Shown: positions 1-40,355, numbered from the stretch's first letter. The stretch is DNA of 40,355 nucleotides from Syntrophus sp. GWC2_56_31 (GCA_001829875.1 MICN01000030.1:16354-56708), one strand, 5' to 3'. A program made the numbers and translations. Notes: generated from the letters alone by a model not told the origin.

Positions 1-1365
1 CCCGATGGCGGCGACCATCGCTTCGATATGCAGATACTTTAGAGAGGTCACGTCCAGATCCCGACGGATCCATTCGACCATGTTTTGGTATCTTTTTGAA
101 CGATGATCGAGATACTCTTCCGGGTATTTTTCTTTTCCCCTTTCCAGGTCGCGAATAGCCCGGTGGGCGGCCAGTTCGGCGACGGATCTTGTCGATGAGG
201 CATATATGCATGGAAACATCAGCGGCGGACAGGCCGGTCGGATATGAATCTCTTTCGCCCCGTTGTCCCAGAGTTTCCGAATCGTGTAATTCTTGAGCTG
301 CGTCCCCCGGACAATCGAATCCTCGCAGATCACCATCCGGTTGCCCCGGATTACATCTTGAATGGCGCTGAGCTTCATGGTCGCGACAAGATCTCTGATG
401 TCCTGCGAAGGAGGGGTGTAGCTCCTCCCGTAACCCGGTGTATACTTGACTAACGGTCTGCGGAATGGAAGCCCGGACTCCATGGCATAGCCGATGGCGT
501 GGCCGACACCCGAATCCGGGACGCCGGCCACCAGGTCTGCTTCGACATCATCGCTTCTGGCCATGGCTTGACCGCATCGCTCCCGTGCGTTTTCAACATT
601 GATCCCTTCGTAGACCGACGCCGGATATCCCGTATAGATCCACAGAAAGGCGCAGACATGCATTTCCCCGCCTGCCGGTCGCTCTTCCCGGATTCCCTTT
701 CGGTCCATACGGACGATCTCCCCAGGTCCAAGCGAACGGACCTGCTCATAACCCAGGTTGGGAAAAGAACTTGATTCGGTGGCCGCTGCGTAGCCCGGCG
801 AGGACCCGTCTGATCCGACCTCCCGTCCGATGACCAGAGGGAAGCGACCATACCTGTCCCGGGCTGCATAGATTCCCTCGCTGGTCATCAGGAGCAGACA
901 GACCGACCCTTCGATCGCCTGCTGCATCCTGAAGATCCCATCGACGATGCTCTCGCTCCGGTTGATCAACTTGGCAACGAGTTCCACGCTATTCACACCT
1001 CCATCCGCCATCTCGTTGAAGGAGGCGCCCTCCCGGAGGAGTTTTGCGGTAAGATCATCCTTGTTTGTGATCAGGCCGGTTGCGGCCAGGGCGTAGGTTC
1101 CAAATTTCGATCGGATGATCAGCGGCTGGGGAGACTGGTCATCGATGGCGCCGATGCCTGCCCAACCCTCGGTCTTCTTGTAATCGTCGACAAAACGAGA
1201 CTTGAACTGGGCCTGGCTGATACTGTGGATCGTGTTGCAGAAGCCGTCGGCGCCGAGCACAGCCAGCCCCGCGTTCTCCGTCCCGAGGTGGGAGTGATAA
1301 TCCGTTCCGTAAAAAAGAGGTTTCGTGCAATTCCCGTTGGATACGACACCAAAGATGCCACCCAT
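1..1365 (-). CDS. purF: Amidophosphoribosyltransferase (PurF)-like protein, class II glutamine amidotransferase + PRTase; truncated by window edge
   Basis: Minus-strand reading from ATG at 1365 gives MGGIFGVVSNGNCTKPLFYGTDYHSHLGTENAGLAVLG..., continuing open to position 1; PRPP-loop-like VICEDSIVRGTQLK present. Position 2 is Gly instead of Cys. Confidence 0.85.
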   Translation of the reverse strand, partial: MGGIFGVVSNGNCTKPLFYGTDYHSHLGTENAGLAVLGADGFCNTIHSISQAQFKSRFVDDYKKTEGWAGIGAIDDQSPQPLIIRSKFGTYALAATGLITNKDDLTAKLLREGASFNEMADGGVNSVELVAKLINRSESIVDGIFRMQQAIEGSVCLLLMTSEGIYAARDRYGRFPLVIGREVGSDGSSPGYAAATESSSFPNLGYEQVRSLGPGEIVRMDRKGIREERPAGGEMHVCAFLWIYTGYPASVYEGINVENARERCGQAMARSDDVEADLVAGVPDSGVGHAIGYAMESGLPFRRPLVKYTPGYGRSYTPPSQDIRDLVATMKLSAIQDVIRGNRMVICEDSIVRGTQLKNYTIRKLWDNGAKEIHIRPACPPLMFPCIYASSTRSVAELAAHRAIRDLERGKEKYPEEYLDHRSKRYQNMVEWIRRDLDVTSLKYLHIEAMVAAIG

Positions 1366-1392
1366 GTTCGTTATCTCCAGAAGGTTGAACCG

Positions 1393-1902
1393 TTATGTTT
1401 TAGATACATCATCGATCTTTTTGTTGGCATATTTTTCTATCAGTTTCTGATTCACACGCTCCGGGACCAGACCCTTGACGGAACCGCCGTGGCTGGCCGC
1501 CTCATTGATGATGGTCGAACTGGTATAAAACCACTTGTAGCCCGTCATGAGAAAAACGGTCTCGATGTCCCGGTTCAGTCTCCGGTTGATGAGGGCCAGC
1601 TGAAATTCGTATTCGAAATCGGAAAGGGCGCGCAGTCCCCTGAGTATCACGTTCGCCCCCGCATCCTTCACAAAGTCCACCAGGAGTCCGCCGAAGCTCT
1701 CGACGCGTATGTTGTCGCAGTCTTTGATCACCTCCCGGATCATCTCCAGCCGTTCATCCACCGAAAACAGAGACTTTTTGTTCGGATTGTAGGCGATCAG
1801 AACAATGAGTTCATCGAACATCCTGAGGCCCCGATTAATGATGTCCACGTGACCGTTTGTGATCGGATCGAACGACCCGGGATACACCGCTATTTTTTTC
1901 AT
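1393..1902 (-). CDS. coaD: Pantetheine-phosphate adenylyltransferase
   Basis: MKKIAVYPGSFDPITNGHVDIINRGL: canonical CoaD nucleotidyltransferase N-terminus; 169 aa. Confidence 0.96.
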   Translation of the reverse strand: MKKIAVYPGSFDPITNGHVDIINRGLRMFDELIVLIAYNPNKKSLFSVDERLEMIREVIKDCDNIRVESFGGLLVDFVKDAGANVILRGLRALSDFEYEFQLALINRRLNRDIETVFLMTGYKWFYTSSTIINEAASHGGSVKGLVPERVNQKLIEKYANKKIDDVSKT

Positions 1903-1907
1903 CCGTC

Positions 1908-2468
1908 TTATTCCTCTCTGCGTTTTTTCATGAAAGTCAACAGCGTATCGCCGTACCGCCGCTGATCGCTCACCACCAGCGCTTCGGTGACGGATTGTTC
2001 CAGTGGTTCCCGCAGCGAATGCTGCAGGATGATGATGCCGTCTTCGGTCAGGAGTTCCCCACTTTCCAGACGGGTCAGGATTTTTGTGAGAAAACCCTCT
2101 TCATAGGGAGGGTCGGTGAAGAGAAGATCAAAACACGCCCCTCTTTTTCGCAGACGCCTTATTCCCTCTTCCGCATCTGCCGCGATCACCTCTGCCCGTC
2201 CTTCGAATCCCAGAAATCGGAGGTTTTGCCGGATGGCTTCGATCAGGCGCAGGTCTTTTTCAACGAATACCGCGCCGCACGCCCCTCTGCTCAGGGCTTC
2301 CAGTCCGACATTACCGCAGCCGGCAAAGAGATCGAGAATCGAATTCCCTTCGACCGATCCGAGAATATCGAAAAGCGCCCCCTTGACCCGATCGGTGGTA
2401 GGCCTGATACGGCAGCCAGCGGGAAGGCGAATCGTCCTTCCCCTGGACTGACCCCCGATGATCCTCAT
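1908..2468 (-). CDS. rsmD: 16S rRNA (guanine(966)-N(2))-methyltransferase RsmD
   Basis: MRIIGGQSRGRTIRLPAG..RPTTDRVKGALFDIL...LDLFAGCGNVGLEALSRGA...DPPYEEG; start chosen at internal ATG 2468, overlapping the asd stop. Confidence 0.93.
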   Translation of the reverse strand: MRIIGGQSRGRTIRLPAGCRIRPTTDRVKGALFDILGSVEGNSILDLFAGCGNVGLEALSRGACGAVFVEKDLRLIEAIRQNLRFLGFEGRAEVIAADAEEGIRRLRKRGACFDLLFTDPPYEEGFLTKILTRLESGELLTEDGIIILQHSLREPLEQSVTEALVVSDQRRYGDTLLTFMKKRREE

Positions 2469-3481
2469 AGATATTTCTGGATCAGGATTTCGGCAATCTG
2501 AACGGCGTTGAGCGCCGCGCCTTTCCGGATGTTGTCCGACACCACCCACATATTGATACCGTTCGGAATGGATTCGTCTTCCCGGATCCTGCCGACCAGG
2601 GTATCATCGCTGCCGGCGGCATCGATCGCCAGCGGATAGAGCTTTACCCGCGGATTGTCGACGACCCGGACACCCGGTGCAGATGCCAGCAGACTTCGGA
2701 CCTCGTCGGCGGTGATTTTCTTTTCCGTTTCGATGTTGATGGACTCGGAATGCGCATAGAATACAGGCACCCGCACCGTCGTTGCCGTCACTGCAATTGT
2801 GGGATCGTTCATGATCTTCTTGGTCTCATTGACCATCTTCATCTCTTCCTTCGTGTAACCGTTATCTAAAAAGACATCGATCTGGGGAAGGCAGTTGAAG
2901 GCGATCCTGTGGGGATAGACCTTGATCACGGGGTCCTGTCCGTTGAGGAGGGCGCGGGTCTGAAGCGAAAGCTCTTCGATGGCCTTTTTCCCCGTTCCTG
3001 AGACGGCCTGATATGTCGACACCACGATCCTTTTGATCCGCGCGGCATCGTGGATCGGCTTGAGCGCCACGACCATCTGAATGGTGGAACAATTCGGATT
3101 GGCAATGATCCCCCGGTTCTTGTAAAGCGCAATCGCTTCCGCATTCACCTCCGGGACGACCAGGGGGATCTCCGGAACCATGCGGAAGACGCTGGTATTG
3201 TCGATCACGATACATCCGGCCTGGGCGGCCAGGGGTGCAAACTTTTCACTGACACTCCCCCCCGGTGAAAACAGGCCGATTTGCACGCCTTGGAAGGAGC
3301 TCTCGGACAACACCTCGACCGGTAAAAGCTCTCCCCGGAAAGCGAGCTTCTTTCCCACCGATCTTTCCGACGCGAGCAGGGTCAGCTTTCCGACCGGGAA
3401 CCGGCGCTCTTCGAGGATTTTGATCATTTCATTGCCAACGGCTCCCGTGGCTCCCGCAACGGCGACATTGTAAGTTTTCAT
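2465..3481 (-). CDS. asd: Aspartate-semialdehyde dehydrogenase
   Basis: MKTYNVAVAGATGAVGNEMIKILEERRFPVGKLTLLAS..., NPNCSTIQMVVAL active-site Cys region. Confidence 0.95.
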   Translation of the reverse strand: MKTYNVAVAGATGAVGNEMIKILEERRFPVGKLTLLASERSVGKKLAFRGELLPVEVLSESSFQGVQIGLFSPGGSVSEKFAPLAAQAGCIVIDNTSVFRMVPEIPLVVPEVNAEAIALYKNRGIIANPNCSTIQMVVALKPIHDAARIKRIVVSTYQAVSGTGKKAIEELSLQTRALLNGQDPVIKVYPHRIAFNCLPQIDVFLDNGYTKEEMKMVNETKKIMNDPTIAVTATTVRVPVFYAHSESINIETEKKITADEVRSLLASAPGVRVVDNPRVKLYPLAIDAAGSDDTLVGRIREDESIPNGINMWVVSDNIRKGAALNAVQIAEILIQKYL

Positions 3482-3558
3482 CTCATACTCCCCATTGGGT
3501 CGTTCTTTACTCCCATCAGTTCCGGATGGTACGAGTCTCTTTTCAGACTGCGGCGCTT

Positions 3559-4308
3559 CTAAAACGGTTGGTCCCGGCACTGCAGCTTCTTTTCCCTGCT
3601 CTCTTTAACCATCTTACGAATGAGCCTGCAGCCGGCCCACACCGGACCCGAAAGGCTGTATCCGAATGTGAACGTGAACATCATGATCTCCGGTTCCGCC
3701 ACCACGATCACCAAAATCAATACGATCAGTACAAAGGACATGAACGGCTTGCGTGAGAAGAAATTGAGATCCTTGAAACTGTAATATTTTATACTGCTGA
3801 CCATGAACAGGGAGAGAGCGACGACGCCAAGCATGATCGGCAGCTCTGAAAAGCGTCCCTCGCCGCCCATGTAGTAGTAAAGCAGTACGCCCGTGGCCAC
3901 CACGGCGGCCCCTCCCGGAATGGGAAGACCGTTAAAAACCCGGCTGTCGATCACCCCTACCTGGACATTAAACCTCGCCAGACGAAGCGCGCCGCAGACG
4001 CAAAAAAGAAACGCCGCCAGCCAGCCCCACTTCCCATAAGCGATCAGCGACCAGTTATATACAAGCAGTGCCGGCGCCACACCGAATGTGACCAGATCGC
4101 ACAAGGAATCGTACTCTCCGCCAAATTTGCTTGTCGTGTGGGTAATCCTGGCAATCCGACCGTCCAGACCGTCCAAAACCGCCGCGATAAGTATTGCGAC
4201 GGCTGCAATCTCATACATCCCTTTCATGGAGGCAATCGCTGCATAGAATCCGCAGAAAAGATTGGCCGTAGTAAAAAGGTTGGGCAGGACATAAATCCCT
4301 TTTTTCAT
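3559..4308 (-). CDS. pssA: CDP-diacylglycerol--serine O-phosphatidyltransferase
   Basis: Multi-TM protein with CDP-alcohol phosphatidyltransferase motif DGLDGRIARITHTTSKFGGEYDSLCD; adjacent to psd. Start may be 4308 or 4341. Confidence 0.92.
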   Translation of the reverse strand: MKKGIYVLPNLFTTANLFCGFYAAIASMKGMYEIAAVAILIAAVLDGLDGRIARITHTTSKFGGEYDSLCDLVTFGVAPALLVYNWSLIAYGKWGWLAAFLFCVCGALRLARFNVQVGVIDSRVFNGLPIPGGAAVVATGVLLYYYMGGEGRFSELPIMLGVVALSLFMVSSIKYYSFKDLNFFSRKPFMSFVLIVLILVIVVAEPEIMMFTFTFGYSLSGPVWAGCRLIRKMVKESREKKLQCRDQPF

Positions 4309-4337
4309 GCGGTCTCTTCTTAACGAATGAACTCTTT

Positions 4338-4979
4338 TCATATCAGCTCTCCTATCGGCGTCTCACCGGCCCTGACCTTATCCCCGATCTTCACCAGGGG
4401 TGTTGAACCGAGAGGCAAAAAAACTTCCACCCGCGAACCAAACCGGATCAGACCGAACCGTTCCCCTTTTTTAACCTCCATACCCTCTTTCATCCAACAG
4501 ACAATTCTCCTCGCAATCAGACCGGCGATTTGTACAACCATGATCTCCCGCCCATCATCCCTCCGGATCACAACGGCGTTCTTTTCGTTGAGCGCCGATG
4601 CCTTGTCCAAATTGGCCGACAGGAACTTGCCCGGCGAGTAAAGGATCGAGACGATTCGACCGTAACAGGGAATCCGGTTCACATGAACATTGAACACGTT
4701 CATGAAAATGCTGATTTTCAGGTAAGACCGGTCGGAACCACCCCCGCTCGATACCTCCTCGATTCGGATCACCTTTCCATCCGCGGGCGCGGTAAACTGA
4801 AGGGGGTTTTGCGGTGTCGTTCTTTCCGGATTACGGAAGAACCAGACCACGAAAAGCGTCAACAAGAAAAGCAGCCCCGCAACCCAGAAAAACCCTGCGA
4901 GAAAAGCGATGATCGCCGCCGCCCCCGGCGGGATGATCAAGGGGATGCCTTCTTTCACTATTGCACTGCTGTGATTCAT
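4338..4979 (-). CDS. psd: Phosphatidylserine decarboxylase (short proenzyme type)
   Basis: FNVHVNRIPCYGRI and C-terminal RFGSRVEVFLP self-cleavage motif; ~213 aa. Upstream start 5009 possible. Confidence 0.93.
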   Translation of the reverse strand: MNHSSAIVKEGIPLIIPPGAAAIIAFLAGFFWVAGLLFLLTLFVVWFFRNPERTTPQNPLQFTAPADGKVIRIEEVSSGGGSDRSYLKISIFMNVFNVHVNRIPCYGRIVSILYSPGKFLSANLDKASALNEKNAVVIRRDDGREIMVVQIAGLIARRIVCWMKEGMEVKKGERFGLIRFGSRVEVFLPLGSTPLVKIGDKVRAGETPIGELI

Positions 4980-5023
4980 TTCGTTCGGCAAACGCCGCCC
5001 CCTCTCCACCAGTCAATGAGCGT

Positions 5024-5052
5024 AATTTACCGTATTTTATTTAAGATGTCAA
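5024..5052 (-). promoter_or_regulatory. Candidate sigma70-type promoter for psd-pssA-asd... (TTGACA-N17-TAAATT)
   Basis: Minus strand reads TTGACA TCTTAAATAAAATACGG TAAATT; -35 perfect, 17-bp spacer, AT-rich, just upstream of psd. Confidence 0.65.
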
Positions 5053-5085
5053 TATTCATGAGTATACACAGGTTCTCCGGTACGG

Positions 5086-5787
5086 TTAACGGTTGATGGC
5101 AGTGCCGAAGCCCGCTTTTGTCTCGGCCTCGGAGAGCCTGAGATATCTCGGGGTAAAAGTGAGAGTATCAAGAACGCTGCCGCCATGATATCTGCGCAGA
5201 CCGATCAGACCAACTGCGGACCCCAGCAGCTTTTGCTGACCTCTGCCGCACACAATACCCCGGTGGGTCTCGCCGATGAGCTTCGCATGACGCACCGCAC
5301 CGTCCCCCAGAAAAACAATCGCTTCCTGATCCAGATTTTTAAGAAACAGTGTGATGTCGATAAGCTTCTCCGATGTCACTGCCTGCGGAACACCGTCGGA
5401 TCCGATCCTGAATAGGCCGGTATAAACCTGGTTATTCCCCGCATCGATAAGCGGACAGATCAGCCCGGACGAGTGGACGGCATTCATGGCCAGGGTCTCC
5501 AGTGTGGAAACCCCGACAACCGGTGCTGACATTGCCAGGGCCAGTCCCTTGACCGTGCTCACCCCGATTCTGAGTCCCGTAAACGAGCCGGGGCCCACCG
5601 TACAAGCCAGCAGGTCCACCTCCTTCAGTGTCTTCCCCGTCAGAATAAACAGCTGTTCGAGGGCCGAAAGCAGGACTTCGGTATGATGCCTGCCCGAACG
5701 GAGATAAAGCTCGCCCCGTATATCCTCCTCCTCTAGAAGGGCCAGGCCGATGGTTTTCGTTGCACACTCTATTGCCAGGGTCAGCAT
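5086..5787 (-). CDS. tsaB: tRNA threonylcarbamoyladenosine biosynthesis protein TsaB
   Basis: MLTLAIECATKTIGLALLEE...TVGPGSFTGLRIGVSTVKGLA. Confidence 0.94.
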   Translation of the reverse strand: MLTLAIECATKTIGLALLEEEDIRGELYLRSGRHHTEVLLSALEQLFILTGKTLKEVDLLACTVGPGSFTGLRIGVSTVKGLALAMSAPVVGVSTLETLAMNAVHSSGLICPLIDAGNNQVYTGLFRIGSDGVPQAVTSEKLIDITLFLKNLDQEAIVFLGDGAVRHAKLIGETHRGIVCGRGQQKLLGSAVGLIGLRRYHGGSVLDTLTFTPRYLRLSEAETKAGFGTAINR

Positions 5788-5789
5788 CT

Positions 5790-6887
5790 TTATTCTCGAA
5801 TCATCCGGATAAAGTCGTTTATCATTTTGATGTTCAGCCTATCTATGTCCATCATGAATACAAAAACCATCAGGAGGATCAAAAGAACAAAACCTATCTG
5901 CTGGGCCTTTTCCCGCCACCGGAGGTTGACCTCTCGCCCCGTCGCCATTTCTATCAGGTAGAACAGCAGGTGCCCGCCGTCCAAAACCGGAACCGGCAGG
6001 AGGTTGAGGATCGCCAGGTTGATGCTCAGCATCGCCATAAACAGGATGAAGGGAATGATCCCTTCTCTGACCTGCGCCCCGGCGATCTGGGCAATCAGTA
6101 TCGGCCCCCCCATGGTCTTCGGCGACACAACTCCTTGAAACATCTTGACAATGCTGATAACGGTCAGCTTACTGATCATCCATGTCTGGCGGAGGCCCCT
6201 GGCAAATGCGGATAAAGGATTTTGCCTTTCGATGACCGTGCGGGGCAAGGGGCTGATGCCGATTTTATAAGCCTCCACCGTTTCCCCGAATGGATTTGTG
6301 GTTTTCATGAGCGTCGGGATCACTGTGAGCGATACAGGCCGGTCGTCTCTATGAACGGTGATCAGGAGCGATTTCCCGTTGCTCTGGCTGATCGCCTCGG
6401 AGAGCTCGTCCCATTTCGTCACGGCGCGCCCGTCTATATCGACGACCTTATCGCCGCTTTTCATGCCGGCGCCAAGCGCGGGAGAATCGGGCTGCAGGTT
6501 TCCTATTTCCGCGGTGAGAACGGGAAGGCCGATCATGTTTACCATCGTGAAAATCGCAATGGCCAGCAGCAGATTAAAGCTGGGACCCGCAGCGACAATC
6601 CCGATCCTTTTCAGAACGGGCTGCTGCATGAAGGATTTTTTCATCTCCTCCGCCGATAACTCCTCGCCGGGGGATTCACCGAGAAGTTTTACATATCCGC
6701 CTAAAGGGATCAGGGAGAGAAGATATTCGGTCTCCCCGATTTTTTTGCCGATGACCCGCGGCCCGAAACCAAGCGAAAATTTCATGACCCCGACCCCGGC
6801 CCTTTTGGCCATCAGAAAATGGCCGAGTTCATGGACAAAGATCAGGACCCCGAGCAGGATAACGACCGATATAATGCTTATTCCCAT
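5790..6887 (-). CDS. rseP: RIP metalloprotease RseP (site-2 protease family)
   Basis: HELGHFLMAKRAGV zinc motif, PDZ region, C-terminal NLLPVPVLDGGHLLFYLIE. Confidence 0.95.
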   Translation of the reverse strand: MGISIISVVILLGVLIFVHELGHFLMAKRAGVGVMKFSLGFGPRVIGKKIGETEYLLSLIPLGGYVKLLGESPGEELSAEEMKKSFMQQPVLKRIGIVAAGPSFNLLLAIAIFTMVNMIGLPVLTAEIGNLQPDSPALGAGMKSGDKVVDIDGRAVTKWDELSEAISQSNGKSLLITVHRDDRPVSLTVIPTLMKTTNPFGETVEAYKIGISPLPRTVIERQNPLSAFARGLRQTWMISKLTVISIVKMFQGVVSPKTMGGPILIAQIAGAQVREGIIPFILFMAMLSINLAILNLLPVPVLDGGHLLFYLIEMATGREVNLRWREKAQQIGFVLLILLMVFVFMMDIDRLNIKMINDFIRMIRE

Positions 6888-6894
6888 TAATTCC

Positions 6895-8052
6895 TCATTT
6901 CCTTAATAATTTTTCCAATTCCTCCCGCGCCCACCGATCGGCGGCCAGAATAGCGTCAATGGTCGGCTCTTTCTGTACGCTGTGCCGGTCAAGAACCTCT
7001 TGAATCAAGCGGCAGATATCGTTAAAGCCGATTTTAGCATCGATAAAGGCCTCTACGGCACACTCATTGGCTCCATTCATCACAGCCGGCATCGTTCCCC
7101 CTATTTCAGCCGCCGTGTAAGCCAGTTGCAGGCAGGGAAACCTCTCTCGATCGGGCTTAATAAACTCCAAAACCCCCGCTTTAACGAGATCCAGAGGTGG
7201 GTCTGACCGACGGTGGAGCCGCCTGGGAAAAGCAAGGGCATAGGCAATGGGAATCCGCATGTCCGGCACTCCGAGCTGAGCAATCACGCTCCCATCCCGG
7301 TACTCTACCAGTGAATGGACGATGCTCTGGGGGTGGACGAGGACATCGATCGCGCTCAGGGGAATGCCGAACAGCCAGCCGGCTTCGATCGCTTCCAGCC
7401 CCTTGTTCATCATCGTTGCAGAATCTATCGTGATCTTTTTCCCCATCTCCCAGTTTGGATGCTTCAGCGCTTGTTCGGGTGTGACCGCCGTCAGCTCTTT
7501 TTGCGAGAGATGGAGGAAGGGTCCACCGGAGGCAGTCAGGATGATCCGTCGGACATCTTCGCGCCGATGCCCCTGAAGGCACTGGAAAATGGCGCTGTGT
7601 TCGCTGTCGATGGGAATGATGGGGACGCCCCTCTCTGCGGCCCTCCTCAGCACAATGCCGCCCGCCATGACCAGGGTTTCTTTATTGGCAAGGGCTATTG
7701 TCTTTCCTGCCGCGATCGCATCCAGGGTAGGAATAAGGCCTACCGCACCGACCATCGCAGATACGACCAGGTCCGCACCGGAAATGGCGGCCGCCTCGCG
7801 ATATCCTTCCGGCCCGAAGCGGACGGACGTTGCCGAATCTGCATGTAACATGCGACGAAGAGCGCAGGCATGCTCCTCATCGATTACCGCCGCCAGGCGC
7901 GGCCTGAAGCGCTCGATCTGGTTTTTTAGGAGCGCAATATTGCGGCCTGCCGCCAGGGCCGCCACGGTAAATTCATCCGGATATGATCCGATGACATCGA
8001 GGGTGCTGCAACCGATGGAACCGGTTGACCCTAGTAGAGAAATCCTCTTCAT
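6895..8052 (-). CDS. dxr: 1-deoxy-D-xylulose-5-phosphate reductoisomerase
   Basis: MKRISLLGSTGSIGCSTLDVI...ALANKETLVMAG...DSEHSAIFQCLQG...MNKGLEAIEA. Confidence 0.96.
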   Translation of the reverse strand: MKRISLLGSTGSIGCSTLDVIGSYPDEFTVAALAAGRNIALLKNQIERFRPRLAAVIDEEHACALRRMLHADSATSVRFGPEGYREAAAISGADLVVSAMVGAVGLIPTLDAIAAGKTIALANKETLVMAGGIVLRRAAERGVPIIPIDSEHSAIFQCLQGHRREDVRRIILTASGGPFLHLSQKELTAVTPEQALKHPNWEMGKKITIDSATMMNKGLEAIEAGWLFGIPLSAIDVLVHPQSIVHSLVEYRDGSVIAQLGVPDMRIPIAYALAFPRRLHRRSDPPLDLVKAGVLEFIKPDRERFPCLQLAYTAAEIGGTMPAVMNGANECAVEAFIDAKIGFNDICRLIQEVLDRHSVQKEPTIDAILAADRWAREELEKLLRK

Positions 8053-8855
8053 CGAATGATGAACACCCGATAATAGTAGACAAATGGCGTGATAAACATC
8101 AGACAATCCAACCGATCCAGAATCCCCCCGTGACCGGGCAGCATCGCACCGGAATCCTTGACCCCCGCGGTCCTTTTCAGGACCGACTCGCAGAGGTCCC
8201 CGAGCTGTCCTGCAATGCTTCCTACCAGCGCCATGATTACGGCATGCGGTACCGGCAGGAGCGGGAAAAAGAGCTGTCGGAAGAGTAGAGCGCCGGCAAT
8301 GCTCCCGACGACAAGCCCGATGGTCCCTTCTACGGTCTTTCCCGGACTGACTTTAGGGAGCAGTTTTGTCTTCCCCATTCTGCTTCCGACATAATAGGCG
8401 GCAATATCCCCGGAAAAGGCAAGAACCAAGATAAAAAATATCCAGTAAACCCCGCTCGATGTCTGACGGATCAGGATAAAATGGGACAGCAGAAGCGGGA
8501 TATACATGATCCCCACAATCACCTTCCCTACCCGTATCATATCCAACCCCTCTTCATCGACCCGAAGCAGGTTGAGCATCAGGATCACCATGACGGCGAA
8601 ACTCAAAACAGCCGTCAACAGGGCCCTGTCTCCGGCGGCAGCCGCCAGCAGAGTAAACAGCGCGACAACCAACGTCTCGGCTTTCTCCCACCGGAAACCC
8701 TTACCGAAGACCATCCGGTTATACTCCGCCATCCCGGCCAGTGTAGCAAAGGCAATCAACAGTGTGAACATCTCTTCCGGACCATAGGCAATAATCCCGA
8801 TGAGGATCGGTACGGCGATCACCCCGGTGGCCCATCGCTTCATGTGGGGGTTCAT
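8049..8855 (-). CDS. cdsA: Phosphatidate cytidylyltransferase
   Basis: Multi-TM protein ending ..KRTAGVKDSGAMLPGHGGILDRLDCLMFITPFVYYY (CdsA signature); start taken at ATG 8855. Confidence 0.94.
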   Translation of the reverse strand: MNPHMKRWATGVIAVPILIGIIAYGPEEMFTLLIAFATLAGMAEYNRMVFGKGFRWEKAETLVVALFTLLAAAAGDRALLTAVLSFAVMVILMLNLLRVDEEGLDMIRVGKVIVGIMYIPLLLSHFILIRQTSSGVYWIFFILVLAFSGDIAAYYVGSRMGKTKLLPKVSPGKTVEGTIGLVVGSIAGALLFRQLFFPLLPVPHAVIMALVGSIAGQLGDLCESVLKRTAGVKDSGAMLPGHGGILDRLDCLMFITPFVYYYRVFIIR

Positions 8856-8856
8856 T

Positions 8857-9591
8857 TCAGGTCTTGAGCTGTTCACTCGTCCTCCCAAACCTCCTCTCGC
8901 GCTTCTGATAATCTTCGACCGCCTTGAGGAGGTGGCGCTCGCGGAAGTCCGGCCAGAGCACCTCTGTAAAATAGAACTCGGTGTACGCCATCTGCCAGAG
9001 GAGAAAATTGCTGATCCGGTATTCACCGCCGGTCCTGATAAGCAGATCCGGATCCGGGAGCCCTGCGGTATAGAGGTAGTCGGCAAAAAGTTCCTTGGTC
9101 ACCTTTTCGGGGGTGATTTTCCCGGCCAGGCAATCGCCGACCATGCGTCGCGCGGCCGCGGCAATTTCATCGCGGCCGCCGTAACTCAAGGCCAGGATAA
9201 CGGTCATCCCCCTATTGCGGGAGGTTCTCGCCGATACTTCATTGATTTTGCTTAAGATCGGTTCTCCCAGCGAGTCCAGGTTACCGATAGCTACAAGACG
9301 GATATCCTGATCCATCATCTCCTGAACCTCGTTCTCAAGATATTCCTTAAGCAGATTCAGCAGCGCACTCACCTCGGCTTCCGGGCGGAGCCAGTTTTCC
9401 ATGGAGAAGGCATAGAGCGTCAGATACCGAATCCCGATCCGGCGGCATGTCCGGACCGCCGCCCGAACGGATTCGGCGCCATTCTTATGGCCCAGTATCC
9501 TCCCCATGGCATGCCGCTCGGCCCAGCGGCCGTTGCCATCCATGATGATCGCGATGTGCTTGGGAAGTCTTTTCAAGTCAATTTCTGTCAT
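8857..9591 (-). CDS. uppS: Isoprenyl transferase (undecaprenyl diphosphate synthase)
   Basis: LPKHIAIIMDGNGRWAERHAMGRILGHKNGAESVR...SFLLWQMAYTEFYFTEVLWPDF-type motif. Confidence 0.95.
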   Translation of the reverse strand: MTEIDLKRLPKHIAIIMDGNGRWAERHAMGRILGHKNGAESVRAAVRTCRRIGIRYLTLYAFSMENWLRPEAEVSALLNLLKEYLENEVQEMMDQDIRLVAIGNLDSLGEPILSKINEVSARTSRNRGMTVILALSYGGRDEIAAAARRMVGDCLAGKITPEKVTKELFADYLYTAGLPDPDLLIRTGGEYRISNFLLWQMAYTEFYFTEVLWPDFRERHLLKAVEDYQKRERRFGRTSEQLKT

Positions 9592-9640
9592 TGCAAATGA
9601 AGTAACATACCGGCAGTTTTTTTTCAAGGTGGATCGAAAC

Positions 9641-9670
9641 AAAACGGGGAGCCGGAAGGCTCCCCGTTTT
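9641..9670 (-). terminator. Rho-independent terminator downstream of frr (symmetric, could act bidirectionally)
   Basis: Perfect hairpin AAAACGGGGAGCC-ggaa-GGCTCCCCGTTTT between frr stop and uppS start. Confidence 0.8.
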
Positions 9671-9692
9671 CAGGCGGGACTATCCTGCTTTT

Positions 9693-10250
9693 CTAGATTT
9701 CCATGATCTCCTTTTCCTTGACCGTCAGAATTTCATCTGCCTTTACGATGTAGCGATCGGTCAGCTTCTGGACCTCCTCCTGGAAACCGAAAAGTTCATC
9801 TTCCGAGATCTGATTATCCTTTTTCAGCGCCTTGAGCTTCTCGTTTGCCTCCCTGCGGACGTTTCGCTGTTTAACCTTGCATTCTTCCGCCATCTTCCTG
9901 ACAATCTTGACCAGTTCCTTGCGCCTCTCTTCGGTCAGTACAGGTATGGCCAGGCGAATCAGTTTGCCATCGTTATTGGGCATCAGCCCCAGATCCGATT
10001 TCTGAATCGCCTTCTCGATGGCGCCCAGAACGGAACTGTCCCAGGGCGAGATGACGATGAGTCGCGATTCGGGAATGGATAACGACGCCACCTGGTTTAT
10101 TGGGGTCGGCGTTCCATAATAGTCTATCCGGATACCTTCCAGCAGAGAGAGGGAGGCCCTGCCGGTCCTGACTTTAGCGAACGACTTTTCGACGGCGGTA
10201 ATCGCCTTTTCCATCCCCTCCTTGAGTTCCTGAAAAATAATTTCCTGCAT
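9693..10250 (-). CDS. frr: Ribosome recycling factor
   Basis: [46 protein letters not shown]; 185 aa. Confidence 0.97.
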
Positions 10251-10254
10251 GACC

Positions 10255-10971
10255 CTACCCCCCGATGATGGTTCCCACGGCTTCCCCGCAGATCACCCTT
10301 TTGATGTTCCCGGACTTCTGAAGATTGAAGACCTTAAGGGGAAGACCGTTATCCCTGCACAAGGAGATTGCCGTTGCATCCATTACTTTAAGGTTTTTCG
10401 TCAAGACTTCGGTATAACTTATTTTTTCATACTTAATAGCATTGGCATTCTTTACCGGATCAGAGTCGTAAACGCCATCCACCTTGGTCGCCTTGAGCAG
10501 AATCTCGGCCCTGATCTCGACAGCGCGAAGGGTCGCCGCGGTGTCGGTCGTAAAATAGGGGTTACCCGTTCCGGCGGCAAAGATGACCACCCTCCCTTTC
10601 TCCAGGTGTCGAATAGCCCGTCGCTGGATGAACGGTTCGGCAATCGCTTTCATTTCGATGGCCGTCTGCAGGCGGGTCGTCACGTTCAGGTGTTCCAGGG
10701 CGCTTTGGAGGGCAAGGCCGTTGATCACCGTGGCGAGCATGCCCATATAATCGGCGGTGGTTCGCCCCATCCCGCGCCCGCCCGCATCGACGCCGCGAAA
10801 GATGTTGCCGCCGCCGATGACAACTCCAAGCTGCACCCCCATCACCGCGACATCGCGGATTTCGGCAGCCACGGCATCTACGATCTCAGGATCGATGCCA
10901 AAGGACCCTTTGCCCGAAAGGGCTTCACCGCTCAGCTTCAGCAGTACCCGCCTATAGTAAGGCTGATCCAT
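10255..10971 (-). CDS. pyrH: UMP kinase
   Basis: [31 protein letters not shown]...[11 protein letters not shown]; start at ATG 10971. Confidence 0.96.
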
Positions 10972-10976
10972 GTGGT

Positions 10977-11579
10977 CTACTTCTGCTCCTCGCCCAGCTG
11001 GAACCTCGAAAATCTTCTCACAACAATATTTTCGCCCGTCTTGGCGATCATGTTGTTGACCAGTGTGCCTACGGTGATGTCCGTATTCTTGATGAACTTT
11101 TGATCCATCAGACACACCTCTTCGAAATATTTCTTCAGTTTGCCTTCGATAATTTTCTCCCAGATTTTTTCCGGTTTCTTCTCTTCGATCAGCTGGCTTC
11201 GATAGATTTCTTTTTCCCGTTCCAAAGCCGCTTCCGAAATCTCGTCTGCCCGGATATAGAGCGGATTCGACGCAGCGACATGCATCGACAGATCCCTGGC
11301 CAGGGTCTGAAAATCTTCGGTTTTGGCAACAAAATCGGTTTCGCAGTTCACCTCGACCAGAACGCCGATCTTCCCCCCCATATGGATATACGAGGCAATG
11401 GTGCCGTCTTTTGCAGCCTTCGAGGAGCGCTTTGTGGCGGCCGACATCCCTTTTTTCCTAAGGACGTCGATAGCCTTCTCAAAATCACCGTCCGAGGCGG
11501 TGAGCGCTTCCTTGCAATCCATCATGCCCGCACCCGTCTTGACCCTTAATTCCTTCACCATCGTTGATGTGATATTCAA
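10977..11579 (-). CDS. tsf: Elongation factor Ts
   Basis: (TTG start) [44 protein letters not shown]...; GGAAGG precedes the TTG. ORF-track extension to 11831 is upstream read-through. Confidence 0.93.
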
Positions 11580-11592
11580 TTGTCCTTCCCCC

Positions 11593-12444
11593 TCACTCGC
11601 GTCCGGTCGCCGGAGCATCGCTATCCATCGGAGGTGTCGCCCCTCCGGCCTCGGTTCCTTTTGTTTCCACACTTTCCGGTACGTCGGCTTCCCCGTTCTC
11701 CGGTTTTGTCGGCGTGACGCTGCTGGTTTCCTTGTCGCTCTCCGCCTGGAGACGCTCCTCGAAGCGTCTCTTTCCCTCGAGGACCGCGTCAGCCATTTTG
11801 GAGGAAAAGAGTTTGATCGCCCGGATAGCATCGTCGTTTCCGGGGATGATATAATCGATCAGGTCCGGATCGCAGTTCGTATCCACCATCGCGACAATGG
11901 GAAGCCTCAACCGCCTCGCCTCCATGACCGCAATCATCTCGCGCTTGGGATCTATGATGAACAGTCCCTTGGGAACCCCTTTGATGTTTCGGATCCCCCC
12001 CAAGACCTTGGCCAGCTTTTCCCGGTCTTTCTGGAGCCCCATGATCTCTTTTTTGGGAAAGGCCTTGATGGTGTCGTCGGCAAACATCCGGTCGAGATGA
12101 TTCAACCGGTCGATGCTTTTCTTGATTGTCGCGAAGTTGGTCAGCATTCCTCCGAGCCAGCGTTGATTCACATAAGGCATTTGGCATCGGTCGGCCTCCT
12201 CGCGGATCGAATCCTGCGACTGTTTTTTGGTGCCGACAAAAAGGATCTCGCCTTTTTCCGCGACCGTGTCCACAATGAACTGGTAGGCCGTCTGAAACAT
12301 CCCGACGGTCTGCTGGAGATCGATGATATAGATCCCGTTTCTCGCGCCGAAGATGTAGGGTTTCATTTTTGGGTTCCACTTGTTGGTCTGGTGACCGAAG
12401 TGAACCCCCGCTTCGAGCAACGCCTTCATAGAAATATTTGCCAT
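11593..12444 (-). CDS. rpsB: 30S ribosomal protein S2
   Basis: [55 protein letters not shown] upstream. Confidence 0.97.
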
Positions 12445-12471
12445 ACGAAACTCCTTTTCTGTTTTTTCCGC

Positions 12472-12536
12472 CATCTCCATCCGCTTGCCGGGGACTTCCC
12501 CATCAAGGAAAAGCAACTCCCGGCAATCCGGAGATG
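12472..12536 (-). promoter_or_regulatory. Structured 5' leader of rpsB (long imperfect stem-loop), candidate autoregulatory element
   Basis: Minus strand CATCTCCGGATTGCCGGGAGTTGCTTTTCCttgatGGGGAAGTCCCCGGCAAGCGGATGGAGATG; arms CATCTCC/GGAGATG, TGCCGGG/CCCGGCA and CTTTTCC/GGGGAAG nest in order. Confidence 0.6.
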
Positions 12537-12599
12537 TGTGAATTGTGCAGGCTGATAACACAAAGATTCTAAATAATCAAGCTAATTCCGCTAATGTGG

Positions 12600-12724
12600 G
12601 ACGGCTTCGTAAAAAGGCCGCAGGCAAGGCGCGCGAATCCTGAGGAGTGAGGCGTACTTTTTCGTACGCCGCAATGACGAAGGATGAAGCGCAACGCAGC
12701 ATCCGGCCTTTTTACGAAGCCGTC
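12600..12724. repeat. Nested-palindrome repeat, full copy A
   Basis: GACGGCTTCGTAAAAAGGCC...GGCCTTTTTACGAAGCCGTC with central GGCGTAC-tttttc-GTACGCC; near-identical to copies at 23342 and 36175. Confidence 0.95.
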
Positions 12725-13916
12725 AGGTGTGATAATGGGCGTTGATCTTGATGTAGTCAAAGGAAAGATCCGAGGTGCAGACCGTCCAGGAGCGGCGCCC
12801 CATACCCAGTCCGATCCGTACGCGGATATCCGACTGTTTCATAATACCGGCCAATTTCTCGACGTGGTCCGGGCTCCCTTTTCCATCTGCAAACAGCGGC
12901 ACATCCTCGAAAAAAAGGCGGACCCGGTCCACCGGAAGGTCGATACCCACCGATCCGACCGCAGAGATGATCCTGCCCCAATTGGGATCGCCTCCAAAAA
13001 AGGCCGTTTTGACCAGGTTGGAATTGGCAACGGCGTAGGCCACCCGCCTGGCGTCGCTGATGGTTTTAGCCTCTTCGACAACGATCTCGATCACCTTCGT
13101 TGCCCCTTCCCCGTCACGGACGAGTCCCCGGGCAAGCTCGGCGAGCAGGGCCGAGAGCATCTCCCCGAATCGGTCCAGCGCCGCGGACCTTTTTCTGATC
13201 TCACGATTTCCGGCAACGCCGTTGGCCAGGATGAGGGCCGTGTCGTTGGTGCTCATGCACCCATCTACCGTGACGGAATTGAAACTCCGCTCAACCGACT
13301 GCCTGAACACCGCATCCAGCGCCTCGGCGCCGATCAAGGCATCGGTCATGATGAAGGCGAGCATCGTCGCCATATGCGGCTCGATCATCCCCGCCCCCTT
13401 CGCGATACCGCAGAGCGTGACCTCCTGCTGCCCGATCCTCCCTTTCCGACAGGCGATCTTCGGAAACCGGTCCGTCGTCATGATCCCGGCCTCGGCATCC
13501 GGGATTCCGTCGGCATGGAGCCCCGCAACCAGACCTCGCATCCCGGCTTCGATCTTGCGCAGCGGAAGCCGGTGACCGATGACGCCGGTCGAGGCTACAA
13601 GGACCAGATCGTCGGCAATGCCGAGTTCTCTCGAAGCCGCCCGCGAAACGGCCAGGGCGTCCGCAAGGCCCTCCCGCCCCGTTGCCGCGTTCGCTATGCC
13701 GCTGTTGACGATCACGGCCTGGGCGACTCCCGACCGGATCCTTTCCATGTCGATCAGGACCGGCGCCGCTTTGAAACCATTCGTCGTAAAAACCCCGGCC
13801 GCCCTCGCCGGCCGGATCGAAAAGAGCATTGCCAGGTCTCGATCGCCGTTCGTCTTGATCCCCGCGTGAACCCCGTTGGCGAGAAATCCGGGGACACGAT
13901 ACGTCTCTGGTTTCAT
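12723..13916 (-). CDS. argJ: Bifunctional glutamate N-acetyltransferase/amino-acid acetyltransferase ArgJ
   Basis: NSVTVDGCMSTNDTALILANG contains the conserved autoproteolytic Thr region; NPNWGRI. The stop codon lies in repeat A. Confidence 0.95.
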   Translation of the reverse strand: MKPETYRVPGFLANGVHAGIKTNGDRDLAMLFSIRPARAAGVFTTNGFKAAPVLIDMERIRSGVAQAVIVNSGIANAATGREGLADALAVSRAASRELGIADDLVLVASTGVIGHRLPLRKIEAGMRGLVAGLHADGIPDAEAGIMTTDRFPKIACRKGRIGQQEVTLCGIAKGAGMIEPHMATMLAFIMTDALIGAEALDAVFRQSVERSFNSVTVDGCMSTNDTALILANGVAGNREIRKRSAALDRFGEMLSALLAELARGLVRDGEGATKVIEIVVEEAKTISDARRVAYAVANSNLVKTAFFGGDPNWGRIISAVGSVGIDLPVDRVRLFFEDVPLFADGKGSPDHVEKLAGIMKQSDIRVRIGLGMGRRSWTVCTSDLSFDYIKINAHYHT

Positions 13917-13944
13917 AGTCTACCTCAATTCCTCCGGTCTCCCG

Positions 13945-14049
13945 AGCCCTTTGAAAATCGGATCCCGGAAGCGCGCATTGGAGATTTTTCGGTGGGCCTT
14001 GCCCCGAAAAATGTCCAGCGCGCGGAGGGATCGCGATTTTCAAAGGGCT
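13945..14049. repeat. 105-bp nested palindrome between secA and argJ (different sequence from the A-E family)
   Basis: Perfect 16-bp outer arms AGCCCTTTGAAAATCG / CGATTTTCAAAGGGCT; inner GATCCC..GCGCGC / GCGCGC..GGGATCG; core TTTTTCGGtGGGCcttGCCCCGAAAAA. Confidence 0.85.
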
Positions 14050-14056
14050 TAAAGCA

Positions 14057-16576
14057 CTACTGTCCGCAGCACTTCTTATATTTTTTCCCGCTTCCGCAGG
14101 GACAGGGGTCGTTCCGACCAACCTTGGCCGTCTCCCGTCTGATCGTCGTCGACGCCGGGGTGTCCTCCCCCCGCGACATGATGTAATTCTGACGCCGCTT
14201 CTCCTCTATTCTTTCGACCTCTTCCTCGCGGCGGATCTGGACCATGCAGAGTTTTTCGATGCTGTCTTCCTTTATCCGGCTGATCATGTCCATAAACATG
14301 TCGTATCCCTCTTTCTGATACTCCCGGACAGGATCCTTTTGGCCGTAACCGCGCAGACCGATCCCCTCTTTGAGGTGGTCCATGGCAAGGAGGTTTTCCT
14401 TCCACTGCGTATCGATGGATTGAAGCATGATCATCTTCATGAGATAATCCATCAGCGGCGTCCCGAATTCCGCCTCCTTCTTTTTGAGGTGCGACATGAT
14501 TTCCGTGATGATCGTTTCCTGGGTCGTCTCCGGGGTGAGATCCCCGCTCTTTTCGGCGAGTCTGAGCTTCAGGGTAAAATGTCTGAAAATCCTCTCATCG
14601 AGGCCCTTGATATCCCATTGCTCGGGATGGCTTTTTTCATCGATATACTCCGGGACGATCCCTTCGACCATTTCTTCGACCATCTCCTCCACATCTTTCC
14701 AGAGCGCCTCTCCCTTGAGGACCTTTTTACGCTGCTCGTAGATCACTTTTCGCTGGCGGTTCATGACGTCATCGTATTCGAGCAGGTGCTTGCGGATATC
14801 GAAATTCTGTCCCTCGACACGCTTCTGGGCATTCTCGATCGCCTTGGAAATCAGCCGATGTTCGATCGGCTGTCCCTCCTCCATACCGATCCTGTCCATG
14901 ACCGAGGCGATCCGTTCGGCGCCGAATATCCTGAGGAGATCATCCTCGAGGGAAAGATAGAACCGCGACGACCCCATATCTCCCTGCCGCCCCGAACGGC
15001 CGCGGAGCTGGTTGTCGATGCGCCGGCTCTCGTGTCGCTCCGTACCGAGGATATGGAGACCTCCCAATTCTGCTACCCTCTCGCCCAGCTTGATGTCCGT
15101 ACCGCGGCCGGCCATGTTGGTCGAGATCGTCACCTGACCCGGCTGGCCGGCCTGGGCGACAATCTCCGCCTCGCGCTCATGATTTTTTGCATTCAACACG
15201 TGGTGTTTGATCCCCGCGCGGGTCAGATATTTACTCAGTAGCTCCGATTTCTCGATGGAGATCGTTCCGACGAGCACCGGCCGGTTGGCATCGTGCAATT
15301 GCCGGATCTCTTCGATGACCGCGGTGAACTTCTCCTTCTCGGTCTTGTAGATCACGTCCGAATAGTCCGTACGGATCATCGGCATATTGGTCGGAACCAC
15401 GACGACTTCGAGTTTGTATATCTTGCCGAATTCTTCCGCTTCGGTATCGGCGGTCCCGGTCATCCCCGCCAGTTTGCCATACATGCGGAAATAGTTCTGG
15501 AAGGTGATCGAGGCCATGGTCTGGTTTTCCGACTCGATCTTTACCCGCTCCTTGGCCTCGAGGGCCTGGTGCAGGCCGTCGCTGTACCGCCTGCCCGGCA
15601 TCACCCGACCTGTAAATTCATCGACGATGATGACCTTCCCCTCTTTGACGAGGTAGTCTACGTCGCGCTTGAATAGGGTGTGGGCCTTGAGCGCCTGATT
15701 GACGTGATGGAGAAGATCGATATTTCTGGGTTCGTAGAGATTCTGAACCTTGAGATTTTCCTCGACCCGCGCCACCCCTTCCTCCGTCAGGATGGAGGTG
15801 CGGCTTTTCTCATCGACCGTATAGTCCTTATCCTTTCTCAGTTGCGGTATGACCTGGTTCACCCGGGCGTATTTGTCGGTCGATTCGTCGGAGGCCCCCG
15901 AAATGATGAGCGGGGTCCGGGCCTCGTCGATCAGGATGCTGTCCACTTCATCGACAATGGCAAAGAAAAAGTCCCTCTGAACATAATCGTCCAGAGTGAA
16001 CTTCATGTTGTCCCGCAGATAGTCGAATCCGAACTCGTTGTTCGTCCCGTAAGTGATATCGGCGTGGTAGGCTTCTCTCCGCTGGTCGTCATCCATCCCG
16101 TGGACAATGACGCCGACGGTCATTCCCAGAAAATGATAGATCGGTCCCATCCAGGCGGCGTCCCTTTTGGCGAGGTAGTCGTTGACCGTCACCAGGTGAG
16201 CGCCTTTCCCCTCGAGGGCGTTGAGGTAGAGGGGCATCGTCGCCGCCAGGGTTTTCCCTTCGCCGGTTTTCATCTCGGCGATCTTCCCCTCGTGGAGGAC
16301 CAACCCCCCTATCACCTGGACATCAAAGGGCCGCATCTGGACCGTCCGTCGGGCCGCTTCGCGGGCAACGGCAAACGCCTCGACGAGGACATCGCCCATT
16401 TCAGCGCCGTTCTGAAGTTTCTCTTTGAAGTATGGTGTCTTCGCCTTGAGCTGCTCATCGGTGGCGGCCATCATGGCCGGTTCGAGGGCATTGATCTCCT
16501 CGAGGAACAGGGTGAGACGCTTCAGTTCTCTGTCGTTTCTGCTGCCGACAAGCTTTTTCAAAATGGCATGGAGCAT
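14057..16576 (-). CDS. secA: Preprotein translocase subunit SecA
   Basis: [40 protein letters not shown]-terminal SEC-C zinc motif [19 protein letters not shown]; 839 aa. Confidence 0.98.
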
Positions 16577-16586
16577 AAAATTCCTT

Positions 16587-16611
16587 AAAAAAAGCCGGTA
16601 CCATGACCGGC
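16587..16611 (-). terminator. Rho-independent terminator after the M23 peptidase gene
   Basis: Minus strand GCCGGT-catggt-ACCGGC followed by TTTTTTT. Confidence 0.8.
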
Positions 16612-16664
16612 CGATTCGTACCTCAATGGGTTGACGGATCCTGTTGGCGCAGAGGGAACGGAGA

Positions 16665-17570
16665 TCAGTTCAGATACTTCCGCGGGTTGACGGGGACGCC
16701 GTTGAGCAGGACGGCATAATGCAGATGGGACCCCGTGCTGCGGCCGGAATTCCCCACATGGCCGATTCGGTCGCCCTTTCTGATTGTCGCGCCGGTACGG
16801 ACAATTGCTTTGGAGAGATGACCATAGAAGGTGGAAATGCCGTGTCCATGATCGATACGGATCATCTGTCCCACATCCTGGTGGTAGGCGACCTCCACCA
16901 CGACACCGTCTGCCGGCGCCTGGATGACTCTCCCATGTTTCGTTGCGATATCGATCCCTTTGTGAAATTCACGCTCGGCGGCGAAGGGGGAGGCCCGCCG
17001 TCCGAATTCGGACGTCACCCAGCCTACGACGGGCCACACGGAAGGGGTCGCCGCCAGGAGCGACTTTTTCTCTTTCAGCAATGCCAGCATAGAGGCGAAG
17101 CTTTGCTCCCGGAAGGATGCCTCTTTCATGAGGCGATCCACCTGACGTCCGACGCCTTCGATCATTGCCTTTTCATCGATGGCCATCGCTGAGCCCAATC
17201 GCTTTTCTTCGCTCACCGGACCACCGATCCCGAGGAGTTGCTCCCGGTCGCGGCGCGTCTCCAGATTTGCCATGATTCGAATCTTCTTATCGAACTGTTT
17301 AAGATCCTCCATCTTGGACGCGAAGCGATCCACCATCGTAACGAGTCCGTCGAGCTGCTTTTTCTGTTCTGCATTCGCTTGTTTCAGGCGCTGCAATTCT
17401 GCCTGTTCCCTGCGGATATGAATGTAATCATAGGTGAAATACATCATGATGAGGATGAGCCCCATCACAAAAACGGACACACCCTTAATCAGTGTGCTGG
17501 ACAAATTTACTTTCTTCGCCGTGCTGTGTTTTTTTGGTAAAATCAGGAGGGTATAGAAATTCTTTGGCAT
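16665..17570 (-). CDS. M23 family metallopeptidase with N-terminal TM and coiled coil
   Basis: C-terminal [45 protein letters not shown]...[15 protein letters not shown]...[22 protein letters not shown] (LytM fold motifs). Confidence 0.92.
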
Positions 17571-17673
17571 TGATTCCCCTTTCTCATATCCTCGCTTTGG
17601 CGCTCTCAAGTCAAAAGTGAGTAGTGCAATATCATAACCGTCACAAAAGTCAAGTCCCGTTTTTCCACAGATT

Positions 17674-17705
17674 AACGCAGCATCCGGTCTTTTTACGAAG
17701 CCGTC
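17674..17705. repeat. Fragment D of the nested-palindrome repeat (right arm only)
   Basis: AACGCAGCATCCGGTCTTTTTACGAAGCCGTC matches the right 32 bp of copy A except for one substitution (GGcC vs GGtC). Confidence 0.85.
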
Positions 17706-17794
17706 AAATTTGTCTTGACTTTGAAGCGTCGGTTAAGCTAAGGAGCTCAAGCACATAGAATCACTTCGTCGGGGGTAATCAGAAAGGAGCTTTC

Positions 17795-19873
17795 ATGTCA
17801 AAATATGAATCAAAATCCATAAGAAACCTGGCAGTCATCGGTCATGGGGGAACAGGGAAGACCACTCTCTGCGAATCTTTCCTCTATATCGCCGGTAAGA
17901 CCGAACGGCCCGGCCGGGTTGATGAGGGAACCTCCTCCATGGATTATGAACCAGAGGAACAGAGGCGGCATGTGTCGATCGGCGCCGCCACAAACAATAT
18001 CGAATGGGAAAAACACCGGATCAACATCATCGACACGCCGGGTGATTCCAATTTTGCTTTTGATACCAAAAGCTGCCTCAGGATCGTGGACGCGGCCGTC
18101 GTCCTGGTCGACGCCGTCGGAGGTGTTGAATTTCAGACGGAAAAGGTCTGGGAATACGCGGATGAATTCAAGCTGCCCCGCATGATCTTTGTCAGCCGGA
18201 TGGATCGGGAGCGGGCCGACTTCGACACTGCGTTGGCAAGCATCAAGACCCGCCTGGGCAAGAAAGTTACGATCGCCTCGCTTCCCATCGGCGCTGAAAG
18301 CGCTTTTTCCGGGGTGGTGGATCTGATCTCCATGAAGGCCTTCATTTTTGACGGAGAGAGGCGAGCGTCAAAAACGGTCGATATTCCGGGCAACATGGCC
18401 GCAGAGGTCAAGAAGTGTCGCGACATCCTCATCGAGGATATCGCCGAGACCGACGACGAACTGATGAACAACTATCTCGAGACCGGCGAACTCAGCTCCG
18501 AAGATCTTAGAGCGGGGCTCCGCAAAGCGATGGTTTCCGGGGCGATCACCCCCGTCCTCTGCGGGTCCGCCCTGAATCACATCGGCATGACATCCCTGCT
18601 CGACACGATCGTGCAATTCTTTCCCTCGCCCATCGATCGAGGCCCGATCATCGGGAAAAAACCGGTCACCGGGGAAGAGGAAATCCGACTTCCGGAGGAA
18701 TCGGCGCCTTTTTCAGCTTTGGTCTTCAAGACTATCGCGGATCCGTATGCCGGTCGGCTTACCCTTTTCCGCGTCTATTCGGGCACGCTCAGCTCCGACT
18801 CCGGCGTCTTCAACGCATCACGGAAAATCACCGAGCGGATCGGAAATATCTTTTACCTGGAAGGAAAAATCCAGAAGCCGGTCACACAGCTCATCCCGGG
18901 CGACATTGCGGCCATCGCCAAACTCAAGGAAACATCGACCGGAGATACGCTCTGCGCAGAGAAGTCCTCGATTGTCTATCCCAAGGTCGAACCTCCCCAT
19001 GCGATCATTTCCTTTGCCGTGGAACCCAAAACCCGCGGCGACGAAGACAAGCTCGTCTCCTCCATCCATCGCCTCACCGATGAGGACCCCACCCTCACCT
19101 TCCATCGGGATGACCAGACAAGGGAAATGATCCTCTCGGGTCTGGGCCAGGTTCATATCGAAGTGATCGTGGAAAAGATGAAACGGAAATTCGGACTCGA
19201 AGTGAACCTGAAAACCCCGAAAGTCCCTTATAAGGAGACGATCAAGGGAAAGACGACCATTCAGGGGCGATACAAGAAACAGTCCGGCGGTCGCGGGCAG
19301 TTTGGCGACACCTGGCTTGAGATAGAACCCCTCCCCCGCGGCAGCGGCTTCGAATTCGCCGATCGGATCGTGGGCGGCGTGGTTCCTCATCAATACCGAC
19401 CCGCCGTGGAGAAAGGCATTGTGGAGGCCATGGCGGAAGGCGTCCTTGCCGGTTATCCGGTCGTGGATATACGCGTGTCGCTTGTCGACGGTTCCTACCA
19501 CACGGTCGATTCCTCCGAAATGGCATTCAAAATCGCGGGTTCCCTCGGTTTCAAGAAGGGCGTCCTCGAATGCCAGCCCACCCTTCTGGAACCCATCGTC
19601 AACATGAATATCGAAATCCCGGACGAGTACATGGGCGATGTCATCGGCGACCTGAACAGCCGCCGAGGCAAGGTTCTGGGAATGGATTCCGCGGGTCATC
19701 ACCAGATCATCAAGGGGCAGGTCCCTCTTGCCGAGATCCTGAAATACGCCCCCGATCTCCGTTCGATGACGAGCGGTCGCGGGACATTCACCTACGAACA
19801 CTCCCATTACGAAGAGATCCCCGCCTACATCGCCGAAAAAATCATCGCCGAATCAAAGAAGGAAGAGGCGTAA
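17795..19873 (+). CDS. Elongation factor G-like protein (divergent EF-G paralogue)
   Basis: 692 aa, EF-G domain architecture through the C-terminal domains (..IPDEYMGDVIGDLNSRRGKVLGMDS..); G motifs deviate: GHGGTGKTT, DTPGDSNF, SRMD. Confidence 0.9.
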   Translation: MSKYESKSIRNLAVIGHGGTGKTTLCESFLYIAGKTERPGRVDEGTSSMDYEPEEQRRHVSIGAATNNIEWEKHRINIIDTPGDSNFAFDTKSCLRIVDAAVVLVDAVGGVEFQTEKVWEYADEFKLPRMIFVSRMDRERADFDTALASIKTRLGKKVTIASLPIGAESAFSGVVDLISMKAFIFDGERRASKTVDIPGNMAAEVKKCRDILIEDIAETDDELMNNYLETGELSSEDLRAGLRKAMVSGAITPVLCGSALNHIGMTSLLDTIVQFFPSPIDRGPIIGKKPVTGEEEIRLPEESAPFSALVFKTIADPYAGRLTLFRVYSGTLSSDSGVFNASRKITERIGNIFYLEGKIQKPVTQLIPGDIAAIAKLKETSTGDTLCAEKSSIVYPKVEPPHAIISFAVEPKTRGDEDKLVSSIHRLTDEDPTLTFHRDDQTREMILSGLGQVHIEVIVEKMKRKFGLEVNLKTPKVPYKETIKGKTTIQGRYKKQSGGRGQFGDTWLEIEPLPRGSGFEFADRIVGGVVPHQYRPAVEKGIVEAMAEGVLAGYPVVDIRVSLVDGSYHTVDSSEMAFKIAGSLGFKKGVLECQPTLLEPIVNMNIEIPDEYMGDVIGDLNSRRGKVLGMDSAGHHQIIKGQVPLAEILKYAPDLRSMTSGRGTFTYEHSHYEEIPAYIAEKIIAESKKEEA

Positions 19874-19874
19874 G

Positions 19875-20396
19875 ATGGGATTTAAGGCCGTCATCATCAC
19901 CGTAAGCGACAAGGGGTCACGCGGCGAGAGGGAGGACGGGAGCGGTCCGGAGATCGCCGGTTTGCTCCAGGCAATGGGAATGGAGATCATCGCCAGGCGA
20001 ATCATCCCCGACGAAAAGGAGATGATCCGCCCGGCTTTGATCGAATGGAGCGAAACAGACAAAGCCGACCTCATCGTGACGACGGGAGGCACCGGCGTGA
20101 GCCCCCGAGATGTCACCCCCGATGCCACCCGAGAGGTCATCGAGCGGGAGATTCCAGGGATGGCGGAGGCCATGCGGCGTCAGAGCATGCTCGTTACCCC
20201 GCATGCGATGATCTCGCGCGCGCTCGTCGGTATCCGGGGCCGGACACTGATCATCAACCTTCCCGGCAGCCCGAAAGGGGCGCGGGAAAATCTCAACGTC
20301 CTGCTGCCCGCCCTCGCACATGCGATCGAAAAGATAAAGGGCGACCAGAGCGAATGCGCCTCCCGGGGTGCAGCGGGGCACGCCGAGGTGAAATAA
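19875..20396 (+). CDS. MoaB/MogA family molybdenum cofactor biosynthesis protein
   Basis: VIITVSDKGSRGEREDGSGPEIAGLL...DLIVTTGGTGVSPRDVTPDATREVIEREIPGMAEAMR...LIINLPGSPKGARENL. Confidence 0.92.
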   Translation: MGFKAVIITVSDKGSRGEREDGSGPEIAGLLQAMGMEIIARRIIPDEKEMIRPALIEWSETDKADLIVTTGGTGVSPRDVTPDATREVIEREIPGMAEAMRRQSMLVTPHAMISRALVGIRGRTLIINLPGSPKGARENLNVLLPALAHAIEKIKGDQSECASRGAAGHAEVK

Positions 20397-20402
20397 ATCC
20401 TT

Positions 20403-21251
20403 ATGAGCAATGACAAGATTATCCTCTCGGTTGCCACGACAGGCAGTTGGGCGCTCAAATCGCATAACCCTGCCCTGCCCATCACCCCTGGGGAGATTGC
20501 CCGGGCGGCGGTGGAGAGCTGGCGCGAAGGTGCCTCCGTTGTCCATGTCCATGTCCGGGATGATGCGGGAGCGATGAGTTGCGACCTGGCGAGATTCAGG
20601 CGGGTGAAGGAACTGATTCGCGCCCAGGGGTGCGATGCAATCATCAATTTCAGCACCAGCGGCGGGGCCGGTCGCGTGAACGAGGATGAGCGTTTCAACA
20701 GCCTGGCCGCCGGACCGGAACTGGCATCGCTCGATGCCGGCTCGATAAACTTTAACGAGCGCGTCTTTTTGAATTCACCGGATTTTCTTGAGGAACTGGC
20801 CAGACGTATGCTGGAGGCCCATGTTAAACCGGAAATCGAGGCCTTCGACAGCGGCATGATCGGCAACGCCATGACGCTCATAGAGAAGGGATTGATCAAA
20901 ACGCCCCTCTGGTGGCAGTTCGTCCTCGGTGTGAAGGGGGGCGCCGCGGCCACGGTACGTTCGCTGGTTCATCTGGTGGAGAGCTTGCCCGCAGGTTCGC
21001 TGTGGTCCGTCTGTGCCGTAGGGTGGCGTCAGCTGCCTCTGAACGTGCAGGCGATCGTGATGGGCGGGCACGCCCGTACCGGTCTGGAGGATAACCTGTA
21101 CTACAGACGGGGCGAATTGGCCCAAAGCAACGCTCAATTGGTGGCCCGTCTTGCCCGGATTGCGCGTGAGTGCGGCCGCGAACCGGCCACCCCCAACGAG
21201 GCCCGGGAGATCCTTGGACTGACCGGGACAGGAGGATCACTATCTCCATGA
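20403..21251 (+). CDS. 3-keto-5-aminohexanoate cleavage enzyme family protein (BKACE, DUF849)
   Basis: KIILSVATTGSWALKSHNPALPITPGEIARAAVESWREGASVVHVHVRDDAGAMS; HVHVRD metal-site motif and EIEAFDSGMI present. Confidence 0.9.
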   Translation: MSNDKIILSVATTGSWALKSHNPALPITPGEIARAAVESWREGASVVHVHVRDDAGAMSCDLARFRRVKELIRAQGCDAIINFSTSGGAGRVNEDERFNSLAAGPELASLDAGSINFNERVFLNSPDFLEELARRMLEAHVKPEIEAFDSGMIGNAMTLIEKGLIKTPLWWQFVLGVKGGAAATVRSLVHLVESLPAGSLWSVCAVGWRQLPLNVQAIVMGGHARTGLEDNLYYRRGELAQSNAQLVARLARIARECGREPATPNEAREILGLTGTGGSLSP

Positions 21252-22195
21252 CAGAAATACGCAATGTAACCATCATCGGAGCGGGTACCATGGGCCATTC
21301 GCTTGCCCAGGTCTTTGCCCAGGAAGGGTGCAGCGTCTGGCTGACCGATCTCCGGGAAGAAATCCTTTCAAACGCAAAAAAGCTCATCGCCTCAAATCTC
21401 CGTACCCTGATAGAGATGAAGCTGCTGAAAAAGAGCCGGCTCGCCCAGACGCTGAACCGGATTAAAACAACCACGACGATCGAAGAGGCTTGCAGGAATG
21501 CGGACCTTGTCATCGAGGCGATCATCGAGGATGTTGCGGCAAAAAAAGAGCTGTTCGGGCGGTTGGATCGCATCGCTCCGCCGCAAGCCATTCTGGCCAG
21601 CAACACTTCCTACCTGGATATTTTTAAATTCGTGGAGACCAGGAGACCGGACAAGGTGCTCATCACCCACTGGTTTGCCCCGCCGCATATCGTTCCCCTA
21701 GTCGAGATCGTTCGCGGTCCCGAGACTTCGCAGGAGACCGTCGATCGGGTGACGGTTCTGATGACCAAAATGGGGAAGACGCCGCTTGTGATTTCCAAGT
21801 TCCTACCGGGCTTCATCGCCAACCGGCTTCAGAGCGCCCTAAACAATGAGGTGCTCCACCTCCTGGATAACGGATATGTCACCCCCGAGCAGATCGATGC
21901 GGCGACCAAGGCAAGTTTTGGTTTGCGAATGCCCATCCTGGGCCTGACGAAAAGGATGGATTACACCGGCCTCGACCTCACCCAGAAAATTATCGCTAAC
22001 GCGGCGTACGAAGCGCCGCCGCGGCGGACCCGATCCGTGACGGTCGACCGGCTGGTTTCCGAGGGAAAGCTCGGGGTCAAAACCGGGAGCGGATACCATC
22101 AGTACGGTGGCCGTTCCACCGAAGAGATCATGAAGGAACGGGATATCAAGCTGATCAAACTGCGTGAATTTCTCAAGGGGATTGGAGAACTGTAA
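21248..22195 (+). CDS. 3-hydroxyacyl-CoA dehydrogenase family protein
   Basis: NVTIIGAGTMGHSLAQVFAQEGCSVWLTDLR Rossmann motif; LASNTSYLDI; HWFAPPHIVPLVEIVRGPETS; PGFIANRLQSALNNEV. ORF-track start 21170 is an extension; ATG at 21248. Confidence 0.9.
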   Translation: MTEIRNVTIIGAGTMGHSLAQVFAQEGCSVWLTDLREEILSNAKKLIASNLRTLIEMKLLKKSRLAQTLNRIKTTTTIEEACRNADLVIEAIIEDVAAKKELFGRLDRIAPPQAILASNTSYLDIFKFVETRRPDKVLITHWFAPPHIVPLVEIVRGPETSQETVDRVTVLMTKMGKTPLVISKFLPGFIANRLQSALNNEVLHLLDNGYVTPEQIDAATKASFGLRMPILGLTKRMDYTGLDLTQKIIANAAYEAPPRRTRSVTVDRLVSEGKLGVKTGSGYHQYGGRSTEEIMKERDIKLIKLREFLKGIGEL

Positions 22196-22212
22196 AGAGA
22201 GGACGTGGAATA

Positions 22213-23343
22213 TTGAGTCGAGAATGGAGATTGATGCAGGGTAACCAGGCGATGTCGGAAGGCGCCATTTATGCCGGGGCGAAATTCTTTGCCGGCTATC
22301 CGATAACACCCTCTTCTGAAATCGCCGAGGAATGTTCCAAGGTCATGCTCAAAATCGGCGGCATCTACATGCAGATGGAAGACGAAATAGCCAGTATTGC
22401 AGCGGTGATCGGGGCTTCGCTGGCCGGGGCCAAGGCATTCACCGCGACGAGCGGCCCCGGTTTTTCACTGATGCAGGAGAACCTCGGACTTGCGGTCATG
22501 GGAGAAGTCCCCTGCGTGGTGATCGATGTCCAGCGGCGGGGACCGAGCACCGGCCTGTCGACAAAACCGGCGCAGGGCGACGTCATGCAGCTTCGATGGG
22601 GCCGTCACGGCGATCAGGCGGTGATCGCCCTTTGCCCCGCGACGGTGGCCGAATGTTTTTTCATGACGGTCAAGGCATTTAATTTTGCGGAAAAATTCCG
22701 TGTCCCCGTGATCGTGGCGCCCGATGAAATTATCGGCCATATGCGCGAGAATTTTTCCCCCCCCGCTCCGGGCGAGGTGGAGGTGGTCGACAGGAAAACC
22801 CCTTCCGGCCCCCCGCGAGAGTACTTGCCATTTACAGCCGACCCGGACGGTGTGGCGCCTCTGGCATCTTACGGGAGCGACTACGTATTCCATGTGTCGA
22901 GCTCGATGCATGGTCCCGACGGGTGCAGCAACAACGATCCCGACAACGCCGCCTGGCGGGTGGCCCAACTGCACAGGAAGATCGAGATGCACAGGGACGA
23001 GATTGTCATCTGCAAAACCTTTTCCACGGAGGATGCGGACATCCTGTTGATCGCCTATGGTGCAACCACGCGTGCCAGCCGCGCCGCGGCATTGGAGCTC
23101 CGGAAGCGAGGGGTCGGAGCCGGCGTCCTGCAACTGATCACACTCTGGCCTTTTGCCGACAAGGAAGTGGCAATGCTGGGCGCCCGGGCAAAGGCGGTAA
23201 TCGTGCCGGAGATGAATTATGGCGGTCAGATCGCCGGCGAGGTACAGAAGGTCCTCGGAAGCGGGGCGGATATCAGAAGGGTCAATAGCTACAATGGTGA
23301 GATCATCACACCGCAGGACATTTTGCAGGTCATGAAAATGTAA
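22213..23343 (+). CDS. 2-oxoacid:ferredoxin oxidoreductase subunit alpha (KorA/VorB-like)
   Basis: MQGNQAMSEGAIYAGAKFFAGYPITPSSEIAE; ATSGPGFSLMQENLGLAVMGEVPCVVIDVQRRGPSTG. TTG start 22213 or ATG 22234. Confidence 0.92.
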   Translation: MSREWRLMQGNQAMSEGAIYAGAKFFAGYPITPSSEIAEECSKVMLKIGGIYMQMEDEIASIAAVIGASLAGAKAFTATSGPGFSLMQENLGLAVMGEVPCVVIDVQRRGPSTGLSTKPAQGDVMQLRWGRHGDQAVIALCPATVAECFFMTVKAFNFAEKFRVPVIVAPDEIIGHMRENFSPPAPGEVEVVDRKTPSGPPREYLPFTADPDGVAPLASYGSDYVFHVSSSMHGPDGCSNNDPDNAAWRVAQLHRKIEMHRDEIVICKTFSTEDADILLIAYGATTRASRAAALELRKRGVGAGVLQLITLWPFADKEVAMLGARAKAVIVPEMNYGGQIAGEVQKVLGSGADIRRVNSYNGEIITPQDILQVMKM

Positions 23344-23464
23344 GGCTTCGTAAAAAGGCCGCAGGCAAGGCGCGCGAATCCTTAGGAATGAGGCGTACTG
23401 TTGCGTACGCCGCAATGACGAATGATGAAGCGCAACGTGGCATCCGGACTTTTTACGTAGCCGT
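23342..23464. repeat. Nested-palindrome repeat, full copy B
   Basis: AAGGCTTCGTAAAAAGGCCGCAGGCAAGGCGCGCGAATCC...GGCGTAC-tgttgc-GTACGCC...GGACTTTTTACGTAGCCGTT; outer arms slightly decayed. Confidence 0.93.
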
Positions 23465-23485
23465 TGGGTTGAGAGGGGGAAATAC

Positions 23486-24319
23486 GTGGCACACGCTACA
23501 GGCACAAAATATCTGAAAGACGGGGTCTTGCCGCACATGTGGTGCTCGGGTTGCGGGATCGGCGTCATGCTGGGCGCCATGCTGCGGGCATTCGAGGAAC
23601 TGGATTACAAGAGATCCGATACAGTCGTCGTGACGGGGATCGGCTGCACGGGGAAGGCCGACGATTATCTCGTCACCAACGCCCTGCACACCACGCACGG
23701 CCGAGCCCTGCCGTACGCCACGGGGATCAAGGCCTTCAATCCGAGCCTGCACGTGGTGGTTTTGATGGGTGACGGCGACAGCGTGACGATCGGCGGGAAC
23801 CACTTTATCCATGCGGCCCGACGGAATATCGATCTGACGGCGATTGTCATCAACAACTTCAACTACGGCATGACGGGCGGTCAGGTTTCCGGCACCACGC
23901 CGGGGGGACGGTTCACCAGCACCACCTCCTGGGGAAATCCGGAACGCGATTTCGATATCTGCGCCCTGGCCGAGGTCGCCGGCGCCAATTATGTCGCCAG
24001 AGAGACGCCATACCACGGCTGGGAATTGAAGGAGCACATCAAGGAAGCCCTAAACAAGAGGGGGTTTTCGCTCGTCGAGGTCTTCAGTCCCTGCCCCACC
24101 CATTTCGGCAAGAACAACGAAATGAAGCAGACCAGGGAAATGCTCGACTGGTTCAAGATGAGAGGATTGCCCGCCGATCGTTACAGAAAACTGGATGATG
24201 AGGAAAAGAAAAACCATTTTGCCATCGGAAAGCTTGTCGATCGGGATAACCCGGACTTCACCACCCGTTATGAAGAGATCAGAGAAAAGGCGATCAGAGG
24301 TTCAAAGGAACAGGCATGA
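23486..24319 (+). CDS. 2-oxoacid:ferredoxin oxidoreductase subunit beta (TPP-binding)
   Basis: GVLPHMWCSGCGIGVMLGAML; VVLMGDGDSVTIGGNHFIHAARRNIDLTAIVINNFNYGMTGGQVSGTTP (TPP motif GDGD..NN). GTG start. Confidence 0.93.
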   Translation: MAHATGTKYLKDGVLPHMWCSGCGIGVMLGAMLRAFEELDYKRSDTVVVTGIGCTGKADDYLVTNALHTTHGRALPYATGIKAFNPSLHVVVLMGDGDSVTIGGNHFIHAARRNIDLTAIVINNFNYGMTGGQVSGTTPGGRFTSTTSWGNPERDFDICALAEVAGANYVARETPYHGWELKEHIKEALNKRGFSLVEVFSPCPTHFGKNNEMKQTREMLDWFKMRGLPADRYRKLDDEEKKNHFAIGKLVDRDNPDFTTRYEEIREKAIRGSKEQA

Positions 24320-24882
24320 AGATAAAAAATAACGAAAAACGATACGAAGTCATCCTGGCCGGATCGGGGGGTCAGGGGCTTGTACTTTCCGGCATCATGC
24401 TGGGCGAGGCGGCGGTGCTGGAAGGCAGGGTGGTCGTCCAGACGCAATCATACGGAATAGCCAGCCGCGGGGGCTTGTCCCTGGCCGAAGTGATCATCGA
24501 TCGGGAGGAGATTGTCTATCAGCAGGTGCAGACGCCGGACATCATCCTGACGCTGACCGAAGAGGCCCTGGAAAAGTTCGCCCCTTATGCGGACAAAGGG
24601 ATCGCGATTTTTTACGATACGACACTCGCGAAGGTCCGAACCGGGGAGTATTTGACCGGTTATCCCTTCACGCAGATCGCCAGCGACCTGGGGAATGTCG
24701 GTTCCGTCAACATCCTTTCGCTGGGGGCGATGATTACTGCGCTCCCGATGGTAAAGACTGAAAGCCTGGCCCAGGTGATCCGGAAACGCTTCCGGGGACA
24801 GGCCCAGGAGATGAATCTAGCGATGCTGCAGGCGGGCGCGGACCTGATCAGAAAGGGAGAGAGAACGTGGGAACCATCTTGA
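24316..24882 (+). CDS. 2-oxoacid:ferredoxin oxidoreductase subunit gamma
   Basis: YEVILAGSGGQGLVLSGIMLGEAAVLEGRVVVQTQSYGIASRGGLSLAEVII; overlaps beta stop. Confidence 0.92.
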   Translation: MKIKNNEKRYEVILAGSGGQGLVLSGIMLGEAAVLEGRVVVQTQSYGIASRGGLSLAEVIIDREEIVYQQVQTPDIILTLTEEALEKFAPYADKGIAIFYDTTLAKVRTGEYLTGYPFTQIASDLGNVGSVNILSLGAMITALPMVKTESLAQVIRKRFRGQAQEMNLAMLQAGADLIRKGERTWEPS

Positions 24883-26471
24883 AGGGGAAGAAATCGACGG
24901 CCCCTTGCCGGGAGGCCTGCCCGGCGGGGATCGATGTCCCCCGTTATATCCGGCATATCAGAGCGGGACAATTTACCGAGGCGCTTGAGGTGATCCGGGA
25001 GCGTATCCCGTTCCCCTTTGTCTGCGGCTACGCCTGCGTCCACCCCTGCGAGACGAAATGCGCGAGGCTTCAGTTCGATGAAGCGGTTGCCATCCGGATG
25101 CTCAAAAAAGTGGCTGCAGAGAAAGGCGCGCAGAAACCGGCGCGGATCGCCAAACGGCCGCCCAGCGGAAAAAAGGTGGCCGTTATCGGTTCCGGCCCAT
25201 GCGGGCTGACCGCCGCCTACTACCTGGCCGGTCAGGGACACCGGGTAACCGTTTATGAAGCGCTTCCCCTCCCGGGAGGGTTGCTGCGCTACGGTATCCC
25301 GGAGTATCGCCTGCCCGTGAAGATCGTGGATCGGGAGATCGAATCAATCCGTGCAAACGGAGTCGAGATCATCACGGGAGCGCCCATCGCGTCGGCGGCT
25401 TCCCTTCGGGAGAAGGGTTTTGATGCGGTCTTCGTGGCGACAGGCGCGTGGAAATCGGTGAAGATGGGGATACCCGGCGAGGATTCGCCTGGCGTGATCG
25501 ACGGCCTCGCTTTCCTCCGTCAGGTGAACGAAGGCAACGCGCCGGCGATCGGGCGGAGGGCGGTTGTTGTGGGGGGGGGCAATACGGCGATCGACGCCTC
25601 ACGTGCATCGGTCCGCCTCGGGGCCGAGGTCGTACAGCTCTATCGACGGACCCGCAAGGAAATGCCGGCCGGCGACGAAGAGATTGTCGAGGCCATCGAG
25701 GAAGGTATCAGCATCGACTATCTGGCGGCGCCGGTGAGGATCGAAAAAGGCCGGGTGACCTGCACCCGGATGCGGCTCGACAAGCCCGATGCGACCGGCC
25801 GTCGGGCGCCGGTTCCCGTTGCCGGCAGCGAGTTCAGCCTGCCGTTCGATACACTGATCATGGCGATCGGTCAGTCGGCGGATGCCGGGTCGCTCCATCT
25901 TGAAGAGGAAAATAACGGGGCGGTTCGGGTGGATCGGGGCAATCTCGCCACGTCACAGAGGGGAATCTTCGCCGGTGGCGATGCGGTCAGCGGACCTTCG
26001 ACAATCATCGAGGCCATCGCCCAGGGAAGACTGGCCTGCGTTTCCATCGACCGTTTTTTGGGGGGAACGGGGAATCTCGCGGAGGCTCTGTCTGAAGAGT
26101 CGACGCTGGCCCTCCCCGATACGGCGCCGCGAGGCACGGAGCGACCGGTGACCAAGAAAATCCCCAAGAAACGGCGATCCGGCACATTCGATCCTGTGGA
26201 GCTGTCATATACGAAAAAAGCCGCCATGGCGGAAGCCGAACGCTGTCTCTCTTGCGACCTCTGCGACTTCGACGTGTTAATCAATGGTCTTATCTGCAAA
26301 GACTGTGGCTACTGCCGGGAGGTGTGCAGCCTCGGCATTTTCGAACAGTCGGCGGATTTCAATCCCAGCGGCTATAAACCGGCCATCGCGGTACACACCG
26401 ATCAATGCATCGGTTGTCTGCGCTGTCTTTATATCTGCCCGGATTTTGCCATTACGATTCAAGAGCGATAA
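24867..26471 (+). CDS. GltD-like NAD(P)/FAD-dependent oxidoreductase fused to a C-terminal 2[4Fe-4S] ferredoxin domain
   Basis: CREACPAGIDVPRYIRHIRAGQF..; KKVAVIGSGPCGLTAAYYLAGQGHRVTVYEALPLPGGLLRYGIPEYRLP; C-term CKDCGYCREVC ... CIGCLRCLYIC. Confidence 0.92.
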   Translation: MGTILKGKKSTAPCREACPAGIDVPRYIRHIRAGQFTEALEVIRERIPFPFVCGYACVHPCETKCARLQFDEAVAIRMLKKVAAEKGAQKPARIAKRPPSGKKVAVIGSGPCGLTAAYYLAGQGHRVTVYEALPLPGGLLRYGIPEYRLPVKIVDREIESIRANGVEIITGAPIASAASLREKGFDAVFVATGAWKSVKMGIPGEDSPGVIDGLAFLRQVNEGNAPAIGRRAVVVGGGNTAIDASRASVRLGAEVVQLYRRTRKEMPAGDEEIVEAIEEGISIDYLAAPVRIEKGRVTCTRMRLDKPDATGRRAPVPVAGSEFSLPFDTLIMAIGQSADAGSLHLEEENNGAVRVDRGNLATSQRGIFAGGDAVSGPSTIIEAIAQGRLACVSIDRFLGGTGNLAEALSEESTLALPDTAPRGTERPVTKKIPKKRRSGTFDPVELSYTKKAAMAEAERCLSCDLCDFDVLINGLICKDCGYCREVCSLGIFEQSADFNPSGYKPAIAVHTDQCIGCLRCLYICPDFAITIQER

Positions 26472-26486
26472 AACAGGAGAGAGAAA

Positions 26487-27923
26487 ATGGGACTGATGAC
26501 TAAGGCGGAATATATCGAGTCGCTCCGGCGAATGAAACCTACTGTATACATGTTCGGCGAGAAGATTGAAAACGTGGTGGATAACCCGCGCCTGCGGGCC
26601 GGCATCGAGGCCACCGGGGCCACCTATGAACTGGCCGAGTCCCCCGAGCATCGCGACCTGATCGTGACCCACAGCACATTGACCGACAAGCCGGTCAACC
26701 GCTTCAATAAACCGCCCGAATCCGTCGCGGACCTGGTCGCCCGGGTCAAGATCAATCGTCTGCTGGGCCGGCGCGTCGGCACCTGTTTCCAGAGATGCAC
26801 CGGCCTGGACTGCCTGGTCGCGCTGTCCGTGACGACCTACGACATCGACCGAAAGTACGATACCCAGTACCATCGGCGGTTCACCGATTTTTTGAAACAT
26901 ATGCAGAAAAACGATTTTACGGCCAATGCGGGGGTGACCGACGTCAAAGGGGATCGGAATCTTAGTCCCAAGGATCAGGCGGACAAGGATGTGTACCTCC
27001 ATGTGGTCGAGAAGCGCGATGACGGCATCGTTGTGCGCGGCGCCAAATGCCATCAGACCGGTTCGTTGTCGGCGCACGAGATTATCGTTCTGCCCACCCG
27101 GGCCCTGCGCAAAGGGGAAGAGGAGTTCGCGGTGGCCTTTGCCGTTCCGAGCGATACGGCGGGCATCATTCACGTTGTCGGCCGCTCGAGCCTGGATACA
27201 AGGGAGCAGGACGGTTGCGACTGCGGCAACCAGCGGTATTCCAAATACGCCCCAACCGTTATCTTGGACAACGTCTTCGTCCCCTGGGAGCGGGTTTTTT
27301 TGTGCGGCGAGTGGGAATTCGCCGCCGATCTGGTGGCCTATTTCTCCGCCTTCCACCGCCAGAGCCATGGCGGCTGCAAGGCCGGCAAGATCGACTGCAT
27401 GGTGGGGGCGGCCCTGACCATGATGGAGTACAACGGCACTCAGAAGGTCAGCCACCACAAAGAAAAGGTCACCGACATGATCCATCGCGCCGAGACCTTG
27501 TACGGTTGTTCGTTGGCCGCCTCTTATGAGGGCAGGCGAATGCCGTCCGGCACGTATTTTATCGATCCGGTTTTAGCCAATGCGTCCAAGATTCACGAGG
27601 GAAAAGAGATGGCCGAGGCGACCCGGCTGATGATCGATATCGCCGGCGGTTTTGTGGCAGACCTGCCTTCCGACCGGGACTTTGACCATCCCGCGGTCGG
27701 CCCGCTCCTGAAGAAATATCTCAAAGGGGTCGAAGCGACGCCGGTCGAAAACCGGGTTCGGATGTTCCGCCTGATCGAAAAGCTTGCGATGGAAAGCGCC
27801 GATACGATTTCCGATATTCACGGCGGTGGTTCTCCGGCGGCGCACCGGCTCACCATCTTCCGGGAATCGAACAACGAGGCTAAGGTAACGGCTGCAAAAA
27901 GGCTGGCCGGAATCGATGAATGA
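26487..27923 (+). CDS. 4-hydroxybutyryl-CoA dehydratase / 4-hydroxyphenylacetate 3-hydroxylase family protein with apparently conserved [4Fe-4S] ligands
   Basis: 478 aa; CFQRC (Cx3C) and HRQSHGGC (Hx6C) match the C99/C103/H292/C299 ligand spacing known for AbfD. Confidence 0.85.
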   Translation: MGLMTKAEYIESLRRMKPTVYMFGEKIENVVDNPRLRAGIEATGATYELAESPEHRDLIVTHSTLTDKPVNRFNKPPESVADLVARVKINRLLGRRVGTCFQRCTGLDCLVALSVTTYDIDRKYDTQYHRRFTDFLKHMQKNDFTANAGVTDVKGDRNLSPKDQADKDVYLHVVEKRDDGIVVRGAKCHQTGSLSAHEIIVLPTRALRKGEEEFAVAFAVPSDTAGIIHVVGRSSLDTREQDGCDCGNQRYSKYAPTVILDNVFVPWERVFLCGEWEFAADLVAYFSAFHRQSHGGCKAGKIDCMVGAALTMMEYNGTQKVSHHKEKVTDMIHRAETLYGCSLAASYEGRRMPSGTYFIDPVLANASKIHEGKEMAEATRLMIDIAGGFVADLPSDRDFDHPAVGPLLKKYLKGVEATPVENRVRMFRLIEKLAMESADTISDIHGGGSPAAHRLTIFRESNNEAKVTAAKRLAGIDE

Positions 27924-27976
27924 CCGGTAGCGCAACCCGCATGCCCCGACTTCTATGAGGGGTTAAGCGGCGCAAC

Positions 27977-28012
27977 AAAAAAGCAGGACTCTTCCTTGCC
28001 GTGAAGCCCCGC
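27977..28012 (-). terminator. Candidate terminator for the TRAP operon
   Basis: Minus strand GCGGGGCTTC..GAGTCCTGC (with G-U pairs) then TTTTTTG, in the gap between convergent genes. Confidence 0.5.
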
Positions 28013-28089
28013 TCTGTGGGCGGTGATCGTCACTCCTTCGCAGCCGGCACGCTGCTTTCCCTCATCGATGTAGACATCCGAAGACGATT

Positions 28090-29943
28090 TTATGCCGTAA
28101 TGGGCCCGCAGGTTTCGCCGCGGGATTTGCGCCACTGGTTTGCCAGGACGATGGCATACAGGAAGAGCCCGGCGATATCGGTGATCCAGCCCGGCTTGAT
28201 CAAGGCAAACGCCGCGACAAACAGGACGACCCGCTCCCAGTGAGCCGTGTGGCACAGGTAATACCTGTGCAGCGAGCCGGCGAGGCAGGTGACCCCGAGC
28301 AGCGCGGTGGCTATCGCCAAGACCACCCTCGGCCATGAGCCGATCATGAGCAGCGACGGCGAAAACACGAACATGAACGGCACGATGTAGCCGGTGGCGC
28401 CCAGCTTCACCGCCGCCCATCCGGTCTCCCACAGCGCTGACCTGGATATTCCAGTAGCGGCGTAAACCGCCAGGGCGACCGGCGGCGTGATGGCCGACAG
28501 GATGGCGAAATAAAAAACGAACAAATGTGCAGCTTCCGGCACGATCCCCAGCTTGATCAGCGCCGGTACCAGCAAGGCCACCTGGATGATGTACGCGGGG
28601 GTGGTAGGCAGCCCCATGCCGAGGATGATGCCGGCGATCATGGTGAGCATCAGGGCGGGGATCAGGTGTTCCTGGGCAACGGTAAGTACAATCCCCGTAA
28701 ACGACAGGCCGAGCCCGGTCTGGGCGATGGAGCCGATGACGATCCCGGCGCAGGCGCATGCCATCGCGATCGACAGCGTGTTCAAGGCGCCGGCCTCAAG
28801 CGCTGAAATCACTATTTTGACGGTGATTTCAGGCCGGGTGCTCTTACGCAGCATGGCCACGGGCACCACCGAGATGATGCCTAAAAGCGCGGCGTAGGGT
28901 GCGCTGTAGCCGGCGATCAGCACACCGACGATGATGAACAGCGGGATGAACAAATGGCCGCGCTCTTTGAGCACCGCGCCGAGCTTCGGGAGCTCTTCCC
29001 GGGGAAGTCCCATCAAGCCCGTTCGTTTGGCCTCGAAGTGGACCGCGGCGTAGACGGCGACATAGTAGAGCAGCGCCGGGAACAGCGCGTAGCCGGCTAC
29101 CGCGATGTAGCTGACGCCGAGAAACTCCGCCATCACGAATGCCGCCGCGCCCATGATGGGCGGCAGGATCTGGCCACCGGTCGACGCCACTGCCTCGACG
29201 GCGCCGGCGAACGCAGGACGGTAACCGAGGCGCATCATCATCGGGATGGTGAATGTGCCCGTCGTCATCACATTGGCGACCGCGCTGCCGGAAATCGTGC
29301 CGAACATGCCGCTGGTGATAACCGCTACCTTTGCCGGACCGCCGACCGCGTGGCCGGTGATGCTCAATGCGAAATCCATGAAGAGCTTGCCGGTGCCGCT
29401 GCGCTCCACCAACGCCCCGAACAGGATAAACAGGATGACGTAGGTCGCCGAGACGTTTAGCGGAATGCCGAAGATCCCCTCGGTGGTCAGGTAGTTGATC
29501 TCAATCACCGATTCGGGGCGCACCCTGGCGATGAACAGGGCGTAGGCAACGAAAACCAGGGCGGTGATCGGCAGCGCCAGTCCGATCACGCGGCGCGTTG
29601 CCTCCAGCACCAGGACCATAAAGATGGCGCCGAAGACAAGGTCCGCCGTCCTCAGATCATCGACGTACACAAAACGGTCGTAGAGATAACCGACATTGAG
29701 CCACAGATAGCCTACGGTCACGAGCGAGAGCGCCACCATAAGGTAGTCGGAGAGCCCCGGTTTGGCTCCCTGCCGTCCGAATCGGGGATGGATCAGAAAC
29801 GTCAGGACCAATGCCAACAAAAGATGGGTACCGCGAAAGAAAAAGGCCTCGGGCGGCCCGATATAGGCAACCGTGAGGTGATAGACCGACATGCCGACCG
29901 CGAGCACAAGAATGCCCGCCTTGAGAATACGCTCAAAAGACAT
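28090..29943 (-). CDS. TRAP transporter fused permease (4TM/12TM, DctQM-type, TAXI-associated)
   Basis: 617 aa highly hydrophobic; MTTGTFTIPMMMRLGYRPAFAGAVEAVASTGGQILPPIMGAAAFVMAEFLGVSY is typical of TRAP fused permeases. Confidence 0.93.
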   Translation of the reverse strand: MSFERILKAGILVLAVGMSVYHLTVAYIGPPEAFFFRGTHLLLALVLTFLIHPRFGRQGAKPGLSDYLMVALSLVTVGYLWLNVGYLYDRFVYVDDLRTADLVFGAIFMVLVLEATRRVIGLALPITALVFVAYALFIARVRPESVIEINYLTTEGIFGIPLNVSATYVILFILFGALVERSGTGKLFMDFALSITGHAVGGPAKVAVITSGMFGTISGSAVANVMTTGTFTIPMMMRLGYRPAFAGAVEAVASTGGQILPPIMGAAAFVMAEFLGVSYIAVAGYALFPALLYYVAVYAAVHFEAKRTGLMGLPREELPKLGAVLKERGHLFIPLFIIVGVLIAGYSAPYAALLGIISVVPVAMLRKSTRPEITVKIVISALEAGALNTLSIAMACACAGIVIGSIAQTGLGLSFTGIVLTVAQEHLIPALMLTMIAGIILGMGLPTTPAYIIQVALLVPALIKLGIVPEAAHLFVFYFAILSAITPPVALAVYAATGISRSALWETGWAAVKLGATGYIVPFMFVFSPSLLMIGSWPRVVLAIATALLGVTCLAGSLHRYYLCHTAHWERVVLFVAAFALIKPGWITDIAGLFLYAIVLANQWRKSRGETCGPITA

Positions 29944-29979
29944 AAGGGTTCACCACAGCGCTAAAGTAACGGGACACAC

Positions 29980-30017
29980 GACGGGCCACAGCAGGCATGT
30001 GCGTTCTGTGGCCCGTC
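29980..30017 (-). promoter_or_regulatory. Intercistronic stem-loop between TAXI SBP and TRAP permease genes
   Basis: Perfect 12-bp stem GACGGGCCACAG / CTGTGGCCCGTC, 14-nt loop, no immediate poly-U. Confidence 0.7.
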
Positions 30018-30026
30018 TTACGGAAA

Positions 30027-30980
30027 TTACTGGATGACTTTGGCTTCCTTGTAGTATTTCAGAGCACCCGGGTGATAGGGCACGCCGATATCAGTCGCCA
30101 TATCCTTGGCTGTGAGGCCTTTGACCGCATTGACCACATTGCCGAGGGTGTCGACGTTCTGCACCAGGGCCTTGGTGATTTTGTAAACCGTATCTTCGGG
30201 CACCTTGCTGCTGACGATCAGATGCGTCCAGGTGCCGATTGTCTGGATATCCCTGGTCTGCTTGGGATAACTTCCGGCCTTGATGATGCGCTTGTCATAG
30301 CCGCCGTTTATCTTCTGCAATGCTTTGAGCTTGTCGTTGGGGATCTCCAGGACAACAATATCGCGGGCGCTCGCCAGATCCATCACCGATGAGGCCGGCA
30401 CGGTCGTGATGAGCGTGTAGACATGGGCCTGGCCGTCCTTCATCTGCGCCACCGAATCGTTATAGGAACCGTGGCTGACCTTGGACATTTTTGCATAGCT
30501 CAGGCCATAGACCTCCAGCGTTTGACGCGTCATCTGCTCGCCGGTGTTGCCCTTCTGCTGCGTCGTCAATCCCTTGCCTCCAAGATCGGCAGGCGTCTTG
30601 ATCCCGGCGTCCGCCAGGGCCACCATGTGGAAATACTGGAAGTACAGCGTGGCGAGCTGGCGAACATTGTCGGTTTTTGCATCGAATGGGGCGCGCCCGT
30701 TTACGCCGTCAACCGTGGATACCCCGTTGCCGAAACCAAGCTCGGCTTTGCCGGTCTGCACACCCTTGACGTTCGAAATACCGGCGCCGGGCAATACCAT
30801 CACGGTAGTGCCGGGAACGTTCTTCTCGATGATGTTCTGGATAGCCCCGCCCAGCGGATACCATGATCCGCCCTGCGGGCCGGTCATCATCTTGAGCTGC
30901 GCCGCCGATACAACGCCGGCCCCCAGCAGGACAGCGGTCACCGCTGCCGCAAACACCTTCATCGTAAATCGCATCTTCAT
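30027..30980 (-). CDS. TAXI family TRAP transporter solute-binding subunit
   Basis: Signal peptide MKMRFTMKVFAAAVTAVLLGAGVVSAA; LKMMTGPQGGSWYPLGGAIQNIIEKNVPGTTVMVLPGAGISNVKGVQTGKAELGFGN. Confidence 0.94.
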   Translation of the reverse strand: MKMRFTMKVFAAAVTAVLLGAGVVSAAQLKMMTGPQGGSWYPLGGAIQNIIEKNVPGTTVMVLPGAGISNVKGVQTGKAELGFGNGVSTVDGVNGRAPFDAKTDNVRQLATLYFQYFHMVALADAGIKTPADLGGKGLTTQQKGNTGEQMTRQTLEVYGLSYAKMSKVSHGSYNDSVAQMKDGQAHVYTLITTVPASSVMDLASARDIVVLEIPNDKLKALQKINGGYDKRIIKAGSYPKQTRDIQTIGTWTHLIVSSKVPEDTVYKITKALVQNVDTLGNVVNAVKGLTAKDMATDIGVPYHPGALKYYKEAKVIQ

Positions 30981-31120
30981 CGCTTCCTCCTTTTTGATTT
31001 TGGATGGTAAGTCTCTTCCTTTATGGTTGCCGCCTGCCGATTTCGGCAGCTTGCTCGAACCGGGTCACGAGGAACCGCGCCTTGTACAACGGGTGTCCTA
31101 CGTAATGAAATGGAGGTCTA

Positions 31121-31149
31121 TGCCTACAATAGAACTCACCTTATGTCAA
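31121..31149 (-). promoter_or_regulatory. Possible promoter for the TRAP operon (TTGACA-N17-TAGGCA)
   Basis: Perfect -35 hexamer on the minus strand upstream of the TAXI gene; weak -10. Confidence 0.3.
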
Positions 31150-31234
31150 CCTTTTATATTGCATCGGCAAATCATCTGTCCAAGAGTCTCACCAAAGGGT
31201 TTTTCTGAAGCCTGCCTCAACAGGATCAGGGATG

Positions 31235-31699
31235 TCAGCGGGGAATCCGCGCCCTGAGAGACTCCTCGATATGCCGGCGGTGCGTCCCCGGCCAGTAGAT
31301 TCTTCCGCACGCGGGGCATCCTTTGAATCGAATGCACGCTGCGTAGACATAGACGGGAACACGGCCTTCCGCTCTTTCCTTCGGAATCTCTTCCAACATG
31401 ACATTACAACGAAGACAACGGGTCATCTTTTTCACGGGATCGGGTTCCAGGCGAAGCGCTTCCAGAACCTCAGCGAGCTGCAGGCGGACATGGTCGGCTT
31501 TCACCACGACGAGACGACCACCTGAGGAGAGGGAGGTCCGATCCCTCTTTCTGGTCAGGACGATTCTCCCCTCGGACGCGGCCCTCCGGAGAAAGTCCGG
31601 ATCGGCATTTCCCCGCTCATAAAGGGTATCATACCCGAGAATGCGAAGCCATTTGGCCAGTGTTCCCAGATTTCGATCGGTTGCAAAACGGACATCCAT
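31235..31699 (-). CDS. Mut7-C RNase domain-containing protein
   Basis: MDVRFATDRNLGTLAKWLRILGYDTLYERGNADPDFLRRAASEGRIVLTRKRD...; C-terminal RCLRCNVMLEEI..GCPACGRIYWPGTHRRHIEE zinc-ribbon-like. Confidence 0.9.
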   Translation of the reverse strand: MDVRFATDRNLGTLAKWLRILGYDTLYERGNADPDFLRRAASEGRIVLTRKRDRTSLSSGGRLVVVKADHVRLQLAEVLEALRLEPDPVKKMTRCLRCNVMLEEIPKERAEGRVPVYVYAACIRFKGCPACGRIYWPGTHRRHIEESLRARIPR

Positions 31700-31706
31700 G
31701 TCAGCC

Positions 31707-32471
31707 TCACGGCGGGAAGCGTTGCAGTGCAAATCGGCCGTCGTCGACTAAAAGGTAGGAACCGTAGGTCATCCAGTCGCCGAGGGTGACGAAAGTCTTT
31801 TCCCGACCGTCTCTTGACACCTGTTGAAGAAGCGGTTCATGACAATGCCCCAGGATGACGGCATCGTAGCCTTCCTGAATTTTCCCCATGGCGAAGCGAT
31901 GCATCGCCTCCACCATCTTCTCCCGCGACTCCCCGCGCGCCTCCCTGCTCATTTTTGACCAGAAACGGGCCAGACGCCAAGTGAGGGATCGGGGAAGCCG
32001 CTGTTCCGCGCGGCGTGTAAGGGAACTGCGAAGAAAGCTCCGCAGCGCCAAATAGCTATGGTTGCCGGCGTCCACGGTATCGCCGTGCGAAGCAAGTACA
32101 CGAAGACCGTCGAAATGGAATTCGGCCCATTCCTGATAAACGTCGAATCCAAATTTCCCGGAGAAATAGTCCGACAGGAAGAAGTCGTGGTTTCCTTCGC
32201 AGAGGCTGATCCTGACCCCCTCCTGTTTCAAGGCAACCATCCTATCGACGATTGGCCGGAAACCGGGATAGATGGCATCTCCTTTGCTGAACCAAAAATC
32301 AAAGAAATCACCTGCAATGACGAGTTGATCCAAAGTGAGCGTCGCATCGGAGATCTCACCGCTGCCGCTTATCCGCCTACCCCGCAGCCGGTCGAAAAAA
32401 CGGATAAGCCTTTCATAGTCGGCGCCTTCGGGATCTTTCAGGTGAACGTCGGAGAGAAAGACCGCCCTCAT
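31707..32471 (-). CDS. LpxH-like UDP-2,3-diacylglucosamine diphosphatase / metallophosphoesterase
   Basis: MRAVFLSDVHLKDPEG...LVIAGDFFDFWF...LCEGNHDFFLS...VILGHCHEPLL metallophosphoesterase motifs. Confidence 0.88.
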   Translation of the reverse strand: MRAVFLSDVHLKDPEGADYERLIRFFDRLRGRRISGSGEISDATLTLDQLVIAGDFFDFWFSKGDAIYPGFRPIVDRMVALKQEGVRISLCEGNHDFFLSDYFSGKFGFDVYQEWAEFHFDGLRVLASHGDTVDAGNHSYLALRSFLRSSLTRRAEQRLPRSLTWRLARFWSKMSREARGESREKMVEAMHRFAMGKIQEGYDAVILGHCHEPLLQQVSRDGREKTFVTLGDWMTYGSYLLVDDGRFALQRFPP

Positions 32472-32623
32472 GCGGTCCCGCTTTCCGCAGAAAAGTCCGC
32501 TTGCAAGGAATAGTTTTCATTCATAGAATGGGTCTTGTCCATGGCAGGGCGTCTATCAGATTTTCCGCTTCCATTCAAGCGAAGAATTGGTTATTGTCCG
32601 AATCATCATAAGGAGGTTTGTTT

Positions 32624-33304
32624 TTGACAGGAACTTTTGTAAACACGGGAGCGATTCTAGCCGGGAGTCTTGTCGGTCTTGCCGCCGGCAAACACCTTCC
32701 GGAGAGACTCAAGACAATTGTAATGCAGGCCCTCGGGCTGTCGGTCATCCTGGTTGGCCTGCAGATGGCGCTTTCCGGAAATGAACCCCTCACGGCTATC
32801 GGCTGCCTGTTACTCGGCGCCCTGACGGGCGAGCTGCTCCGGATCGAGCAGGGTGTGGAGCGGTTGGGAGACTGGCTTAAGAAGAGAACCGGGTCCCATT
32901 CCTCTACTTTCGTACAGGGTTTCGTCTCCGCCTCGATCCTTTATCTTACCGGAGCGATGATGATTGTGGGCTGCATCCAGGATGGCACCGTGGGGGACAC
33001 GCATACACTCTACATCAAATCCCTTCTCGACTGCGTGGCTTCGATCGCCCTTGCCTCGACCCTCGGGCCGGGGGTAGTCTTCTCTGCCTTTTCGGTCCTG
33101 CTGGTCCAGGGGAGCGTTACTCTGCTCGCGGCGCACGTCCAGTTCCTGCGCGAACCGGCAGTCCTGAGCATCGTAACCGCAACGGGCGGCCTGATTATCC
33201 TGGGGATAGGCATCAATCTCATGAATCTGACCCTGATTCGTATCGGTAATTTTCTTCCAGCCCTTTTCTATGCCATCGCCTGGGGTTTTTTCTACCCGCC
33301 ATAA
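32624..33304 (+). CDS. DUF554 family membrane protein
   Basis: GTFVNTGAILAGSLVGLAAGKHLPERLKTIVMQALGLSVILVGLQMAL; AGGAGG 7 nt before TTG at 32624. Confidence 0.9.
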   Translation: MTGTFVNTGAILAGSLVGLAAGKHLPERLKTIVMQALGLSVILVGLQMALSGNEPLTAIGCLLLGALTGELLRIEQGVERLGDWLKKRTGSHSSTFVQGFVSASILYLTGAMMIVGCIQDGTVGDTHTLYIKSLLDCVASIALASTLGPGVVFSAFSVLLVQGSVTLLAAHVQFLREPAVLSIVTATGGLIILGIGINLMNLTLIRIGNFLPALFYAIAWGFFYPP

Positions 33305-33391
33305 TCGCTTGATGATTGACTTCTTCGGCACTTTGCGCCAGTGTATCATCCCGAAGGTGTCGAAAAGAAGATCTCTTTTCGGAGGTGAATC

Positions 33392-34420
33392 ATGTTTTAT
33401 CGAATGACGATGATGATTTTCTTCGTATTGGCTTTCCTGTTCGTGTTGACGGCCTGTGCGGCCTTGCGCCCTGTCGACAGCGGTTCGCCCGAAGAGATCA
33501 AGAAATCCGAATTATCCAAGGACGACCTCTGGAATCAGACAATAACGCTGGAGAAAGAGAAAGCCATTTGCCAGACGCAGCTCGTCGAACAAGAGCAAAT
33601 GATTGCCCAGACGAATAGTCGTCTGTCCGATCAACAAAACGAGATCACCCGGGCAAGCCGGCAAATCTCCGAATTAAACCAGACCATCGACGATATGAGC
33701 AAAAAAATACAGCAGCTCCAGGAGACCGGGAAGAAGGAAAAAGGGCAGGACTGGATTCAGAATGCCTTTGTGAAAGCCTGGGGTACGATAATGTATGCCG
33801 AAAAAAAAACGAATATCCGGACGGACAGATCCGTTGGTTCCAAGCTCCGGGGATCTTTAATGCCGGGGCAAACCGTAAAGGCAGATTTCCTGAAAGGCAA
33901 TTGGTACGCTGTTTTCAAAATAACGGAAACGGAGCGGTCGGAGAAAAATGCCCTGGGTTACGTCTATGCGCCGCTGCTCTTCAGGACACCATCGCCGGAG
34001 AGATCGGTGAAAAATGAGGAGAAAGGGGCGCTGCCTGCCGTGGATACGCCTGCACGGCAGATCTTCTCAGTGGCCGTCAAGTCGATTCGCCACAAGGTTC
34101 TTCCGCGGGGGAAAGAAGTGCTCCTCGTTGAATTCGACCGATTCTACGTGCCCGCGGTGTTCAACGTCGAAGGAACCACCCCGATGATCATCATGGATGT
34201 CACCAGCACCTCGTCCATGAAACAAGAATGGTCCGACATACAGACAGACGGAGCGCTGATTCAAAAGATACGGGTCACCCTGGATTCCGCGGCCGGCATC
34301 TTAAGGATCGTGATGCATATGACCCCCGATAAGGATTATGATATCAAGCCCACCTTCTACACGGGCAAGGACAGTAAAGTGTATGCCCTTGAAGTGACGG
34401 GTGTGACACTCAAGAAATGA
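33392..34420 (+). CDS. Putative lipoprotein: coiled coil + SH3-like + AMIN-like C-terminal domain
   Basis: Lipobox-like LFVLTAC; heptad-rich 75-140; IMYAEKKTNIRTDRSVGSKLRGSLMPGQTVKADFLKGNWYAV (SH3_3-like); C-term beta-rich IRHKVLPRGKEVLLVEFDRFYVPAVFNVEGTTPMIIMDV. Confidence 0.65.
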   Translation: MFYRMTMMIFFVLAFLFVLTACAALRPVDSGSPEEIKKSELSKDDLWNQTITLEKEKAICQTQLVEQEQMIAQTNSRLSDQQNEITRASRQISELNQTIDDMSKKIQQLQETGKKEKGQDWIQNAFVKAWGTIMYAEKKTNIRTDRSVGSKLRGSLMPGQTVKADFLKGNWYAVFKITETERSEKNALGYVYAPLLFRTPSPERSVKNEEKGALPAVDTPARQIFSVAVKSIRHKVLPRGKEVLLVEFDRFYVPAVFNVEGTTPMIIMDVTSTSSMKQEWSDIQTDGALIQKIRVTLDSAAGILRIVMHMTPDKDYDIKPTFYTGKDSKVYALEVTGVTLKK

Positions 34421-34448
34421 CGGCTTGGGGGCCTTTTACGAAGCCGTC
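34419..34448. repeat. Minimal copy E of the nested-palindrome repeat (outer arms only)
   Basis: GACGGCTT-gggggccttttacg-AAGCCGTC; right arm CCTTTTACGAAGCCGTC matches the family minus one T; interior missing. Confidence 0.75.
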
Positions 34449-36136
34449 CCATTAAGTCGCCTCTCGCCGAGCCGCATGGGGAGAATCACCGCGAGGGCGC
34501 AAAGAAGGAGAACGAGGGTAAAGGAAACGACGAGCCATCCGAGCTGCAGACCTGAGAGGCTCCTGCCGTGGAAGCCGGCCATTATAACGGCATAGACCGG
34601 GCCTGCCTCAAGAACGATCACCGCGGCGATGAATCCTGCCGCCAACAGCATAAAAAGGAGTCCTCCAAAACTGGTCACCGACTGGGCCGGATTCTCGGAC
34701 CGGAAGTCGGGATATGCTGCGCCCAGCCCCACACCCAGTGCAACAACGCCCGGCACCATCAGGAAGACCGTGACCGCCGACAGAAGCATCATGAACGGCG
34801 TGACTTGGAGGAGAATATTGGAGATCACGATGAGGATCTCCGCCAGAATAAGCAGAGGGAGATAATAGACGGTAAACTTGACCCAGAGAAAGGCCCGAAG
34901 CGAGAGCGGCGCCGAGCGGACGATCCAGAAGGCATCGCCCTCGCAGCTCACCGCCGGATAGACGAACCGGGCGGCGATCGCCGTGAGAACGAACGCGGCC
35001 AGACCCATGTTCAGGAAAGAAAAAAGATTCTGCAGGTAGAGCGTCTGTATCGCCGACTGGCCCAGGGGGAGAACCGAAAAATTGTAGAGGTACACGAGGA
35101 TCAGGGCCGCGATGAGAAACAGCTGCGGCCATTGGGTCTGATCCCGGAAGAACGTCCTGACCTCCTTGACTGCAAAAGCCCAGGCCGGTCCGGAAAACCT
35201 CTCGATAAAGCGATGCCGGTTTCCGCTGGGACCGGCGCGGAGAGGAAATAACCGATTCGCGGCGGTCTGCGCTCTTGTATAACCAAGGAAATAGATCTCC
35301 CCCGCCACCCGCGTCAAGATAAAGGAGAGGGCCGCCGCACCACTCCAGGCGAGGGCGAGATGGAAAAAGGCTTCACCATTGAGGCCCGATAGAGCCGCAT
35401 TCAGACTGTCGAGCGCCCAGGTGGTGGGAAGCAGCGGGGATCCGGGCGTCCCCATCTCCCGCAGATAGAGGACCAGGGTGGCAAAGTTCTCCGGGTTGAC
35501 CAGCCGCTCCGGACGCATGAGGCGAAAGACAAGGATAAGTGCGACGATCATCAGCAGGCCGAAAAAGACGAATACCGTCCTGATTCTCCCCGCAGGCAGG
35601 AGAACAGCCATAACGACCACAACAAGCGTGCTGAGCGCGGAAGCGGTCACACAGAGCGGGAGCAGCGCCATTCCAGCCGTCATATAAAAAAAAGGTCCTG
35701 CCCGGTAGACGATCCCGTAGGAGAGAAAAACGGGCAGGCTGAAAATGATCACCATCCAGGCACTATCGAGGGTGCTTTCAAGCCAGCGTGCCAGGAAGAT
35801 CTTCCCTCCGGATACCGGCAGCGAGTGGACCAGCATCAGGTCGCGGCTGAGGTAGAGCTTGGAGAGCGAGGTCACGGCGCTGCTGAACAGGAGCAGCGAG
35901 AAGAAGGTCAACAGGACCATCGAGAGGAGCTTGCGGGCCAGGATATCTCCGAACTCTTCAACCCCCTGGAAATAAGTCAACACCCGATAGAAGATGAGGA
36001 AAGCGCCGACCCAGAAGGCAAGTCCGATCCCGGCGAACAGGAGATACCGGATACGGCGGCTGCCGACGCTCTGGGAGGCCCTCCCGTTCTTGAAGGAGAG
36101 CAGGCGCGGCCGGAGCAGGACACGAAGATCATTCAT
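34436..36136 (-). CDS. ABC transporter permease (putative ABC-2-type exporter, large multi-TM)
   Basis: Hydrophobic multi-TM protein, adjacent ABC ATPase; ATG at 36136; upstream ORF-track extension is translation of repeat C. Confidence 0.8.
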   Translation of the reverse strand: MNDLRVLLRPRLLSFKNGRASQSVGSRRIRYLLFAGIGLAFWVGAFLIFYRVLTYFQGVEEFGDILARKLLSMVLLTFFSLLLFSSAVTSLSKLYLSRDLMLVHSLPVSGGKIFLARWLESTLDSAWMVIIFSLPVFLSYGIVYRAGPFFYMTAGMALLPLCVTASALSTLVVVVMAVLLPAGRIRTVFVFFGLLMIVALILVFRLMRPERLVNPENFATLVLYLREMGTPGSPLLPTTWALDSLNAALSGLNGEAFFHLALAWSGAAALSFILTRVAGEIYFLGYTRAQTAANRLFPLRAGPSGNRHRFIERFSGPAWAFAVKEVRTFFRDQTQWPQLFLIAALILVYLYNFSVLPLGQSAIQTLYLQNLFSFLNMGLAAFVLTAIAARFVYPAVSCEGDAFWIVRSAPLSLRAFLWVKFTVYYLPLLILAEILIVISNILLQVTPFMMLLSAVTVFLMVPGVVALGVGLGAAYPDFRSENPAQSVTSFGGLLFMLLAAGFIAAVIVLEAGPVYAVIMAGFHGRSLSGLQLGWLVVSFTLVLLLCALAVILPMRLGERRLNGTAS

Positions 36137-36174
36137 GGTGATCCCCCAAAAAGCCATCAAGGTTTTGGAAATGT

Positions 36175-36299
36175 GACGGCTTCGTAAAAAGGCCGCAGGC
36201 AAGGCGCGCGAATTCCGAGGAGTGAGGCGTACTCTGTCGTACGCCGCAACGACGAGGGATGAAGCGCAACGCAGCATCCGGGCTTTTTACGAAGCCGTC
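36175..36299. repeat. Nested-palindrome repeat, full copy C
   Basis: GACGGCTTCGTAAAAAGGCC...GGCGTAC-tctgtc-GTACGCC...GGGCTTTTTACGAAGCCGTC. Confidence 0.95.
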
Positions 36300-36301
36300 C
36301 T

Positions 36302-37033
36302 TCATGGCGTCTCCTTGCCGGTCAGCCTGAGAAACACCTCTTCCAGGTCTCCGTCAACCAGGCGCGCCGTTCCCCGAAGGTCGCCGGTCGTTCCCAGGGC
36401 AACCAGACGTCCCCTATGGATGATACCGATCCGGTCGCAGAGATCTTCGGCGATCTCCAACGTATGTGTGGACATGAAGATCGCCGTGCCCTTGCCGGCA
36501 AGCTCCCGGAGCAGGTCCTTGACCATTCTGATCCCGGCAGGATCGAGCCCGACCATGGGTTCGTCCACGATGATCACCCGGGGGGCGTGCAGAAGGGCCG
36601 AGGCGATCACCAGTCGCTGTTTCATCCCGTGCGAATAGGCCTCGATCAGTTGATCGGCCCAGTCATAGAGGGAAAACTGGATCAGCAGTCCTTCGGCCTT
36701 CTCCCGGAAGACCCCGTCTCCGACACCGTAAAGATCCGCGGAAAAACGCATGAATTCCATGCCAGTCAGTTTCTCATAGAGAAACGGCCTGTCCGGTATG
36801 AAACCGATGACCCTTTTGGCTGCCACCGGATCCGACGCCATGTCGAGCCCGCCGATCAAAACCTCCCCCTCCGTCGGCTTCAGGACGCCCGCCATCATGC
36901 GGATCGTCGTGGTTTTTCCCGCTCCGTTCGGGCCGATGAAACCGAATATTTCCCCCCTCTCCACCGAGATATTCAGTTGGTCCACCGCCATGAGGTCCCC
37001 GTATCGCTTGGTCAGATTCGTCAACGCGATCAT
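36302..37033 (-). CDS. ABC transporter ATP-binding protein
   Basis: GFIGPNGAGKTTTIRMMAG (Walker A), YSHGMKQRLVIASALLHAPRVIIVDEPMVGLDP (signature, Walker B). Confidence 0.95.
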   Translation of the reverse strand: MIALTNLTKRYGDLMAVDQLNISVERGEIFGFIGPNGAGKTTTIRMMAGVLKPTEGEVLIGGLDMASDPVAAKRVIGFIPDRPFLYEKLTGMEFMRFSADLYGVGDGVFREKAEGLLIQFSLYDWADQLIEAYSHGMKQRLVIASALLHAPRVIIVDEPMVGLDPAGIRMVKDLLRELAGKGTAIFMSTHTLEIAEDLCDRIGIIHRGRLVALGTTGDLRGTARLVDGDLEEVFLRLTGKETP

Positions 37034-38526
37034 CTTGTCATCTCCAGAATCTCCAATTTCACCTTGCCGATAAGCCCCACCAGATCGAGCTGACGTTCTG
37101 CGCCGCCTCGGATGAAGCGGATATGGGTGACATCCGCCGGCATCTGCCCGAAGACCGAATCGGCGGTTACCCATCCCCCCCTGTCCTTGAGGAAAAGGAG
37201 ATTCCAGGCGTGATAATAGAAACGACCCCGCAGGTAAACCAGCCCCGCCTCCACCTCCGACGGTATCCCGGCGGCCCGGGCCAGTCCTGCCAGGAGAACG
37301 GCGTGTTCGTTGCAATCCCCGATCCGGTTTTCCAATGTCTCCAATGCATTCGGCACCGAAAGGACGGGCCGTTTTTCAAGATTTTTATGGATCCAGGCCA
37401 CTATTTTTTCGGCCTTCACCCCGTCCGTATCTCCGGGGGCAACGAGTTCCGCCGCCTTCTGTCTCATCTTCGGATGGTCCGACTGGATGAAAGGCGTCGA
37501 CCGGAGAAACGCCGTAAAGTCCGCTTTGGCGCCGGCCGAATCAAGAACGGGCTCGGAAGACGATTCGCGGCGAATCGTCAGCACACCGCTCCGATAGACC
37601 TGTCTCCCGCCGTCGAGAAAGAGCGACCCCTCCGGAAGACCCGTTAAACGGATCTTCATGACTTTTAGGGATACCGGGTCATCGATCGGTCGCGGGGATG
37701 GGATGGCGGCGATCTCCGTGAGATCCACACTGCCCTCCCCTTCCGGCCCGGCGAGAGCTGCCTCCCGTGTGACTTTTTCAAGAGTGATCCCCAGGATCCC
37801 CTGTTCCCGGAGCACGGAGCCATCCCGGTCGACCCAGGCAACCTGCTTCATCCCCATGAAATCCACCGACAGTTTCTTTACCTGACGTCTTTTCCCCATG
37901 ATGGTTATGGTCTCTTCACCAAGGAGCGTGATGCGCACCGGTTTCTGGCCCAGGGAGGCGGGATCGAAGACCGTGAGCGTCCTCCCCTCCCCCGGCTTGA
38001 GTTCCGCGGCCCCCGCGGATTCCAGGATGCTGCCGCCAAGATACGGCGCTTCCCCGATGGTTAAGGTCGTGATGGTTTCGTTACCCGGAGGGCCGATATG
38101 GACAGTCAGGTTCTTCCCCGCAACCTTCCCCCGTGCCGTGAACCGGAAAATGGAAGAGCCTAAATCGAACTGAAAGCTGGATAGAGTTCGGTCGGGCTTC
38201 AGTTCAGCCGCTGTCCGGACCGTCAGCGGCTGGACAATCCCCATGGTATTGATCCGCATGACGACACTCTCGGAAAACTGGTATCCGTTCTCGGTTTCCG
38301 CAGTGGTGCGGTGCACGTGGCCGATTTTTCGACCGTCCTGGGTGATATTCATCCAGATTTCTCCGGTCGGAATATTTACCTGGGGCAGAGGTGCGGTCCC
38401 GGCTGCACCGGGAAAAATCTTCCCCGGAACACCCAGACGAAAGAGCAAGAGGATGCAGAAGAGCAGAATCGCCCCCCCTCCCGCAACCCACTGCCATTTG
38501 CCGCCCGAACCTTCCATTGACCTCAT
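37030..38526 (-). CDS. Transglutaminase-like domain protein with N-terminal TM anchor
   Basis: NRIGDCNEHAVLLAGLARAAGIPSEVEAGLVYLRGRFYYHAWNLLFLKDRGGWVTADSVFGQ: Cys/His/Asp transglutaminase-like core; overlaps ATPase start. Confidence 0.9.
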   Translation of the reverse strand: MRSMEGSGGKWQWVAGGGAILLFCILLLFRLGVPGKIFPGAAGTAPLPQVNIPTGEIWMNITQDGRKIGHVHRTTAETENGYQFSESVVMRINTMGIVQPLTVRTAAELKPDRTLSSFQFDLGSSIFRFTARGKVAGKNLTVHIGPPGNETITTLTIGEAPYLGGSILESAGAAELKPGEGRTLTVFDPASLGQKPVRITLLGEETITIMGKRRQVKKLSVDFMGMKQVAWVDRDGSVLREQGILGITLEKVTREAALAGPEGEGSVDLTEIAAIPSPRPIDDPVSLKVMKIRLTGLPEGSLFLDGGRQVYRSGVLTIRRESSSEPVLDSAGAKADFTAFLRSTPFIQSDHPKMRQKAAELVAPGDTDGVKAEKIVAWIHKNLEKRPVLSVPNALETLENRIGDCNEHAVLLAGLARAAGIPSEVEAGLVYLRGRFYYHAWNLLFLKDRGGWVTADSVFGQMPADVTHIRFIRGGAERQLDLVGLIGKVKLEILEMTR

Positions 38527-38537
38527 CCAGTTGACCG

Positions 38538-38566
38538 ATTATATGGAATGACGCCCAAGGTGTCAA
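38538..38566 (-). promoter_or_regulatory. Consensus sigma70 promoter TTGACA-N17-TATAAT
   Basis: Minus strand reads TTGACA CCTTGGGCGTCATTCCA TATAAT; both hexamers perfect, spacer exactly 17 bp. Confidence 0.85.
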
Positions 38567-38757
38567 CGAATGAAGGGGCCTCAAACCGCTCTGCCTTCGG
38601 TAACATGTGTTTATAAGACAACGGGGCCAGGTCATTCGCCATGGAAAATCGCCCTTGTCAGTCTTTCGGATTTCTGATAGCGTTCCACGCACCAGGCCAT
38701 TCTCGCCTACCGGTTCAAAGCCGCGGAGAGTGGTCAACCGAAGAGGAACAATCGTCA

Positions 38758-39750
38758 ATGGAAGAGGACCGTTCGTTAATAGAGGCGAAAGAAGTACTCC
38801 GGATCGAGGCAGAGAGCATCCTCCATCTCATCGACAAAGTGGGGGAGTCTTTTCCCCGTGCAGTTGAATTGATCTACCGCTCCAAGGGTCGGGTGATCGT
38901 TACAGGAATCGGAAAATCGGGTCTTATCGGCAGAAAGATCGTCGCCACCCTGACCAGCACCGGGACACTGGCGCTCTTTCTCCATCCGGTGGAAGGTCTC
39001 CATGGCGATCTGGGGATCGTCACGAAGGACGATATATTTCTTGCCATCTCGCATAGCGGTGAGACCGCCGAGCTGAACCTGATTATCGACAGTATCCGTA
39101 ACATCGGCGTCCCCCGCATCGCCTTCACCGGGAACCTCTCCTCCACCCTGGCCAGGGCATGCGAAGTGGTCATCGATGTGGGCGTGGCGAAGGAGGCCTG
39201 CCCTTTCGGTCTCACACCGACTTCGAGTTCCACCGCCGCGCTTGCGATGGGAGACGCCCTTGCAGTTGCCCTGATCAAGCGGCGGAATTTTCAAGAGAAA
39301 GACTTTTATAAATTTCATCCGGGCGGAAATCTCGGCTCCAGGCTTCGGGCCAGAGTAAGGGACGTCATGCTCGAAGGCGTGCAGATCCCCCGCATCGGTT
39401 GTGATGCGTCCGTTCTGGAAGCCATCCGGGAAATGGATCAAAAAAACAAAGGATTCGTGCTTGTTACGGACGGGGATGACACCCTTCGCGGCATTCTGAC
39501 CGACGGCGACATCCGGCGTTTGGTCCGCACGGGAGAGGATTTTCGTAACGAACGGATCAGCGCCTTTATGACCCGTAATCCCAAAACCATCCATGAAAAC
39601 AGCTCTGTCGCACAGGCTATCGAATCCATGCAGCGTGCCGAGATCACCACCCTCGTTGTGACCGATGCGGACAATCACCTGAAGGGGTACATCCACATCC
39701 ACGACCTGCTTGGACGGGGCGGCACGCTGAAGATCACCGTCGCCGAATAG
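38758..39750 (+). CDS. kdsD: KpsF/GutQ family arabinose-5-phosphate isomerase (SIS + CBS)
   Basis: VIVTGIGKSGLIGRKIVATLTSTGTLALFLHPVEGLHGDLG...ACPFGLTPTSSSTAALAMGDALAVAL...KFHPGGNLGSRL; CBS pair. Start at ATG 38758 (ORF track begins 38641). Confidence 0.95.
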   Translation: MEEDRSLIEAKEVLRIEAESILHLIDKVGESFPRAVELIYRSKGRVIVTGIGKSGLIGRKIVATLTSTGTLALFLHPVEGLHGDLGIVTKDDIFLAISHSGETAELNLIIDSIRNIGVPRIAFTGNLSSTLARACEVVIDVGVAKEACPFGLTPTSSSTAALAMGDALAVALIKRRNFQEKDFYKFHPGGNLGSRLRARVRDVMLEGVQIPRIGCDASVLEAIREMDQKNKGFVLVTDGDDTLRGILTDGDIRRLVRTGEDFRNERISAFMTRNPKTIHENSSVAQAIESMQRAEITTLVVTDADNHLKGYIHIHDLLGRGGTLKITVAE

Positions 39751-39754
39751 ATCG

Positions 39755-40355
39755 CTATTTCCCCCATCTGGGTCCGCTATGGCTTGGTGACGTATCAATA
39801 CCGTAATTATATTTCAGTACCCAACCTTCGACCGCTTTTGCCAGCCGATCGTTACCGCAATTGAGAAAATCTTGTGCCATCCACGGAGTACGGGCGCCAT
39901 ATGTATCCAAAGCCTTGATAAGAAGGGCCTCTGATCCGGGGACACCCCGTTGAATAAAAAATGGGTAGGCGCCGGCGATTATCTCGATATTTTCAGCCCT
40001 CAGGGCGGCAACCAAGTGATCCACAGCGCGGGTGTCCTTTATCTTTTCGAGAGCACCTGCAGCCCCAATTCGCACAGATGGGTCTTTATCCTTCAGGGCG
40101 GCAATCAAAGGCTCAACGGCCGGGGCGCCGATACCTGCAAGGGCGTCTGCGGCATGCCTTTGGACACTATAGGTTTCATCCTTCAGGGCAGCAATCAAGG
40201 GTTCAACCGCACGGACATCCATTGTCTTTCCGAGGGCAACCGCCGCATCACTTCGTACAACTGGGTTTTTATCCTTCAGGGCGGCAATCAAGTGTTCAAC
40301 TATTTTCCCGAGTGCGCCTGCAGCCTCACTTTGTATATAGGACTCTTTATTTTTC
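39755..40355 (-). CDS. HEAT-repeat (PBS lyase-like) protein, N-terminus beyond window
   Basis: Frame open to the right edge: [72 protein letters not shown]... Confidence 0.88.
39995..40290 (-). repeat. DNA-level tandem HEAT units (~90-93 bp period)
   Basis: ATCCTTCAGGGCGGCAATCAA-like block recurs near 40271, 40178, 40088 and (diverged) 39995; spacings 93, 90, 93. Confidence 0.7.

Follow-up and report, generated by a model that had tools for sequence, protein, structure and literature searches.

The chemistry of 4-hydroxybutyryl-CoA dehydratase (4HBCD) is rare. Three residues of this enzyme, Glu257, Tyr296, and Glu455, are reportedly essential and start its radical reaction, a way of starting that is said to be without precedent in anaerobic radical chemistry. 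In the NADH-dependent phenylglyoxylate dehydrogenase PadEFGHI, a 2-oxoacid oxidoreductase is combined with an NAD-using flavoprotein subunit, a combination that recurs in the DNA described here. In the triacetate branch of anaerobic phloroglucinol degradation in C. scatologenes, a beta-keto acid cleavage enzyme (BKACE), the triacetate acetoacetate-lyase CsTAL, carries Trp at Glu14, and its paired 3HCDH-family dehydrogenase, CsTfD, lacks the CoA-binding residues K56 and N221 yet keeps S117, H138, and N188 (PMC10470551).

We analyzed a stretch of 40,355 nucleotides from Syntrophus sp. GWC2_56_31 (the window), which carries a locus with a BKACE, a 3HCDH-family dehydrogenase, KorABC, a flavoprotein–ferredoxin fusion, and a 4HBCD-like (AbfD-like) enzyme. 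Each enzyme is a member of a known family, and the way these known kinds are combined at the locus is real, partly conserved, and undescribed. The initial annotation knew of no pathway with this set, and we found neither the gene combination nor the residue-exchanged AbfD subfamily described in the literature searched, most subscription journals being outside its scope.

Gene content and layout of the locus

The host draft genome is 2.06 Mb and 78% complete, and falls into one genus group with Syntrophus sp. SW.007. Translation and Pfam searches bore out the coordinates of the seven genes from BKACE to AbfD, all on the plus strand, and their families were matched far above the Pfam cut-offs (Table 1). 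The initial annotation had counted eight co-directional genes from the EF-G-like gene, seven of them metabolic; the seven stand, but the run comprises nine genes, as a moaB/mogA-type gene had been missed. The EF-G-like and moaB genes also lie upstream of BKACE in the sister genomes G125 and G126, the latter with different genes downstream, and are therefore chromosomal backbone outside the pathway. Within the module, genes overlap by 4 to 16 bp or are separated by 1 to 18 bp, except for korA and korB, whose 142-bp gap is occupied by a 121-bp genomic repeat that has no part in the function of the module. By orthology, the module also includes a TAXI/TRAP transporter encoded on the opposite strand: the permease ortholog in G119 adjoins korABC-flavoprotein, and the G135 homolog of the solute-binding protein matches TIGR02122. 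At Rfam gathering scores, the window gave no structured RNA or riboswitch; promoter-like sites were no commoner than in shuffled sequence, and a terminator scan showed no clear end of the operon.

Table 1. Features of the locus and its flanks, with positions counted from the first nucleotide of the window.
Feature	Position	Strand	Evidence or remark
EF-G-like gene	17795-19873	+	Contiguous, upstream of moaB/mogA-type gene
moaB/mogA-type gene	19875-20396	+	Between EF-G-like gene and BKACE
BKACE	20403..21251	+	PF05853, 340 bits
3HCDH-family dehydrogenase	ATG 21248, end 22195	+	PF02737/PF00725
KorA, 2-oxoacid:acceptor oxidoreductase alpha	22213..23343	+	NF006412, 498.7 bits, cut-off 411
121-bp repeat	23344..23468	+	REP/MITE-like, inverted ends; 42 matches in G000
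KorB, TPP-binding beta subunit	23486..24319	+	PF02775
KorC, gamma subunit	24316..24882	+	PF01558
GltD-like NAD(P)/FAD flavoprotein with C-terminal KorD-type 2x[4Fe-4S] ferredoxin	24867..26471	+	PF14691, PF07992, Fer4
AbfD-like enzyme, divergent subfamily	26487..27923	+	Fold and Fe-S ligands of 4HBCD; Ala at 257, His at 296, Ser at 455
TRAP transporter 4TM permease	28090..29943	-	Convergent; 81% identity to G119 ortholog
TAXI-family solute-binding protein of the same TRAP transporter	30027..30980	-	82% identity to G119 ortholog

The 2-oxoacid oxidoreductase named in the initial annotation is present with alpha, beta, and gamma subunits and a delta ferredoxin, the last as a fused domain: residues 470-532 of the flavoprotein (about the last 65) match the delta subunit of 2-oxoglutarate:ferredoxin oxidoreductase (OGOR). 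Judged from its domains, korABC with the flavoprotein would form a 2-oxoacid oxidoreductase that is complete and has its own route to NAD(P). Among PDB structures, KorA matches 1yd7 best and 8ys5 next, and the best NCBIfam model for KorB is the 2-oxoglutarate:ferredoxin oxidoreductase beta subunit, at a score under the cut-off; the nearest solved structures of both subunits are 2-oxoglutarate or 2-ketoacid enzymes, a likeness from which specificity is not readable. The locus shares KorA, KorB, KorC, and a delta-type ferredoxin domain with OorDABC/KorABC (8ys5, 1yd7), but here a GltD-like FAD/NAD(P) protein carries the delta domain as a fusion, which suggests direct reduction of NAD(P). With the ferredoxin built into a flavoprotein of the NAD(P) type, electrons may leave as NAD(P)H and not as free reduced ferredoxin; the initial annotation had proposed reduced ferredoxin. 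Compared with PadEFGHI, the delta subunit is fused and the Kor subunits score far under the Pad models (PadG 67.5, PadI 46.2, and PadE 44.4 bits against cut-offs of 700, 700, and 300), and a phenylglyoxylate-type enzyme was rejected. The korABC-flavoprotein unit also occurs in other families of the phylum with neither BKACE nor AbfD adjoining (L124-L128); one of these units is accompanied by LarA, a D-2-hydroxyacid dehydrogenase, and a tricarboxylate-type transporter.

The AbfD-like enzyme and its partner genes

The AbfD-like protein has the fold and Fe-S ligands of 4HBCD, as the initial annotation had supposed. Its structure model (pLDDT 89.9) reaches a TM score of 0.95 to 1U8V at a structural-alignment identity of 42-45%. 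We compared 60 subfamily rows, in which the window is counted twice, with 24 canonical sequences, numbering residues as in 1U8V. The [4Fe-4S] ligands C99, C103, H292, and C299, as well as T190 and K300, are kept in 60/60 subfamily rows, and Q101 in all but the divergent L064; fold and residues are those of 4HBCD from C. aminobutyricum (1U8V) and N. maritimus (6VJR). The subfamily differs from these enzymes at the three residues of the radical start. Tyr296 is His in 60/60 rows, Glu257 is Cys or Ala in all 59 readable rows, and Glu455 is Ser in all 58 rows that reach the position, whereas the three are kept together in 24/24 canonical sequences, one of them a copy from this genome. Position 456, adjoining a three-residue deletion, is Asp in 55 of 58 rows and Asn in three, so the acid at 455 may have shifted one place to D456; the model places the corresponding loop, which holds S442 and D443, with low confidence. 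Further differences fixed in the subfamily are Lys at 255 and 303, Arg at 336, His at 372, and Glu at 376. An HpaB-type monooxygenase was rejected on the strength of the Fe-S ligands and of the score for the best NCBIfam model, HpaB-1, which was 174 bits against a cut-off of 480.

The protein could still be an ordinary 4-hydroxybutyryl-CoA dehydratase that tolerates the substitutions, in which case the locus would run from 4-hydroxybutyryl-CoA to crotonyl-CoA. The close structural match to 1U8V, the complete set of Fe-S ligands with Q101, T190, and K300, and the possible replacement of E455 by D456 are in favor of this explanation. We nevertheless consider it unlikely, in view of the replacement throughout the subfamily of the three reportedly essential residues, the separate canonical copy in the same genome (a third AbfD, on C19, with E/Y/E), and the unusual compound, 5-hydroxy-2-oxopentanoate, that a Kor route to 4-hydroxybutyryl-CoA would require. 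The crotonyl-CoA product of the initial annotation is unsafe to infer for an enzyme without E257, Y296, and E455.

Unlike those of the described 4HBCD enzymes (1U8V; 6VJR), the genes of the subfamily adjoin Kor, SucCD-like, or 2-hydroxyacid enzymes. We surveyed 74 loci within a 7 kb range; one of them is a canonical copy, and a few contigs are represented twice. Genes for a SucC/SucD-like ligase, usually with a GntR regulator, adjoin the subfamily in 28 loci and korABC in 19, and the two never occur together within 7 kb of a subfamily AbfD in these 74 loci. Other neighbors are CaiB-type CoA-transferases and an LhgO/GlpA-like protein with an FAD oxidoreductase and DUF1667 (9-11 loci). Among 2-hydroxyacid enzymes, D-2-hydroxyacid dehydrogenase is found in 12 loci, Ldh2 in seven, LarA-like proteins in eight, and LhgO/GlpA-like proteins in 11. 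The LarA-like neighbor belongs to NPN isomerase group 22, with a score above the cut-off; no function for this group was found in the literature searched.

The Kor–AbfD link is real. In the AbfD tree, the Kor and SucCD-like labels interchange at least five times, and three changes of the Kor label are forced by well-supported branches. The KorA proteins adjoining AbfD fall into at least three clades, and the Kor of the window stands in its own fully supported clade. A second locus of the same genome (C128), with the order D2HADH-KorD-KorABC-AbfD-LarA fragment, brings another Kor lineage together with AbfD; its AbfD is 83% identical to that of the window, while its KorA and KorB are only 43-47% identical. 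The best evidence on the substrate is that AbfD has been paired, repeatedly and independently, with alternative acyl-CoA-forming enzymes, which suggests that the AbfD-like enzyme uses one acyl-CoA made by several routes. Two candidate routes were dropped. For glutaconyl-CoA decarboxylase as the next step, a carboxyltransferase of its superfamily lies near AbfD in G126 (L099), but no homolog was found within 7 kb of the other AbfD loci, and the DapA-, UxaA-, and Ldh2-type genes considered for a 3-deoxy sugar acid pathway in G119 and G133 form an inconsistent set.

The BKACE–dehydrogenase pair and its conservation

The BKACE announced in the initial annotation keeps the Zn ligands H46, H48, and E230 and the catalytic residues E143, R226, and D231, and by these residues is active-site-competent. 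The position of Glu14 in Kce is Trp in the BKACE of the window and in six orthologs. A Kce (lysine) identity was rejected, as the score of 331.7 bits did not reach the NF052387 cut-off of 382 and Glu14 is lost, and a 3-oxoadipate BKACE was rejected on the same two grounds. Compared with C. butyricum HBD, the dehydrogenase carries K56 to L, N141 to A, and N221 to R, and keeps S117, H138, and N188. Having lost its CoA-binding residues, it probably acts on a free 3-hydroxycarboxylate and not on a CoA ester. It could supply the beta-keto acid, as proposed initially. Because the Trp14 of BKACE and the dehydrogenase residues match CsTAL and CsTfD, the pair probably acts on a free, uncharged beta-hydroxy acid.

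The same match raises the question of whether the pair is itself the triacetate branch of phloroglucinol degradation, formed by a triacetate-forming dehydrogenase and triacetate acetoacetate-lyase (PMC10470551). The shared residues speak for this reading, but a Trp at Glu14 may mean merely an uncharged substrate, and the score for the 3,5-dioxohexanoate:acetyl-CoA transferase model NF053538 is 216 bits against a cut-off of 430. Whereas the described pair serves phloroglucinol, the genes linked to the pair of the window are those for Kor, a TAXI-TRAP transporter, and enzymes of 2-hydroxyacids. As no phloroglucinol reductase or cyclohydrolase lies near the pair in the window, and G135 (95% complete) carries the pair with no PF04199 cyclase match anywhere in the genome, phloroglucinol is not supported as the source, and we regard the triacetate reading as quite improbable.

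Across 155 genomes of the order, close BKACE orthologs (77-83% identity) were found in eight other genomes, all in the family of the window; the linkage counts are lower bounds, since some contigs end within the cluster. KorABC-flavoprotein is linked to BKACE in 7/8 (about 20 kb apart in G119), and the TAXI-TRAP transporter in 6/8 (G122, G133, G135, G137, G126, and G119). The orthologous dehydrogenase adjoins BKACE in five, one of which, in G122, is a mere remnant with codons 1-31 and 245-316 left after an internal deletion of about two thirds of the codons. AbfD adjoins the module in G122 alone among the eight, and elsewhere in the family it lies on other contigs. Where the locus is larger, it also encodes dehydrogenases of the D-2-hydroxyacid and Ldh2 types, a second 3HCDH protein, a member of the DapA family, and an acyl-CoA ligase of the AMP-forming kind. 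Synteny beyond the kor genes, whose lack the initial annotation would have taken as evidence against a module, was found, and the co-occurrence it expected holds for BKACE, Kor, flavoprotein, and transporter but not for AbfD.

These results indicate that the cluster consists of two separable parts and is not one fixed pathway, with AbfD not a fixed member. The initial annotation had joined all the enzymes in a single line, from a beta-hydroxy or beta-keto acid through dehydrogenase, BKACE, Kor, and 4HBCD-like enzyme to acetoacetate, crotonyl-CoA, and reduced ferredoxin. Such a line is now rather unlikely, in spite of the co-directional, tightly spaced genes and the frequent BKACE–Kor-flavoprotein linkage, given that AbfD is adjacent in one genome of eight, where the dehydrogenase is largely deleted, that G126 has BKACE and dehydrogenase without kor at the locus, and that the catalytic residues of AbfD are changed. 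The opposite view, that AbfD was recently inserted beside a functionally unrelated Kor-BKACE locus, draws on the finding that only the window and G122 have AbfD in this position, on the repeat element within the operon, and on the broken G122 dehydrogenase. Against an accidental neighborhood stand the 15-bp spacing between the flavoprotein and AbfD genes and the joining of the same subfamily to Kor in at least three separate Kor lineages and in the second locus of this genome, and we hold it to be very doubtful.

A proposed composite route for carboxylate degradation

The locus, which lies in a Syntrophus-like genome, probably breaks down a hydroxy- or oxo-acid anaerobically, in keeping with the anaerobic catabolic role first assigned to it. 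Gene content, residue changes, and the repeated Kor–AbfD association are direct observations; in the scheme below, all reactions and their directions are inferred, as are electron acceptor and substrate. We propose a composite carboxylate-degradation locus with two sub-modules, a proposal to which we give an even chance. In sub-module A (KorABC-flavoprotein and AbfD-like enzyme), the TAXI-TRAP transporter would import a hydroxy- or oxo-carboxylate, and 2-hydroxyacid dehydrogenases, whose genes lie beside Kor in relatives, would form a 2-oxoacid from it. KorABC would decarboxylate the 2-oxoacid oxidatively to an acyl-CoA, while the fused flavoprotein-KorD would hand the electrons to NAD(P)+. 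The AbfD-like enzyme would take the acyl-CoA and, with FAD and the [4Fe-4S] cluster, convert it by gamma-elimination or a double-bond shift into an enoyl-CoA. Other genomes would make this acyl-CoA from the free acid, which SucCD-like or CaiB-like enzymes would activate. In sub-module B, the 3HCDH-family enzyme would oxidize a 3-hydroxy acid in its free form, and BKACE would convert the resulting beta-keto acid with acetyl-CoA into an acyl-CoA and acetoacetate. Transporter and locus would be common to both sub-modules. Since the two lie at one locus in several genomes, they may be coupled in some way outside this scheme, a point that counts against it.

The weakest part of the argument concerns the substrate of the AbfD-like enzyme. 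The acyl-CoA may carry a carboxylate or other anionic group, and a dicarboxylyl-CoA seems more likely than 4-hydroxybutyryl-CoA because two Glu are lost and a His is gained, and because of the SucCD-like partners and the TRAP/TTT transporters; against this idea, the subfamily has also gained acidic residues elsewhere. The resemblance of KorB to 2-oxoglutarate enzymes, which would yield succinyl-CoA, counts against sub-module A as proposed, and we know of no AbfD-type chemistry on succinyl-CoA. Tentatively, and with somewhat less than even confidence, we suggest that the AbfD-like subfamily forms a separate kind of radical flavo-iron-sulfur lyase or isomerase, which would start its radical chemistry with no Tyr296-Glu455 pair and act on a dicarboxylyl-CoA or another CoA ester than 4-hydroxybutyryl-CoA. 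Its reaction would be central to a route, so far undescribed, by which syntrophic and sulfate-reducing bacteria degrade 2-hydroxy or dicarboxylic acids anaerobically.

With a subfamily in dozens of genomes that keeps the Fe-S site and has E257, Y296, and E455 replaced, the radical mechanism of 4HBCD becomes directly testable, and such a subfamily also points toward a reaction that is new. Its alternation between Kor, SucCD-like, and CaiB-like partners offers a concrete means to narrow the substrate of the AbfD-like enzyme, and could help close a gap in the carbon pathways that syntrophic bacteria use.

Repeats and remnants around the cluster

In the window, the gap between korA and korB is occupied by a 121-bp repeat with inverted ends, which has 42 matches in the same genome and 9-45 in sister genomes. 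In the relative G122, the dehydrogenase gene still lies between BKACE and korA, with a large internal deletion that leaves only codons 1-31 and 245-316. Elsewhere in the window's genome, a pair of PF04199 cyclases shares one contig (C122) with a broken BKACE fragment.

Coordinates of the features
Feature	Location	Remark
121-bp repeat	window 23344-23468, 12603-12723, 36178-36298	partial copy 17674-17704
Dehydrogenase remnant	L007:1506-1918 (G122:C63)
PF04199 cyclases	G000:C122, 9386 and 28026
BKACE fragment	G000:C122, 14170
Cluster c23 protein	L018:12853-13716	~285 residues; also L022, L024, L042
Group 22 nickel-pincer isomerase (LarA-like)	e.g. L018:13747-15015	NF052515

Loci in two relatives

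In G126 (C18, L099), an AbfD (87% identity) has as neighbors two CaiB-type CoA-transferases, a gene of the acyl-CoA carboxyltransferase type, and a TctAB transporter. A large island in G119 (C2; L094, L111, L123) comprises SucCD-like, korABC-flavoprotein, TAXI-TRAP, UxaA-, DapA- and Ldh2-type genes, BKACE-dehydrogenase, FadB, and thiolases; a search of the G119 genome found no AbfD subfamily member.

Neighbors of the AbfD subfamily

The window's genome has a second locus (C128, L085), ordered D-2-hydroxyacid dehydrogenase-KorD-KorABC-AbfD (83% identity)-LarA fragment, with genes of the arylmalonate decarboxylase/Asp-Glu racemase type on the opposite strand. A conserved protein (cluster c23) with no Pfam match recurs in kor-abfD loci. 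Genes of nickel-pincer isomerase group 22, for which the literature searched yielded no described function, repeatedly adjoin the AbfD subfamily, and the pathway substrate may be the 2-hydroxy acid of this isomerase group.
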